Of a stretch of 64,000 nt of DNA, positions 1-64,000 are shown in pieces. Under the pieces are notes generated by a model that saw only the letters and a program-made list of their open reading frames with translations, was not told the DNA's origin and searched no databases. The translations under genes and the position numbers were made by a program. Each line of letters begins with the position of its first letter. The first letter of the stretch is position 1. The DNA is from Desulfurobacterium indicum (GTDB lineage Bacteria > Aquificota > Aquificia > Desulfurobacteriales > Desulfurobacteriaceae), in contig NZ_MOEN01000002.1 in the NCBI RefSeq assembly GCF_001968985.1, positions 40,799 through 104,798 on the forward strand, given 5' to 3'.

Positions 1-1326
1 ATTTTGGAGCCAGCCATTTATAAGGAGCTTGAGTCGAACAACACACTTGTTGATCCTCAACTTGAGGCTTTGAGGGAGAAGTATAAACCGATTTATGATT
101 CTGTCCTGCCGAATTTTGGCTTAACCAGAGATAATGTTCTGGAGATGTTTACGTTTACTGCGGCAAATAAGACTCTGTCTGTAAATGATTTTGAAGTTAT
201 AAAGAGAGCTCTGACAAACAGCACCATTGCGGATAATCTTGAAAGTTTCATTACCGGTTTGAATTATGCCAGTGTTCCTCTTGAGTATAGAGGCATAGAA
301 GCTTCCGTTATGTCAAGTGCTGCTGCGTCGTATATTGGATTTGTTAACGGAACAAATAGTACTATTATGACTTTTAATATAGGAGAGCAATCTCTGGAAG
401 CTGTTCCTTATTCCATTTATAATGGTGCTAATTATGCTGTTTACAATGATACTGTCTATATATTTCTGCACGGTTTAGGGGGAAACAGGACGGTTGCTCA
501 GTTGTTAACAGCTGATGTTCCGTATGCAGTTGTTGCAATAGATTTGCCGGATCACGGTGATAGAGTAGAAGCAACGGATAATCCTTATACCTCTTGTTTT
601 GAAAATGTTTCCGGAAGTTGCTTTCTTACGGAAAATCCGGGAAGTGATAGATTGAATTTTTATCAATCAATATTTGATACGAGAGTTCTGCTAAGGTCAC
701 TTGCCGACGGTAATTTTGATATTGATGGTGATGGTGTAAATGATGTTCCAAAGAATATTGATTTTGTCGGAATGTCACTTGGAAGTATAGTTGGCAGCTC
801 TCTTTTAGGTATAGATAGTGTTACTAACAATACGATTTCCAGAGCAGTTTTGAATGTTGGAGCGGCAAATCTTGTTTCTATTCTTGATACTGCAACGAAT
901 GAGATGATAGCCGGAATGGTAAAAACACTTGGAGTTGAAAGAAATTCAATGGATTATTTCATTACAATGGCTGTTTTTCAGACATTACTTGATCCTTCGG
1001 ATCCTGCTTATCTGGCAAGTAGTAGCTCCGTTAGTAAAACGATAATTCAGTCAGCTTATGGAGATTCTATTCTTCCTTATGTTTCAAACCTTTCTCTGGC
1101 AAGAGTATCAGGGTTTAATAACTATACGACTATTGATTTTTCAAATGTTACAGCTGCTTCTGGATGGTATATGTTTGGTAATGCATCGGCTTACGTGAAT
1201 CATGGATTTTTATTGACAACGAATATCTCTTATTATCCTGAAGTTTCTGATTATTTAGCTGATCAAACAGTTTTACAGGATGCACAAAAAGCTGCAAGAG
1301 AACAAATAAAGGATTTCTTCCAGTAA
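1..1326 (+). CDS. Extracellular lipase-like alpha/beta hydrolase, 3' part
   Basis: The reading frame is open from the first base, so this is the C-terminal about 440 residues of a longer protein cut by the window edge. It looks like the catalytic part of a bacterial extracellular lipase of the Pla-1/cef or VolA type. It shows an oxyanion-hole HGLGG motif, an aspartate-rich DIDGDGVND stretch that could bind calcium, and a nucleophile elbow GMSLGS with the serine codon at 775-777. A likely catalytic histidine sits in VNHGFLL near the C-terminus. The chain is rich in Asn, Ser and Thr, as expected for a surface or secreted protein. A hairpin terminator follows directly. The family call rests on motif order and may be only superfamily-level. 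Substrate is unknown. Confidence 0.7.
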   Translation: MLEPAIYKELESNNTLVDPQLEALREKYKPIYDSVLPNFGLTRDNVLEMFTFTAANKTLSVNDFEVIKRALTNSTIADNLESFITGLNYASVPLEYRGIEASVMSSAAASYIGFVNGTNSTIMTFNIGEQSLEAVPYSIYNGANYAVYNDTVYIFLHGLGGNRTVAQLLTADVPYAVVAIDLPDHGDRVEATDNPYTSCFENVSGSCFLTENPGSDRLNFYQSIFDTRVLLRSLADGNFDIDGDGVNDVPKNIDFVGMSLGSIVGSSLLGIDSVTNNTISRAVLNVGAANLVSILDTATNEMIAGMVKTLGVERNSMDYFITMAVFQTLLDPSDPAYLASSSSVSKTIIQSAYGDSILPYVSNLSLARVSGFNNYTTIDFSNVTAASGWYMFGNASAYVNHGFLLTTNISYYPEVSDYLADQTVLQDAQKAAREQIKDFFQ

Positions 1327-1334
1327 TTTAAGGA

Positions 1335-1362
1335 AAGGGGGAGAATAAATTCCCCCTTTTAT
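1335..1362. terminator. Bidirectional hairpin terminator between lipase and ilvD
   Basis: AAGGGGGA at 1335-1342 pairs with TCCCCCTT at 1351-1358 around an 8-base loop and is followed by a T run. It sits between two convergent genes and overlaps the ilvD stop region, so it can serve both strands. Confidence 0.75.
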
Positions 1363-3014
1363 CAGATCTCCTGAACAGCACCTTTTGAGGCGGAAGATAC
1401 AAGTTTCGCATATTTTCTTAGGAGTTTTGATTTCACTTCTTTTTGAAGAGGTTTGAAGTTTTCAAGCCTCTTCTTAATTTCTTCTTCCGGAACCAGAAGT
1501 TCCAGTTTTCTTTCAGGGATATTAAGGTATATTTCGTCTCCATCTTCTATTATACCTATGATACCGCCTTCAGTAGCTTCCGGTGAGATATGTCCAACGC
1601 AAGGGCCGTGCGTTCCCCCTGAAAATCTTCCATCTGTTATGAGGGCAACAGATTCTCCAAGTCCCATTCCCATAACAGCAGCAGTAACTGCTAACATTTC
1701 TCTCATGCCGGGACCGCCTTTTGGCCCTTCATATCTGATAACTATCACGTGCCCCGGCTTTATTTCTCCGTTCATTACGGCTTTCATAGCGTCTTCTTCA
1801 CAGTTGAAAACTTTTGCTGTTCCTTTAAAGATTTTCATTTTGTCACTTACGGCACCCTGTTTGATAACAGCACCTTCTGGAGCAATATTTCCGTAGAGAA
1901 TCGCCAGACCACCTTCTTTCTTGTATGGGTTGTCCATTGGTCTTATTACATCTTCATCAAATATTCTACCACTTGATGCAATTTCTTTAATGAATTTGCC
2001 TGAAACGGTTGGATTGTCTTCAATTAATGTTTGCAATCTTTTTAAAACTCCGGGAATTCCACCGGCGTAGTGAAGGTCTTCCATAAGATATTTTCCACCA
2101 GGCCTCATGCTGCATATCTTGGGAGTTTCACGACCTAAGTCGTCAAATAGTTTAATATCAAAGGGAACTCCTGCTTCGTAAGCAATAGCGGGAAGGTGAA
2201 GAACGGTATTTGTTGAGCCACCAAGGGCAAGGTCAACTCTTATTGCGTTTCTGAAGGCTTTAGGCGTTAAGATGTCTCTTGCCTTTATGCCTTTTTTTAC
2301 AAGTTCTACAATTTTTTCACCTGAAGCTTCTGCGATCCTTTTTTTTTCGGCAAGAGGTGCTGGCGATGTTCCACAGTAGGGAAGAGACATTCCTAAAGCT
2401 TCGGTAAGGCATGCCATTGTGTTTGCTGTGAACATTCCCTGACATGCACCTGAAGATGGACATGCTGTTTGTTCATACTCCAGAAGCTCTTCTAATGTTA
2501 GCTCTCCAGCTTTGTATTTTCCTATAGCTTCAAATGTGTGAGTAACGAGGTCTAACCTTTCTTTTCCTCTTCTTCCGGCAAGCATCGGTCCTGCTGTTAC
2601 AATTATTGCGGGAATATTCACTCTTGCCGCTCCCATTAGCATACCGGGAGTTATTTTGTCGCATGCTGTTAGAAGAACTATGCCGTCAAGCTGATGTGCA
2701 TTAACAACATCTTCAACAGAGTCGGCTATGATTTCCCTCAAAGGAAGAGAAAATCTCATTCCTTCATGTCCCATTGCTATGCCGTCACATATAGCTGGGA
2801 CTCTAACAATAAAAGGAGTGCCGCCGGCGGCAGCAACTCCTCTTTCTATGAATCTTTCAAGAGCATACATGTCAGCGTGGCCTGGTACAAGGTCGGTATA
2901 ACTTGAAATTATTCCAATTAAAGGTTTATCAATGTCTTCTCTTCTAATGCCTGTTGCCATCATTAGTGCACGAGCCGGAAGTTTTTCAAATTCTCTTAAA
3001 ACATCACTTCTCAT
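1362..3014 (-). CDS. ilvD: Dihydroxy-acid dehydratase
   Basis: Catalyses dehydration of 2,3-dihydroxy-isovalerate and 2,3-dihydroxy-3-methylvalerate, the third step of valine and isoleucine synthesis, in the cytoplasm. The 550-residue length is usual for the family. Cluster-binding and substrate motifs are visible: [10 protein letters not shown] and [15 protein letters not shown] with their conserved cysteines, and a C-terminal [11 protein letters not shown] segment. The N-terminus MRSDVLREF overlaps the end of the upstream DUF465-like gene by 11 bases, so it is probably the last gene of a leftward tsaB-rimI-ydcH-like-ilvD operon. The shared operon with tRNA-modification genes looks like simple packing rather than pathway logic. 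Confidence 0.97.
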
Positions 3015-3240
3015 TACTTTTAGCCTCCTGAGCCTTTTTAATAAGCATTACCATCTCATCTCTAAGCCTTAACCTTTCCTTTTTCATCCTGTCGAGTTCG
3101 GCTTCTTCAGATGGTGTTAGGAAGGCTTTCTTTTCTAATTTATCTATAATGTCGTCGAGTTCCTGATGTTTCCTTTCAAGTGTTGCGAAGTGGTGGAACT
3201 TTTCCCTGGCCAGTTTTTTCAGGTTTTCGTCTCTGTACAT
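3004..3240 (-). CDS. DUF465 (YdcH-like) small coiled-coil protein
   Basis: A 78-residue, highly charged, helical protein. The heptad-like core around [20 protein letters not shown], followed by [19 protein letters not shown], matches the DUF465/YdcH family. Members are small soluble coiled-coil proteins of unknown function. The ATG is preceded by GGAGG at a good distance, supporting this start even though it lies 65 bases inside the end of rimI. It overlaps ilvD by 11 bases, so translation of the three genes is probably coupled. No function is assigned. Confidence 0.8.
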
Positions 3241-3691
3241 CTTTTACCTCCGTGGGGTTTATTTTGAGCATTAAAACAAGAGCATTGTCTCCGTTTTTAT
3301 AGTAGTTTTTTCTAACGGCTACTTTTTTGAAGCCAAAGAGCTGGTAAAGTTTTAGTGCAGGTATGTTTTTTTCTGATACCTCTAAAAAGATAGTGAACGG
3401 TTTCTGTAAAGAAGCAAGTTCATCTATAATGGAGGCCATAAGTGCTTTTCCGATACTCCTTTTCCTGTAGTTTTTGTCAACTATAACAGCATGTATTTCA
3501 ACTTCATTCTCTAATATCCAGTATAAAACAAAACCGACAATTTTTCCATCGGTTAGAGCTACTTTTCCAGTGTATAGTTGAGAAAAGAAATCCCTTTTTA
3601 CATTACCAGTGTAAGTTGAAATTTGTCTCAAGAGTTTTTCCACTTCTTCCAGATCTTTAATCTGCCATGTTCTTATTTGAAGGTTTTGCAT
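3176..3691 (-). CDS. rimI: GNAT N-acetyltransferase, RimI-like
   Basis: A 171-residue GNAT-fold acetyltransferase. RimI proteins acetylate the N-terminal alanine of ribosomal protein S18. The acetyl-CoA loop is seen as the RKRSIGKALM segment (residues about 82-91). The C-terminal NIPALKLYQLFGFKKV stretch is typical of RimI. It sits directly downstream of tsaB with a 35-base overlap, a common bacterial arrangement. The acetyltransferase fold ends near LMLKINP; the basic tail after it is encoded by DNA that also encodes the start of the DUF465-like protein in another frame. The substrate could differ from S18. Confidence 0.85.
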   Translation of the reverse strand: MQNLQIRTWQIKDLEEVEKLLRQISTYTGNVKRDFFSQLYTGKVALTDGKIVGFVLYWILENEVEIHAVIVDKNYRKRSIGKALMASIIDELASLQKPFTIFLEVSEKNIPALKLYQLFGFKKVAVRKNYYKNGDNALVLMLKINPTEVKDVQRRKPEKTGQGKVPPLRNT

Positions 3692-4325
3692 CCGGTTGCC
3701 TTATATAAATGGGTTCAAGGGAGTTTCTGAAACCGTATTTTGCTGCGTAGAGGGCCGCATTTAGTGCGATTGACGTGTTTGCTGTTTTTTCTATTAATCT
3801 GTTCGAAGAGTGTATGTAATTTCCTATCTCGGAATTGGACGTGTAGTTGCCGGTAACTATTAGATTGCCAGGGATGTTTTCTATCTCTTCTATTACTTGC
3901 TGGATGGTTAAGTCTTTTGGTTTTACGATTACTTCGTAACGGTTGCGGCAGTATATATAGTATTTGTTTTTTCTTCCTTCCATGATTACAAATACTGGTG
4001 TTTTTTCATTCAGGAAACTAAAAGATAAAGCTTCCAGCGTTGAGACCGTTCCGATTTTTTCATTTCCGAGGATTTCTTTGAAAGCTTTTGCAAGAGATAA
4101 ACAGATTCTTATACCGGTGAAAGAACCGGGTCCTGCGGTAAAAATTATTAAGTCAATGGGTTCGAATCTGTTTTTTCCTGTCCCTAAAATAGAGTTAAGC
4201 GCTTCAAATACTTTTGATATATGTTCCTTTGGTGAGTTCCAGCTTCTTGACAACAGGACACTTTTGTCATCGATGAGAGCGACACTTCCAAGAGGCAGAC
4301 AAGTATCAACACCTAGAATTTTCAT
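3657..4325 (-). CDS. tsaB: tRNA threonylcarbamoyladenosine synthesis protein TsaB
   Basis: A catalytically inactive partner of TsaD in making t6A37 of ANN-decoding tRNAs. The N-terminus MKILGVDTCLPLGSVAL carries the ASKHA-fold phosphate-1-like loop. The FTAGPGSFTGIRI segment is the TsaB hallmark. A GTG four codons upstream (4337) is also possible, but the ATG at 4325 has a GGGTGG ribosome-binding site and gives the usual N-terminus. It is first in the leftward tsaB-rimI-DUF465-ilvD run. The pathway's other precursor enzyme, tsaC, lies in this window near 30.3 kb. Confidence 0.93.
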   Translation of the reverse strand: MKILGVDTCLPLGSVALIDDKSVLLSRSWNSPKEHISKVFEALNSILGTGKNRFEPIDLIIFTAGPGSFTGIRICLSLAKAFKEILGNEKIGTVSTLEALSFSFLNEKTPVFVIMEGRKNKYYIYCRNRYEVIVKPKDLTIQQVIEEIENIPGNLIVTGNYTSNSEIGNYIHSSNRLIEKTANTSIALNAALYAAKYGFRNSLEPIYIRQPDAKPSNKNMAD

Positions 4326-4367
4326 CCAATTTACCACCCATCAGTTAATATTGGTTTATCCTTATAA

Positions 4368-4376
4368 ATTATACCA
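4368..4376 (-). promoter_or_regulatory. Extended -10 element for the tsaB operon
   Basis: Reading the minus strand, TGG-TATAAT forms an extended -10 element about 45 bases upstream of the tsaB start. No good -35 hexamer is seen at 17 bases, which is tolerated by extended -10 promoters. The element lies between the hemW stop and tsaB. Confidence 0.45.
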
Positions 4377-4392
4377 ATTTTTTTGGAAGAAT

Positions 4393-5514
4393 TCATAAAA
4401 ATTGTTCTTCAATTTCATTTATTATTTTTCCGATAATATTTGTTGACAGTAAGAAATAGTCTGGATTTAGTTTCAAAATTTCGTTCTCAAAATTAATTAT
4501 ATCGCTTGACAACAGAGTTTGGAGAACTGAACTTTTTCTAACGGCAGATAAGAAAATATTTTTTTCTTCAGGATTCAGTTTAATTCCTCTGTTTTTTCTC
4601 AATCCCATTGCAATCTTTATTTTAACAAATTCTTTATCGTTAAAAGTCAGATTCTCTTCAAGTATTGGGTTTCCAGAAAGTATGCCTTCCTTGTATTTTT
4701 TATAATCACTGATGTTTTTAAAGTATGTTTTTGAAAGCATTGAAGCGGCAGAAGGTCCTATACCAAGATAACTTTTTAGTTTCCAGTATGCAAGGTTATG
4801 TTTACATTCAAATCCTGGCTTGGAGAAATTTGATATTTCGTATTGAGCAAATCCTTTGTTTTGCAATATTTTTGTGGTTTTCCCGTAGTATTTGCTGAAT
4901 TTTTCTTCTGAAGGTAATTCTAATCTGCCTTTTTTAACCTGTTCGTAGAATGGAGTTTCTTCGTAGACTGTGAGTGCATAACAGGATATGTGAGTTATAG
5001 GAAAATCGGTAGCCGTTAAAAGATCTTTTTCCAGATTATTTTCATCCTGACCTGGTATGCCAAACATAATGTCTACCGAGACGTTGTTAAATATAGAAGT
5101 TGCTGTATGTAAACTTTTGAGTGCTTTTTCAGAATCGTGCCTGCGGTTAAGCATTTTTAGGAGTTTTTCCTGAAATGTTTGAATACCGATACTGATTCTA
5201 TTTATACCTGCTGATTTTAAGGCTTTTAAATATTGAAATGTAACATCGTCAGGGTTTATTTCCACTGTTATTTCTTTTGCTGACGGAAAAATATTCAATA
5301 TTGATTCAAAGAAGAATGGCGGCATGAGTGAAGGAGTGCCGCCGCCAAAATATATTGTTTCGGGCATAACTGTAATTTTTCTTATTTCAAGTTCTTTCTT
5401 GAGTAGATATAAATAATCCTCAGCATTGGCTACCTCTATAGTCGAAAAAAAGTCACAATACGAACATTTAGTTCTGCAAAATGGAACGTGGACGTATAAG
5501 TGTTTTACTATCAT
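4393..5514 (-). CDS. hemW: HemW-like radical SAM protein
   Basis: A 373-residue radical SAM enzyme of the HemN/HemW group. The cluster motif CRTKCSYC is at residues about 13-20, followed by the YFGGGTPSLM segment. The HNLAYW motif marks HemW, a haem chaperone, rather than the oxygen-independent coproporphyrinogen oxidase HemN. The expected role is inserting haem into proteins, which fits an organism carrying c- and b-type cytochromes. It starts one base after the stop of the upstream barrel protein without a strong ribosome-binding site of its own, suggesting translational coupling. Confidence 0.9.
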   Translation of the reverse strand: MIVKHLYVHVPFCRTKCSYCDFFSTIEVANAEDYLYLLKKELEIRKITVMPETIYFGGGTPSLMPPFFFESILNIFPSAKEITVEINPDDVTFQYLKALKSAGINRISIGIQTFQEKLLKMLNRRHDSEKALKSLHTATSIFNNVSVDIMFGIPGQDENNLEKDLLTATDFPITHISCYALTVYEETPFYEQVKKGRLELPSEEKFSKYYGKTTKILQNKGFAQYEISNFSKPGFECKHNLAYWKLKSYLGIGPSAASMLSKTYFKNISDYKKYKEGILSGNPILEENLTFNDKEFVKIKIAMGLRKNRGIKLNPEEKNIFLSAVRKSSVLQTLLSSDIINFENEILKLNPDYFLLSTNIIGKIINEIEEQFL

Positions 5515-5515
5515 C

Positions 5516-5980
5516 TTATTTAAAACTATATGAGACAGTAATTACTGGAAACGGTATAAAGTCGGCTCCGAAAAATTTGCTGAAGAAGTAAACACCTCCG
5601 CCTATGGAGAAAGCTCCGTTTTCTCCCGTAGGATCATCTCCGTTCGGAAGATCGTATTCTATTCCTCCGCCGAAATATGGGTAGATTATTGTTGCCGTTC
5701 CACCTTCAAGGTAAGGATGAACTGCCTGCAATTCGTCGTTTACTGTAAAGTAATATCTGAAACCAAATCCTAGCCCTGCTGTTACACCGTAAAGATATTT
5801 AGGAGCTCCGTTACCGTCTCTTTCCAGCCTTCCTGCAAATATTGTGTCAAGGCCGACACGCCACTGATTTCCTGGTAGATTAATGGTGGTTTGTGTTTCG
5901 TTTTCGGCCGCATAACAGGTTGTGTATAGTGCAGACATGGCTATTAATGTGATAGCTCCTGTGATCAATGCTTTTTTCAT
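5516..5980 (-). CDS. Small outer-membrane barrel-like protein
   Basis: A 154-residue protein with a clear signal peptide (MKKALITGAITLIAMSALY, cleavage near CYAAE). The rest alternates glycine/aromatic-rich strands such as GVTAGLGFGFRYYF and GGGIEYDL. The C-terminus VITVSYSFK resembles a final beta-strand of an outer-membrane barrel. No specific family is recognised. The ATG has a perfect GGAGG upstream. It is divergent from ppsA and precedes hemW by one base. Confidence 0.7.
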   Translation of the reverse strand: MKKALITGAITLIAMSALYTTCYAAENETQTTINLPGNQWRVGLDTIFAGRLERDGNGAPKYLYGVTAGLGFGFRYYFTVNDELQAVHPYLEGGTATIIYPYFGGGIEYDLPNGDDPTGENGAFSIGGGVYFFSKFFGADFIPFPVITVSYSFK

Positions 5981-6016
5981 GATTCCTCCCGTTAAAATAT
6001 TCAGTAAAAGTTATAA

Positions 6017-6044
6017 TTGCATTATAGGACTGTCATACTATAAA
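6017..6044 (+). promoter_or_regulatory. Predicted ppsA promoter
   Basis: TTGCAT (6017-6022), a 16-base spacer and TATAAA (6039-6044) form a plausible housekeeping promoter. It predicts a start of transcription about 12 bases before the ppsA ATG at 6063, so the leader would be very short, with only a run of G residues for ribosome binding. Confidence 0.5.
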
Positions 6045-6062
6045 TATGGGGGGTTTTTGAAA

Positions 6063-8489
6063 ATGGACAATAGAAATGTTCTCTGGTTAAGGGATGTAAC
6101 TTTGAAAGATGTGCACCTGGTAGGAGGGAAAAACGCTTCTTTAGGAGAAATGCTTAACGTTCTTTCTTTTAAAGGAATAAATGTGCCGGATGGGTTTGTG
6201 GTAACGGCTAATGCCTACTTCAGATTTATCGATTTTAATAACCTTCGTGAAAAGATAGAAGAAGTGATAGCTTCCATAGATGTGAAAGATGTTGAGGATT
6301 TGCAGCGCAAAGCCGGTGTTATAAGAGCGCTTATTAGGGAGGGAAAGTTTCCTGAAAAAATGGAGAGGGAAATCCTTAGTTATTATCGAGCGCTTGGTGA
6401 GAAGTATAACATGGAGAATGTAGATGTTGCAGTACGTTCTTCTGCAACTGCTGAGGATCTTCCAGATGCCTCTTTTGCCGGACAACAGGATACTTACCTG
6501 AATATAAAGGGGGAGTCTGCCCTCCTTGATGCAGTTAAAAGATGTTTTGCTTCATTATTTACCGCCAGGGCTATTTCTTATAGAGAAAGTTTTGGATTTG
6601 ATCATTTTAAAGTCGGAATTTCCGTAGGTATTCAAAAAATGGTTCGTTCTGATCTTGGTGCTTCTGGTGTTTGTTTCTCTCTCGATACAGAGACAGGATT
6701 TGAAAATGTTGTTTTGATAACAGGTATTTATGGGCTCGGAGAGTTGATTGTTGGTGGAGAAGTGGTTCCTGATGAATTTCTGGTATTTAAGCCGACTCTA
6801 AAGAAAGGATATAAAGCCATAATAGAAAAGAAGCTGGGAGATAAAGAGAAAAAGCTTATATATACCGATGACGGTGAAGGAACAGTAGTGGATATTGTTC
6901 CAGAGAAAGAGAGAGAAAAGTTTTGTCTTTCAGATGAAGAGGTTTTGAAGCTGGCTGACTGGGTTTTAAAAATAGAGGAGCATTATTCCAATCTTTACGG
7001 TCGCTGGTGTCCGATGGATGTTGAATGGGCAAAGGACGGGATAAGCGGGGAGTTATTCGTGGTCCAGGCTCGTCCTGAAACTGTTCAGTCAAGAAAAGAT
7101 AGAAGTAAATTGACCGTGTATAAAATAGAGCTTTCTCCTGAAGAAAAAAATAAAAAATTACTTCTTAAAGGTACTGCTGTTGGAAGCAAGATAGCATCGG
7201 GAAAAGTGAGGAAGCTTTCCTCTCCGGAAAATGCATCTTCTTTTAATGAGGGTGAAATTCTTGTTGCTGAGATAACTGATCCTGATTGGGAACCTATAAT
7301 GAAAAAAGCTGCAGCTATTATTACCGAAAGAGGCGGAAGAACCTGTCATGCTGCTATTGTTGCAAGGGAACTTGGTGTTCCTGCAGTTGTTGGAGCAAAA
7401 AGTGCCCTTGATGTCTTAGAGAATGGGCAAACTGTGACGGTTTCCTGCGCGGAAGGTAGTGACGGTTACGTTTATGAGGGGGCAGTTCCTTATTCGGTAG
7501 AAGAAGTTGATATCTCTGAAATTCCTGAGGTTAAGACTCCTATAATGTTTAATGTTGCTACTCCAGACAAAGCCTTTGAACTTTCGTTTTTGCCTAACGA
7601 AGGAGTAGGCCTTGCAAGGGAGGAATTCATAATAAATAACTATATAGGAATTCATCCCCTTGCGCTGATCCATTTTGATTTTATTGAAAAAGAGGATTCA
7701 GAAATTGCAGAGTTGATAAAAGAAAAGACATTCGGATATGACAATCCGGTCGATTACTATGTCGATAAACTTTCTTATGGTATTGCCAAAATTGCTGCGG
7801 CATTTTATCCTAAGCCGGTAATAGTAAGATTTTCCGATTTTAAATCTAATGAGTACGCAAACCTTTTAGGTGGATCCCATTTTGAGCCTAAGGAAGAAAA
7901 TCCTATGCTTGGTTGGAGGGGGGCTTCAAGATATTATTCTGAAAAATTTAAAGAGGCTTTTGGTCTGGAGTGCATTGCTATAAAACGTGTCAGGGAAGAG
8001 ATGGGACTTGACAATGTTATTGTTATGATTCCGTTTTGTCGCACTCCCGAAGAGGGCAAGAAAGTGCTGAATGTTATGGAAGAGTATGGCCTTGAGCGTG
8101 GCAAAAACAGCCTTAAAGTTTACGTTATGTGTGAAATTCCGTCCAATGTAATTTTAGCTGAGCAGTTTTCCGAAATCTTTGATGGCTTTTCAATAGGTTC
8201 GAATGATCTGACACAGTTAACGCTTGGTCTTGACAGAGATTCCGAGCTTGTTGCTTCCATATATGATGAAAGGAACGATGCAGTTAAGTTTATGGTTGCC
8301 ACAGTTATAGATAAAGCCAAAAAGCTTGGACGAAAAGTGGGTATATGTGGACAGGCTCCTTCCGATTATCCTGAGTTTGCCGAATTTCTGGTGGAGAAAG
8401 GGATAGATACAATTTCTATTAATCCTGATGCTCTTTTGAAAACAAGAAAGGCTGTGGCTGAAATAGAACGGAAACTGAAGCTGGATTAA
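6063..8489 (+). CDS. ppsA: Phosphoenolpyruvate synthase
   Basis: Converts pyruvate and ATP to PEP, AMP and phosphate; in an autotroph it feeds gluconeogenesis from pyruvate. The frame is open upstream, but the ATG at 6063 gives the family N-terminus (WLRDVTLKDVHLVGGKNASLG), yielding 808 residues. The ATP-grasp N-terminal domain contains VRSSATAEDLPDASFAGQQ. The phosphohistidine domain carries GGRTCHAAIVAREL. The C-terminal TIM barrel has GSNDLTQLTLGLDRD and the catalytic-cysteine region GICGQAPSD. Single gene flanked by its own promoter and terminator. Confidence 0.96.
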   Translation: MDNRNVLWLRDVTLKDVHLVGGKNASLGEMLNVLSFKGINVPDGFVVTANAYFRFIDFNNLREKIEEVIASIDVKDVEDLQRKAGVIRALIREGKFPEKMEREILSYYRALGEKYNMENVDVAVRSSATAEDLPDASFAGQQDTYLNIKGESALLDAVKRCFASLFTARAISYRESFGFDHFKVGISVGIQKMVRSDLGASGVCFSLDTETGFENVVLITGIYGLGELIVGGEVVPDEFLVFKPTLKKGYKAIIEKKLGDKEKKLIYTDDGEGTVVDIVPEKEREKFCLSDEEVLKLADWVLKIEEHYSNLYGRWCPMDVEWAKDGISGELFVVQARPETVQSRKDRSKLTVYKIELSPEEKNKKLLLKGTAVGSKIASGKVRKLSSPENASSFNEGEILVAEITDPDWEPIMKKAAAIITERGGRTCHAAIVARELGVPAVVGAKSALDVLENGQTVTVSCAEGSDGYVYEGAVPYSVEEVDISEIPEVKTPIMFNVATPDKAFELSFLPNEGVGLAREEFIINNYIGIHPLALIHFDFIEKEDSEIAELIKEKTFGYDNPVDYYVDKLSYGIAKIAAAFYPKPVIVRFSDFKSNEYANLLGGSHFEPKEENPMLGWRGASRYYSEKFKEAFGLECIAIKRVREEMGLDNVIVMIPFCRTPEEGKKVLNVMEEYGLERGKNSLKVYVMCEIPSNVILAEQFSEIFDGFSIGSNDLTQLTLGLDRDSELVASIYDERNDAVKFMVATVIDKAKKLGRKVGICGQAPSDYPEFAEFLVEKGIDTISINPDALLKTRKAVAEIERKLKLD

Positions 8490-8493
8490 TTTG

Positions 8494-8521
8494 ACAGGCG
8501 GGTAGCTCCCGCCTGTATTTT
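8494..8521 (+). terminator. Intrinsic terminator of ppsA
   Basis: ACAGGCGGG (8494-8502), loop TAGCT and the perfect complement CCCGCCTGT (8508-8516) are followed by ATTTT. It isolates ppsA from the promoter of the secA unit that follows. Confidence 0.9.
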
Positions 8522-8546
8522 GAAGATTGTGATAATCTCCGAAGTT

Positions 8547-8575
8547 TTGACACTTCTCGTTTATTGGTGTATCTT
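8547..8575 (+). promoter_or_regulatory. Strong promoter of the secA leader ORF
   Basis: A consensus TTGACA (8547-8552), a 17-base spacer and TATCTT (8570-8575). The expected transcription start near 8582 is only about three bases before the ATG at 8585, which would make the leader ORF mRNA leaderless or nearly so. This matches the absence of a Shine-Dalgarno sequence there. Confidence 0.65.
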
Positions 8576-8584
8576 TAAACCACC

Positions 8585-8881
8585 ATGAAAAAGTTCAGAA
8601 TTAATACCATTATAGTTGGATTTATATTTTTAACAGTTTTTACCTGCGGTGAAACACCAGCAGAAGTCCTTTCTTCTGTTAACTTTTCCGTTGAGCAGAT
8701 AGAGGTTGTTAATAACAAAAGAGATTTGAAAATTAAATCAGAAAAAAGTGTCTTTTTACCTATTAAGCAACTTTTCAAAGATTATAAAGAAAATTATGGT
8801 TTTTCAGATGTTTACACTCAGTTTTCTTTCTGTTCTTTTGCGATAAAATCCTTGCCTCCCAGAGCTTCTCCGCTTTCTTAA
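8585..8881 (+). CDS. Candidate SecM-type secretion monitor upstream of secA
   Basis: A 98-residue ORF immediately before secA. It begins with a basic then hydrophobic export signal (MKKFRINTIIVGFIFLTVF, possible lipobox-like Cys at residue 21). It ends in FSFCSFAIKSLPPRASP (residues 80-96) plus two residues. Against the E. coli SecM arrest peptide, F80-S81 match F150-S151, F85 lies at the W155 position, and R93, A94 and P96 match R163, A164 and P166, all with identical spacing. SecM stalls the ribosome unless its signal is pulled by the Sec system, raising secA translation. The size, export signal, gene position and C-terminal pattern together suggest the same role. It has a good promoter but no visible ribosome-binding site. 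Function is inferred, not known; an ordinary small lipoprotein is the alternative. Confidence 0.7.
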   Translation: MKKFRINTIIVGFIFLTVFTCGETPAEVLSSVNFSVEQIEVVNNKRDLKIKSEKSVFLPIKQLFKDYKENYGFSDVYTQFSFCSFAIKSLPPRASPLS

Positions 8882-8929
8882 TCAGGGTTTTCAGTTTTTA
8901 ACTTAAATCTTAAATGAAAAATCAGGAGG
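8855..8929 (+). promoter_or_regulatory. Possible stem sequestering the secA ribosome-binding site
   Basis: CCTCC at 8855-8859, within the Pro-Pro codons of the upstream ORF, is complementary to the secA Shine-Dalgarno GGAGG at 8925-8929; one G-T pair extends it to six. A ribosome stalled with the codon for Pro96 (8870-8872) in its A site would cover CCTCC and free the secA site. The stem is short and its loop long, so the pairing is a hypothesis. Confidence 0.4.
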
Positions 8930-8935
8930 TTTTAA

Positions 8936-11524
8936 ATGATAGATATTGTCCTTACTAAGCTTTTTGGTAGCAAGAACGAAAGAGTTGTTAAAAAAATGAG
9001 GCCTATTGTTGAAAAGATAAACGCATTGGAGCCGGAATTTGAGAAGAAAAGTAAAGAAGAACTTCAAGCTCTTACGGCAAAGTGGAGAGAAGAGCTTTCA
9101 AAAATAAAAGATGCGAAAGAGCAATTTAAGTATATGGATAAGATTTTACCTGAAGCTTTTGCAGCAGTTCGTGAGGCAGCAAAAAGAACTTTAGGTATGA
9201 GACATTATGATGTTCAGCTTATAGGTGGTATGGTCCTTCATCAGGGGAAGGTTGCCGAAATGAAAACAGGTGAAGGGAAGACCCTTGTTGCTACGCTTCC
9301 TGTATATTTAAATGCACTTGCCGGAAGAGGCGTTCACGTTGTTACAGTTAACGATTACCTTGCCAAGAGAGATGCCGAATGGATGGGACCTGTTTATAAC
9401 TATCTCGGTATAACGGTTGGCTATCTCCAGAACAATATGGAGAAACCGGAAAGAAAAGAGATGTATATGAAAGATGTAACTTATGGAACGAACAGTGAGT
9501 TTGGATTTGATTATCTCCGTGATAACATGGCGTTTTCAAAAGATGAGAGAGTACAGAGGGATCTTTTTTATGCGATAGTTGACGAGGCAGATTCTATTCT
9601 TATTGATGAGGCTAGGACGCCGCTTATTATTTCTGGACCTTCAGAAGAAAATGTCGATATCTATTACATAGCAGATTCTATTGTTAGACAGCTGAAAAAA
9701 GAAAAACATTTTACGGTTGATGAGAAAAACAAGACAGCTGTTTTAACCGATGAAGGAATCAGGGAAGTTGAAAAGATAGTTAGTAAAATGACGGATATAA
9801 AGGACTTTAACCTTTATGACCCTAAATTTGCCGATCTTCTTCACGGTATTATCCAGTCTTTGAGAGCTCATCATTTGTTCAAAAGAGATGTGGATTATGT
9901 TGTAAAAGATGGGAAGGTGATCATAGTTGATGAATTTACTGGAAGAATAATGCCGGGGAGACGCTGGAGCGATGGACTCCATCAGGCGGTAGAAGCGAAA
10001 GAGAAAGTAAAAATAGAAGCAGAAAACCAGACACTTGCGACTATAACCATTCAAAACTATTTCCGTCTATATAAAAAACTTGCCGGAATGACGGGAACTG
10101 CCGAAACGGAAGCGGCTGAACTTAAAGAAATCTATGGACTTGATGTTGTTGTTATTCCGACTAATAAGCCTGTTATAAGAAAAGATCATCCGGATGTTAT
10201 TTACAAGACAATGAAAGCCAAGTATGATGCTGTTGTTAAGGAAATTGAGAAGAACTATAAAGTGGGAAGACCTGTTCTTGTTGGGACCAACTCTATTGAG
10301 GCTTCTGAGTATCTTTCAATGCTATTAAAGAAAAAGGGTATTCCTCACAACGTTCTTAATGCCAAGTATCATGAAAGAGAAGCCGAAATCGTTGCTCAAG
10401 CGGGGCGGCTCGGAGCTGTTACGATAGCTACAAACATGGCTGGTCGTGGAACGGATATTCTGCTTGGTGGTAATCCGGAATACATGGCAAAACAGGAGCT
10501 TAAAAAGCGTGGAATAACGCCAGAGAAAGTCGGTGAAGAGAAATATGAAGAGCTGCTAAAAGAAGAGACGGAAAAATTCAGAAAAATAACGGAAGAAGAA
10601 AAGAAAAAGGTAATAGAACTTGGCGGACTTTATATTATTGGAACGGAGAGAAACGAAGCTCGCCGTATAGATAACCAGTTAAGAGGTCGTGCAGGAAGAC
10701 AGGGAGACCCGGGAGAATCAAGATTTTTCCTTTCTCTTGAAGATGATCTTTTAAGGTTGTTTGGTTCTGACAGAATTAAGAAATTAATGGAAATGATGAA
10801 TGTTCCCGATGATGAGCCTATAACTCACAAGATGGTTTCAAAGGCTCTTGAAAATGCCCAGAAACGTGTTGAAGATCAGAACTTCCAGATAAGAAAGAGG
10901 CTTTTAGAGTATGACGAAGTTTACAACGTTCAGAGGAAGGTAATCTATGAGCAGAGAAACAAGCTCCTTGACGGAGAAGATTTCAAAGAGGATATTCTCT
11001 ATATGATTGAAGAAGTTGTCTGGAAGCTTATAGATCTTTATGCTCCTGAAAATATTGTTCCTGACGAGTGGGATTTTGAAGGTTTGAAAAAGGCGCTGGA
11101 ATTACGTTTCGGCCTTGAATTTGTTATTCCGTCATCATTTAAAGAGCTTATGGAAATGAAGGTTGAGGGGGCGGTTGACGAGAGAGATAAGCTGTTCCAT
11201 CTGATCTATGACAGGCTCGTTAAAGAGTATGAGGAAAAAGAGAAACTTATAGGTAGCCAGCAACTCAGAGAAATAGAAAGGCTAATAATGCTTCAAACGC
11301 TTGATCATTACTGGAGACAACACCTGAGGGCTCTTGATCACATCAAGGAGAGTATCGGATGGAGAGGATATGCTCAGAAAGATCCGATTGTTGAATTCAA
11401 GAAAGAGGCGTTTATCCTGTTTGAGGAGCTTATTTCTAACATAGAGGATGCTACGGTTGACGGTATATTTAACTACTTCAAATATGTGGAAAGCCAAATG
11501 GAGCAAAATGAAAATAAGGCCTGA
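8936..11524 (+). CDS. secA: Preprotein translocase ATPase SecA
   Basis: The motor that drives unfolded preproteins through SecYEG. At 862 residues it is normal for the family. The Walker A motif MKTGEGKTLVATLP, the DEAD-like DEADSILIDEARTPL segment, the preprotein-crosslinking region and motif VI (QLRGRAGRQGDPGES) are all present. The C-terminus ends MEQNENKA and lacks the cysteine-rich zinc tail that binds SecB in many Proteobacteria. AGGAGG lies six bases before the ATG. It follows the SecM-like ORF by 54 bases and is probably co-transcribed with it. Confidence 0.98.
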   Translation: MIDIVLTKLFGSKNERVVKKMRPIVEKINALEPEFEKKSKEELQALTAKWREELSKIKDAKEQFKYMDKILPEAFAAVREAAKRTLGMRHYDVQLIGGMVLHQGKVAEMKTGEGKTLVATLPVYLNALAGRGVHVVTVNDYLAKRDAEWMGPVYNYLGITVGYLQNNMEKPERKEMYMKDVTYGTNSEFGFDYLRDNMAFSKDERVQRDLFYAIVDEADSILIDEARTPLIISGPSEENVDIYYIADSIVRQLKKEKHFTVDEKNKTAVLTDEGIREVEKIVSKMTDIKDFNLYDPKFADLLHGIIQSLRAHHLFKRDVDYVVKDGKVIIVDEFTGRIMPGRRWSDGLHQAVEAKEKVKIEAENQTLATITIQNYFRLYKKLAGMTGTAETEAAELKEIYGLDVVVIPTNKPVIRKDHPDVIYKTMKAKYDAVVKEIEKNYKVGRPVLVGTNSIEASEYLSMLLKKKGIPHNVLNAKYHEREAEIVAQAGRLGAVTIATNMAGRGTDILLGGNPEYMAKQELKKRGITPEKVGEEKYEELLKEETEKFRKITEEEKKKVIELGGLYIIGTERNEARRIDNQLRGRAGRQGDPGESRFFLSLEDDLLRLFGSDRIKKLMEMMNVPDDEPITHKMVSKALENAQKRVEDQNFQIRKRLLEYDEVYNVQRKVIYEQRNKLLDGEDFKEDILYMIEEVVWKLIDLYAPENIVPDEWDFEGLKKALELRFGLEFVIPSSFKELMEMKVEGAVDERDKLFHLIYDRLVKEYEEKEKLIGSQQLREIERLIMLQTLDHYWRQHLRALDHIKESIGWRGYAQKDPIVEFKKEAFILFEELISNIEDATVDGIFNYFKYVESQMEQNENKA

Positions 11525-11596
11525 AGCTGAAAAGGTTTTAGGCCTTTACAAAACTGTTAATTTATGTTATGGTTAATGTGGGTTAAGGGAGGGAAA

Positions 11597-12478
11597 ATGA
11601 TGAGGAAATTAATGCTAACGGTGGCTTTACTCGTTCTGCCAGTAGCTGCAAGGGCAGATTTATATATAGTGAAAAGAGGCGATTCCCTCTATAAAATAGC
11701 CCGCAAATATCACACAAGTGTTGAGACGATAAGACGTCTAAACGGTATAAGGGGAAAACTTTTAAGACCCGGCCAGCGATTAATTGTTCCCGGAAGAAGT
11801 CGATTTGCGAAGCCAAGGAAAAGTGTTGCTACTATTAACTTGCTTGAGAATGAAGCGAAAGAGCTTTCTACGGAAGTTTCAGAGAAAGATCAGGCTATAA
11901 AAACGCTTTCCGAACTTAATTCCCAAGATATCTATTCCATAACTGATACAATAGAAACGGAATCAGAACTTCTGTCAGATGCAATATCAACGCCTCTTAA
12001 TGTTTCTTATGATAACTGGAGTCTTTCTATTTTAAATCTTCCTCAGTATAAAAGTTCTTTGCTAAAGATACTGGCGAGCATATTTAAACGTTACAAGAAT
12101 ACACCTTACGTATTTGGATACAACAATCCAGCTATGGGGCTTGATTGTTCTTCTTTTACCATGAGAGTTTACAGAAAATTGGGAATTCATCTTCCGCGGA
12201 CTGCGCGAGGGCAGTTTAACGTAGGAGTGCCTGTTGATAGGGAGCATTTGAAAGTTGGTGATCTGGTATTTTTCAGAACTTATGCAAGATTTCCTTCCCA
12301 CGTTGGTATTTATATAGGTGACGGAAAGTTTGTCCATTTTTCATCCTCAAACCATGGTCTTGCTATTTCTTCTCTTAATAGCAGATATTTCAGGAGAAGA
12401 TTTATCGGAGCCAAGAGAGTGTTAAGTGAGAAAAAAGTGAGAGAGGTGGTGGCAAAGTTAAAAGGAAGTTTACGATAA
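11597..12478 (+). CDS. LysM and NlpC/P60 peptidoglycan hydrolase
   Basis: A secreted cell-wall hydrolase of 293 residues. A signal peptide (MMRKLMLTVALLVLPVAARA) is followed by one LysM peptidoglycan-binding repeat (YIVKRGDSLYKIARKYHTS to LIVPG). After a linker comes a C-terminal NlpC/P60 domain with catalytic cysteine in LDCSSF, histidine in SHVGIYIGDG and a third polar site at FVHFSS. Such enzymes cut stem-peptide bonds. The frame extends to 11564, but AAGGGAGGG precedes the tandem ATGs at 11597 and 11600, and this start makes the signal peptide begin correctly. It lies between secA and the degP-like gene. Confidence 0.9.
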   Translation: MMRKLMLTVALLVLPVAARADLYIVKRGDSLYKIARKYHTSVETIRRLNGIRGKLLRPGQRLIVPGRSRFAKPRKSVATINLLENEAKELSTEVSEKDQAIKTLSELNSQDIYSITDTIETESELLSDAISTPLNVSYDNWSLSILNLPQYKSSLLKILASIFKRYKNTPYVFGYNNPAMGLDCSSFTMRVYRKLGIHLPRTARGQFNVGVPVDREHLKVGDLVFFRTYARFPSHVGIYIGDGKFVHFSSSNHGLAISSLNSRYFRRRFIGAKRVLSEKKVREVVAKLKGSLR

Positions 12479-12525
12479 ACTGCAGGATAAAAACAATAAA
12501 AACACTGCAAAAAAGGAGGTAAGCG

Positions 12526-13965
12526 ATGAACACAAGACAGCTCTTAAAAGTGGCAGTTTTGACTACCGTTGCAGCAGTATCTTTCTCAATGCCGGTAAAG
12601 GCACAGGTTAATGTAACACCGGAAGATTATAGGGTAGCTCTTTCTCTTCAGAAGGTTATTGAATCTGTGGCAGAGAAAGTAAGACCTGCAGTTGTCGATA
12701 TTACATCTGTATCAACTGTTAAGTTCCAGCATCCTGCTATTCCGCCTGAGTTCAGGGATTTTTTCAGACAGTTCGGCTTTCCTATGCCTCAGTTTCCCGA
12801 TATGCCGAAAGAGTTTGAAAGGAAATCTCTAGGTTCAGGGTTCATAGTGAAGGTTAAGAATGGCTGGGCTTACATTTTAACCAACAATCATGTTATAGAT
12901 AAGGCCAAAAAAATCCGTGTAAAACTTTACAACGGAGATGTTTATACCGCAAAGGTTGTCGGTGCTGATCCAAAAACGGATGTTGCCCTTATAAAGATTA
13001 AAGTCGGCAACAAAAAGGTTCCTGTCGCAAAGCTCGGAGATTCTGACAAAATAAAAATAGGAGAACTTGTTATTGCTATAGGTAACCCTTATAGATTAGA
13101 TGGTTCTGTGACTCATGGAATTATTTCCGCAAAAGGAAGACATGGCCTTGGATTGAATCCGATAGAGAACTTCATACAGACAGACGCTGCAATTAATCCC
13201 GGTAACAGCGGAGGACCTCTCTGCGATATTTACGGTAACGTTATAGGTATTAACACTGCTATAGTTAGAAATGCTCAGGGCCTTGGTTTTGCAGTGCCTA
13301 TAAACATAGCGAAGAAAGTTATGCATGATCTTCTTAAATATGGTAAAGTTATAAGGGGATGGCTGGGGGTTTATATTGAAGATGTTTCTCCTGATGTTGC
13401 AGCTAAGTTCGGTATAAAATCAGGAGTTATTGTTACCAAAGTTATAAAGGGGAGCCCTGCTTCAAAAGCCGGGCTGAAGAGCGGTGATATAATCGTTACT
13501 TATAATGGTGAGCAGGTAAAGGGAGTTTCTGATCTTCAGCTTAAGGTTGTTAATACAAGGCCCGGTGATAGGGTTAGACTTGGCATAATCAGAAACGGAG
13601 AGAGAGAAACTATCACAGTTAAAATAGGACAGATGCCTCAGCATGAGATGATTGCTGATGCACTATCAACGCTTGGCCTTTCCGTTCAAAAGCTGACTCC
13701 TGAGCTGAAACAAAAGCTCGGTATTCCTGAGAATATTTCAGGGCTTGTAGTAACAGATATTAAGCCCGGTTCACCGGCCGATGATGCGGGATTGCAGGAA
13801 GGAGATGTTATCGTCAGTGCCGGAACAAAACCTCAAAATCTTAAGCCTGTGAAAAGCGTTGAGGCTTTTGCAAAGCTTGTTGAAAAAGCCAAAGATAGCG
13901 GTGTTTTGTTGAAAGTTTACAGAAACGGGTTCTCTTTCTTTGTTGTTTTGAAAGCTGAAGAATAA
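12526..13965 (+). CDS. degP: Periplasmic serine protease of the DegP/HtrA (Do) family
   Basis: A periplasmic quality-control protease of 479 residues. The signal peptide ends near PVKAQ at residue 27. The trypsin-like domain has the complete triad: His122 in LTNNHVID, Asp152 in TDVALI and Ser228 in GNSGGPL. Two PDZ domains follow (residues about 285-370 and 385-475), with the carboxylate-binding region SGVIVTKVIKGSPASKAGL in the first. The Phe/Pro-rich PPEFRDFFRQFGFPMPQFP segment corresponds to the regulatory LA loop. GGAGG precedes the ATG. It is followed by a terminator. Whether it acts as DegP or DegQ cannot be told. Confidence 0.95.
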   Translation: MNTRQLLKVAVLTTVAAVSFSMPVKAQVNVTPEDYRVALSLQKVIESVAEKVRPAVVDITSVSTVKFQHPAIPPEFRDFFRQFGFPMPQFPDMPKEFERKSLGSGFIVKVKNGWAYILTNNHVIDKAKKIRVKLYNGDVYTAKVVGADPKTDVALIKIKVGNKKVPVAKLGDSDKIKIGELVIAIGNPYRLDGSVTHGIISAKGRHGLGLNPIENFIQTDAAINPGNSGGPLCDIYGNVIGINTAIVRNAQGLGFAVPINIAKKVMHDLLKYGKVIRGWLGVYIEDVSPDVAAKFGIKSGVIVTKVIKGSPASKAGLKSGDIIVTYNGEQVKGVSDLQLKVVNTRPGDRVRLGIIRNGERETITVKIGQMPQHEMIADALSTLGLSVQKLTPELKQKLGIPENISGLVVTDIKPGSPADDAGLQEGDVIVSAGTKPQNLKPVKSVEAFAKLVEKAKDSGVLLKVYRNGFSFFVVLKAEE

Positions 13966-13968
13966 TTT

Positions 13969-13992
13969 ACGGGGCTTACGCCCCGTTATTTA
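13969..13992 (+). terminator. Intrinsic terminator after degP
   Basis: ACGGGGC (13969-13975), loop TTAC and GCCCCGT (13980-13986) followed by TATTT. It separates the secA-degP stretch from the sigma factor gene. Confidence 0.85.
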
Positions 13993-14034
13993 ACAAATAA
14001 TTTTTAATATGTTAAAATGCTTTAGGCGGAGGAC

Positions 14035-14063
14035 TTGGAAATTTGAGGTTATTCATATAAAAT
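14035..14063 (+). promoter_or_regulatory. Predicted promoter of the sigma factor gene
   Basis: TTGGAA (14035-14040), a 17-base spacer and TAAAAT (14058-14063), which would start transcription about 33 bases before the ATG at 14103. Confidence 0.45.
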
Positions 14064-14102
14064 TCCCCTTTGACTTTAAAAGTTTTCCGAAGGAGTGCAA
14101 TT

Positions 14103-15062
14103 ATGGGAGAAAAAGAGTTTATTTTTGGAGATGATGAGTTTTTACTTGAAAATATAGATGATGAGAATAACCCTTTTGGTGATGCTTCTGTTTTGAATGC
14201 AGAAATAGACCCTTCTCTTATAGAATCTTTTGTTCCTGATAAAGATTCCCTTGATGCTTTCCTTAAAGCTATTTCAAAAATACCTCTTCTGTCAAGGGAA
14301 GAAGAACTTGAATACGCAAAAAGAGCAAAAGAAGGTGATCAGGAGGCTCTTAAAAAGCTTGTAGAATCAAACCTGAGATTTGTTGTAAGTGTTGCCAAAA
14401 AGTATCTCGGCTGTGGATTGCCACTTCACGATTTAATTGCTGAAGGAATTTTAGGGCTTATAGAAGCTGCCCGCCGTTTTGATCCAGATAAAGGGGTGAA
14501 ATTCATTTCTTATGCCGTCTGGTGGATAAGACAGTCAATTATGCAGGCGCTTGCCCAGCAGACTGGAGCGGTTAAGATACCTGTGAAACAGGCCGTTTTG
14601 GTTAACAAGATTACGCGTTCTTACGGTGAACTTCTCAAGAAGTTAGGGAGAGAGCCGACAACAGAGGAGCTTGCCAATTATCTTGGAATGGAAGCTAAGG
14701 ATATAGAGAGACTTCTTACCGTTTGTCAGGTTCCGCTTTCTCTGGATACGCCTGTTGGAGACGAAGAGGACACTACTTTTAAAGATTTCTTGAAAGGGGA
14801 AGGCACTGCTGAGGTAGAAGAAAAGGTTGTTCAGGAAGAGCTGAGACACAGCATTAAAGAAATGCTTGAACAGCTTACCCCTCAGGAAAAAAGAATTATC
14901 ATTATGCGTTTTGGACTTGACGGAAACGATCCTAAAACTTTGAGAGAGATTGGAGAAAAGCTTGGCATTTCAAGAGAAAGGGTAAGACAGCTTGAGACAA
15001 GGGCAAAGAAAAAGATGAAAGAGTATGCTCTTAAAAAGAAATTGAATGTCTTTCTTAATTGA
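14103..15062 (+). CDS. Short sigma-70 family RNA polymerase sigma factor
   Basis: A 319-residue sigma factor with regions 1.2, 2, 3 and 4 but without region 1.1 and the long non-conserved insert of large RpoD proteins. Region 2 shows NLRFVVSVAKKYLGCGLPLHD and the -10-recognition helix KFISYAVWWIRQSI. Region 4 ends with the helix-turn-helix LREIGEKLGISRERVRQLE. The acidic N-terminus is FGDDEFLLENIDDENN. Architecture fits a group 2 (RpoS/SigB-like) or compact SigA-like factor; which one cannot be decided here. The ATG at 14103 has AAGGAG upstream and is preferred to a TTG at 14070. Confidence 0.85.
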   Translation: MGEKEFIFGDDEFLLENIDDENNPFGDASVLNAEIDPSLIESFVPDKDSLDAFLKAISKIPLLSREEELEYAKRAKEGDQEALKKLVESNLRFVVSVAKKYLGCGLPLHDLIAEGILGLIEAARRFDPDKGVKFISYAVWWIRQSIMQALAQQTGAVKIPVKQAVLVNKITRSYGELLKKLGREPTTEELANYLGMEAKDIERLLTVCQVPLSLDTPVGDEEDTTFKDFLKGEGTAEVEEKVVQEELRHSIKEMLEQLTPQEKRIIIMRFGLDGNDPKTLREIGEKLGISRERVRQLETRAKKKMKEYALKKKLNVFLN

Positions 15063-15075
15063 TAAATCGGGGCTG

Positions 15076-15801
15076 TTATTTCAGTCCCGTTTCTTTCTTG
15101 AGTTCTTCTACTTCTTCAGCAGTAAGGAATCTGTATTCTCCTTCCGGTAGGTCTCCTAATTTTAGCGGTCCGAAAGCAATTCTCTGAAGTTTTAATACGG
15201 AGTGTCCCACGCTTTCAAACATCCTTTTTACCTGATGATATTTACCTTCCTTGATTTCTATTTCAACTTCTGAAGTTTTTCCTTCCTTTAAAATTTTTAC
15301 ACGTGCCGGTTTTGTTGTGAAATCACCAAGATTTATACCTCTTTCAAGTCTTTCTCTTTCTTCTTCTGAAAGTTTCCCTTTTACTATTGCAATGTATGTC
15401 TTTGGAACTTTCCATTTTGGGTGGGTAAGTCTGTGAGCAAGCTCTCCGTCGTTTGTTATGAGAAGCAAACCTGTTGTATCTTTGTCTAATCTTCCAACTG
15501 GAAAAAGGTTTTCAAATCTCGGGATATTACATACAAGTTCCATTACGGTTAGTTCTTTATCTTTTGTTGAAGTTATGTATCCTTCCGGTTTGTTGAGCAT
15601 TATGTAAAAATCGTTTGTGTGAAAAACATCTTTGCCGTCAACGGTTACGTTGTCTGTTTCAGGATCTAACTTAAATGAAGGATTTTTTACGGGGACACCG
15701 TTTACTTCGACGATGCCCCTTTTTATTATCTGCTTTACCTCTTTTCTTGTTCCGTATCCGCTTTCAGCAAGAAAGCGGTCCAGCCTTATTTTAGAAACCA
15801 T
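15076..15801 (-). CDS. rsuA: RsuA-type 16S rRNA pseudouridine synthase
   Basis: An S4-domain pseudouridine synthase of 241 residues. The N-terminal S4 RNA-binding domain begins IRLDRFLAESGYGTRKEV. The catalytic motif GRLDKDTTGLLLITNDG contains the active aspartate. The C-terminal EGKYHQVKRMFESVGH resembles RsuA, which modifies 16S rRNA position 516, more than RluB. A TTG two codons upstream is possible. It overlaps era by 11 bases, so it is probably the last gene of a deoC-ribF-era-rsuA operon. The exact rRNA target is uncertain. Confidence 0.88.
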   Translation of the reverse strand: MVSKIRLDRFLAESGYGTRKEVKQIIKRGIVEVNGVPVKNPSFKLDPETDNVTVDGKDVFHTNDFYIMLNKPEGYITSTKDKELTVMELVCNIPRFENLFPVGRLDKDTTGLLLITNDGELAHRLTHPKWKVPKTYIAIVKGKLSEEERERLERGINLGDFTTKPARVKILKEGKTSEVEIEIKEGKYHQVKRMFESVGHSVLKLQRIAFGPLKLGDLPEGEYRFLTAEEVEELKKETGLK

Positions 15802-16705
15802 AACCAAGCCTTCTCAGATAGTCTGCTCTGTCTCTCCAGTCTTCTTTTACTTTTACCCACAGTCGAAGGTATACCTTTTTGCCTAATATCTGTTCAAGTT
15901 CCTGTCTCGCAAGAGTTCCTATCTTTTTGAGCTTCTGGCCGTTTTTCCCTATTATTATTGCCTTTTGAGATGGTCTTTCTACGATGATGTCAGCATCAAT
16001 TACCAGCATATCTGGATTTTTATCTCCAGGTTCTATACTTAAAACGTTTACAGTAACTGCATGGGGGATTTCCTGAGATGTAAGAAGCATTATCTTTTCT
16101 CTGATTATTTCGGCAACATACTGTTCAAGGGGTATATCAGTTACCATGTTTTCTTCATAATACTTTGGTCCTTCCGGCAGGTTCTCTACAATGAGGTCAA
16201 GAAGCCTGTCAAGGTTTGTTCCTCTTGCAGCCGATATCGGTATTATTTCGTCAACAAACGGATATTTTTCGTTTATTTCTTCAATGAGTGGTAGGAGTTC
16301 TTCTTTAGGAACGCCGTCTATTTTGTTAATAACCACGAAAACCTTTGTTTCTTTTCTTTTCGTTTCTCCGATCCTATCGAGAATTTTTTTGTCGGCTTCT
16401 GTTAATCCCGTTCTTGCATCTATGAGAAAAAGGATAATATCGGCGTCCGGTATAACGCTAAAAGCTACCTCGTTCATATACCTGTTAAGTTCGAACTTTT
16501 CTTTGTGAATTCCGGGTGTGTCAAGGAAAACAATTTGTGCGTTATCCAGATGCTTTATGCCTATAATTCTGTGTCTTGTTGTTTGTGGTTTATCCGTGAC
16601 TATTGCAACTTTCGTTCCAAGGAAGCTGTTCAAAAGTGTTGATTTTCCTACGTTAGGTCTTCCGAGAATTGCAACGTAACCTGACTTAAATGGTGTTTCA
16701 CTCAA
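15791..16705 (-). CDS. era: GTPase Era
   Basis: A 304-residue ribosome-assembly GTPase. The G1 motif GRPNVGKSTLLN, G3 DTPGI and G4 NKID are in order in the N-terminal domain. The C-terminal KH domain contains AIIIGKNGQKLKKIG and binds the 3' end of 16S rRNA near the anti-Shine-Dalgarno sequence. It lies 12 bases after ribF and overlaps rsuA, grouping two 16S rRNA maturation genes. Confidence 0.97.
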   Translation of the reverse strand: MSETPFKSGYVAILGRPNVGKSTLLNSFLGTKVAIVTDKPQTTRHRIIGIKHLDNAQIVFLDTPGIHKEKFELNRYMNEVAFSVIPDADIILFLIDARTGLTEADKKILDRIGETKRKETKVFVVINKIDGVPKEELLPLIEEINEKYPFVDEIIPISAARGTNLDRLLDLIVENLPEGPKYYEENMVTDIPLEQYVAEIIREKIMLLTSQEIPHAVTVNVLSIEPGDKNPDMLVIDADIIVERPSQKAIIIGKNGQKLKKIGTLARQELEQILGKKVYLRLWVKVKEDWRDRADYLRRLGYGF

Positions 16706-16717
16706 AGTTTCCTCCGT

Positions 16718-17545
16718 TTATTCGTTTAAGATTTTGTCTACGTCTAATTTAATCTGTTTTTTAAGCTCTTCAATAGAGTTAAATCTTCTCTCTTCTCTGA
16801 CGAATCTTTTAAAGTCCACTTTTACAAGTGCTTGTTTTTTTATTTCCAGTTTCTTTCCTATTACATGAACTTCCAGAATTGGTTTTTCTCCATTAAAGGT
16901 GGGTCTTGTTCCAAAGTTTGCTATGCCTTTAAATGTTTTTTTGTTATATGTCAATTCAACTTCATATACTCCAAAAGGCAGCAGAAGTTTTTTCTCAGTT
17001 TTAACATTTACAGTTGGGAATCCAATGGTTTTTCCTATTCCCTGTCCTTTAACAGTGACACCCATGGTGAAAAATTTAAAGCCAAGGAGATGATTCGCTT
17101 TTTCTATACTTCCCTGCTTTAAAAGCTCTTTTATCCATGATGTGCTGATTTTTCTGCCGTTTTCCTCTACTGGTGGAACAGGAATGACTTTTATACCATA
17201 CTTTTTCCCCAGTATTTTTGCTGTTTCTACGTTACCGCTTCTTCCCTTTCCGAACCGCCAATCAATACCTACAACTAAATATGTGCAATTACAGGTTTTC
17301 AAAAATGCAAAAAATTCTTCGGGGGTAAGATTTTTTATTTCGTCAAATTTTATATTGTTCAATTTCACATTGAACTTTTCTGCAAGGTATTCCCTTTCTT
17401 TTTCTGTAAATAGCAGATTATCACTGTTGGGAGGAGGCCATATTGAAAATATTTCTACAATCTTGGCTAGTTTTCTTGCGTCTTCTATCAGTTTTTGATG
17501 TCCTCTGTGAAAGCTTTCAAACTTCCCTACTATGCATGATTTCAT
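16718..17545 (-). CDS. ribF: Bifunctional riboflavin kinase/FAD synthetase
   Basis: Makes FMN and then FAD. At 275 residues it is slightly shorter than usual. The N-terminal nucleotidyltransferase domain has the FHRGHQKLIEDA motif (HxGH type) and WRFGKGRSG. The C-terminal flavokinase domain has GKTIGFPTVNV and ANFGTRPTF. The start overlaps the end of deoC by 29 bases. Riboflavin ring synthesis (ribD) is encoded elsewhere in the window. Confidence 0.95.
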   Translation of the reverse strand: MKSCIVGKFESFHRGHQKLIEDARKLAKIVEIFSIWPPPNSDNLLFTEKEREYLAEKFNVKLNNIKFDEIKNLTPEEFFAFLKTCNCTYLVVGIDWRFGKGRSGNVETAKILGKKYGIKVIPVPPVEENGRKISTSWIKELLKQGSIEKANHLLGFKFFTMGVTVKGQGIGKTIGFPTVNVKTEKKLLLPFGVYEVELTYNKKTFKGIANFGTRPTFNGEKPILEVHVIGKKLEIKKQALVKVDFKRFVREERRFNSIEELKKQIKLDVDKILNE

Positions 17546-18179
17546 TGGCTATCCTTTCTCCAGAACTTGTGCCTATTCTATCAGCGCCAGCTTCTATAAA
17601 TTTTACGGCATCATCAAGGTTCCTTATGCCGCCTGACGCTTTTACTTTTGCTTTCTTTCTTGCTATCGTTTTTAAAAGTTTTACGTCTTCAACGGTAGCA
17701 CCATACTTTCCGTAGCCCGTTGATGTTTTCAGAAAGTCCCAGCCTGTATCAACGGCAATCTGACCTACGGTAATTTTTTCTTCTTCTGTTAGATAGCAAC
17801 ATTCCATTATTAGCTTTATAATCTGTTCTTCACTGATTTCTCTAACTCTTATTAGTTCTTTCTCCAGTTTTTGCCATTTTTTCTCTTTTACGAGAGATAT
17901 GTTTAGGACAATATCAAGTTCGCTAGCTCCGTCGCTTATGGCTTTTTCGGTTTCAACGATTATGGAGCGAAAAGAAACTCCGTGAAGAGGAAAGCCGATG
18001 ACCGTTGCTATTTTTTCCGACGGCAAAAGTGTTGATGCGAGTTTCACATGTTTAGGTAGTATGCAGAGTGTTGCGAAATTGAATCTCCTTGTAAGTTCGG
18101 CACCTTTTACTACATCGTCTTCTGTTGTGGTTGCTTTAAGGATTGAATGGTCTATCTTTGAAAGTATCTCTTTCATCAC
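17517..18179 (-). CDS. deoC: Deoxyribose-phosphate aldolase
   Basis: Splits 2-deoxyribose-5-phosphate to glyceraldehyde-3-phosphate and acetaldehyde. At 220 residues it is normal length. The Schiff-base lysine lies in DFLKTSTGYGKYGAT and the second conserved lysine in KVKASGGIRN. The motif VIGFPLHG differs slightly from the common GFPLG. It is the first gene of the leftward deoC-ribF-era-rsuA group and diverges from rluB with about 50 bases between. Confidence 0.95.
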   Translation of the reverse strand: MMKEILSKIDHSILKATTTEDDVVKGAELTRRFNFATLCILPKHVKLASTLLPSEKIATVIGFPLHGVSFRSIIVETEKAISDGASELDIVLNISLVKEKKWQKLEKELIRVREISEEQIIKLIMECCYLTEEEKITVGQIAVDTGWDFLKTSTGYGKYGATVEDVKLLKTIARKKAKVKASGGIRNLDDAVKFIEAGADRIGTSSGERIANEIMHSREV

Positions 18180-18230
18180 GGTGTCTCCTTGAAATTTAGA
18201 AATATTATAACCTTATTGAGGGAGGAAATA

Positions 18231-18971
18231 ATGAGATTAAACAGATTTTTATCATACGCAGGTTTCGGTGCAAGGAGAAAAGTTGAAGAACTTATTAAAC
18301 AGCAAAGAGTAACTGTTAACGGGGAAGTTGTTGATTCTCCGGCAGTTGATGTTGATCCAAAAAAAGATGTTGTTCAGGTTGACGGTGAGAGAGTCAGGCT
18401 TCCTAAAAAGTTTGTTTACCTTCTGTTTAATAAGCCACAGAGTGTTTTAACTACAATGGAGAAGGTAGAGGGAGACAGAAGAACAACGGTAAGGGATTTT
18501 TTCAGAAAGTATCCTGTCAGAATTTTCCCCGTTGGAAGGCTTGATTACAATACGGAGGGGCTTCTACTTATGACAAATGATGGAGAGCTTGCAGACAGGC
18601 TAATGCATCCAAGATACCATGTTCCTAAAACGTATATTGCTAAAGTAAAAGGTAGGGTGACTCCAGCAGAGATAGAACGGATGAAAAAGGGAGCAAAATT
18701 GGAGGATGGATTTGTTAAACCGTTGTCGATTAAATATCTTAAACCAAGCAGGACAGGAAAAAACACTTACCTGGAGATAACAATAGATGTCGGTAGAAAT
18801 AGAATAGTTAGAAGATTTTTTCAAAGATTTAAACATCCTGTTCTTAAATTAAAAAGAATTAGCATAGGATCTTTGAAGCTTGGGAATTTACCGAGAGGTT
18901 ATTACAGGGAGCTGACAAGGGAGGAAGTTGAGAAACTGAAAGAAGCAGTAGGTTTGAAAGAGGGGGACTAA
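18231..18971 (+). CDS. rluB: RluB-type 23S rRNA pseudouridine synthase
   Basis: A second S4-domain pseudouridine synthase, 246 residues. It begins with the S4 domain MRLNRFLSYAGFGARRK. The catalytic motif is GRLDYNTEGLLLMTNDG. The C-terminal DVGRNRIVRRFFQRFKH resembles RluB, which modifies 23S rRNA helix 89. It is a paralogue of the rsuA-like gene 2.4 kb away. The frame opens at 18189, but GGAGG lies directly before ATG 18231. Monocistronic between divergent deoC and convergent fba. Confidence 0.9.
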   Translation: MRLNRFLSYAGFGARRKVEELIKQQRVTVNGEVVDSPAVDVDPKKDVVQVDGERVRLPKKFVYLLFNKPQSVLTTMEKVEGDRRTTVRDFFRKYPVRIFPVGRLDYNTEGLLLMTNDGELADRLMHPRYHVPKTYIAKVKGRVTPAEIERMKKGAKLEDGFVKPLSIKYLKPSRTGKNTYLEITIDVGRNRIVRRFFQRFKHPVLKLKRISIGSLKLGNLPRGYYRELTREEVEKLKEAVGLKEGD

Positions 18972-18990
18972 TCCCCCTCGATAAACTTTT
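18960..18990. terminator. Hairpin terminator between rluB and fba
   Basis: GAGGGGGA (18960-18967), loop CTAA including the rluB stop, and TCCCCCTC (18972-18979). A partial T tract follows on the plus strand. It lies between convergent genes and may act on both. Confidence 0.7.
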
Positions 18991-20368
18991 ATTCCGGTTT
19001 TTCAGGAAGCACTTTGACAGGTTTGATGTATTCATCGGTATATTTTTTCGTGTCGTAGACTTTGAGCTGATCGAACAGAAATCTAAACTTTGCTTCTAGT
19101 GCGTCTAATATGTTTTCTTTTATGTCTGACGGTAGATCCCAGAACCGCTTTTTGAACGGTCCAAATCCCTTTTTTCTAAGCTTGTAAATAAACTGTTCTT
19201 CTGTCCAGTCCTCTTTCCACTCGTTGGAGAAGTTTTCTTTCAGGTATACATAAATTTCTTTTTTCATTTCTTCAGGAAGGTGATCGTAAATTATGTTCTG
19301 AAATCCCGTTGCAAGATGTATTTCAGAAGCTTTCACCTCAGGAAACTTATGGAATAGTTCGTCCGGAAGTGTAGATGCACCGTGCTGAACGGCACCTGAC
19401 ATACTGTATTTTTTCCTTGCCACTTTACCAATGGATTCAAGAACTGAAAAATCAAGTTTAACTTTTGCTACGCTTCCATCAGGGAGAGGAATACCACCGT
19501 GTTCTGTTCCTGTTTGGACGCTGATTTTACTTATGTAAGAGAGATTGTCTCCATATTCTTTTAAGGTTTTCAGGTATCCTTCCATGAAAGCTTCAAATTC
19601 TTCCGGTGTAGAGTTTTTACCACCGATATGTCCTATTTCACCACCGACTGAGACTGTTATTCTTTCTGGTTCGATTTCCCTTATGAATGCTGTCATTTTT
19701 GCGGTGTTAAGGTAGTTGTGATACTGTTGCTCTGTAAGTGTTGGTTTTGAGTAGTCAACAAGTGTTGAAGGATCAATGTCAATGTTGTAAAAGCCAGCTT
19801 CTATAGCTTCTCTTGTTAAATCCTGAATTGCTTTAAGCTCTTTTTCAGGATCCTCAAAGTAATTTTTTGCCTTAAACTGGAAGTGGTCTCCCTGTATAAA
19901 AACAGGACCTTTGTAACCTTCTTTTACTGCAGCAGCAAGAGCACATGAGGCATACTCTTCAGGCCTTTGATACGTGTAACCTATTTCGGATTTTGCAATC
20001 TCAAGGATGAAGGCTGTCATATCTTTCTCAACAGCGATTTTGAAAATTCTTCTCATAACGTCGTAAGACATACCTCTTATGTTCATTGCAGGAACAGTGA
20101 ACCATCTGTCCAATTTTTCTTTTCCCATCCCGTCTATGTAAAGATCATGGATGGATGCAGGGATTGCTCCAAAATCAAGGGCAATTGCTCTGATTAGCCA
20201 TCGGCTAAATCGCTTTGCTTCCTCATCTCCGAAAACGGCTGTGTAAATTAGATCGTCAATAATGCCTTTCCTTAGAGCCTCTTCGTTGAGTATTTTTACT
20301 TCTTTGTCGTTGACTTCAACGATACCTTTAAGAGATTTTTTAATCTCCTCCACATTTAAAGCTTTCAT
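18989..20368 (-). CDS. fba: Long-form class II fructose-bisphosphate aldolase-like protein
   Basis: A zinc-dependent TIM-barrel aldolase, 459 residues, about 100 longer than common class II enzymes. Candidate metal and catalytic residues are visible: GDHFQFK (Asp and His), GGEIGHIGG, QTGTEHGG and VQHGAST. The mid-region NIDIDPSTLVDYS fits the barrel. Extra helical sequence at both ends (residues 1-75 and 370-459) explains the length. The reaction is probably reversible cleavage of fructose-1,6-bisphosphate in gluconeogenesis, in line with ppsA in the same window. A different sugar-bisphosphate substrate cannot be excluded. Its promoter lies in the 104-base gap shared with divergent aroA. Confidence 0.78.
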   Translation of the reverse strand: MKALNVEEIKKSLKGIVEVNDKEVKILNEEALRKGIIDDLIYTAVFGDEEAKRFSRWLIRAIALDFGAIPASIHDLYIDGMGKEKLDRWFTVPAMNIRGMSYDVMRRIFKIAVEKDMTAFILEIAKSEIGYTYQRPEEYASCALAAAVKEGYKGPVFIQGDHFQFKAKNYFEDPEKELKAIQDLTREAIEAGFYNIDIDPSTLVDYSKPTLTEQQYHNYLNTAKMTAFIREIEPERITVSVGGEIGHIGGKNSTPEEFEAFMEGYLKTLKEYGDNLSYISKISVQTGTEHGGIPLPDGSVAKVKLDFSVLESIGKVARKKYSMSGAVQHGASTLPDELFHKFPEVKASEIHLATGFQNIIYDHLPEEMKKEIYVYLKENFSNEWKEDWTEEQFIYKLRKKGFGPFKKRFWDLPSDIKENILDALEAKFRFLFDQLKVYDTKKYTDEYIKPVKVLPEKPE

Positions 20369-20472
20369 AACTTACCTCCCGGCTTTTAAATTATTGAAAC
20401 TGCATAGTTTATTTTAATATAGATTGCTATAATTTTCTTCTGTTTATCAATCTATTTCCAGGGAGTTGGCTT

Positions 20473-21759
20473 ATGTATGAAGTTAAATTTAAAGGAAGTT
20501 TAAAAGGCACCTTGAGAGTTCCATCAGATAAATCTATCTCTCACAGGTCTATTATGCTTGGTTCTATTAATGATGGAGAGGTGGTTGTTAAAAATTTTCT
20601 CCGTTCGGAAGATTGCCTGAATACTCTTAAGGCTTTTAAGGCATTGGGCGTTAACATAGAAGACAACGAGACTCTTATAAAGATACACGGTAAAGGTAAG
20701 TTTTTGAAAGAACCTTTTGATGTTCTTGATGTAGGGAATTCAGGAACTTCAATAAGATTAATATCAGGAATTCTCGCCGGTCAGCCATTCTATTCTGTTC
20801 TTACCGGTGATAGATATCTGAGAAAAAGGCCTATGGACAGGATAGCTATTCCGTTAAGAATGATGGGAGCTACCATTTTAGGTAGAGAGAACGGGAAATA
20901 TCCTCCTCTTACTATTATTGGTAAGAATCCACTGAACGGTATTGATTACAAAAGTCCTAAAGCAAGTGCACAAGTTAAATCTTGTATCCTGCTCGCGGGA
21001 CTTTTTACAGATGAAGAAGTAAAAGTAACTGAACCTGCCAGGAGCCGCGATCATACGGAAAGGATGCTTAAAGCGTTTGGAGTAGATGTTGAAGTTGACG
21101 GATTGACAGTTTCATTGGGGAAAAACAGGGTATTAAAAGCTGATATGGAGATAGATGTTCCTGCGGATATTTCATCTGCGGCATTTTTTATGGTTGCTGC
21201 TGCAATTGTTCCGGGATCTGAGATTATTTTGGAAGATGTAATTCTTAATCCGACAAGAACGGGTATTCTTGATGTTATGGAGAAAATGGGTGTGAATTTT
21301 GAAATTATTAATAAGAGAGTGGTCTCTGGTGAAGAAGTAGGGAATATAAAGGTATCTTATTCTTCTGAATTAAAAGCCATTTCAATTTCAGGAGATATAA
21401 TTCCGCGTTTAATAGATGAAATACCAATAATTTCTATTTTGGCTACGCAAGCGGAAGGAAAAACAGTAATTAGAAATGCAGCAGAACTCAGAGTAAAAGA
21501 AAGCGATAGGATAAAATCAATTGTTTCCAACCTTAAGAATTTAGGAATTAACGTGGAAGAATTTGAGGATGGATTTATGATACAAGGAAAATCTAAAATT
21601 GCCGGCGGAGAAGTTAGTGGTTTTGGGGATCATAGAATAGCTATGTCATTTTTAATCGCTTCTTTAATTTCTGAAGATACAATTTATATTGATGATATAG
21701 ATTGTATAGCTACATCTTATCCGAATTTTTTGAGTGATTTAAAATTTCTATTAAAGTGA
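20473..21759 (+). CDS. aroA: 3-phosphoshikimate 1-carboxyvinyltransferase (EPSP synthase)
   Basis: Joins PEP to shikimate-3-phosphate in aromatic amino acid synthesis. The 428-residue protein has the N-terminal PSDKSISHRSIMLGS motif, the LDVGNSGTSIRL loop and the C-terminal ELRVKESDRI and GDHRIAMSF segments. GGGAG lies before the ATG. A TATAAT at 20428-20433 in the intergenic region is a likely -10 element. Followed by the pilus cluster after 104 bases with a separate promoter candidate. Confidence 0.97.
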   Translation: MYEVKFKGSLKGTLRVPSDKSISHRSIMLGSINDGEVVVKNFLRSEDCLNTLKAFKALGVNIEDNETLIKIHGKGKFLKEPFDVLDVGNSGTSIRLISGILAGQPFYSVLTGDRYLRKRPMDRIAIPLRMMGATILGRENGKYPPLTIIGKNPLNGIDYKSPKASAQVKSCILLAGLFTDEEVKVTEPARSRDHTERMLKAFGVDVEVDGLTVSLGKNRVLKADMEIDVPADISSAAFFMVAAAIVPGSEIILEDVILNPTRTGILDVMEKMGVNFEIINKRVVSGEEVGNIKVSYSSELKAISISGDIIPRLIDEIPIISILATQAEGKTVIRNAAELRVKESDRIKSIVSNLKNLGINVEEFEDGFMIQGKSKIAGGEVSGFGDHRIAMSFLIASLISEDTIYIDDIDCIATSYPNFLSDLKFLLK

Positions 21760-21764
21760 TGCTC

Positions 21765-21794
21765 TTGACATGTGAAGAAAAAATTTCGTAACAT
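21765..21794 (+). promoter_or_regulatory. Possible promoter of the pilMNOPQ operon
   Basis: Consensus TTGACA (21765-21770), an 18-base spacer and TAACAT (21789-21794), about 70 bases before pilM. No sigma-54 type GG/GC element was seen. Confidence 0.45.
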
Positions 21795-21863
21795 TACAGA
21801 TGAGAAATGCTGAAAAGAATAGATTTACAGATTTGTTTTAATGATAGAATTAGGGGATGAGGA

Positions 21864-22922
21864 ATGATAAATCTTGACAGTATAATTGGGGTTTTTACCG
21901 GAAGAAAAGTTCTTTTTACAGGTGTTGATATAGGAACGTCGAGTATAAAAGTTTGTAAATTAAGGGAAAGAAAAGGACTTTATAGCGTTGTTAATTACGG
22001 AAAAACCGAATATGAAGAGTCATATATAGTCGGTACCGAAATTATTGATTTTGTTTCTCTTTCTGCTAAAATGAAAGAAAGTGTGCAGACTGTTGCTTCT
22101 GATACAAAAAATATAGCTGTTCAGGTTCCCCTGTCTTTGTGCTTTTACACTGTTATAAGTGCTTCTCCAACAGAAAATCCCGATAAGATTGCCTCAGAGC
22201 ATATCAGGGGGATTATTTCTGAAGATGATCTAGATAAAGTAGTTGTCAAATATCAGACGTTGCCCGTTTCCATCTCTGATGATCATATTGATATAGCTAT
22301 TGCTGCAGTTAAGAGGGATATACTTGAAGAGTATATTGCTCTTGCAGAGAATGCAGGTCTGAAGATTCAAGTTATAGATATAGAACCTTGTGCTATTAAC
22401 AATCAATTCTATCTTAACTATCCAGATAAAGTGATTGATTGTGTCTGTCTTGTAGATATAGGGGCGACATTTACAAAAATAATTATAAGTTACGGGGGAT
22501 ATCCGTATCTTACCAGAAATGTTGAGATGGGAAGTAACACTATAACTGAGCAACTTCAGAAAGAATACCTGATAAGTTATGGGGAAGCTGAAAGGTTGAA
22601 ATTTGGTTATGATCTGGAGTCTATTTCTTACGAAAAGGCTCTGAATGAGGTTATATCAAAAATAATAAGAAAAATATCAACAGAGATAATCTGGGCTATA
22701 GATAACTTTAATGATCGTTTCGGAAGGAATGTGGAAGAAATCTATCTCTTCGGTGGCGGTGCAAAACAGAAAAATCTTGTTTCTCTTTTAAAAAGTTTTA
22801 CCAATAAAAAAATTGAGCTCGGGGAGCCCCTTTACTTTAGTGGGATTGAGGGGGCTCAAGAATATGCCGTTTCTTGCGGACTAAGTCTAAGGTTTAAGGG
22901 TGACGAACATGTTAAGGTTTAA
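21864..22922 (+). CDS. pilM: Type IV pilus assembly protein PilM
   Basis: A cytoplasmic actin-like (ASKHA) protein that docks on the N-terminus of PilN. The 352 residues start with the nucleotide-binding loop GVDIGTSSIKVCKL. The second phosphate loop is CLVDIGATFTKIII and the adenosine motif EIYLFGGGAKQKN. It is first in the cluster, overlaps pilN by 14 bases and has GGGGATGAGG before its ATG. Confidence 0.95.
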   Translation: MINLDSIIGVFTGRKVLFTGVDIGTSSIKVCKLRERKGLYSVVNYGKTEYEESYIVGTEIIDFVSLSAKMKESVQTVASDTKNIAVQVPLSLCFYTVISASPTENPDKIASEHIRGIISEDDLDKVVVKYQTLPVSISDDHIDIAIAAVKRDILEEYIALAENAGLKIQVIDIEPCAINNQFYLNYPDKVIDCVCLVDIGATFTKIIISYGGYPYLTRNVEMGSNTITEQLQKEYLISYGEAERLKFGYDLESISYEKALNEVISKIIRKISTEIIWAIDNFNDRFGRNVEEIYLFGGGAKQKNLVSLLKSFTNKKIELGEPLYFSGIEGAQEYAVSCGLSLRFKGDEHVKV

Positions 22923-23460
22923 TTTCTTAGAAAAAAAAGAAACATTTGTAGAGAAGCTTCTGAAACCCGATGTAATTTTGGCGGTTTTACTTGCTCTTGC
23001 ACTTGCAGGAGGATTAAGCTGGTATACGGGACAACTTAAAATGCAGGAAGCTACTTTAAAGCAGGAAAATGCCAGGCTGGATAAAGAACTGGCAAGGTTG
23101 AAGAAAATTCAGCGGGAAGAAAAAAGGCTTATTAAAACAAGGGAAACACTTCAAAAGAAACTTCAAGTAATAAGTGAATTGGACAGAAAAAGAGATGTTC
23201 CTCAGTATATCTACTTTTTCGCCGATAGAAAAAATGTTCCTTACGGGGTATGGCTTACTGGATTGAGACAGTCAGGAGATAATATCTTTATTGAAGGTGG
23301 CGCTTACAATCTTAAATTGGTTTCTACTTTCCTCAAAAACATTGAGCAGGGCCTTGGATCTGTGAAGTTCCGCCAGACGAGTTATGAAGAGTATAAATCT
23401 AAGGATACCGGGAAGACCTATCATTATTACAAATTCCAGTTTAACGTGGAGATGAAGTGA
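22909..23460 (+). CDS. pilN: Type IV pilus assembly protein PilN
   Basis: An inner-membrane alignment-complex protein, 183 residues. A short cytoplasmic N-terminus (MLRFNFLEKKE), which docks on PilM, precedes one transmembrane helix (DVILAVLLALALAGGLSWYT). A coiled coil (residues about 45-90) and a small periplasmic ferredoxin-like domain follow. A GTG three codons upstream is possible, but the ATG at 22909 has AAGGGTG at good spacing. Its stop overlaps the pilO start by one base. Confidence 0.9.
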   Translation: MLRFNFLEKKETFVEKLLKPDVILAVLLALALAGGLSWYTGQLKMQEATLKQENARLDKELARLKKIQREEKRLIKTRETLQKKLQVISELDRKRDVPQYIYFFADRKNVPYGVWLTGLRQSGDNIFIEGGAYNLKLVSTFLKNIEQGLGSVKFRQTSYEEYKSKDTGKTYHYYKFQFNVEMK

Positions 23461-24107
23461 TGGCATTTGAAGGATTACTTGATGATTTAAAAGATAGGTG
23501 GGCTGAGATTCCTAAATGGCAGAAATGGATAGCTTATGTAGTAGTTTTGATAATTGCTGCTTATGTGTATAAGATGAATGTTATTGATCCTATTAATCTC
23601 AAAATAGAGCAATTAAAGAGACAAATATCTCAAAAGAGGGTTAAAGTAACCAGACTTCTTGCTGTTGAAAAAAGAAGGAATGAGCTTAAAAAAGAGATAG
23701 ATGAATTGGAAGCAAAAATAGCTGCTCTTGAAATCAAACTGCCTACAGGTAACGAGGAAGTCAGTGACATAATTAAGTCAATAGCAAAAAATACCGGGAA
23801 TACAGAGATAGGTTTAATTAAAAGAGGTAAGGAGCAGAACAAAGAATACTATAATCAGATTGATTACACAGTTGTTATGAAAACAAGATTTCCGAACTTT
23901 ATTGCCTGGTGTGAAAGTCTCGTTAAAGCTAATCGTATAATGACCTTTGGCGATATGTCAATGGTAGGGTTGACTCCTGAAAAGAAGAAGATGACGATAG
24001 AAAAACTATTTAAAGGAAAAGAACAAAAAAAAGAGAAAGAATATTATTCTTATAAATATACTGTACAGGTTAATCTTAATTTAAATGCTTATACGCTTAA
24101 GAGGTAA
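23460..24107 (+). CDS. pilO: Type IV pilus assembly protein PilO
   Basis: The partner of PilN in the periplasmic alignment complex, 215 residues. The transmembrane helix KWIAYVVVLIIAAYVY lies near residues 20-37. A long coiled coil (about 45-90, rich in KKEIDELEAKIAALE) and a C-terminal globular domain follow. Start and pilN stop share the sequence TGATG, so translation is coupled. A GTG one codon upstream gives the same protein plus one residue. Confidence 0.9.
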   Translation: MAFEGLLDDLKDRWAEIPKWQKWIAYVVVLIIAAYVYKMNVIDPINLKIEQLKRQISQKRVKVTRLLAVEKRRNELKKEIDELEAKIAALEIKLPTGNEEVSDIIKSIAKNTGNTEIGLIKRGKEQNKEYYNQIDYTVVMKTRFPNFIAWCESLVKANRIMTFGDMSMVGLTPEKKKMTIEKLFKGKEQKKEKEYYSYKYTVQVNLNLNAYTLKR

Positions 24108-24110
24108 CAG

Positions 24111-24545
24111 ATGAAAAAAGTTTTGAAAGCTTTCGTGCTAACGTTGGTTTTCTCAGGTGTTGCATATGCTTATATAGATCCGTTCTTGAATCCTATCTAT
24201 GTTCGTGAAATTATGGAGTGGCAGAAAAAGCAGAGAGAGCTTGAGGCGGAAAAGACCGTTATTACAGTAATTAAAAAGCCTAAAATTTTTAAATTGACAA
24301 AACCCCCTATAGGTAAACTCGTTTTAGAGGGGGTTATTGGTAGCGGTAATAGTTTAAAAGCAGTAGCTGCAGATCCTGTGACCGGAAAGGTTTATTTAAT
24401 AGCTCCAGGAGACGTTGTTGATGTAAATGCAAAAGTATTAAAAGTTTTACCTAACAAACTGGTATTAAAAGTTTATGAAAAGAAAGGCAAAAAATTGATT
24501 TCATCTGTGGTTATTATCAACTTCAATTCGGAGGAAGGGAAATGA
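24111..24545 (+). CDS. pilP: PilP-like periplasmic pilus protein
   Basis: A 144-residue periplasmic protein in the PilP position between pilO and pilQ. The N-terminus MKKVLKAFVLTLVFSGVAYA is a signal peptide. PilP is normally a lipoprotein, but no lipobox cysteine is present here. The conserved DPF segment follows directly (YIDPFLNP). The C-terminal domain GKLVLEGVIGSGNSLKAVA to NKLVLKV is the beta-sandwich that contacts the PilQ secretin. It overlaps pilQ by four bases. Confidence 0.85.
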   Translation: MKKVLKAFVLTLVFSGVAYAYIDPFLNPIYVREIMEWQKKQRELEAEKTVITVIKKPKIFKLTKPPIGKLVLEGVIGSGNSLKAVAADPVTGKVYLIAPGDVVDVNAKVLKVLPNKLVLKVYEKKGKKLISSVVIINFNSEEGK

Positions 24546-26446
24546 GAAAATTATTAAATATATTAACGGCAGTACCTCTATTGACCGGAACGGTTTATGC
24601 CGGGGCAATTTCAAATGTTAATCTTGTAAATCTGGATAATCAACTCAGAATTACCCTATTGACAGATGAGCAGTGTAAGGTTTTAGAAGAAAAAGCAGGA
24701 GATATTTATAACCTTTATCTTAAAAATTGTAAAATCGACAGCAGAAAAGTTTTTGGGAAACAGGATGACTTAGTTAGGTTGATAGATATAATTCCAGAGA
24801 ATGACGGAACGTTGGTAAAGATAGTTCCGGTTGGTAAGGTGAAAATATCTTATACATCTTATCCTAAAGCTACTACAATTGTCGTATCTCCTCAATCCCT
24901 TGTGGCTCCTGTAGTTAAAACGACAGATGAAGGTGTTAATATTACTGTTAACGGTGATGTTGATTTTTCAATATCAAAGTCTGACAAAAAGATAATTCTT
25001 TCCTCTGATGGAGCGGTGCTTAAAACGATGGAGAAAAAGGTTTCTTCTCCTTACATTGATAAAGTATCAACATATTCTACGGGGACCAAATCTTATATCA
25101 TTATTTCTCTGAAAACGGATATCCCCGCTCAGGTTATGAAAGTAGGAGATACTTATGAAATAAAATTCTTAAGACCTGTTGAGACTGCAAACACAAATAT
25201 TGCTAATAAAAAAATAAAGCTGGATTTCACAAATGCAAATGTTAGGACAGTTGTTAGAGCCATTGCAGATACGGTAGGTATCAATGTCGTTTTCGATCCT
25301 GAGGTAAAAGGAACAGTTTCCGTTAGATTTTTGACGCCGGTTGATTGGCAGGAAGCACTTAAAGCCGTTCTTGAACCTTTAGGATTTACTTATGTGAAGC
25401 AGGATGATTATTTAAGGATAGCTTCTAAAAAACGTTTGATGGAAGAGACAGCATATGAGCCTGTTCATACTTATATAGTTCCACTTAATTATGCTTATGC
25501 TTCAGAGGTTGCAAAGGTAATAAAAGCTTATTTGGGTGCAGAAACAGGCAAAGGTAAGAAAGCTGCAACTAAGGAGCTGGTTGAGGTTGATGACAGGACA
25601 AACAGCCTGATTTTAAAAGTAACGAAAGAACATTATAATAAAATAATGGAAATAATTAAAAATACTGATAAGATAACCAAGCAGGTTTCTATTGAAGCGA
25701 AAATAGTACTTGTCAGTTCTAATTTTGAAAGAGATTTGGGTATTAAATGGGGTTTGAATTTTTATTATACCAATCATTTGACTTATCCAGCTCATGAAGA
25801 GGCTCTTAAAAACACTTTTTCTTCAAGTGCAAACATTGCTCCTATTGATGTTGAAGGTAGTCCATATTCTATAGCCCTGGGCGTTCTTAATCATCAGGAG
25901 ACTTTAAGGGCTGAATTGGCATTGCAGGCTTCTCAGCTAAACGGTGATGGTAAATTGGTATCTCAGCCTAAAGTTATAACTTTGGATAATAAAGAGGCTA
26001 CCATAGAGCAGGGTATGGAGATTCCTTATAAAGTAATAGACGAGAATGGGAACATTTCTACAGAGTTTAAGAAAGCTTCTCTTATTCTTAAAGTTAAACC
26101 GCATGTAACAAATGATAATAAGATAGTTCTTGATCTTGAAATTAGAAAAGATAAGCCTAACTATGATTATATCTCTTACACCGGAAACACTGAGCCTGCG
26201 ATAGATACAAGAAGTGTGAAAACACAAATTATGGTTAATAACGGAGATACGCTTGTTATAGGTGGTATATATGAACAGGAGAAGTCTAAAAGTACGGCAG
26301 GTGTGCCTCTCCTTTCAAGGATTCCTCTCTTAGGTTGGTTATTCAAGAGTGAGGTTATTAAAAATAGCAATTCTCAGTTGTTAATATTTATCACGCCAAA
26401 GGTTATTAACTCTGCCAGTGAAACTCTGCCTAAAGTAGAAGAATAA
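24542..26446 (+). CDS. pilQ: Type IV pilus secretin PilQ
   Basis: Forms the outer-membrane channel through which the pilus emerges; also possible in DNA uptake. The 634-residue chain has a signal peptide (MRKLLNILTAVPLLTGTVYA), AMIN-like N-terminal beta domains to about residue 210, and an STN/N0 domain at IKLDFTNANVRTVVRAIADT. An N1 domain (HTYIVPLNYAYASEVAKVI) and the secretin core follow, ending in VPLLSRIPLLGWLFK and LLIFITPKVI. The pilus motor, pilin and platform genes are not in this window. Confidence 0.95.
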   Translation: MRKLLNILTAVPLLTGTVYAGAISNVNLVNLDNQLRITLLTDEQCKVLEEKAGDIYNLYLKNCKIDSRKVFGKQDDLVRLIDIIPENDGTLVKIVPVGKVKISYTSYPKATTIVVSPQSLVAPVVKTTDEGVNITVNGDVDFSISKSDKKIILSSDGAVLKTMEKKVSSPYIDKVSTYSTGTKSYIIISLKTDIPAQVMKVGDTYEIKFLRPVETANTNIANKKIKLDFTNANVRTVVRAIADTVGINVVFDPEVKGTVSVRFLTPVDWQEALKAVLEPLGFTYVKQDDYLRIASKKRLMEETAYEPVHTYIVPLNYAYASEVAKVIKAYLGAETGKGKKAATKELVEVDDRTNSLILKVTKEHYNKIMEIIKNTDKITKQVSIEAKIVLVSSNFERDLGIKWGLNFYYTNHLTYPAHEEALKNTFSSSANIAPIDVEGSPYSIALGVLNHQETLRAELALQASQLNGDGKLVSQPKVITLDNKEATIEQGMEIPYKVIDENGNISTEFKKASLILKVKPHVTNDNKIVLDLEIRKDKPNYDYISYTGNTEPAIDTRSVKTQIMVNNGDTLVIGGIYEQEKSKSTAGVPLLSRIPLLGWLFKSEVIKNSNSQLLIFITPKVINSASETLPKVEE

Positions 26447-26449
26447 CGT

Positions 26450-27304
26450 ATGGACGGATTTTTGTTGATAGATAAGCCTTCGGACGTTACCTCTTTTGAG
26501 GTTGTGAGGAGCGTCAGGAGGCTTTTCCCTTTTAAAACGAAGGTTGGTCATACTGGAACTCTTGATCCTTTAGCTACAGGTCTTCTTATTTTATCTATTG
26601 GTAAAGCAACGAGATTTGGTGAATATTTGTTAAAGCAGGATAAATGTTATCTTGTGACCGGTCGTTTTGGCCTTTCTAGTGATACTTATGATATCGATGG
26701 TCGTGTTGAAAATGTCAAAATGAATGAAGTTTCTGAAAAAAAGTTCCAGAGTGTTATTTCTTCTTTTAGCGGAGAAATAGAACAAATTCCTCCTCCTTTT
26801 TCTGCTGTGAGAATTAATGGAAAAAGAGCTTACGAGCTGGCAAGGAGAGGAGAAAAGGTTGAGTTAAGGCCCCGTATGGTAACGATTTATTCTATGGATA
26901 TTCTCTCTTTCTCTTATCCAGATTTTTCTCTAAAAATTTGCTGCTCTTCAGGAACATATATCAGATCTTTAGTTCACGATATAGGTGTTGCTTGTGGCGG
27001 TGATGCGGTTGTTACTTCTTTAAAACGTGTTTCTATCGGGAGAATTTCTGTTGAAAATGCCGTATCGATTGACGTTTTAAGTTCTGATAATGTTGGTAAT
27101 TATATTGTTTCTATTGCTGAAATTTTGCCATTTGATAGGTTGCTTCTTGATTTTAGTCATTGTAGCTGGTTTTTAAACGGCCGAAGATTTTCCGTTCCTG
27201 TTTCTGATGGTAGATATACTGTTGTTGATGAAACCGGGAGGTTTTTAGGTGTTGGATTTGTCAGTTCAGGTATTTTGAAACCTGAGAAGGTTATTTCTCA
27301 GTAG
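26450..27304 (+). CDS. truB: tRNA pseudouridine(55) synthase TruB
   Basis: Modifies U55 in the T loop of tRNAs. The 284-residue protein has the catalytic motif VGHTGTLDPLATGLL with the active aspartate, the KRAYELAR segment and the CSSGTYIRSLVHDIG motif. It lies three bases after pilQ and so may be co-transcribed with the pilus genes. Its last 39 bases overlap the end of the convergent rqcH gene. Confidence 0.95.
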   Translation: MDGFLLIDKPSDVTSFEVVRSVRRLFPFKTKVGHTGTLDPLATGLLILSIGKATRFGEYLLKQDKCYLVTGRFGLSSDTYDIDGRVENVKMNEVSEKKFQSVISSFSGEIEQIPPPFSAVRINGKRAYELARRGEKVELRPRMVTIYSMDILSFSYPDFSLKICCSSGTYIRSLVHDIGVACGGDAVVTSLKRVSIGRISVENAVSIDVLSSDNVGNYIVSIAEILPFDRLLLDFSHCSWFLNGRRFSVPVSDGRYTVVDETGRFLGVGFVSSGILKPEKVISQ

Positions 27305-28903
27305 CTTTTTAAACTTTTCAGACGTTGTAAATATTGTCTTTTCATTTTTATAAATAACGAATCCCGTAGGTGTTCCTGGGGGTTTTTTTAGGTTTTTTGC
27401 CCTTGTAAAATCAACTTTAACTTTGCCAGATTCTTTTCCTTTACTATAAAATACGGCGGCAGATGCTGCTGTTTCGATATCTTCTTCATCAGGTATTTCG
27501 TTTTTTTCAAGTCTCAGTATTACATGAGAGCCTGGAATTTCCTTGGTATGAAACCATAAATCCCAAGGGTTTGCTACTTTTAAGGAAAGAATTTCATTTT
27601 CCATGCTGTTTTTTCCAATAAGAAGAGTTTTACCTGATGGAAGAACAATTTCTCTGAATGGCTTTGTTTTTTCTTTCTTTTTCTTGTACTTTTTCTCAGG
27701 GAAAATAGTCTCTTTTATTTCCACAAGTGTTTCTATATCTTTATTCTCGCTGATTTTATCTTTCAAAACTTTCAACCAGAGGAGTTCTCTTTTTAGCTTT
27801 TCTTTTTCATCTTTTTCGTGTTCTGCACGATTCCTTAATCTTTTTGCTTTTTTAAAGATTGTTTTTAAATTATCTTTAGGTGTTTTTGATGGGTCAACTT
27901 TAATTGCAACAGTTGCTCCTGTTTCAAAATCTGTTACTTCAACGATTTCTTTTCCGGCAGCTATAAGATGTAAGTTGTATTTGAGAAGTTCTCCTTGCTT
28001 TTGAAGTTTTTGTGCTTCTTCCAGTAATTTTTCTGGATTTTCTATCTGTTTAAGCCGGTTTTTTATGGAGTTTATCTTTTTTTTCACTGCCTTTAAGAGT
28101 TCTCTTTTTATTTTTTCTAAATTTTCTGTTTTCTGATTTTCTCTTGAAAAAAAGTCCCATGCATTTATAAAACTTAATTCTCCTTCAAAGCTTTTAAATT
28201 TTAGTTCTGCAAGGCTATCATATTTAAAAGTGGTAAGTATTTTTGGGTTTCCATTTTTAAAATACACAAAAGATTTTTGGGAGTTTTTATGTTTTTTTAT
28301 AAACTTTTCGTACGCTTCTTTGAGAGTCATCCCTTGCTTCATGTAAAAAGCTATCTCTTTGCAATTTAAAGGTGAGATTCCTGCTACATATTTATAGAGA
28401 CTTTTTTCAACTCCTTCAGGAGTTATTTTTCCGAATTTTACTTCTTTAAAAGGTTTTTTATCTAAGGGAGGGAGTTGGTAGATTTTTCCTGTTTTGATTT
28501 CTCTTGCGGATGTTTGTGCTTCCCTGGCTCTAAATAATATTTTTCCGTTCTCATCTACAAAAAACACATTGCTGGTTTTCCCTGTTAGTTCTACTATTAA
28601 GTGATAGTTTTCTATTTTGCCGGATACGGTTATTTTTACAAGATTAAACATAAGGATTCTATCTAAATTAAGATTTTTAACCTCTTTTATGAAGAGGTTT
28701 CGATAGCGTTTGAGCAGGGTTTTATTTTCTATCTTTCCTCTGTCTATTAATAGGCCGTTAGGATTGGATAGTATAAAACTTAAAATTGTTCCTTCTATTG
28801 ATATTTGAAACTTGTTGTTAGTGAAATCGTATCCTGTAATTTTTTTCTTCCTGAAGTTAGCATTCAGGTTTTCGGCTACTTTTTCAATGTAGAGGGAGTC
28901 CAT
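27266..28903 (-). CDS. rqcH: RqcH-type NFACT protein (ribosome quality control)
   Basis: A 545-residue NFACT-family protein (RqcH/Rqc2/FbpA group). RqcH binds 50S subunits obstructed by peptidyl-tRNA and adds C-terminal alanine tails as a degradation mark. Domains: NFACT-N from residue 1, helix-hairpin-helix and a long coiled coil (residues about 265-400). The C-terminal NFACT-R domain carries NPWDLWFHTKEIPGSHVIL. AGGAG precedes the ATG, which lies 28 bases inside the end of the upstream gene. The old name fibronectin-binding protein is probably misleading here. Confidence 0.88.
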   Translation of the reverse strand: MDSLYIEKVAENLNANFRKKKITGYDFTNNKFQISIEGTILSFILSNPNGLLIDRGKIENKTLLKRYRNLFIKEVKNLNLDRILMFNLVKITVSGKIENYHLIVELTGKTSNVFFVDENGKILFRAREAQTSAREIKTGKIYQLPPLDKKPFKEVKFGKITPEGVEKSLYKYVAGISPLNCKEIAFYMKQGMTLKEAYEKFIKKHKNSQKSFVYFKNGNPKILTTFKYDSLAELKFKSFEGELSFINAWDFFSRENQKTENLEKIKRELLKAVKKKINSIKNRLKQIENPEKLLEEAQKLQKQGELLKYNLHLIAAGKEIVEVTDFETGATVAIKVDPSKTPKDNLKTIFKKAKRLRNRAEHEKDEKEKLKRELLWLKVLKDKISENKDIETLVEIKETIFPEKKYKKKKEKTKPFREIVLPSGKTLLIGKNSMENEILSLKVANPWDLWFHTKEIPGSHVILRLEKNEIPDEEDIETAASAAVFYSKGKESGKVKVDFTRAKNLKKPPGTPTGFVIYKNEKTIFTTSEKFKKLLRNNLLRFQNT

Positions 28904-30321
28904 TTTTTCTCCTGTTTTACTTTGAGAAATGCTTTAATCTCTTTTCTGTTTCCTCTAATGAATCTTTCTGCTGTAAGGAGTCCGGTTTTACTGAGTTTGA
29001 CAAACGGATTTCTTAAGTTTTGGTTTGTTTTTACGGCTTCTTTTACTTCATTTTTTGTCAGGTTTGTTTCTTTCAGTGCTTTTTCAAATTCTTCAACTGC
29101 CAGTTCTTTGGCCTCATAAAGCTTCATCTGTATTCTGCTTTTAACGTTCACTTCACTGTCTCCTGAAGTTTCTACCGATACGAATATTGTTTCTGGATAG
29201 TCTGATATCACTTTCGTCTGAACACCGTCGCTCTGAGTTGACGGCATGCATCCAAAAGGTTTTAGAGAAAGAGTCATATGGGCTTTTTGGAATTTAACAT
29301 TGTATATATGTTTTGCCACTTCGAGGTGTCCCTCGCCGCCTGTTACAAGTGGATCGTAGTATTCTTTAGCAAGATTCCACAACAACTTTTGAGATACAAA
29401 AGTTCCGGCTCTTTCCTTTACGATATGCCTGAAGGTTTCAAACAGGTGTCTGTAAAATTCCTGAAGTCCTGTAAGAAAAGCCAGTTTTTTGAGCAATTTT
29501 AATGAAAATCCTTTTGCTTTTGCTTCAATAAATATTTTTTCTCTTTCTGTGTAAAGCTGGTAATCTATCCATCCGGATATGGGTTCTACTTTTACCTCCG
29601 CTCCTTCTTCTTCAAGCCAACGATGAATATGATAATTACCGTCGCTTTCTGTTGTTTGAACCCAGAATTCCCCTATCACGTTTACTATCGGTTTTGGAAT
29701 CGAGTAGTCTATTTCTATTGTTGAAAATAATTTTTTAACTTCTCTGAGGCCTGTAATTATGTCTTTTGCTTTTCCACTATTTCTGATAATTCTGAACATA
29801 AGCTCTGTTGCTTCACTAAGTTTTCTGTCAGTTTCTCCTTTGTTTATTTCGTAAGGCCTGATTTTGTATCCCAGATCTCTCAAAATGTCGGCTATTATTA
29901 CTGCTTTCATCAGGGAATAGATAAAGTTCCAGGTCAAAGTTATTTCACCTTCTGCTGAGAAGGTTGTCTGGTTTAAAAGAGAAACTTTAAGATTTTCAAA
30001 ACCGGCAAGTTTTAGAGCGTTTTTGTATTCCATTTCATACATTCCGAACCTACAAGGACCGCAAGCACCAATAGTGACGAATATGTATTTGTCTTCGACT
30101 TTTATACCGTTTTCTGCTTCTTTTTTGAGAAAATTTATAAGATTCCCAACGGTGAAATAAACCGGATTACACATACCTTTGTTGCAAAGTTCCCTTCCTG
30201 TTTTAAGAGCTTCAATGTCCGGCTGGGGCAGATGTTGAGCATCATATCCGAGATGCTCAACGGCAGCTTCTATAAGTCTATCATGAATAGGAGTTAAACT
30301 ACCAAATAGGATTGTTCTCAT
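28876..30321 (-). CDS. 2-hydroxyacyl-CoA dehydratase/DUF2229-like cysteine-rich protein
   Basis: A 481-residue protein resembling the dehydratase-like half of 2-hydroxyglutaryl-CoA dehydratase activator proteins (DUF2229/HgdB-like fold). Cysteines are arranged as Cys46-x4-Cys51 (ELCNKGMC), Cys87-x2-Cys90 (GACGPC) and a later Cys in FGCMPST, a pattern suited to iron-sulfur clusters. Relatives include double-cubane cluster proteins that perform low-potential reductions with an ATPase partner. No BadF/HgdC-type ATPase is adjacent, so the partner must be elsewhere or absent. Substrate unknown. It lies between tsaC (four-base overlap) and rqcH (28-base overlap). Confidence 0.7.
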   Translation of the reverse strand: MRTILFGSLTPIHDRLIEAAVEHLGYDAQHLPQPDIEALKTGRELCNKGMCNPVYFTVGNLINFLKKEAENGIKVEDKYIFVTIGACGPCRFGMYEMEYKNALKLAGFENLKVSLLNQTTFSAEGEITLTWNFIYSLMKAVIIADILRDLGYKIRPYEINKGETDRKLSEATELMFRIIRNSGKAKDIITGLREVKKLFSTIEIDYSIPKPIVNVIGEFWVQTTESDGNYHIHRWLEEEGAEVKVEPISGWIDYQLYTEREKIFIEAKAKGFSLKLLKKLAFLTGLQEFYRHLFETFRHIVKERAGTFVSQKLLWNLAKEYYDPLVTGGEGHLEVAKHIYNVKFQKAHMTLSLKPFGCMPSTQSDGVQTKVISDYPETIFVSVETSGDSEVNVKSRIQMKLYEAKELAVEEFEKALKETNLTKNEVKEAVKTNQNLRNPFVKLSKTGLLTAERFIRGNRKEIKAFLKVKQEKKWTPSTLKK

Positions 30322-30938
30322 TCTTTTTTCTCCGTTTCTCCTAACAATTTTTCTATTGTTCCTATCGGTATTACTCCTTCGCGGATAATTTTAGGACTTT
30401 TGCCTGTTAGTGATATGAGAGTGGAAGGTAAGGGTATTGTTTTACCTTTTATGCAATATTTGATGTTTCCTTCGAAGTATCTTTCGCATTCACTACATCC
30501 TGATGCCGGTTTTTCTCCCTGAATATTTGCACTTGGAGCAAACAGGGGAGTAGTTGCCGTTATGAGGTCTCTTAATGGTTTGAATGCCGGAATGCGGACG
30601 GCTAGGTCATTTCTCTCAAACAAATTTTTAAAGGGACTTTCCATCTTTAGAGGGAGTATTACCGTTACTCTTCCTGGCCAGATTTTTTCGAGGAATGATT
30701 TATATCTTGAAGGTATGTATATGCCGTATTTTTTAAGTGTTTCAATGCAATCAAAAAGGACAATAAGAGGCTTAGTTCGGTCTCTTTTTTTTATTTTGTA
30801 GACAGTTTCTATGGATTTACGGTTTAAAGCATTGCCTATCAGTCCGTACTGTGTGTCTGTGGGGGAGCATAAAAGCTCCCCTGAGAGGATAAGTTTCTTT
30901 ATGGTGCAAAAGTCATTTTCAAATGTCAGAATCTTCAC
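30318..30938 (-). CDS. tsaC: L-threonylcarbamoyladenylate synthase (Sua5/YrdC family)
   Basis: Makes threonylcarbamoyl-AMP, the donor for tRNA t6A, from threonine, bicarbonate and ATP. The 206-residue protein has the PTDTQYGLIGNALN motif and KKRDRTKPLIVLF. APSANIQGEKPAS completes the active site. It is the short YrdC form without the Sua5 domain. The start is GTG, 20 bases inside the DUF89 gene. It complements tsaB at 3.6 kb. Confidence 0.92.
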   Translation of the reverse strand: MKILTFENDFCTIKKLILSGELLCSPTDTQYGLIGNALNRKSIETVYKIKKRDRTKPLIVLFDCIETLKKYGIYIPSRYKSFLEKIWPGRVTVILPLKMESPFKNLFERNDLAVRIPAFKPLRDLITATTPLFAPSANIQGEKPASGCSECERYFEGNIKYCIKGKTIPLPSTLISLTGKSPKIIREGVIPIGTIEKLLGETEKKE

Positions 30939-31857
30939 TTTTCATCTCTATAAGGTGCTTGTTGTAGAGGAATATGAGCTCTCCTTTGTTGCACCTTAGT
31001 TCTTCTGCCATTGCATTACACTTTGCCTTTAATATAAAAAAGATATCCCTGTTATCGATTATTTCAAGCGTTTCAATATTAGCCTGTCCCTTTGATATTA
31101 TAGCGTGGGCTTTTTCCCACGCTTCTTTAAACTCTTTTCCCACATATGCAAAGTCTATTCCTATAAAATCTCCGCCTGTCGTTATGAGTTCGTCAACTAT
31201 TTTATCTATTCCGCTTTTCAGGGCATCTTCGATTGTGGCATCATTTAGTATCGGGCCACCTCTCACGGCGAATATAATTTTCATGCCCTTTTCTTTCAAA
31301 TATCTCAACAGAAATTTGTCAAAGACGATTTCTCCAGCATTGTCGGCAACGTAGAGAATTGTTTTCCCGGGAACGATAAATCTTTCGAATATTTCTTTGT
31401 CATAGTAGGCAAATTTCTGTTGAAGCAGGTTTTTGACTTCTTCTGTAAGGTCAAAAGCTGAAGGTTCAAATGCCTCGTTTCCTTTCTTTTCACTTTCTCT
31501 CGGAATGCCGAAATCTATGATATTGCCAACGGCTGCAAGCCTTACCGCTATGTCGAGTTTATCTTCCGATGGTTCGTAGAAAGTTTTTTCAATTTCCGGC
31601 TCCCAACGGAGTGCTATGTCGGTGTATTTATCTTTCAGAGGTTTAAATGGGTCGTTGACACCGACAATTTTTTTGAAAAGTCTGTGAATATGAGTTGCAT
31701 TGTGGCCTGGAGATTCATTAGGATTTAAATCTTCTCCTATAAATCGAGAACATTCTCTTAAAACTTTTAACGAGAGTTCTCTGTCAGCATCTATAAATTT
31801 TAATATGTTGTAAACCTGCTTCATGTAGCAAGGAATACATTCAGGGTAGACTTTCAT
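30919..31857 (-). CDS. DUF89/ARMT1-like metal-dependent phosphatase
   Basis: A 312-residue DUF89 protein. The family contains damage-control phosphatases that hydrolyse phosphorylated metabolites that are reactive or misplaced. The N-terminus has the bacterial/archaeal-type cysteine pair PECIPCYMKQ. The metal-binding core is LYVADNAGEIVFDKF, followed by FAVRGGPILNDATIEDA and a late aspartate region GGDFIGIDF. Substrate unknown. It starts two bases from purE and overlaps tsaC by 20 bases. Confidence 0.85.
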   Translation of the reverse strand: MKVYPECIPCYMKQVYNILKFIDADRELSLKVLRECSRFIGEDLNPNESPGHNATHIHRLFKKIVGVNDPFKPLKDKYTDIALRWEPEIEKTFYEPSEDKLDIAVRLAAVGNIIDFGIPRESEKKGNEAFEPSAFDLTEEVKNLLQQKFAYYDKEIFERFIVPGKTILYVADNAGEIVFDKFLLRYLKEKGMKIIFAVRGGPILNDATIEDALKSGIDKIVDELITTGGDFIGIDFAYVGKEFKEAWEKAHAIISKGQANIETLEIIDNRDIFFILKAKCNAMAEELRCNKGELIFLYNKHLIEMKSEDSDI

Positions 31858-31859
31858 TA

Positions 31860-32327
31860 TTAGCCCTCTAAAACTTTTTTCCTCATTGCTTCTCTGTAAG
31901 ATTTCAGCTTTTCTTTGAGTTCCGGGTATTTTATAGCCATTATCTCGGCTGCGAAAACTGCCGCATTTTTTGCTCCGGCTTTTCCTATTGTTACCGCTGC
32001 AACCGGTACTCCCCCGGGCATCTGAACAATAGAGAGAAGTGAATCTATTCCGTTTAGTGAAGATGCATCGATAGGCACACCGATTACGGGAAGAATTGTT
32101 TTTGCTGCTATAACTCCGCCAAGATGAGCTGCATATCCGGCAGCGGCAATGATTACTTCGTATTCCTCTTCAGCAGATTCGCAAAACTTTATGACTTCAT
32201 CTATTGTTCTGTGAGCTGAAAGAACTTTAACATCGTAAGGTATTCCAAACTCTTCTAGTGTTTTAAAGCATGATTCCATTACAGGCATGTCTGATTTGCT
32301 TCCCATTACTATTGCTATTTTCTTCAC
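31860..32327 (-). CDS. purE: N5-carboxyaminoimidazole ribonucleotide mutase PurE
   Basis: Class I PurE, converting N5-CAIR to CAIR in purine synthesis. The 155-residue chain carries [14 protein letters not shown], the LSAHRT motif with the catalytic histidine, and [12 protein letters not shown]. It overlaps the upstream FAH-family gene by four bases. Two other purine genes, purC and purF, lie near 53 kb in separate units. Confidence 0.96.
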
Positions 32328-33109
32328 GCTTCCTCCCTTTCTTCAGTTTTTACGTAGTTTATGAGAGTTCCAATTCCTTCGATTTCAACTTCAACTTTGT
32401 CTCCGTCTTTGAGAGGACCAACTCCTGGAGGTGTTCCTGTGATTATAACGTCTCCCGGTAGGAGAGTCATTATCTTTGATATGTAAGATACCAGGAAGAA
32501 TGGTGAAAATATCATATCCGATGTGTTTCCCTGCTGTTTCACTTCACCGTTTACGCGAGTGGTGATTGGCAGTCCGATTGGGTCTATTTCTGTATTTATC
32601 CAGGGTCCATAAGGAGCAAAAGTATCAAACGATTTTGCTCGTGTATATTGAACATCTTTTTTCTGTAAATCCCTTGCCGTTACATCGTTAAAACATGTAT
32701 ATCCTAAAATTACGTCCTTTGCCTCTTCTTCCTTTATGTTTTTGCATTTTTTTCCTATTACAATGGCCAGTTCTCCTTCGTAATCTACTCTTTTAGAGAT
32801 AGGCGGAAGGATAATTTTCATTTTGTTTGATATGACTGCTGTTGACGGCTTCATAAACAGAAGAGGTTCTTCAGGGAGAGGTTTTCCCATCTCTTCGGCA
32901 TGAGCTTTATAGTTAAGTCCTACGGCGACAACTTTGCTTACCTTTGTTGGCGGTAAGAACTTTACTTCTTTTATATTGTAGATTTCATCAAGTGGTGTTT
33001 TGGATTCCATAAGGTCTGAAACGCGTTTTTCAACTAAAGGAATAACATCTCTTCCCTTTACTATTCCGAAGAATATACTGTCTCCTTTTTTGAATCTTCC
33101 GATTTTCAA
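32324..33109 (-). CDS. Fumarylacetoacetate hydrolase family protein
   Basis: A metal-dependent FAH-fold enzyme, about 261 residues. It carries [13 protein letters not shown], the metal-ligand segment [12 protein letters not shown] and [11 protein letters not shown] near the active site. Members act as hydrolases, decarboxylases or oxaloacetate tautomerases, so the substrate is not assigned. An ATG at 33124 exists, but GGAGGAGG falls inside that extension and sits six bases before TTG 33109, which also gives the usual N-terminus [11 protein letters not shown] prefer the TTG. It leads the operon FAH-purE-DUF89-tsaC-DUF2229-rqcH. Confidence 0.85.
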
Positions 33110-33189
33110 GGTAGCCTCCTCCATAACAATTAAAAGACAAAAATATTATACTCCAATTTCTCATTCTCCAGATATGATGATAAAAGAGA

Positions 33190-33195
33190 TATAAT
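33190..33195 (+). promoter_or_regulatory. -10 element of the kdsB operon
   Basis: A perfect TATAAT lies 27 bases before the kdsB start. No good -35 hexamer is seen at normal spacing, so the call rests on the -10 and the position only. Confidence 0.4.
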
Positions 33196-33221
33196 TTCCA
33201 AAACAGGGAGAGAGGTAGATT

Positions 33222-33965
33222 TTGAGTTCTGATTTTTTAGTTGTTATTCCTGCAAGGTTAGGTTCAACGAGACTTTCAGAGAAACCGTTGAGAGTTTTAA
33301 ACGGAAAGCCTTTAATAGAGTGGGTTTATAGGGCTGTTTCTTCTTTTTGTGACAATGTTCTGGTGGCTACCGATAGTGAGAGAGTTTTGAAAATTATTGA
33401 GGATGCTGGTGGTAAAGCAGTATTGACGCCTTCGGGGCTTCCCAGTGGGACGGACAGAGTAGCAGAGGCAGTTAGAAAGTCCGATCTTAAATTTGAATAT
33501 ATTATAAATGTTCAGGGAGATGAGCCTTTTGTAAAGGCCGAACATGTTCTTCCGATAGTTGAGAGATTAAGAAAAGGGGATAGGTTTGCAACAGTTGCCG
33601 TCCCGTTTTCTTCTTTTGAAGAAGTAGATAAACCTTCAAATGTGAAAGTTGTAAGAGACAGAGAAGGTTACGGGATATATTTTTCAAGGAGTCCTATCCC
33701 ATTTGATAGAGATGGAAATCTTTTGTCGGAAGACTATCTTAAGCACGTGGGAATTTACGGTTTCAAAAAGGATGCCCTTTTTGATTTTGTTTCGTGGGAT
33801 GAAGGTTTTCTTGAGAAAGCTGAAAAGCTTGAGCAATTGAGGATTCTGGAACACGGTGAGAAGATATATGTTTGTGTTGTTGAGCATTATGGAATGGGTG
33901 TTGATACCGAAGAGGATCTCTTAAAAGCAGAAAAACTACTTAAGGAGAAGTTTAATGGCTGCTAA
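33222..33965 (+). CDS. kdsB: 3-deoxy-manno-octulosonate cytidylyltransferase
   Basis: Activates KDO with CTP for lipopolysaccharide inner-core synthesis. At 247 residues it is normal length. It has [17 protein letters not shown], the [11 protein letters not shown] motif and the [12 protein letters not shown] segment. The start is TTG with a GGGAGAGAGG site. It begins a nine-gene rightward run that also includes kdsA and pyrG, which supplies its CTP. Overlaps pyrG by 11 bases. Confidence 0.95.
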
Positions 33966-35571
33966 ACTAATATTTATAACAGGTGGAGTTCTTTCATCTA
34001 TAGGTAAGGGTATAACTGCTTCTTCTATAGGCACACTTCTTGAGAGTAGAGGATTGAAAGTAACGATTCAAAAGCTTGATCCTTACCTGAATGTTGATGC
34101 GGGAACAATGAATCCTTATCAGCATGGGGAAGTTTTCGTAACCGATGATGGTGCCGAAACGGATCTGGACCTGGGTCACTATGAGCGTTTTACCCACAGT
34201 GTAATGAAAAGGATAAACAATGTTACATCAGGTCAAATATACCAGGAGATAATCTCAAAAGAGAGGAAAGGGGAATTTTTAGGAGCCACTGTTCAGGTTA
34301 TTCCTCATGTTACAGACAGTATTAAAGAGAAAATTAGGAAAATAGCTTCTTCCAATGTAGATGTTGCAATAGTAGAAGTCGGTGGAACCGTTGGTGATAT
34401 TGAAGGTCTTCCGTTTCTTGAAGCCATAAGACAGGTTGGTATAGAGGTAGGAAAAACAAATGCTATTTATGTTCATGTTACTTATGTTCCGTATGTGAAA
34501 GCAGCTGGGGAACTTAAAACAAAGCCGACTCAGCATTCAGTTAAAGAGTTAAGAGCAATAGGTATTCAGCCTGATATCATAGTTTGCCGTTCAGAGAGAA
34601 CGATTCCTTCTTCTGTTAAAAAGAAAATAGCTCTTTTCACCAACGTTAAGGAGCAGGATGTCATAAACGCAAAAGATCTATCAACGATTTACGAAGTACC
34701 CCTTCACCTTAAAAAAGAAAGGATTGACGAGATAATTCTTGAAAAGCTTCAAATACCGGCCGATGAACCGGATCTTGATGAGTGGAAAGATTTTGTTACC
34801 AGGGTTAAAAAGCCAGAAAACGGAACAGTTTTGATAGCTGTTGTTGGGAAGTATATAGAGCTTCCTGATGCCTATAAGAGTATCATAGAATCTTTTGTCC
34901 ATGCTGGTGCAGAGAATAACGTGAAGGTGGACATAAGATGGGTGAATGCAGACCTTCTTGATGCTGAAAAGCCTGAAGAGTATTTGAAAGATGTTCACGG
35001 CATACTTGTTCCCGGTGGATTTGGGGAAAGAGGTGTTGAAGGGAAAATCAAAGCCATTCGCTATGCGAGAGAGAACAAAATTCCGTTTCTCGGTATTTGT
35101 CTTGGTATGCAGTGTGCGGTTATTGAATTTGCAAGAAACGTTGCTGGATTGGAAGGTGCTCACAGTGCCGAGTTTAGTCCGGAAACTGAATATCCTGTTA
35201 TAGATTTGATGGAGTCTCAAAAAGGGGTGAAGGAAAAAGGCGGGACAATGAGACTTGGTGCCTATCCTTGTGTTTTGAAAGAGGGAACAAAGAGCTTTGC
35301 GGCTTACGGTGAAAGGGAGATTTCTGAAAGACACAGACACAGATATGAATTTAATAACCGTTTCAGAGAAGTTCTTGAGGATGCGGGTCTTACTATTGCG
35401 GGCACATCTCCGGATAATTCTCTTGTGGAAATTGTGGAGATACAAGAGCATCCGTGGTTTGTAGGTGTTCAGTTTCATCCTGAGTTTAAATCAAGACCGT
35501 GGAAACCTCATCCTCTCTTTGTTGATTTTGTTAAAGCTTCCGTGTTAAGGAGAGATAATGTTTCATCTTAA
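33955..35571 (+). CDS. pyrG: CTP synthase
   Basis: Aminates UTP to CTP using glutamine. The 538-residue enzyme has the synthase domain starting [17 protein letters not shown]. The C-terminal class I glutamine amidotransferase has the nucleophile in [11 protein letters not shown] and the histidine-glutamate pair in QFHPEFKS. Overlaps kdsB by 11 and marC by 14 bases. Confidence 0.98.
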
Positions 35572-36202
35572 TGCGGGAAATCTTTTCTTGCAGGATGTGA
35601 TATCTCTGGTTGCTATTCTTAACCCGGTGGCAGCTGCCGCAGTTATGATATCTCTTCTGCCGCCGGAGACGCCGAAAGTTGTTACTGATAATGTTGCTCT
35701 CAGAACAGCCAGGCTTGTTTTTATCGCTTGCCTGGTAACTTTGTTCTTTGGTGATTTAATTTTTAAAATTTTTGGAATTAACATAAACTCTATAAAGGTT
35801 ATCGGTGGGTTGGTTCTCCTTGTTCTCTCACTTAACATGATTAACGGTAAACTTTCGATAGGAACAAAGCACACTGCCGAAGAGATTTCTGAAGCTGCGG
35901 AGAGGGAAGATATTGCCATTGTGCCTCTTGGTATTCCGGTGCTTTTTGGTCCTGGAGTTATAGCTACCGTTATCATTTTAAAAGAAAGGAGTGGTTCACT
36001 GTTTACTCTTGCACTTCTTATATGTGCAATAGCTGTTGCTTCATGGATCACCTATGTTGTTCTTAAAAATGCCAGGATACTTATGAAGCGGCTTGGTATT
36101 ACAGGATTTAAGATAATTACGAGAATTATGGGACTTATAGTTGGTGCAATAGCATCTCAATTTATTATTTCGGGTGTAAAAGTCCTATGGCTGAAGATGT
36201 AG
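35558..36202 (+). CDS. MarC family integral membrane protein
   Basis: A 214-residue inner-membrane protein with about six hydrophobic helices. The family signature [19 protein letters not shown] N-terminus, [17 protein letters not shown] and the final [16 protein letters not shown] segment identify MarC/UPF0056. The family was once linked to antibiotic resistance but its function is unclear. Overlaps the pyrG end by 14 bases. Confidence 0.9.
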
Positions 36203-36211
36203 GCAGGATAT

Positions 36212-37045
36212 ATGAAGATAAAAGAGCTTTCAGGTAAAGAGCTTACCACTATTGGTATAGGAGGTCTATTTCCTGTATTTTTCCCAGAGAGTGAGCAGGA
36301 GCTTTTTCAGCTTGCTTCTAAAAAAATTTTTGTTATTGGTGGCGGCAGTAATCTTGTTCTTCCCGATAAATCGAATTTAAAGTTTGTTTCTCTTTCAAAA
36401 TTTAAAAAGTTTCGTTTAAACGGTAATTCTCTTTTTGTTCAATCTGGTGTAAAGATAAAAGAGATTTTAAACCTGCAGATAAAGAAGCAGTTTTCTCTGT
36501 TTGAGTTTCTTGCCGGCATACCTGAAGTCACTGTCGGCGGAGCAGTTTTCCAGAATGCCGGTGCTTTCGGAAAGGAAACGGCAGAGTTTATAAAATCGGT
36601 GCGGTATATAGATTCAAAAGGTGTTTTAAAAGAATTAAACGATGTTTCGAATTTCGGGTACAGGATTTCTCCTTTTAAAAGTGGAGAAATGATTATTTCT
36701 GTTGAATTTGAAGTTTCCCCTTCCAATTATGTAAAGGATACTATAAAAAGATTTGTAAGAGAGCGGCTTGACAGGCATCCTTCTTTCTATTTAAAAACTG
36801 CCGGCTCTACATTTAAAAATCCTGGAGGTTACTCTGCAGGTTTCCTTATTGAAAAAGTTGGATTGAAAGGGTTTTCTATAGGTGACCTTAAGGTTTCTGA
36901 AAAACATGCCAATTTTCTCATTAATAAAGGTCGTGCAACATTCTCAGATTTTTGTAAAATTGTAGATGTTATAAAAAATAGGGTATTCAACACTTTTGGT
37001 GTTGAGCTTGAACTTGAAGTTAAAATTCCAGGTTTTAAACTTTAA
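36212..37045 (+). CDS. murB: UDP-N-acetylmuramate dehydrogenase
   Basis: Reduces UDP-GlcNAc-enolpyruvate to UDP-MurNAc, an early peptidoglycan step. At 277 residues it is the short (type II) form. The FAD-binding motif GGGSNLVLPD, the LAGIPEVTVGGAVFQNAGAFG segment and the catalytic serine in AGSTFKNPGG are visible. Nine bases after marC. Confidence 0.95.
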   Translation: MKIKELSGKELTTIGIGGLFPVFFPESEQELFQLASKKIFVIGGGSNLVLPDKSNLKFVSLSKFKKFRLNGNSLFVQSGVKIKEILNLQIKKQFSLFEFLAGIPEVTVGGAVFQNAGAFGKETAEFIKSVRYIDSKGVLKELNDVSNFGYRISPFKSGEMIISVEFEVSPSNYVKDTIKRFVRERLDRHPSFYLKTAGSTFKNPGGYSAGFLIEKVGLKGFSIGDLKVSEKHANFLINKGRATFSDFCKIVDVIKNRVFNTFGVELELEVKIPGFKL

Positions 37046-37061
37046 TTTAAAGAGGTATATC

Positions 37062-39689
<2,628 letters not shown>

Positions 39690-39702
39690 CGGAGGAAATG
39701 TA

Positions 39703-41028
39703 ATGACTGAAGCGCTGTTTACAGACCTTTACGAGCTTACGATGATGTGTGCCTATCTTGATAACAAGAAAACCGAAACGGCTTCATTTGAACTTTTTAC
39801 AAGGGTTCTTCCTGAAAAAAGGAATTATCTTGTTTATGCAGGGCTTCAGGATGTTGTTAATTATCTTGAAAATTTTTCGTTCTCAAAAGATGATGTAGAT
39901 TATCTTTACTCTCTTAACCTTTTCCCTGATTGGTTTCTGGATTTTTTGAAAGAATTTCGTTTTACCGGGAATCTTTACAGTATGGATGAGGGAACGCCCT
40001 TTTTCCCCCACGAACCTGTTTTAAGGATTGAGGCACCGATCTATGAAGCGCAGCTTTTTGAAACGGCCATACTTAACATGACTCACATAGGTACATTGAT
40101 TGCTTCAAAGGCAGCAAGGGTATATTCTGTTTCACGAGGAAAGGTGCTTTCCGATTTCTCTTTAAGAAGAACTCATGGAAAAGATGCCGGTATAAAGGTT
40201 GCAAGAAGCACTTACATAGCAGGTTTTTCTTCCACTTCCAACGTTCTGGCAGGAAAGCTTTACGGTATTCCTGTTGTAGGTACGGTAGCTCATTCGTTTA
40301 TCATGAGTTTTGAAACAGAAGAGGAGGCCTTCAAAGCTTATCTGAAGACATTTCCCGATAGATCTATCCTTCTTGTTGATACCTATGACACGGTGAAAGG
40401 TATTGAGAAGGCAATAGAAGTGGCACTTGAATTGAAAAAGAAGGGCTACACTTTGAGAGGTATAAGACTTGATAGCGGCAATGTTCTTGAGCTTGCAAAA
40501 CTTGCAAGAGAAATGCTTGATAAAAAAGGATTTAAGGAGACAAAAATTATAGTCAGTGGTGGCCTTGATGAGTATAAAGTTGATGAACTTTTATCCAGTG
40601 GTGCTCCAATAGATATATTCGGTATCGGAACGAAAGTCGGTACGTCATCAGATTCTCCTTATGTTGATTTTGTCTATAAGCTTGTTGAACTTGGTGGAAA
40701 ACCTGTAATGAAAACGAGCAGCGGTAAGAAAATGTATCCCGGTAGAAAGCAGGTTTATCGCCTTGAATCTTTTGACAGAGTTACTGTTTGGGATGAAAAA
40801 AGTAACGGTAGACCTCTTTTAAAGCCAATTTTTCTCAACGGAAAAAGAACCGAACGACTTCCTTCTCTGAATGAGATAAGGGAGCATTTCCTCTCGGAGT
40901 TTGAGATACTGGATGAAAGAGTGAAAGATATTTACGCAAAGTATGTTTATCCGGTGGAGATTTCGGAAGAATTGAAAAAACTTTATGACAGGACGTATAA
41001 AGAGATAGAGGAACAGAAATGGAAGTGA
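39703..41028 (+). CDS. pncB: Nicotinate phosphoribosyltransferase
   Basis: Salvages nicotinate to nicotinate mononucleotide for NAD. The 441-residue protein shows LYELTMMCAYLD at the N-terminus, FSLRRTHGKDAG, the GTVAHSFIMSFETEEEAF segment and RLDSGNVLELAK. The acidic/basic C-terminus overlaps cmk by 10 bases. Confidence 0.95.
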   Translation: MTEALFTDLYELTMMCAYLDNKKTETASFELFTRVLPEKRNYLVYAGLQDVVNYLENFSFSKDDVDYLYSLNLFPDWFLDFLKEFRFTGNLYSMDEGTPFFPHEPVLRIEAPIYEAQLFETAILNMTHIGTLIASKAARVYSVSRGKVLSDFSLRRTHGKDAGIKVARSTYIAGFSSTSNVLAGKLYGIPVVGTVAHSFIMSFETEEEAFKAYLKTFPDRSILLVDTYDTVKGIEKAIEVALELKKKGYTLRGIRLDSGNVLELAKLAREMLDKKGFKETKIIVSGGLDEYKVDELLSSGAPIDIFGIGTKVGTSSDSPYVDFVYKLVELGGKPVMKTSSGKKMYPGRKQVYRLESFDRVTVWDEKSNGRPLLKPIFLNGKRTERLPSLNEIREHFLSEFEILDERVKDIYAKYVYPVEISEELKKLYDRTYKEIEEQKWK

Positions 41029-41678
41029 CAAAAATAACGATTGACGGGCCTGCTGGAGCGGGTAAGAGCACTATAGCAGAGCTTCTTGCGGAAAAATTGG
41101 GTTTTTTGCATCTTGATTCAGGAGCGGTTTACAGAGCAATTGGAGTTGCTGCAAAGAAAAAGGGAATTGACCTTGATAATGAGGAAGCGGTTTCTTCTTT
41201 TTTAAAATCTCTTTCTATAGAGATAAAAAATAGTGGTAGAGTTTTCGTGAACGGTGTTGACCTTACGGAAGAAATAAGAAAGCCGGAAGGTGGAATCTTA
41301 GCTTCTAAGATTGCAAGATTCCCTGAAGTAAGGAGGAAGGTTATTGAAGTTTTAAGGAAAGCGGCTGAAGGTAGACAAGTTATAACCGACGGGAGGGATG
41401 CGGGAACAAATATTTTCCCTGATGCAGATGTTAAAATATTTTTGACCGCTTCTTCAGAAGAGAGAGCAAGAAGAAGATACAGAGAACTGAAAGAAAAGGG
41501 TTATAACGTGAGTTTTGATCAGGTTTTGGAAGAGGTTAAAGAAAGAGACTATCAGGATAGAAACAGAAAAGTGGCACCTTTAACGGTGCCGGAAGGTGCC
41601 TGCATAATAGACACAACGGGAAAAACAATAAAGGAAGTTGTAAGAGAGATTGAAAATTTAATTCTACACAGCAGGTAA
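41019..41678 (+). CDS. cmk: Cytidylate kinase
   Basis: Phosphorylates CMP and dCMP, recycling the CMP released when KDO is transferred, so it fits the kdsB-pyrG-kdsA run. The 219-residue enzyme has the P-loop IDGPAGAGKSTIAELLAEK, LDSGAVYRAIG and the DGRDAGTNIFPDA segment. Last gene of the nine-gene run. Confidence 0.96.
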   Translation: MEVTKITIDGPAGAGKSTIAELLAEKLGFLHLDSGAVYRAIGVAAKKKGIDLDNEEAVSSFLKSLSIEIKNSGRVFVNGVDLTEEIRKPEGGILASKIARFPEVRRKVIEVLRKAAEGRQVITDGRDAGTNIFPDADVKIFLTASSEERARRRYRELKEKGYNVSFDQVLEEVKERDYQDRNRKVAPLTVPEGACIIDTTGKTIKEVVREIENLILHSR

Positions 41679-41679
41679 A

Positions 41680-41708
41680 CCGTTCGGTTGTTTTGTGGCT
41701 ACGTAGCT
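41680..41708. other. Two small palindromic elements after cmk
   Basis: The 132-base gap between cmk and the next gene begins with AACCG-TT-CGGTT (a short hairpin followed by GTTTTG) and then the perfect palindrome GCTACGTAGC (41698-41707). They could be a weak terminator and an operator, but nothing proves either. An inverted copy of ACCGTTCGGT occurs at 48960-48969. The rest of the gap is A/T-rich. Confidence 0.3.
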
Positions 41709-41810
41709 TCAGAATGATGAAAAAGCCATTTATGGTAAGATGAAAAAAATTTTTTTCCAGCTAATTGTAAATTTTGTAAAATGATTAAAATTCTGATAAA
41801 GGGAGATTTT

Positions 41811-42698
41811 GTGGAGATTAAGCCTTTGACTGAAAATGTTTCTTATATTCCCGGGAGGACGAATGTTGGTGTTATTAAATGTGGTGGTAGTGATGTGATT
41901 TTAGTTGATACCGGTATTGATTCAGGTAGCGGAAAGAGGATTCTGAGGTTTCTTGAAAATAAAAAGTTAAAACCTGTGGCCGTTGTTAATACTCACTTTC
42001 ACACGGATCACTGCGGCGGGAATAAAATTTTGAAAGAGGAAGTCGGTGTTAAAGTTTACGCTTCCAGTGTGGCAGCCACGGTTATAAGATATCCTTTCAT
42101 AAATCCTTTTTCTCTTTTCTCCGGTGTTTATCCTGTGAAGGATTTGATGAACAAGTTTGTTATGGCTGAGTCGTCCAATGTTGATGTTGAGATAGAAGAG
42201 GGAGAAATTAAAATCGGGGATGCCGTTATTAAGATTGTTCCTCTTCCAGGTCATGCTCCGGGGCAGATAGGAGTTGTAGCAGATGATATTTTTTTCTGCG
42301 GGGATGCGGTTTTCGCCCCGGAAGTTATTGAAAAGGTTGTTATTCCGTTTAACGTTGATATAAAGACGGAAAAAGAGACTCTTAACTTTTTGAAGAATAC
42401 TGCTTTTTCTCTTTATGTTCCCTCTCATGGAGAGCCTGTTGAAAATATTGAATTCTATGTTCTTGAAAATTTAAGGCAGATAGAACGTATTAAAGGGATG
42501 ATATTCGGTTTCCTTGAAAAAGAGGCTTCTTCTGAGGAGATTGTTGATTTTGTTCTCAAGGAAATCGGTTTGAAAGTTAAGGCCGTTCACCATTATTTTC
42601 TGATTCACGCAGGGATTTTAGCTTACCTTTCTTATCTTTACAATGAGGGACTGATTTCATTAAAGATTGAAAACCGTCCTCTGTGGAAAAGGAGGTAA
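41811..42698 (+). CDS. Metallo-beta-lactamase fold hydrolase
   Basis: A 295-residue MBL-fold enzyme. The metal-binding motif THFHTDHCGG (HxHxDH) is near residue 55. A second histidine follows in PLPGHAPGQIG, an aspartate in FFCGDAVFA and a further histidine in VPSHGEP. A C-terminal helical domain follows (about 230-295). Substrate unknown. An ATG at 41781 is possible, but GTG 41811 has AAGGGAGA at proper spacing and begins directly with the usual ENVSYIPG strand. Confidence 0.8.
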   Translation: MEIKPLTENVSYIPGRTNVGVIKCGGSDVILVDTGIDSGSGKRILRFLENKKLKPVAVVNTHFHTDHCGGNKILKEEVGVKVYASSVAATVIRYPFINPFSLFSGVYPVKDLMNKFVMAESSNVDVEIEEGEIKIGDAVIKIVPLPGHAPGQIGVVADDIFFCGDAVFAPEVIEKVVIPFNVDIKTEKETLNFLKNTAFSLYVPSHGEPVENIEFYVLENLRQIERIKGMIFGFLEKEASSEEIVDFVLKEIGLKVKAVHHYFLIHAGILAYLSYLYNEGLISLKIENRPLWKRR

Positions 42699-42699
42699 G

Positions 42700-42730
42700 A
42701 AGCAAAAGCCCCAGCATTAAAAGCTGAGGC
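42700..42730 (-). terminator. Terminator of the TIGR04219-like barrel gene
   Basis: On the minus strand GCCTCAGC and GCTGGGGC pair (one mismatch, positions 42723-42730 and 42708-42715) and are followed by TTTTGCTTC. It overlaps the stop codon of the leftward gene. Confidence 0.65.
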
Positions 42731-43481
42731 CTGCTTCAAGATAGGGACCTTTGATTTTGATATCTGAAGATACGTCTTCTATATCATCAATTTTCAGGTT
42801 TTCATATCTGTAACCTGCTCCGACAAAGAGCAGTGGAATCGGTGAATATCTGACTTCTGCTTTTGCATCTAAAAATTGGTTACCCGAATAACCTATCCAT
42901 TTAACTTCTGCATTTACCCTGACAGGTCCTACGCCGAAATCTCCCTGGCCGTAAAGCATAGGAAGCGGTACCTGAAAGTCAGTTGATTCATCTAAACCAA
43001 GAGTTGATGATTTAACGGATGCATAACCGTCAATGTATTTAAGTGTTAAACCGAAGTTTAGATGTGTTGTTCCGAGAGTTGCAAGTCCAAGAAACGGAAC
43101 TCCCCAGTAGAGTGTTAAATCATACTGGTCAAGTCTCAGTTCACTATCAATATCTGCATTCGCAGTAAATGTTTTTCCTGCGAACTGGAATTGTTGAGTA
43201 ATGGTTCTAGAACCTGTAAAGTTGTATTTTGTTGCTTCAATTTTCACATTCGGAATAATAGGTAGCGGGTGTTCTATTCTTACCCACCCAAAAGGTTTTG
43301 TTTCATCTCCTAAGTTAAGGTCATTTTTTACGTCAGCATTAGTTCCCTGATAGTTGATCCATCCTGAAGGTTGTTCCTGAACTGCACCTGCTCCGGCTTC
43401 TATTGTTAAAAGAGGCAGAGCGTTTGCAGCTGTTGAGGATACGAAGAGTACGACTGTTAAAAGTCCTAAAATCTTTCTCAT
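42717..43481 (-). CDS. TIGR04219-like outer-membrane beta-barrel protein
   Basis: A 254-residue outer-membrane protein. The signal peptide MRKILGLLTVVLFVSSTAANA is followed by strands typical of the TIGR04219 family: LLTIEAGAGAVQEQPSG, WVRIEHPLPIIPNVKIEAT and LYWGVPFLG. The last strand ends YLEAGLSF with the terminal phenylalanine used in barrel assembly. Function unknown. Single gene downstream of ahcY. Confidence 0.85.
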   Translation of the reverse strand: MRKILGLLTVVLFVSSTAANALPLLTIEAGAGAVQEQPSGWINYQGTNADVKNDLNLGDETKPFGWVRIEHPLPIIPNVKIEATKYNFTGSRTITQQFQFAGKTFTANADIDSELRLDQYDLTLYWGVPFLGLATLGTTHLNFGLTLKYIDGYASVKSSTLGLDESTDFQVPLPMLYGQGDFGVGPVRVNAEVKWIGYSGNQFLDAKAEVRYSPIPLLFVGAGYRYENLKIDDIEDVSSDIKIKGPYLEAGLSF

Positions 43482-43530
43482 TGCTTTCCTCCACTATAAG
43501 GATTTAACTTCATTTTAACATTTCGAAAAT

Positions 43531-45905
<2,375 letters not shown>

Positions 45906-45949
45906 TTTTCTCTCCCTGCGGTGGTCTGGTTATCGGAAAATTATACTAT

Positions 45950-45977
45950 TTGACTTATTACTTTTTCCGGGTATATT
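45950..45977 (+). promoter_or_regulatory. Predicted typA promoter
   Basis: TTGACT (45950-45955), a 16-base spacer and TATATT (45972-45977), with the start codon 28 bases further on. It is close to the hisC -10 on the other strand, so the two units share a compact divergent promoter region. Confidence 0.5.
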
Positions 45978-46004
45978 TAGCCGTCTAAACTATAAAGAGG
46001 TGAC

Positions 46005-47807
46005 ATGATGAAAATAAGGAACATTGCAGTTATAGCTCACGTTGACCACGGGAAAACAACGCTTGTTGATGGACTTTTGAAGCAGAGCGGAACGTTGAAC
46101 GAAAGAAGAGATTTTGGTGAAAGGGTAATGGACAGTAATGACATAGAAAAAGAGAGGGGTATAACAATCCTTTCAAAAAATACCGCTATTTACTACGATG
46201 TTTATAAGATAAACATTATTGACACACCAGGACATTCGGATTTTGGGGGTGAAGTTGAGCGTGTCCTGAAGATGGTTGACGGTGTTCTTCTCCTTGTTGA
46301 TGCCCAGGAAGGCGTTATGCCTCAAACAAAGTTTGTTGTTAAGAAAGCACTTTCTTTGGGTCTAAAGCCGATAGTTGTTGTTAACAAAATAGATAAACCA
46401 GCGGCAGAACCTGACAGGGTTGTTGATGAAGTTTTTGACCTTTTCATTAATTTAGGTGCAACGGATGAACAGCTTGACTTTCCGGTGCTTTATGCTGCTG
46501 CAAGAGATGGTTATGCAAAGTATGATTTAACCGATGAAAATGTCGATTTGAAACCGCTCTTTGAAACGATTGTGTCTCATGTTCCATCTCCTTCCGGTAG
46601 TGAGGACGCTCCTCTTCAGATGCAGGCATTTACTCTTGATTACGATAATTATGTGGGAAGAATGGCGGTAGCGAGGATATTCAACGGGAAAGTTAAAAAA
46701 GGACAGAGTGTTTTGCTTCTTAAAAAGAACGGTGAAGCGGTGAACGGAAGAATTACAAAGTTAATCGGTTTTAAAGGACTTGAAAGAATTGAAATAGATG
46801 AGGCAGTTTGCGGTGATATCATAGCTTTTGCAGGTTTTGAAACAATTGACATCGGAGATACCGTTGCCGATATGGAATATCCTGAGCCTCTTGAGGCTCT
46901 TCATATAGAGGAACCGACTCTCAGTGTTTATCTTAGCGTTAACGATTCTCCCCTTTCCGGAACGGAAGGTAAATATGTAACGGCTACAAAGTTAAAGGAT
47001 CGCCTCGTTAAAGAGGCGAGAACCAATATCGCCATGAGGTTCGAAGAGATTGGGGAGGGTAAGTTTAAGGTTTCCGGTCGAGGGGAACTTCAGATATGTA
47101 TCCTTGCCGAGAATTTGAGAAGAGAAGGCTATGAGTTTTCCATAAGCAGGCCACAAGTTATCGTTAAAGAAGAAAAAGGAAAACATCTTGAGCCTTTCGA
47201 GCTTTTAGTTGTTGATGTTCCAGATGAATTTGTCGGTACAGTAATAGAGAAACTTGGCAGGAGAAAAGCCGAGATGGTAACGATTATGCCTATGGGAAAT
47301 GGAAGAACAAGAATAGAGTTCGAGATTCCTTCAAGGGGCCTTATCGGCTACAGAAGTGAGTTTTTAACAGATACTAAAGGTGAAGGAATAATGAACAGTT
47401 CTTTCCTCGAATATAGGGAGTTTAAAGGCGTTCCATACAAACGCGGTAACGGTGCCATGGTTTCAATGGCAAACGGAGAAGCGGCAGGCTATGCCCTCTA
47501 CAATTTGCAGGAGAGAGGAAAACTGTTTGTTAAACCGGGTGATAAGGTTTATACGGGAATGGTAATCGGAGAGCACAGTAGAAACGGTGATATTGATGTT
47601 AATCCTATAAAGGGTAAAAAGCTTACTAACGTTAGGGCTGCCGGAAGTGATGATGCAATAAAGTTAGTTCCTCCTGTTGAAATGACTCTAGAAAAAGCTC
47701 TTGAGTGGATAGAGGAAGACGAGCTTGTAGAAGTTACTCCCGAAAGTATCAGAATAAGAAAGAGATACCTTGATATAAGCGAAAGAAAGAGAATGGCGAG
47801 AAAATAA
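46005..47807 (+). CDS. typA: Ribosome-associated GTPase TypA/BipA
   Basis: A translational GTPase of 600 residues involved in ribosome assembly and stress adaptation. G motifs in order: [15 protein letters not shown] (G1), [14 protein letters not shown] (G3) and NKIDKP (G4). Domains II, III and V follow, and the family-specific C-terminal domain carries [16 protein letters not shown]. Tandem ATGs at 46005 and 46008 follow an AAAGAGGTG site. Confidence 0.97.
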
Positions 47808-47812
47808 TCATA

Positions 47813-47842
47813 AACCGGGAATGGTAGAAGTCGTTCCCGGTT
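47813..47842. terminator. Inverted repeat between typA and the GGDEF gene
   Basis: AACCGGGAA (47813-47821) and TTCCCGGTT (47834-47842) form a perfect 9-bp stem with a 12-base loop between convergent genes. T-rich sequence follows better on the minus strand. Confidence 0.65.
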
Positions 47843-48887
47843 AACATATTTCACACCTGTCCCTTCCTCTGTTTTTCGCTGTGTAAAGTGCTTTGTCGGC
47901 TCTTTTTACAAACTCTTTCAAGGTGTCTCCTGCCCGATATTCTGTTATTCCGCAGCTCACTGTTACTTTTCTTTTTATTCCGAAATTTGTATTTTTTATA
48001 GCCTCTCTTATTCTTTCGGCTATTTTAACTGCTTCGTCCGAAGCTGTTCCAGGAAGTGCAACAAGAAACTCTTCTCCTCCGTATCTGAAGGCAAGATCTG
48101 ATTCTCTTATCTGTTTTCTTATTATCTGTGCCACTTTTGCCAGAACCTCATCACCCTTTGCATGACCGTAAGTATCATTTATCTTTTTAAAGTGGTCTAT
48201 GTCAATCATAATAATAGATATGGGCAGGTTATCTTTTCTACTTTTCCATATGCATCTTTGAAGCTGGTTGCCAAAATAGTTTCTGTTATAAAGAAGCGTT
48301 AGACTGTCAAAAGTAGCATTCTTTTCAAGGTCTTTTTTAACAAAGAAATAGATGGCTACTATCAGTATGAAAATTATGCAAAAAATTAAGTTTCTAACGT
48401 TTTCCATGATGGTTAATAGGTGTTCGTCTTTCATCTCCGCTATGCGTTGTGCTTTTGTTGTTGTCTGGTCTGCAAGTTGCCAGCATCGCTCGCTTAAGAT
48501 GAGAATTTGAGGTGTAGAGTTTGTTCTCTCCAGTTTTTTCCATTCGGTCTTAAGGTTTATATAGGATTTTCTAAATTGAAGCTTTTTTTGATAACTTTCG
48601 AGAATTTTATTATTAAAGTATTTTCTGTCAACTTCTTTAAATGCTTTATTTATATAATTTTTAACCTGAGTGGCTTCAGGTAAGTTTATGACTTTTAGTT
48701 TTGCATATCGTTGTATTGAACCTCTTATCTGTCCAAGACGATTTATTATAAATGCATCATCTGTCCTGTAGATTTTCACCGTATTTATTATGAAGTTAAA
48801 TCCGAAAAATACGACAAAAAGGAGGGTCAAAAGTATGCTTATCAACAGGTTTGATTTTGAAACCTCCCGTCCCCTGAAGATTAACAT
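47841..48887 (-). CDS. Membrane-bound diguanylate cyclase (GGDEF)
   Basis: Makes cyclic di-GMP from two GTP. The 348-residue protein has two transmembrane helices (about 13-35 and 166-184) enclosing a predominantly helical periplasmic sensor region of about 130 residues. A cytoplasmic GGDEF domain follows. The active-site loop reads GGEEF (270-274). The inhibitory I-site RESD (261-264) lies five residues before it, so product feedback is expected. Signal unknown. Possible outputs include the pilus encoded at 22-26 kb. It is a single gene. Confidence 0.92.
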   Translation of the reverse strand: MLIFRGREVSKSNLLISILLTLLFVVFFGFNFIINTVKIYRTDDAFIINRLGQIRGSIQRYAKLKVINLPEATQVKNYINKAFKEVDRKYFNNKILESYQKKLQFRKSYINLKTEWKKLERTNSTPQILILSERCWQLADQTTTKAQRIAEMKDEHLLTIMENVRNLIFCIIFILIVAIYFFVKKDLEKNATFDSLTLLYNRNYFGNQLQRCIWKSRKDNLPISIIMIDIDHFKKINDTYGHAKGDEVLAKVAQIIRKQIRESDLAFRYGGEEFLVALPGTASDEAVKIAERIREAIKNTNFGIKRKVTVSCGITEYRAGDTLKEFVKRADKALYTAKNRGRDRCEIC

Positions 48888-48977
48888 TTTTAATCCTTTA
48901 ACTTTTGTGTTTTATAAACTGAATATATAATAAAATAACTTTCAACTCCCAACAGCTAAACCGAACGGTCTTATAAG

Positions 48978-50144
48978 TTATTTTACAAAAAATAGAATAT
49001 CTTGAAAAGCTCCAATAATGAAGCCAAGAATTCCTCCTAAAAGGGTTATATACTTTAGCTCTTCGTCAATAAGTTTCAGAATTATTCCTTCCACCTCTTC
49101 TATTGGGAGAGAGTTCACCTTTTCTGCAATAAGGTTTTCTATGTCTATTGATTCCATTATTATGGGAAGTTCCTTCTCAATAAGTTGAAGGAGTTTTGAA
49201 GTCGTTGTTTCAATAAGTGTTGCTCTGTTTTTCTCGATTACTGCTTTTATCCAGCTGGCAATAAGCCGGTAGTTTTCTTCTTTCATAAGAGGTAGATCAC
49301 CTATTGAAGTATTAAAGTTTTCATAAATGATTGCCGTAATTTTTCTTGATAGAGATTCTTTATCCGCATCTTTGTCAAGTAGATTAATAATCTCTTTTTC
49401 AAGAAAACTATCAGTTGTTTGCAATATGTAAGTTCTTACAGTTTCTTGAAACGCAGGACTTTCTATAGTTTCGTTAAGGGTTTTCACTATTCTTGTGGCT
49501 ATTGTGGTGGTTATGGCTTTAACAGGCTTTTTAAAAATCAGAATATCCGGTATTTTTCCGGAATTTTCCATGAAGCTTTGAATTTTTTCTGTTATCAGTT
49601 CCAGAAAATCGTCGGAATTCAGTTTTTCTTGTGCTGTTTCAAGAATTTTAAATGTGAGGCTTTGTGCGATTTCTTCTTTTCTCTTTAAAATGGATTCCGG
49701 GATTAGATCTTTTATGGTTGTTCTGTTTTCATATAAATGGTTAACAAGTCTATGAATAGCTCTTTCCACATCGGTTATGTTTATTATTTCAAACAGTTTT
49801 TTGTCTGTTATGGAGGAAATTATTTTCTTCATATATTCTGGTATAGATTCGATCATTTTATCTATTCCTTTATCAACAAGATCTTCAATGCTTTTTTTGA
49901 CTTTTTTTTCGTTTAATCTCTTTCTTACTGTTTCTTCCGTTAGAAGATTCTCCTTCACCACTTTTGCTATGGAAACAGCCAGCTTTTCCCTCTTTGAAGG
50001 AATAAGTCCTGGGGTGAAGGGTAGTTTCCATTTTCCAAGATAAACTGCTTTTTTTGGCCTGAAAAGCATTTTTATCGCGACGTAGTTTGTGAAATATCCT
50101 ATTATTCCGCCGACTACTGGAGGGACTAACAACTGTATGTTCAT
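48978..50144 (-). CDS. DUF445 family membrane protein
   Basis: A 388-residue protein with hydrophobic helices at both ends (PPVVGGIIGYFTNYVAIKML and LLGGILGFIIGAFQDI) and a long charged helical middle. The PFTPGLIPSKREKLAVSI motif is the DUF445 hallmark. The function of the family is unknown. It overlaps thpR by four bases at the end of a purC-trpS-ORF-ribD-thpR-DUF445 operon. Confidence 0.88.
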   Translation of the reverse strand: MNIQLLVPPVVGGIIGYFTNYVAIKMLFRPKKAVYLGKWKLPFTPGLIPSKREKLAVSIAKVVKENLLTEETVRKRLNEKKVKKSIEDLVDKGIDKMIESIPEYMKKIISSITDKKLFEIINITDVERAIHRLVNHLYENRTTIKDLIPESILKRKEEIAQSLTFKILETAQEKLNSDDFLELITEKIQSFMENSGKIPDILIFKKPVKAITTTIATRIVKTLNETIESPAFQETVRTYILQTTDSFLEKEIINLLDKDADKESLSRKITAIIYENFNTSIGDLPLMKEENYRLIASWIKAVIEKNRATLIETTTSKLLQLIEKELPIIMESIDIENLIAEKVNSLPIEEVEGIILKLIDEELKYITLLGGILGFIIGAFQDILFFVK

Positions 50145-50695
50145 AGTAATTTCACCGTTTCCAGTTTTTTGTAAACAGGACCGTCTGATGTTAGGATACT
50201 TTCTATTAAAGATACTTCTTTTACAGTGGTTTTCAAAAATAGATGATCTTTCATTTTGTTCAGATAGTTTGAAAATTTTATACGATGTCTAAATTTTTTT
50301 ATCCTTAAAACTGTTACGTGGGGTATGAATTCTTTGTTTTCTTCTTTGAATCCCATTGGTTTTAAGGATTCATCAACGGCGATTTTAATGGTTTCGATAC
50401 CAGGTGCATTTACACCTATCCATAAAACTCTTGGAGTTTTATTATTCGGAAAGACGCCTAATCCTTTCAATTCGGCTTCAACCTTTTTAACATTTGAGAG
50501 AGCCTTCATCAGGTTTTTAGAGATTTCCGGGATAAAGGGAGAAAGGACTTCTCCTAAAAATCTATATGTAAAGTGCAGATTTTCTTCCTCCACCCATTTA
50601 CCGAAAATATCCAGATTACTTATATCTTTTTTGATTTTTTTGAGTTCTGATGAAGGTATTGTAACCGTTGTTCCTATAAAGAGTCTCTTTTTCAC
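50141..50695 (-). CDS. thpR: RNA 2',3'-cyclic phosphodiesterase
   Basis: A 2H-phosphoesterase of 184 residues, formerly called 2'-5' RNA ligase. The two catalytic HxT/S-type motifs are HFTYRFLGE near residue 40 and HVTVLRI near residue 126. It opens 2',3'-cyclic phosphate ends to 2'-phosphates; the physiological substrate is unclear. Overlaps ribD and DUF445 by four bases each. Confidence 0.9.
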   Translation of the reverse strand: MKKRLFIGTTVTIPSSELKKIKKDISNLDIFGKWVEEENLHFTYRFLGEVLSPFIPEISKNLMKALSNVKKVEAELKGLGVFPNNKTPRVLWIGVNAPGIETIKIAVDESLKPMGFKEENKEFIPHVTVLRIKKFRHRIKFSNYLNKMKDHLFLKTTVKEVSLIESILTSDGPVYKKLETVKLL

Positions 50696-51765
50696 GAGTC
50701 CTCCGGATAAGCCTTTATAAGGAAGTCATCACCAACCGGTTCGATGTCAAATATGGATACCTTTTTATATAGCTCCCCTCCGTTTAACGGTGGAATACCT
50801 TCTCCGAAAAATTTTGGAGCGTAGAATAGATAGAACTTATCGGTTAGATTTTTATTCATTAGAGAGTAAGCAAGTTTGCTACCACCTTCGCACATTACGC
50901 TGTAAATACCTATCTCTTTTAATGATTTTAAAGCTGCTTCCATGTTTATTCCTGTTTCATCTTCCTCAACAGGAATTAACGTAACGCCGAGGTCTTTTAG
51001 AATACCGCTTTTATATGATAGCAGTGCCCTTTCGGTTGTTATTATTATAAGTTCTTTTGCCCTTTCTTTTACAAGTTTTGCATGAACAGGAATTTTAAGG
51101 CTGGTATCTATGACTATGGCTTTTGGTTGCTCTTCAGCCGATACGAGTCTTACATTCAGTAATGGGTCGTCTTTTAAAACGGTACCTATTCCTACCATTA
51201 CACCGTTGTGTATTGCTCTGAGCCTGTGAACGAGGCGGCGGGATTGTTCGCCTGTTATCCATTTTGACGAACCGTCCTTTTTAGCAATTTTCCCGTCAAG
51301 CGTCATGGCAAGTTTTAAAGAACAGAAGGTTCGTTTCTTTTTAAGAAGTACAGTAAAATCATCTATTAGCTCTTTACACTCTTTCTCTTTTACTCCAACT
51401 GTTACTTCTATACCTGATTTTTTTAATCTTTCAATTCCGCCGGATGCTACAGGATTTGGATCTTTCACACCTATGACTACCCGCTTTATGCCAGCTTTTA
51501 TTATTTTTTCCGTGCATGGCGGTGTTTTTCCGTAATGGTTACACGGCTCTAATGTTACGTATAATGTTGCGTTTCTTGCATTTTCTCCGGCTTTTTCTAT
51601 TGCTAAAGCTTCCGCATGAGGCATTCCCGCTTTTTCGTGGAAACCTGTTGAGATTATCTTTCCGTTTTTGGCTATTACGGCCCCCACGGAAGGATTGGGA
51701 AGGGTTTTACCCTTCCCTCTTAAGGCCTCTTCTATTGCAATTCCCATGTATCTGTCGTCGTTCAT
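50692..51765 (-). CDS. ribD: Bifunctional riboflavin synthesis deaminase/reductase RibD
   Basis: Carries out the second and third steps of riboflavin synthesis. About 357 residues. The N-terminal deaminase has the zinc motif PHAEALA with PCNHYGKTPPC. The C-terminal reductase starts near LKLAMTLDGKIA and includes WITGEQSRRLVHRLRA. The frame extends to 51792, but ATG 51765 begins the typical MNDDRYMGIAIEEA and follows GAGG. It starts 10 bases after a 27-residue ORF. Confidence 0.93.
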   Translation of the reverse strand: MNDDRYMGIAIEEALRGKGKTLPNPSVGAVIAKNGKIISTGFHEKAGMPHAEALAIEKAGENARNATLYVTLEPCNHYGKTPPCTEKIIKAGIKRVVIGVKDPNPVASGGIERLKKSGIEVTVGVKEKECKELIDDFTVLLKKKRTFCSLKLAMTLDGKIAKKDGSSKWITGEQSRRLVHRLRAIHNGVMVGIGTVLKDDPLLNVRLVSAEEQPKAIVIDTSLKIPVHAKLVKERAKELIIITTERALLSYKSGILKDLGVTLIPVEEDETGINMEAALKSLKEIGIYSVMCEGGSKLAYSLMNKNLTDKFYLFYAPKFFGEGIPPLNGGELYKKVSIFDIEPVGDDFLIKAYPEDS

Positions 51766-51775
51766 CACATTTGCC

Positions 51776-51859
51776 TCAGTGCTGGTTAACAAACAGAATT
51801 AAAAGATAAATAAGAACAGATGCAACTGCGAGTCTTATAGCAATTTTTCTTATGTTCAC
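51776..51859 (-). CDS. Predicted 27-residue single-helix membrane peptide
   Basis: A short ORF between trpS and ribD. GTG overlaps the trpS stop as GTGA, with a perfect GGAGG four bases before it, inside the last codons of trpS. The product is MNIRKIAIRLAVASV followed by LIYLLILFVNQH: a basic N-terminus and one hydrophobic helix. The ribosome-binding site, coupling overlap and membrane-like composition argue that it is translated. It could instead serve only to bring ribosomes to ribD. No family recognised. Confidence 0.6.
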   Translation of the reverse strand: MNIRKIAIRLAVASVLIYLLILFVNQH

Positions 51860-52926
51860 ATATCCTCCGGTTTAAAGAAATTCATAGCGTTTCTTACGTT
51901 TTCCATCGTTTCCTGTGCGACTTTTTCGGCTTTCTTGCTTCCTTCTACAAAGATTTCAACCATTTCTTTCTTTCTTGAAAGATAGGTGTTTCGTTTTTCT
52001 CTTATAGGTTCAAGGAAGTTGTTAAGATTTTCTGCCAGCTTCCTCTTGCACTGAACACATCCGATTTTTCCTGCTTTGCAGTCTGTTTCTATCTCTTTTA
52101 GTGTTTCTTCGTCGGTGAATATTGTGTGGTAGGCAAATACTGGGCAGGTTTCCGGATGGCCAGGATCGGTTTTCTTAATTCTTGAAGGATCTGTAAACAT
52201 GGTTTTGACTTTTTTGTTGACCTCTTCTTCGCTATCTGAGAGGTAAATACAGTTGTCATAGCTTTTGCTCATTTTCCTTCCGTCAAGGCCTGGAAGTTTC
52301 GGCGCTTCGGAAAGGTATGGTTTTGGTTCGGGAAAGAGATTGCCGAAGAAGTTGTTAAAACGTCTTGCTATCTCTCTTGTAAGTTCAAGGTGAGGAATCT
52401 GGTCTATTCCTACAGGAACAACATCAGCTTTATATATCAGAATATCTGCAGCTTGAAGAACAGGATATCCGAGAAAACCGTAAGTTGCAAGTTCTCTGTC
52501 TTTCAGGTTTTCCATGAGTTCCTTGTATGTAGGGTTTCTTTCAAGCCACTTTACAGGAACAGTCATACCGAGTAGAAGATAAAGTTCGGCGTGTTCTTTT
52601 ACCCAGGATTGGACGAAAAGAGTTGCTTTTTCCGGGTCAAGGCCGGCAGCAAGCCAGTCAGCCATCATTTCAACAGTATTTTCAGAAAGAGAAGATAGAT
52701 CTTGATAGGCGGAAGTTATGGCGTGCCAGTCGGCTATAAAGAAGAAACTTTCCGCTTTATCTTGAAGTTTAATCCATGCTTTTAGTGCTCCGAAATAGTT
52801 ACCAAGGTGTAGTTTCCCGGTAGGTCTCATTCCTGATAGAACACGCTTTATGTTCTTCGGCTCCTTATATTTTTCGAGGGCGATTTTCATTTCCCTGTCA
52901 ACATTGCTTATGAGCTTGCGTTCCAT
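51856..52926 (-). CDS. trpS: Tryptophanyl-tRNA synthetase
   Basis: Class I synthetase, 356 residues. The HIGH-type motif is in TGKLHLGNYFGA (about 36-47) and KMSKS at 218-222. A cysteine pattern C261-x21-C283-x6-C290-x2-C293 closely resembles the [4Fe-4S] motif described in Thermotoga maritima TrpRS. A roughly 25-residue N-terminal extension precedes the catalytic fold; an internal ATG at Met13 could be the true start. It lies two bases after purC. Confidence 0.95.
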   Translation of the reverse strand: MERKLISNVDREMKIALEKYKEPKNIKRVLSGMRPTGKLHLGNYFGALKAWIKLQDKAESFFFIADWHAITSAYQDLSSLSENTVEMMADWLAAGLDPEKATLFVQSWVKEHAELYLLLGMTVPVKWLERNPTYKELMENLKDRELATYGFLGYPVLQAADILIYKADVVPVGIDQIPHLELTREIARRFNNFFGNLFPEPKPYLSEAPKLPGLDGRKMSKSYDNCIYLSDSEEEVNKKVKTMFTDPSRIKKTDPGHPETCPVFAYHTIFTDEETLKEIETDCKAGKIGCVQCKRKLAENLNNFLEPIREKRNTYLSRKKEMVEIFVEGSKKAEKVAQETMENVRNAMNFFKPEDM

Positions 52927-52928
52927 CT

Positions 52929-53645
52929 TTACTCTCCGTATTTTTCCATAATTCTTCTGTATATCTCTTTGTAGCTTTCAACAACCTTGCCCATGTTTTT
53001 CCTGAATCTATCCTTGTCAAGAACTTCGTGGGTTGATTTATCCCAGAGCCTGCAACTGTCCGGTGTTATCTCATCGGCAAGGATAACCTCTCCGTTGTGT
53101 CTTCCAAATTCCAGTTTAAAGTCAACCAGCGTTATATCTATAGCGTCAAAGAAATTTTTAAGGAGTTCGTTTATTTTTAGCGCTTCTTTTGTCATGTAGG
53201 CAAGTTCTTCTCTGGTTGCCCATCCGAAAAGGTAAACATGGTTCGGACACACCATAGGATCGTGAAGCTCGTCAGATTTGTAGAAGAATTCAACGAGCGG
53301 TTCCTTTAGTGGAGTTCCTTCTTTCACGCCGTATCTTCTGGAAAAACTTCCGGCGGCTATGTTTCTTACGACAACTTCTACTGGAATAATTTCGCATTTT
53401 TTAACCAGCATTTCCCTTGGAGAAAGCGTTTCCACGAAGTGCGTTTTTACACCATTCTTTTCAAGAAATTCAAAAATTTTTGTGGATATTGCGCAGTTGA
53501 TAACTCCTTTCTCTTCAAGTTGCTCTTTTTTTGCTCCATCAAAAGCGGTGGTGTCGTCTTTAAAATACTGAATGAGCAGGTTGTCATTGTCTGTTTCGTA
53601 AAGAGCTTTTGCTTTGCCCTCGTAGAGGAGCTTTCCTCTTTCCAT
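52929..53645 (-). CDS. purC: Phosphoribosylaminoimidazole-succinocarboxamide synthase
   Basis: SAICAR synthetase, adding aspartate to CAIR in purine synthesis. The 238-residue protein has LLYEGKAKALYET, DDTTAFDG, VEVVVRNIAAGS and the LVDFKLEFG and EITPDSCRLWD motifs. GGAGG precedes the ATG. It heads the leftward operon and is divergent from purF. Confidence 0.97.
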   Translation of the reverse strand: MERGKLLYEGKAKALYETDNDNLLIQYFKDDTTAFDGAKKEQLEEKGVINCAISTKIFEFLEKNGVKTHFVETLSPREMLVKKCEIIPVEVVVRNIAAGSFSRRYGVKEGTPLKEPLVEFFYKSDELHDPMVCPNHVYLFGWATREELAYMTKEALKINELLKNFFDAIDITLVDFKLEFGRHNGEVILADEITPDSCRLWDKSTHEVLDKDRFRKNMGKVVESYKEIYRRIMEKYGE

Positions 53646-53702
53646 AACGATTTCCTCCCTTTATCTATAAAGTTGTGCTTTTCTGATACTAATCAAGTTT
53701 AA

Positions 53703-53708
53703 ATTATA
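53703..53708 (-). promoter_or_regulatory. -10 element of the purC operon
   Basis: TATAAT on the minus strand (context GGTATAAT) lies 58 bases upstream of purC in the 129-base purC/purF gap. The -35 region is weak. Confidence 0.45.
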
Positions 53709-53727
53709 CCTTAAAGGCTTCCGGCAA

Positions 53728-53736
53728 TGTTATAAT
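53728..53736 (+). promoter_or_regulatory. Extended -10 element of purF
   Basis: TGT-TATAAT, an extended -10 element, lies 38 bases before the purF ATG. Its partner for purC is 20 bases away on the other strand, so a single regulator could control both purine genes, though no PurR-like operator was recognised. Confidence 0.45.
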
Positions 53737-53774
53737 TGTTAGCCTGAAATAAGTGCTTTTGGAGAGGCTAAGTT

Positions 53775-55175
53775 ATGAAAAATATGAAGGAATACTGCGG
53801 TGTTTTCGGGATATACAATAATCCTCATGCAGCTTATTATACATATTTGGGACTTTATGCTCTTCAGCATAGAGGCCAGGAAAGTGCTGGAATTGCTGTA
53901 TTTGATGGCAGGAAAATTGTTTATCATAGAGATTTTGGACTTGTTTCCAGTGTTTTTTCTCACAGGATATTAGAGGAACTGAAAGGCTTTACTGCCATAG
54001 GTCACAATAGATATTCAACATCAGGGGCTTCTGATTCCCCTGATAATATTCAGCCTATTGTGGTGTCTTCAAGGATAGGAAAAATAGCGATATCTCATAA
54101 CGGAAACATTGTAAATGCTCTCCTTTTAAGAAAGAAGCTTGAAGATGAAGGCTCAATTTTTAGAGGGACTACCGACTCGGAAGTTATCGTCCACTTGATA
54201 GTCAAATCAAAAGCAATTACTTTTGAGGATAAAATTGTTGATGCGATAACAAAGTTAAAAGGTGCTTTTTCCCTGCTTATTATGGCAGATGACAAGTTAG
54301 TTGCCGTTAGAGATCCCTGGGGTTTCAGGCCGCTTGTAATGGGAGAATTGGAGGATTCAATAGTTTTTGCTTCTGAAACGTGCGCTCTTGATCTTGTCGG
54401 AGCAAGATATATCAGAGATGTAGAACCTGGAGAGATGATAATTGTTTCAAAGGATTCAATAAAAACGATTTATCCGTTTGAGGGGCTTAACTGCCGTCGT
54501 TCTCAATGTATTTTCGAGTTTGTCTATTTTTCCCGTCCCGACAGCCACATCTTTGGAAAGAGTGTCTATTCCGTAAGAAAGGAGTTTGGAAAAACTCTTG
54601 CAAGAGAAAATCCGGTAGATGCTGATGTTGTTATAGCTGTTCCAGATTCGGGACTTGTCCCTGCCATAGGATATTCTGAAGAGAGCGGAATACCATTTCA
54701 GCTCGGTTTTATCAGGAATCATTATGTTGGTAGAACATTTATTAAACCGACGCAAAAGACAAGAGATATTAGTGTAAAAGTTAAACTAAATCCTGTTCCT
54801 GACGTTTTAAGTGGAAAAAGGGTTATAGTTATTGACGATTCGATAGTTAGAGGAACTACAAGCCGTAAAATAGTTAGAATGCTTAAAGAAGCTGGCGCAA
54901 AAGAAGTTCATATGAGAATAAGTTCGCCTCCGACAAGATGGCCGTGCTATTTTGGTATAGATACGCCTACAAAAGATCAGCTTATTGCTTCGAGCTATAC
55001 GGTTGAAGAAATAGCTAAATTCATAGAGGCTGATACACTTGCTTATCTTTCCCTTGACGGTATGATAAAAGCTGCTGGCGGTAGAGAATGCGGTTACTGC
55101 ACTGCTTGCTTCGACGGTAAGTATCCTGTTGAAATACCAGAAGAGATTATAGAGCAGGCTAAAAAGGAGAGTTAA
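53775..55175 (+). CDS. purF: Amidophosphoribosyltransferase
   Basis: First committed purine step, moving glutamine ammonia to PRPP. The 466-residue protein has a short propeptide before the nucleophile cysteine (MKNMKEY then CGVFGIYN). The glutaminase domain continues to about residue 230. The PRPP loop is VIVIDDSIVRGTTSRK. Cysteines in WPCYFG and CGYCTAC fit the iron-sulfur, propeptide-processed type known from Bacillus subtilis. GGAGAGG lies seven bases before the ATG. Confidence 0.97.
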   Translation: MKNMKEYCGVFGIYNNPHAAYYTYLGLYALQHRGQESAGIAVFDGRKIVYHRDFGLVSSVFSHRILEELKGFTAIGHNRYSTSGASDSPDNIQPIVVSSRIGKIAISHNGNIVNALLLRKKLEDEGSIFRGTTDSEVIVHLIVKSKAITFEDKIVDAITKLKGAFSLLIMADDKLVAVRDPWGFRPLVMGELEDSIVFASETCALDLVGARYIRDVEPGEMIIVSKDSIKTIYPFEGLNCRRSQCIFEFVYFSRPDSHIFGKSVYSVRKEFGKTLARENPVDADVVIAVPDSGLVPAIGYSEESGIPFQLGFIRNHYVGRTFIKPTQKTRDISVKVKLNPVPDVLSGKRVIVIDDSIVRGTTSRKIVRMLKEAGAKEVHMRISSPPTRWPCYFGIDTPTKDQLIASSYTVEEIAKFIEADTLAYLSLDGMIKAAGGRECGYCTACFDGKYPVEIPEEIIEQAKKES

Positions 55176-55176
55176 T

Positions 55177-55253
55177 TGGCGCGCCTGGCGGGATTCGAAC
55201 CCGCGACACCAGGATCCGGAGTCCTGGGCTCTATCCAGCTGAGCTACAGGCGC
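55177..55253 (-). tRNA. tRNA-Arg (anticodon CCG)
   Basis: The minus strand folds into a complete cloverleaf. The acceptor stem is GCGCCTG/CAGGCGC, the D-loop region TAGCTCAGCTGGATAGAGC, and the anticodon stem CAGGA/TCCTG encloses loop CTCCGGA with anticodon CCG. The T arm contains GGGTTCGAATCCC. Discriminator G and the CCA end are encoded. It is antisense between purF and ftsL. Confidence 0.97.
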
Positions 55254-55298
55254 AGTGGTTAAATAAAATATAGTTAAACAGGCTGAAGGTGCAACGTG

Positions 55299-55571
55299 AT
55301 GTCAAAGTATCTTGGTTATGCCAATTTTCTATTTTTGTTTCTTTCTCCATTTATATTCATTTTTCTACTGTTTAAGCTTGCACATCTTCGTTCCGTGTGC
55401 ATAATAGAAAAGAGAAAAATAGCGAAAACGATAAGCGAAATACAGGAGTTGAAATCTGAATACAATAATTTGCAGATAAAATATTACGGTATTTTGAAGC
55501 CTGAAAATGTGGATAATGCCACGAAAAAAATGAGATACTTGAAGGAGAACGAGGTTCTGTATATAGAATGA
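55299..55571 (+). CDS. ftsL: FtsL-like cell division protein
   Basis: A 90-residue bitopic protein: one transmembrane helix (FLFLFLSPFIFIFLLFKLAH) followed by a coiled coil (IEKRKIAKTISEIQELKSEY). Size, topology and position four bases overlapping ftsI match FtsL, the partner of FtsB/FtsQ that activates septal synthesis. Sequence similarity in this family is low, so position carries the call. ATG 55299 is preferred to GTG 55296. Confidence 0.7.
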   Translation: MSKYLGYANFLFLFLSPFIFIFLLFKLAHLRSVCIIEKRKIAKTISEIQELKSEYNNLQIKYYGILKPENVDNATKKMRYLKENEVLYIE

Positions 55572-57478
55572 GAAAATTATATTACTATATAGTTAATTTC
55601 CTGAACCGTCTTTATTATTTCGTGAAACCGTTTGAGGACGATAGACTCAATTCTTTCCTGTTCATCTCCATTTTTCTTGTTATTATTTTTACACTAAGAC
55701 TTTTTGATTTATGTTACGTTGATAAAAACAGATATATCTCATTCCTCCAACGTCAGTATACTGGTAAATTAACGCTTCGCTCCGAAAGGGGAGAAATATT
55801 TGATAGGAACGGTATTCCCCTTGCTGTAAGCAAGAAGAAATGTTCTTTTTATATAAGACCTGCACTCATAAAGGATAAAAAGCTTTTTGAGACCATTTTT
55901 CTACGTATCTTTTCAAATCAAACAGGTATTACCGCGAAAGATTTTAAGGATGTTTTTTCTAAAGATGTAAAGTTTACCTGGCTAAAAAAGAATATAGACG
56001 GAAGCTTAAAAGAATTTAGAAAAAAAGCAGTTGAAGTTGTTAAAGAGTATCTTGAAAAGAGTCATCAACCGAAACCGAGACTTTTTGATCTTGTTGGTGT
56101 AATGCCAGAATATGATCGGGTTCATCCTTATGACGTTGGTTCTACACTTGTTGGAGTTCTTGATTCTGCCGGGAAAGGTATAAGCGGGCTAGAGCTTTAC
56201 CTTGAAAAAAAGAAGATTATCCTGGGTGATAAAGTTGTAATTCCGGCTCTAAAAGATGCTCGCGGAAATCTTTATGTCAATGATCCTGATGCACTTTTTC
56301 TTTCTTATAAAAAAGGAAATAACGTTGTTCTTACAGTGGATGCGAATATTCAATACATAATAGAAAAAACAATTCAAAAGTATGCGAAAAAGTGGCATCC
56401 AGATTTTATTAATGTAGTAGTTATGAATCCAAAAACGGGAGATGTTATTGCTGCTGCTTCGTATCCATTTTACAAGTATGGTTCTAAAAGAGGAAAACAT
56501 TTTGTATCTGAGATAAATCCTCGATTTATAAGTGCACCTTATGAGCCCGGTTCTGTTATAAAGCCGTTTGTTCTGGCTGCTGCTATTAATGATGGACTTG
56601 TTACTCCGATGACTCCTATAAGGGCTCCTGCAAATTACAGAGTTGATGATAAGGTTTTCCATAATGAATTTCACGGAGAAAATGTTACACTGGCTGCGTG
56701 GGAAGTTATAAAGTATTCAGATAACGTTGGTATTATCAAAATAGCTCAAAAGCTCGGTAAGAAACGCTATTATGAATACTTAAAAGCTTTCGGTTTCGGG
56801 CAAAAAACTGGTATAGAAATAGCTGGCGAGTCTGTTTATCCTTTGAGAAACTATAAAAAGTGGAAAAATGTTGATTTTGCAACGCTTGCTTTTGGTCACA
56901 ATATAATGGTTAATACTCTTCAACTTGCCACTGCTTATTGTGCTCTTGTAAACGGCGGTTACCTTTATAAACCGAGAATAATAGCCAAGATCATCAATGA
57001 TAAAGGAGAAATTATAAAAGAATTTCCTGCTATAAGGGTACGTCAGGTTATAAAACCATGGGTTTCAAAAGAGATGAGAAGGGTTCTTGCCACCGTTGTC
57101 GAAGGTGGAACAGGAACGAATACTAAGATGGAAAACTTTTACATCGGTGGTAAGACGGGAACTGCCGTTAAATATGATCCGAGGATAAGGGCTTACAACC
57201 GGAGTAAAATCACTGCGACGTTTGCAGGTGCTTTTCCGTTAACGGATCCCGATTTTGTTATGGTTGTTACCGTAGATGAGCCCAGGGTTCCCAAAAATAA
57301 ACTCTGGGCAAGCGATATTGCAGTTCCTGTATTTAGAGAAATAGCAGAAAGAATTTTGCTCTATGAGAGGGAAAAGCCGGATAAGTATAAGTACTACTTT
57401 GTTGGAGATAAAATGGAAAGGAAACCTATTAATCAGGATTTTCCATATAAGAAAGGTTATCGTAAAATAAACAAGTAA
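55568..57478 (+). CDS. ftsI: FtsI/PBP2-type peptidoglycan transpeptidase
   Basis: A class B penicillin-binding protein of 636 residues. One membrane helix (about 31-50) is followed by the dimerisation domain, beginning LRSERGEIFDRNGIPLA. The transpeptidase domain has the active serine in PGSVIKPF (SxxK), SDN (YSDNVG) and KTGT (GGKTGTAVK) in order. It is paired with ftsL, so FtsI (septal) is more likely than the elongation PBP2. The pair is outside a dcw cluster. Confidence 0.93.
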   Translation: MRKLYYYIVNFLNRLYYFVKPFEDDRLNSFLFISIFLVIIFTLRLFDLCYVDKNRYISFLQRQYTGKLTLRSERGEIFDRNGIPLAVSKKKCSFYIRPALIKDKKLFETIFLRIFSNQTGITAKDFKDVFSKDVKFTWLKKNIDGSLKEFRKKAVEVVKEYLEKSHQPKPRLFDLVGVMPEYDRVHPYDVGSTLVGVLDSAGKGISGLELYLEKKKIILGDKVVIPALKDARGNLYVNDPDALFLSYKKGNNVVLTVDANIQYIIEKTIQKYAKKWHPDFINVVVMNPKTGDVIAAASYPFYKYGSKRGKHFVSEINPRFISAPYEPGSVIKPFVLAAAINDGLVTPMTPIRAPANYRVDDKVFHNEFHGENVTLAAWEVIKYSDNVGIIKIAQKLGKKRYYEYLKAFGFGQKTGIEIAGESVYPLRNYKKWKNVDFATLAFGHNIMVNTLQLATAYCALVNGGYLYKPRIIAKIINDKGEIIKEFPAIRVRQVIKPWVSKEMRRVLATVVEGGTGTNTKMENFYIGGKTGTAVKYDPRIRAYNRSKITATFAGAFPLTDPDFVMVVTVDEPRVPKNKLWASDIAVPVFREIAERILLYEREKPDKYKYYFVGDKMERKPINQDFPYKKGYRKINK

Positions 57479-57499
57479 TTTTTCAGCGGGAGTAGAGAG

Positions 57500-59476
57500 A
57501 TGATAGAGATAAGATTGCCTGACGGTAGCATAATGGAGTTTGAAAAAGGCGTAACTGTAAAGGAGATCGCGGGTAAAATTGCTAAAAGTCTTGAAAAAAA
57601 TGCAGTTGGAGCGGTTTTTAACGGAGAGTTGATTGATACATTGACACCTATAAAGGTAAGCGGAGATGTAAAGATATTAACTGCAAAGGATGAAGATTCG
57701 TTGCACATTTTAAGGCACAGTGCATCTCACGTGCTTGCCAAAGCAGTAAAGAGAATTTATGGTGAAGATAGTGTTAAGCTTGCTATTGGTCCTTCAACCA
57801 GTGAAGGGTTCTATTATGATTTTGATATTCCCGAATCGATTTCCGAAGAAGATCTTGGAAAAATAGAAGAAGAAATGTCAAAGATTATAAAAGCTAAAGA
57901 ACCTTTTAAAAGGGAGGTTGTTTCAAGAGAAAAAGCTTTAGAGTTGTTTAAAAATGAACCATACAAGCTTGAGCTTATAAGTGAACTTTCCGATGATGCT
58001 GAAATCACTATTTACTGGCTTGGAGATGATTTTTATGATCTTTGCCGCGGTCCCCATGTTGAACATGCTGGAATGATAAAAGCTTTCAAGCTTCTTTCCG
58101 TAGCCGGTGCTTACTGGCGTGGCGATTCGAGAAACAGAATGCTTCAGCGTATTTACGGTACTGCTTTCTGGAAAAAGAGTCAACTTGATGAATATCTTCA
58201 TAGACTTGAGGAGGCTAAAAAGAGAGACCACAGGATTTTGGGAAAACAGCTTGACCTTTTCTCAATTCATGAAGAAGCCGGTCCCGGCCTTGTATTCTGG
58301 CATCCAAACGGAGCAATACTGCGCCAGACAATAGAAAACTGGGCTGAAGAAGAGCACAGAAAACGCGGGTATGAAAGGGTTTATACGCCTCATCTTATGA
58401 AGGCTGAACTGTGGAAGACTTCCGGCCACTACGATTTTTACAAAGAAAATATGTTTTTTGTTCCGGTGGTTGAACACGATGAAGACGAAAAGCTTGGTAA
58501 CGAAGAAATTCCTCTTACTCCAGAAGAGATTAAAAGGGCCAACTGGTATGCTGTCAAGCCCATGAACTGTCCTGCTCATATTCTTATATACAAGTCTCAA
58601 CCGAGATCTTACAGGGATTTACCTATCAGGTATTTTGAATTTGGGACTGTTTACAGATATGAAAAAAGTGGTTCTCTTCATGGTCTTCTCAGGGTTAGAG
58701 GGTTTACTCAGGACGATGGACATATATTCTGCCGTCCCGAACAGCTTAAAGAGGAAATTCAATCTGTTCTCGATTATGTTATGGATCTTCTTTCAACATT
58801 TAAGCTTGATTATGTGATAAATATAGGAACTAAACCGGAAAAATATATCGGAACCGACGAGCAGTGGGAGCATGCCACTAATAGTTTGATCGAAGCTTTG
58901 AAAGAGAGAGGATTTGACTACAACATAGTTGAAGGTGATGGAGCATTTTACGGTCCGAAAATAGATATAGCTGTTCTCGATGCCATAGGCAGAAAGTGGG
59001 ACGGTCCTACAATTCAGGTTGACTTTAACCTTCCGGAAAGGTTTGACGTTCATTATGTAGATAGAGATGGAGAAAAGAAACGTCCTGTTCTTGTTCACAG
59101 GGCGATAATGGGAAGTGTAGAAAGATTTATAGGGCTTTTGATAGAGCATTATGCGGGACTTTTCCCTCTCTGGCTTGCCCCGGTTCAGGCTGTAATTATT
59201 CCCATAAGTGATAAGTATATGAACTATGCTGATGAGGTTTATAGAAAGCTTAAAGAAGCAGGAATAAGAGTGAAGCTTGATGATGAAAGCGGAAAAGTAG
59301 GGTTTAAGATACGAAAGGCAGAAGTTCACAAAATCCCATACATGCTTATAGTGGGGCAGAAGGAGCAGGAGAGCAGAACAGTTTCTGTTAGAAGTAAAAA
59401 AGAGGGAGATGTAGGTTCAATGCCCCTTGATAAACTTGTTGATAAGCTAAAATTTGAGATAGAAAACAAAATTTGA
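57500..59476 (+). CDS. thrS: Threonyl-tRNA synthetase
   Basis: Class II synthetase, 658 residues. An N-terminal TGS domain (1-61) and the editing domain (HSASHVLAKAVKR with the HxxxH motif) precede the catalytic core. The core has KPMNCPAHILIYKS, RYFEFGTVYRYEKSG and RGFTQDDGHIF. An anticodon-binding domain ends the protein. Followed after 11 bases by infC, the classic thrS-infC order. Confidence 0.98.
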   Translation: MIEIRLPDGSIMEFEKGVTVKEIAGKIAKSLEKNAVGAVFNGELIDTLTPIKVSGDVKILTAKDEDSLHILRHSASHVLAKAVKRIYGEDSVKLAIGPSTSEGFYYDFDIPESISEEDLGKIEEEMSKIIKAKEPFKREVVSREKALELFKNEPYKLELISELSDDAEITIYWLGDDFYDLCRGPHVEHAGMIKAFKLLSVAGAYWRGDSRNRMLQRIYGTAFWKKSQLDEYLHRLEEAKKRDHRILGKQLDLFSIHEEAGPGLVFWHPNGAILRQTIENWAEEEHRKRGYERVYTPHLMKAELWKTSGHYDFYKENMFFVPVVEHDEDEKLGNEEIPLTPEEIKRANWYAVKPMNCPAHILIYKSQPRSYRDLPIRYFEFGTVYRYEKSGSLHGLLRVRGFTQDDGHIFCRPEQLKEEIQSVLDYVMDLLSTFKLDYVINIGTKPEKYIGTDEQWEHATNSLIEALKERGFDYNIVEGDGAFYGPKIDIAVLDAIGRKWDGPTIQVDFNLPERFDVHYVDRDGEKKRPVLVHRAIMGSVERFIGLLIEHYAGLFPLWLAPVQAVIIPISDKYMNYADEVYRKLKEAGIRVKLDDESGKVGFKIRKAEVHKIPYMLIVGQKEQESRTVSVRSKKEGDVGSMPLDKLVDKLKFEIENKI

Positions 59477-59487
59477 AGGAGGGAGCC

Positions 59488-60015
59488 ATAAGTAAGAAAG
59501 TAGAAAAAACAAGGGTTAACGAGGCTATCAGAGCAAGAGAAGTTCTTGTTATCGGTGCTGAAGGTGAAAAACTTGGAGTGATGCCGGCTCTTAAGGCACT
59601 GCAACTTGCCAAAGAGCAGGGGCTTGATCTTGTTGAGGTAGCACCGAACGCCAAACCACCAGTTTGCAGGATTATGGATTACGGTAAGTATAAATACCAG
59701 CAGCAGAAAAAGGCACAGGAAGCAAAGAAGAAGCAGAAAGTTATAGAAGTGAAAGAAGTAAAGCTCAGGCCGAGGACTGACGAGCATGACATAAACGTCC
59801 GTATAAAACAGACACGGCGTTTCCTTGAAAAGGGCAATAAGGTAAAAGTTGTTATTATGTTTAGAGGAAGAGAACAGGCTCACCTTGAGCTTGGATATGC
59901 TCAGCTTGATAAGATTTATAAAGCTGTTGATGATATTGGCCAGATAGAAAGGAAGCCGAAAAAAGAAGGTAGAGATATGTTTATGATACTTGCTCCGAAA
60001 AAGGATAAGAAATAA
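59488..60015 (+). CDS. infC: Translation initiation factor IF-3, predicted AUA start
   Basis: A 175-residue IF-3. The N-terminal domain begins KTRVNEAIRAREVLVIG and a lysine-rich linker leads to the C-terminal domain with VKEVKLRPRTDEHDINVR. An AAGGAGGG site at 59476-59483 lies five bases before ATA at 59488, which would give the N-terminus MSKKVEKTRVNE. The only in-frame alternative, TTG at 59473, overlaps the thrS stop and this ribosome-binding site. IF-3 rejects non-standard starts, and E. coli infC uses AUU for autoregulation, so an AUA start would be regulatory. The usual rpmI-rplT do not follow; a terminator does. Confidence 0.93.
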   Translation: MSKKVEKTRVNEAIRAREVLVIGAEGEKLGVMPALKALQLAKEQGLDLVEVAPNAKPPVCRIMDYGKYKYQQQKKAQEAKKKQKVIEVKEVKLRPRTDEHDINVRIKQTRRFLEKGNKVKVVIMFRGREQAHLELGYAQLDKIYKAVDDIGQIERKPKKEGRDMFMILAPKKDKK

Positions 60016-60022
60016 TAATTCC

Positions 60023-60050
60023 AGAGCCGGTTTAATACCGGCTCTTTTTG
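60023..60050 (+). terminator. Intrinsic terminator of thrS-infC
   Basis: AGAGCCGGT (60023-60031), loop TTAAT and ACCGGCTCT (60037-60045), followed by TTTTG. A perfect 9-bp stem just before the rad50-like gene. Confidence 0.92.
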
Positions 60051-60060
60051 TGGAGATAAT

Positions 60061-62787
60061 ATGCTGCGCATCAGGCACTTAAGCCTTAAAGGATTTCTCT
60101 CTCATAAAAATACCGATTTGCCGTTTGAGGATGCTTCATACATTATTTTAGGTTCAAACGCTTCAGGAAAAACAAGCCTCCTCCGGGGTATTTTTTTCGG
60201 TCTTTTCGGAGAAGATATAGTTTTTGGCAGGCGAAATTTAATTAATCTTGTTAATCGGGAGAAAACGTCGGCTGAAGTTACTCTCTCTTTTCTTACAGGT
60301 GGACGGGAATATACCGTTATTAGGAAAATTACTCCAAAAGGTAATCAGTCTGTTGAGCTATATAGAGATGGTATCAAACATGCTACCGGTGTTAAGGTTT
60401 GCGAAGAGGTTTTAAGAAGCGATTTAGGTCTTGAGCCGGAAATTTTCAAGAATACCGTTTATGTTCCTCAAGGAGAACTGGTTACCTTCCTCGAGGGAAC
60501 ACCTAAAGCGAGACGGGAAATTTTAAATCGTCTGTTCGGGCTTGAAGAGATAGCAAAAAAGCACGAAACTATAAAAGCTTTTGCGAAACAGATAGAGATG
60601 GAGTTTAGTAAATTTGAATTCCAGCTTCATCAGCTTGAGAATCTTCGTCAGAAACTTTCAACTATAAATCATGAGATAAAAGAACTTGAGCGTCAAATAA
60701 CTGAAGAAGAAAAGAAAACTGCCGATATGAAGATTCTGTTTTTACGCCAGAAGGAAATTTTAAGAAGTTTTGAAGAGAGAAAAGCCAGGGTAGAAGCGAT
60801 AGAAAAGGAAAAAAAAATATATAAAGAGCAACTCGATAAACTTTTTTCCGAGATTGAAAAAAAGAAAAACAGACTTGTAACAATAGATAGAGAAGAGAAA
60901 AAGCTTCCTGAATTAAAGGAAAAAGTTAAAATACTGCCTGTTTTAAAAGATATTAAAGAAAAAGTAACGGAGCTTAAACTTCTTGTAGAGAGAAAGAGAA
61001 ATCTTGAAGAAGAAAGGAAAAGATTTGAACTCTTAAAAAGGGAATTTTCTAAGAAGAAAGAGCGTCTTGAGTTTGTAGAGAAGGAAATCGTTCGAGCAGT
61101 CTCCGAGCTGGAGCGACTTAAAGAAAAAGTCAGCAACAAGAGGGGAATTTATGAATCGTTAAAGGTTGCAAAATCAAAATATGAAAGTTTGAATGAGAAA
61201 CTTTCATACGTTCGAAAGGAGATAGAACGAAAAGAGGAAAAGCTGGAAAAGTTGCCTCTTTTTGATTTAGAAAGTCTGAAAATTCATCTTAATAAACTGG
61301 AAACGAGAATTTCACAGGTTGAAAAGGATATAGCTGAAATAGAATCTCTTCTTAAGATACATAGAGAGCGTCTTGAAAAACTTGAAGTCGGTGAGGTGGA
61401 TAGGTGTCCTATTTGTGGAAGTGTTCTTTCGTCAGATAAGGTTAAACAGCTTGTTGCTGAGTCCTCTTCCTTTATAAGAGAACATGGCATTAGATTAGAG
61501 ACATTGAGGAAAGAGCTTGAAAATTTGAAAAAAGAGCGAAAAAAGTTTGAAAATGATTTAAAGGAAGCATTGCTTTATTTAAAAGAACGGGAAAACCTGG
61601 AAAAGGAGCTTCTTTCGTTAAAAAATGATGAAAGCAGTATTTTCAGAGAGTTGTCAAAGCTTTCCTTTTCTCCTGAAAAATTTGCCGCGACAGAAAAAGA
61701 ACTTGAAAAGCTGAAAGATAGATTTTTGTCTTTAAAAAATAATCTTTCCTCTTTAAAAAGTGAAGAAGGTCGTCTGAAACCTGAAATTGAAAAGTTAAGT
61801 GAAGAGCTAAAAGCTTTTGATGAGGAAAAGAATGCTGAGAAGATACGTTCCGCAGAAGAGGAGATTGGACGGCTGAAAACTGCCATTTCAGAGCTTAAAA
61901 AGGCTTCCGGGATAACAATCTCAACTGCTAAAGAGTTGAAGCAGGCAATAGAAGATGTAGAAGCAGCAAGGAGAGAGATAGAGAAGATTACCGCTTACAT
62001 TGAAGCACGTCCCGAAATTGAGCGGGAAATCGCCCTTCTTTTAGAGAATATTGAAACTTTAAAGGAAAAGATAAAGAACTGTGATGAAAAATTGAAAGCT
62101 GTTGATTACGATAAAAGTGAGCACGAAACGATTATAAAAACTGTTGCAGATAGTGAAGAAAAACTATCTCAGGCTTTGAAGATTTTAAACGAAAAAAGAG
62201 GAACTTTAGCAGAAAAAAGAGAAACTCTGGTAACAACAGAAAAAGAGATAAAAGAGCTTGAACAGGTAAAGGAAAAGATAAAGCTTCTTAAAAGCGCTTA
62301 TGACGTTATAAAACAGGTTGAATCAGGATTTCATCCGTCAACCGGTTTTGTGACAGAATTGAGGCGTCAGCTTTTGCCGGAAATAGCCAACATTTGCAAA
62401 ACCATATTTGCCGAGTTTAACTTTGATTTTAGCGAGCTTACCATAGCTGAAGATTTGACGGTAGAGTTTGGCATTCCAGGACAAGGCGTCGTTACGCTTG
62501 ATCAACTTTCAGGGGGACAAAAGGTCGCTTTTGCCCTTGCTTTAAGGTTTGCACTGGCAAGGAAATTTATGTCCAAATTTGAACTGTTGATCCTTGATGA
62601 GCCTACCATACATCTTGATGATGAGAGAAAAAGGGAGCTTGCAGACATACTTTTAAGCCTGAGGGGGAAAATACCTCAGATGATTGTTGTAACACATGAT
62701 CCGGAACTTGAAGTTGCAGGTGATAAAATTATACGTGTTGAAAGGACTGCAAACGGTTCAACAATAAAATTTGCAGAAGGTGAGTGA
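60061..62787 (+). CDS. Rad50/SbcC-type SMC-like ATPase
   Basis: A 908-residue DNA-repair ATPase. The Walker A motif GSNASGKTSLLRG is near residues 31-43. Long antiparallel coiled coils flank a zinc hook CPICG near residue 450. The C-terminal half has the signature LSGGQKVAFALALR and Walker B LLILDEPTIHLDD. Size and hook resemble archaeal Rad50 more than the larger proteobacterial SbcC. The nuclease partner Mre11/SbcD is not in the window. It follows the infC terminator by only 11 bases, so its promoter is unclear. Confidence 0.88.
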   Translation: MLRIRHLSLKGFLSHKNTDLPFEDASYIILGSNASGKTSLLRGIFFGLFGEDIVFGRRNLINLVNREKTSAEVTLSFLTGGREYTVIRKITPKGNQSVELYRDGIKHATGVKVCEEVLRSDLGLEPEIFKNTVYVPQGELVTFLEGTPKARREILNRLFGLEEIAKKHETIKAFAKQIEMEFSKFEFQLHQLENLRQKLSTINHEIKELERQITEEEKKTADMKILFLRQKEILRSFEERKARVEAIEKEKKIYKEQLDKLFSEIEKKKNRLVTIDREEKKLPELKEKVKILPVLKDIKEKVTELKLLVERKRNLEEERKRFELLKREFSKKKERLEFVEKEIVRAVSELERLKEKVSNKRGIYESLKVAKSKYESLNEKLSYVRKEIERKEEKLEKLPLFDLESLKIHLNKLETRISQVEKDIAEIESLLKIHRERLEKLEVGEVDRCPICGSVLSSDKVKQLVAESSSFIREHGIRLETLRKELENLKKERKKFENDLKEALLYLKERENLEKELLSLKNDESSIFRELSKLSFSPEKFAATEKELEKLKDRFLSLKNNLSSLKSEEGRLKPEIEKLSEELKAFDEEKNAEKIRSAEEEIGRLKTAISELKKASGITISTAKELKQAIEDVEAARREIEKITAYIEARPEIEREIALLLENIETLKEKIKNCDEKLKAVDYDKSEHETIIKTVADSEEKLSQALKILNEKRGTLAEKRETLVTTEKEIKELEQVKEKIKLLKSAYDVIKQVESGFHPSTGFVTELRRQLLPEIANICKTIFAEFNFDFSELTIAEDLTVEFGIPGQGVVTLDQLSGGQKVAFALALRFALARKFMSKFELLILDEPTIHLDDERKRELADILLSLRGKIPQMIVVTHDPELEVAGDKIIRVERTANGSTIKFAEGE

Positions 62788-62939
62788 TGGCGAAGAAAAG
62801 TAAGATAAAAACGGTGATACAGCTTTTTTCATTGGTTCTCCTGATAAGAGATATTATGATTTTTTACAGGAAAAACAAAAAATCGATACAAACAATATAT
62901 AAAGCCGGGAAAAGATTTCTTCAAAGTAAGAGGACATAA
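62787..62939 (+). CDS. Predicted 50-residue basic protein after the rad50-like gene
   Basis: The ATG shares one base with the rad50-like stop (TGATG), a typical coupling junction. The product begins MAKKSKIKTVIQLFSLVLLI, continues RDIMIFYRKNKKSIQTIYKA and ends GKRFLQSKRT. It is strongly basic with one hydrophobic stretch (TVIQLFSLVLLI) that could be a membrane or amphipathic helix. No family recognised. A hairpin terminator starts nine bases after its stop, which supports it as the last gene of the unit. Confidence 0.55.
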   Translation: MAKKSKIKTVIQLFSLVLLIRDIMIFYRKNKKSIQTIYKAGKRFLQSKRT

Positions 62940-62947
62940 TTTGAGAA

Positions 62948-62965
62948 GAGGGGGATACCCCCCTC
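62948..62965. terminator. Bidirectional hairpin between the 50-residue ORF and the porin remnant
   Basis: GAGGGGG (62948-62954) pairs with CCCCCTC (62959-62965) around loop ATAC, between convergent coding regions. Confidence 0.7.
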
Positions 62966-62969
62966 AGAG

Positions 62970-63540
62970 TTAGAACCTCACGGTCATTGTGATTTCGCCT
63001 TTTGTTCCTGTTGCGTCGACATCTGTTAAAGTGTAGGATTTGTCAGGCATGATTACATAAACACCGGCAAATAGTGATACATTTTTTGTGTATTTGTATG
63101 AAGCGGTAAAGTCAACTTCCTGTCCTGCCGTTGCACTTCCAATATCGGTTTTCACGTAGTGGTATTGAATTCCTATTTTCATTTTTGCGATAGGTTTGAA
63201 TGAAAATTTAACATAGGTATCTTTTGCTCCCTTTTTTTTGACAACGAAACCTGTGTAATAATCGCCAAGACCGAGAAATTTGTGTCCTGCCCAGTAAAGA
63301 GGGTTGAGGCTTTCGACATCGGTTGTTGTGGAGTCATCTCCCGAATAGAATTCATATCCTGCCTCTGTTCCCCATGCTTTTTTGCCCAGTTTAACTGAAA
63401 TGTTATAGAAAGAGCCGTCATAGCTGCTTCCCGTGGTTGTATCTCCGCCCTGTTTTGCATATTCAAAGTTTAATCCTACTTTTCCAAAACTTGTTCCGAA
63501 CATTGGTGAGATTCTTCCGTAAGCAGTCCACGGCCTGGTA
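62970..63540 (-). pseudogene. Porin-like outer-membrane protein, 5' end removed by an IS element
   Basis: The remaining about 190 residues show alternating porin strands: MFGTSFGKVGLNFEYAKQ, FYNISVKLGKKAWGTEAGYE, MKIGIQYHYVKTD and the last strand ending TMTVRF with terminal Phe. There is no signal peptide. The frame runs on to 63620 only through IS DNA, where it stops resembling a porin just before the RPWTAYGRIS segment. The gene was therefore probably split by the insertion. The exact junction (about 63530-63545) and any target duplication cannot be fixed because the other IS end is outside the window. Confidence 0.75.
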
Positions 63541-63578
63541 GTGTACGATATTTTGTGTAAGCTTGAGAAATGGGATAA

Positions 63579-63617
63579 CCTCCTGGGGAACACCCCACAA
63601 ATACCAACCCCAGGAGG
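63579..63617 (+). promoter_or_regulatory. Perfect stem enclosing the transposase ribosome-binding site
   Basis: CCTCCTGGGG (63579-63588) and CCCCAGGAGG (63608-63617) are perfect 10-bp complements with a 19-base loop. The second arm contains the AGGAGG site five bases before the transposase ATG at 63623. In RNA read from outside the element this stem would hide the site. Confidence 0.7.
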
Positions 63618-63622
63618 CAAAA

Positions 63623-64000
63623 ATGGAACTACAGAAGATTTTACCAGACCTAGTTAAGGAAGTGGTAAAGCAAACCTTAGAGTCAATCATGACGGCTGAA
63701 AGAGAAGTGTTTCTTAAAGAACATGGAGGAACAAAGAACGGCTTTTACGTTAGAAACTTAGATACTGTTATCGGTAAGCTTGAAAATCTGAGAATTCCAA
63801 GAGATAGAGAGGGAAAATTCAGAACAAAGTTGATAGAACCTTATAGAAGAAGAGATATCAATCTTGAAGACTTAATACTTGGGATGTTTGCCTCTGGTAT
63901 GAGTGCAAGAGCAGTAGCCCAGGCTCTTGAAAGCGTGTTTGAACTTAAATACTCACCCTCAACCATAAGCAAAATATCGCAGGTAACCTTAGAGGAAATA
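63623..64000 (+). CDS. IS256-family (mutator-type) transposase, N-terminal part
   Basis: The frame runs from ATG 63623 to the window edge, 126 residues. It starts MELQKILPDLVKEVVKQ and has KNGFYVRNLDTVIGKLENLR, the typical IPRDREGKF segment and LGMFASGMSARAVAQALE. This is the usual N-terminus of mutator-type DDE transposases; the catalytic DDE residues would lie beyond the edge. Completeness cannot be judged. Confidence 0.92.
   Translation, partial: MELQKILPDLVKEVVKQTLESIMTAEREVFLKEHGGTKNGFYVRNLDTVIGKLENLRIPRDREGKFRTKLIEPYRRRDINLEDLILGMFASGMSARAVAQALESVFELKYSPSTISKISQVTLEEI

Follow-up and report, generated by a model that had tools for sequence, protein, structure and literature searches.

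Directly upstream of secA in Desulfurobacterium indicum lies a small upstream open reading frame (uORF), which was analysed in the context of the window, meaning the whole 64,000-nucleotide stretch of DNA. The C-terminal end of its product is FSFCSFAIKSLPPRASPLS, which finishes in PPRASP followed by LS, and 54 nt separate the uORF stop from the secA start (Table 1). A 98-residue ORF at this place, its terminal sequence and the positions of F80, S81, F85, R93, A94 and P96 had been described in the first-pass annotation, correctly in every detail. Pfam matched no domain in the uORF product. Its N-terminus, hydrophobic as judged by eye, is kept in relatives. Cys21, with which the hydrophobic stretch ends, is retained in at least 90% of the 19 members of our alignment (A1); the residues around it form no clear lipobox.

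The gene preceding the uORF encodes a PEP-utilising enzyme (5922–8489). Just 3′ of it, a perfect 9-bp inverted repeat (ACAGGCGGG-TAGCT-CCCGCCTGT, 8494–8516) is followed by ATTTTG; it is likely a terminator and is absent from the output of our consensus scan. At the gathering threshold, Rfam matched nothing between 8400 and 9200, and the sole RNA gene found in the whole window, both by ARAGORN and by Rfam (gathering threshold), was a tRNA-Arg (CCG) at 55177–55253.

Table 1. Features of the uORF–secA locus, in window coordinates (SD, Shine-Dalgarno).
Feature	Position	Strand	Basis or remark
Predicted promoter, TTGACA-N17-TATCTT, with 9 nt between its end and the uORF ATG	8547..8575	+	Consensus scan
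uORF of secA, 98-aa predicted arrest peptide	8585..8881	+	ATG at 8585, stop TAA at 8879-8881
Putative export signal, residues 1-22 (MKKFRINTIIVGFIFLTVFTCG)	8585..8650	+	Basic start and hydrophobic stretch, judged by eye
Candidate SD-sequestering arm, GCCTCC, within the predicted stalled-ribosome footprint	8854..8859	+	Best duplex with the SD region
Arrest core codons P91-P92-R93-A94-S95-P96	8855..8872	+	Conservation
Predicted stall, S95 in the P site and P96 in the A site	8867-8869 (S95), 8870-8872 (P96)	+	Register inferred from published RQH toeprints
secA SD, perfect AGGAGG, 6 nt before the start codon	8924..8929	+	Sequence
secA, 862 aa, presumed regulated gene	8936..11524	+	Pfam SecA_DEAD, P-loop_SecA, SecA_SW, SecA_PP_bind

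Searching 61 related genomes with the uORF protein revealed counterparts in the window's genus and family, the Desulfurobacteriaceae. The family is represented by 22 genomes, three of which (G012, G015 and G021) were left out, SecA being either not found or present only as a C-terminal piece. The uORF occurs at 18 of the 19 readable secA loci, as 17 complete copies and one (G019) that is cut by a contig end and still shows PPRASP. The script that collected upstream ORFs kept those with RA[SPG]P only, and G010 was the sole readable family locus without one. When the 17 complete uORFs are anchored on the Arg, the R, the A and the final P are invariant, although these three residues are encoded by 5, 4 and 4 different codons, respectively. 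The third motif residue is Ser in 15 copies and Pro in two, both from the window's genus. Proline precedes the Arg at −2 in 15/17 and at −1 in 13/17. The context that recurs more broadly is S-x-P-P ahead of the Arg (S at −4, prolines at −2 and −1); many members from other genera also carry K at −11, R at −7 and F at −6.

Mean pairwise identity, measured without gaps and anchored on the Arg, was 0.86 in the six motif residues versus 0.11 at positions −50 to −16. When 5.8 billion proteins were searched with a profile, 33 homologues were returned, including the window's own and overlapping with the genome set; counted by sequence and irrespective of secA linkage, all 33 end in RASP plus 0–4 residues and carry P at −2. 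At the DNA level, a pattern coding for PPRASP occurred exactly once, at secA, in nine of the 14 family genomes searched. Three matches in G011, where the reversed control also gave three, and one in G026 all lay away from secA.

The window genome (G000) and G001 form the closest pair, with SecA 97% identical. Between the two, none of the six PPRASP codons (91–96) is identical and all six changes are synonymous. By comparison, the 56 codons of the middle (24–79) comprise 5 identical, 10 synonymous and 41 nonsynonymous ones; codons 1–23, which cover the putative export signal, show no nonsynonymous change. Because the motif codons have all changed synonymously while most of the middle has changed nonsynonymously, selection acts on the amino acids and not on the DNA. 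The uORF thus encodes a real, selected peptide, whose end is under strong selection at the amino-acid level and whose middle drifts freely.

The one exception in the family, G010, has a readable secA start without the uORF, which is probably a natural loss; not every member of the family therefore needs the uORF. At this locus (L043), inspection by eye shows a promoter-like TTGACT...TAGTTT shortly upstream of secA, with AAGGGGG in the usual SD place. In the sister family f2, the uORF was absent from G022, the one readable genome (in G023 the sequence stops 27 nt upstream of secA). A further 37 secA upstream stretches came from two other families of the class, and in the 35 of useful length no ORF of at least 40 aa that ends within 260 nt of secA terminates in RA[SGP]P. 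Two matches to a looser pattern in other families of the class were rejected, both being QSPP in the low-complexity tails of ORFs of 188 and 225 aa. In the window genome, no similar ORF of at least 45 aa lies between secD or yidC (L117, L118) and the respective preceding gene. A third Pfam match of SecD/SecF type (L119) looks like an RND transporter by eye.

The scan that gave the promoter in Table 1 returned two promoter-like sites in the region, against 1.5 expected in shuffles. Across the complete uORFs, a TTGACA-like box (exact in 11), a 17-nt spacer and a TAnnnT box ending 6–9 nt before the start codon are found in 12 of 17, compared with a mean of 0.09 and a maximum of 2/17 in 2000 mononucleotide shuffles; the genomes are related, so that the 12 do not count as independent. 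Within 20 nt of its start, the uORF has an SD match of at most 4 of 6 positions in 16/17, and the SD of secA scores 5 or 6 of 6 in all 17. On sequence grounds, the uORF is thus predicted to head the mRNA almost without a leader, with secA following behind a strong SD. The genus g7 (L050, L053, L054 and L055) lacks a visible promoter of this type, and there the start of the uORF and the stop of the gene before it overlap by 1–4 nt, which suggests translational coupling in place of a promoter of its own. That preceding gene is of metallo-beta-lactamase fold, assigned by Pfam for L050 only.

The likeness to SecM listed in the first-pass annotation was examined residue by residue. SecM arrests at F150xxxxWIxxxxGIRAGP166 (PMC12992588, PMC10987492). 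The window protein matches its F, R, A and P at the same spacing and has F85 at the position of W155, as the first-pass annotation had noted, but it ends in RASP and has neither the W and I nor the G and I of that sequence. We take S81 to be the counterpart of S151 of SecM. When the proposed pattern F-x4-[FW]-x7-R-A-x-P was followed through the relatives, RAxP was kept and both phenylalanines were not. The window protein alone, among the 33 homologues and likewise among the 17 genomes, has Phe at the F80 position (−13 from the Arg). Phe at the F85 position (−8) is shared by 5/33, namely the window protein, three Desulfurobacterium sp. entries and D. thermolithotrophum. Phenylalanines at these positions not being conserved, F80 and F85 were rejected as tunnel contacts in the sense of a family feature.

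The remainder of the protein had been called unrelated to SecM, and profile searches agree: none of the 19 uORF members matched a SecM model in NCBIfam or Pfam, libraries that we take to contain one. Weak matches of single members in A1 (best E 0.0018 and 0.002) vary between members and were taken as chance. In common with SecM of E. coli, the window ORF is a uORF of secA that ends in R-A-x-P, with a putative export signal, and the regulatory logic proposed for it is the same. It differs in having RASP for RAGP, in lacking equivalents of W155, I156, G161 and I162, in carrying S-x-P-P before the Arg instead, and in that no sequence homology is detected by Pfam and NCBIfam profile matching. Since the F80 and F85 match outside RAxP is not conserved, we classify the uORF product as a RAPP-like 'RQH' arrest peptide and not as SecM, and the residue match outside R-A-x-P is mostly coincidence.

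A survey of 30,175 genomes used RASP among its query motifs, taken from uORFs that clustered with SecM (Fujiwara et al., 2024, PMC10987492), so that R-A-S-P, put forward in the first-pass annotation as a variant end, had already been in print. The same survey named and tested a group called uA_RQH_Desulfurobacteriales, whose representative stalled efficiently in Bs PURE, with B. subtilis ribosomes, and less so in Ec PURE, with those of E. coli; its arrest indexes in vivo were low in either host (PMC10987492). For toeprinted RQH members, the stall is stated to have placed residue three of the motif in the P site in all cases, and for uA_RQH_Bacteroidales_2 the paper reports no such signal with E. 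coli ribosomes (PMC10987492). Induction of the downstream gene is demonstrated there for one Alteromonas peptide and not for uA_RQH_Desulfurobacteriales (PMC10987492). Our literature search for Desulfurobacteri* with 'arrest peptide' returned this paper only.

The window ORF shows several of the features by which RQH peptides are recognised. It is a small uORF (98 aa, no Pfam match) directly upstream of secA, one of secA, secDF and yidC; its C-terminal RAPP-like motif is conserved among homologues, with RA[SP]P in every complete uORF; and about 70 residues, more than the 30 called for, separate residue 22, the end of the signal as placed by eye, from S95. The secretion signal or TM segment that RQH peptides carry at the N-terminus would correspond here to the putative signal in Table 1. 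It is also, as the group's name implies, a RAPP-like secA uORF from the order Desulfurobacteriales. It shares with the published group the order, the position before secA and the motif class, and the toeprinted consensus permits Ser as the third residue (PMC10987492). Very probably, then, the window uORF belongs to the uA_RQH_Desulfurobacteriales family. The earlier claim of an arrest peptide upstream of secA outside the proteobacteria is supported in Desulfurobacteriales of the Aquificota, where the C-terminus is selected and the order's group stalls in published assays; the arrest-peptide reading is very likely correct, but for the group it is already in print, and for that reason the surprise is modest. 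The main-text passages of the survey covered here do not describe SD pairing, a leaderless start or a switch between RASP and RAPP for this group (PMC10987492).

Such a switch is found within the window's genus, where G002 and G003 have RAPP, the motif of ApdA and ApdP, in the position of RASP. These two lack prolines before the Arg (YS-RAPP and LS-RAPP), and P at −2 is kept in all 15 complete RASP uORFs of the genome set. Arrest by RAPP and RGPP is reported to occur behind a variety of upstream sequences (PMC12992588). A weaker RASP core may lean on the preceding prolines in a way that RAPP does not, as the comparison with these two related genomes would indicate.

More generally, the window uORF resembles ApdA and ApdP (RAPP) and ApcA (RAPG) in its R-A-[S/P]-P core, which lies close to the C-terminus of a small, putatively exported protein encoded before a Sec or YidC gene. 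ApdA is placed before secDF. It is actinobacterial, ApdP precedes secDF in Alphaproteobacteria and ApcA precedes yidC (PMC10987492). All three differ from the window uORF in the downstream gene, and the upstream context is probably unrelated.

For SecM, stalling opens a hairpin in which the SD of secA is concealed. In the window uORF, a ribosome stalled with S95 in the P site was assumed to cover approximately Arg −9 to +22 nt, and the probability that this footprint pairs with the SD of secA was compared with that in synonymous shuffles. For RNA ending at the secA start codon, at 37 °C, the mean over 18 genomes was 0.76 versus 0.48 in shuffles (0/150 as high); with the same RNA end and temperature, the mean without genus g7 was 0.71 versus 0.46 (again 0/150). 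When 33 nt of secA were included, the 18-genome mean was 0.68 versus 0.45 in shuffles at 37 °C, and 0.70 versus 0.47 at 65 °C (0/100 as high). The point at which the RNA is cut matters, the 18-genome mean ranging from 0.55 to 0.77 over 16 settings, with 11–16 of the 18 genomes at 0.5 or above; in five, pairing was 0.25 or less at 37 °C with 33 nt of secA included. With g7 included, duplex energy exceeded synonymous shuffles by a large margin; when g7 was left out the excess was modest, 2% of shuffles being equally strong. Cognate arms paired better than permuted ones, with z −4.0 over the 18 genomes and values of 0.064, 0.048, 0.005 and 0.010 in four hand-picked sets of one genome per genus.

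At the window locus itself, pairing in RNA ending at the secA start codon was 0.74 against a shuffle mean of 0.77, and 33% of synonymous shuffles had as strong a duplex. With 33 nt of secA the SD pairs with early codons of that gene, which brings the value down to 0.02 (37 °C) and 0.45 (65 °C). Genus g1, to which the window belongs, had a pairing probability of 0.66 versus 0.56 in shuffles, of which 25% were as high, and a duplex energy weakly above shuffles (4% as strong). In G003, values were 0.00–0.13 over eight settings at 37 °C and 0.24–0.71 at 65 °C.

In all five readable genomes of the six in genus g7 (G009, G014, G017, G019 and G020), a stem of 11–14 bp with the SD and its spacer is possible. 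Its arm runs from the last base of the Arg codon through the codons for Ala, Ser and Pro into the bases that follow, and pairs have changed on both sides at Arg +2 (G-C to A-U) and Arg +8 (A-U to C-G). G009 needs a bulge in this stem, and its predicted fold uses only part of it. What is new here is that footprint codons across the family pair with the secA SD above synonymous shuffles, and that in g7 the arrest codons themselves can form the lock. The step in which the SD is locked is thus supported for the family as a whole and unproven for the window locus, where pairing is no stronger than chance.

The uORF represents a genuine SecA-linked arrest-type peptide, very likely with the role of a secretion monitor. 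We are fairly confident in the overall reading, namely that an end conserved before secA across the Desulfurobacteriaceae is RAPP-like (RQH) and not SecM, and that the predicted stall with Ser95 in the P site would raise SecA when export is slow. The putative N-terminal signal would bring the nascent chain to the translocon, and the ribosome, holding Ser95 in its P site, would stay stalled on the uORF for as long as the export machinery does not pull. Pulling by active SecA/SecYEG would release the stall; under slow export the stall would persist and SecA synthesis would go up. The stalled ribosome may do this by covering codons otherwise paired with the secA SD, thereby freeing secA, a step for which the support lies at the level of the family and not of this genome.

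The last step could also be dispensed with. An arrest peptide might tune secA by another route, in which the halted ribosome shields the mRNA, keeps polarity from setting in or couples translation to secA, and no SD hairpin is involved. We regard this as rather unlikely, even though pairing in the window's genus does not rise above synonymous shuffles and is almost nil in G003 at 37 °C; the family-wide excess over shuffles holds with and without g7, cognate arms beat permuted ones, duplex energy in the window's genus is weakly positive and G003 recovers some pairing at 65 °C. A more radical departure would be that the product is a functional exported small protein, the C-terminus of which matters after synthesis, for binding or processing, and whose linkage to secA is incidental. 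The conserved N-terminal hydrophobic stretch and the near-invariant Cys21 would fit such a protein, but the middle is without conserved sequence, the window protein has no Pfam domain, and conservation stops at RA[SP]P near the stop codon, a known type of staller. Moreover, the uORF stays with secA while the preceding gene varies, from the PEP-utilising enzyme in the window to the metallo-beta-lactamase-fold gene in L050. This explanation is accordingly very improbable.

Least probable of all, to the point that we rejected it, is that the uORF derives from SecM, either as a true orthologue or through transfer from proteobacteria. Its position upstream of secA, the RAxP end and the presence of F80, S81 and F85 at SecM spacing in this one species speak for such an origin, against which stand the missing family match and the lack of conservation of F80, F85 and the SecM-specific residues. 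The named homologues, a minority of the 33, all come from Desulfurobacterium, Thermovibrio, Phorcysia or Balnearium, the last three of which we take to be genera of the Desulfurobacteriaceae.

If the secretion-monitor reading is true, a nascent peptide monitors secretion in a lineage distant from the proteobacteria, a task for which enterics use an unrelated protein. The family would also serve as a comparative test bed, with a RASP/RAPP switch in one genus, one relative without the uORF and, in g7, arrest codons able to form an SD lock. A tentative extension, which we think possible though more doubtful than not, is that the motif is dual-coded: the same 12–15 nt would act as a sensor, through the peptide Arg-Ala-Ser-Pro, and as a lock, through the RNA arm on the secA SD, opened by the stalled ribosome that sits there. 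Were this so, RAPP-like motifs would supply ready-made SD locks through their proline codons, CCU-CCU being complementary to AGGAGG, which could partly explain the repeated rise of proline-ended arrest motifs before sec genes.

Two further observations concern the secA upstream regions of other families. In family f3 (L076–L087), a gene resembling that for signal peptidase II (lspA) precedes secA in 9 of 12 stretches by eye, confirmed by Pfam for L077 only. In family f4 (L101, L102, L107, L109 and L111), several secA genes have, by eye, a TATAAT-like box a few bases before the ATG, which suggests that their secA transcripts are leaderless.
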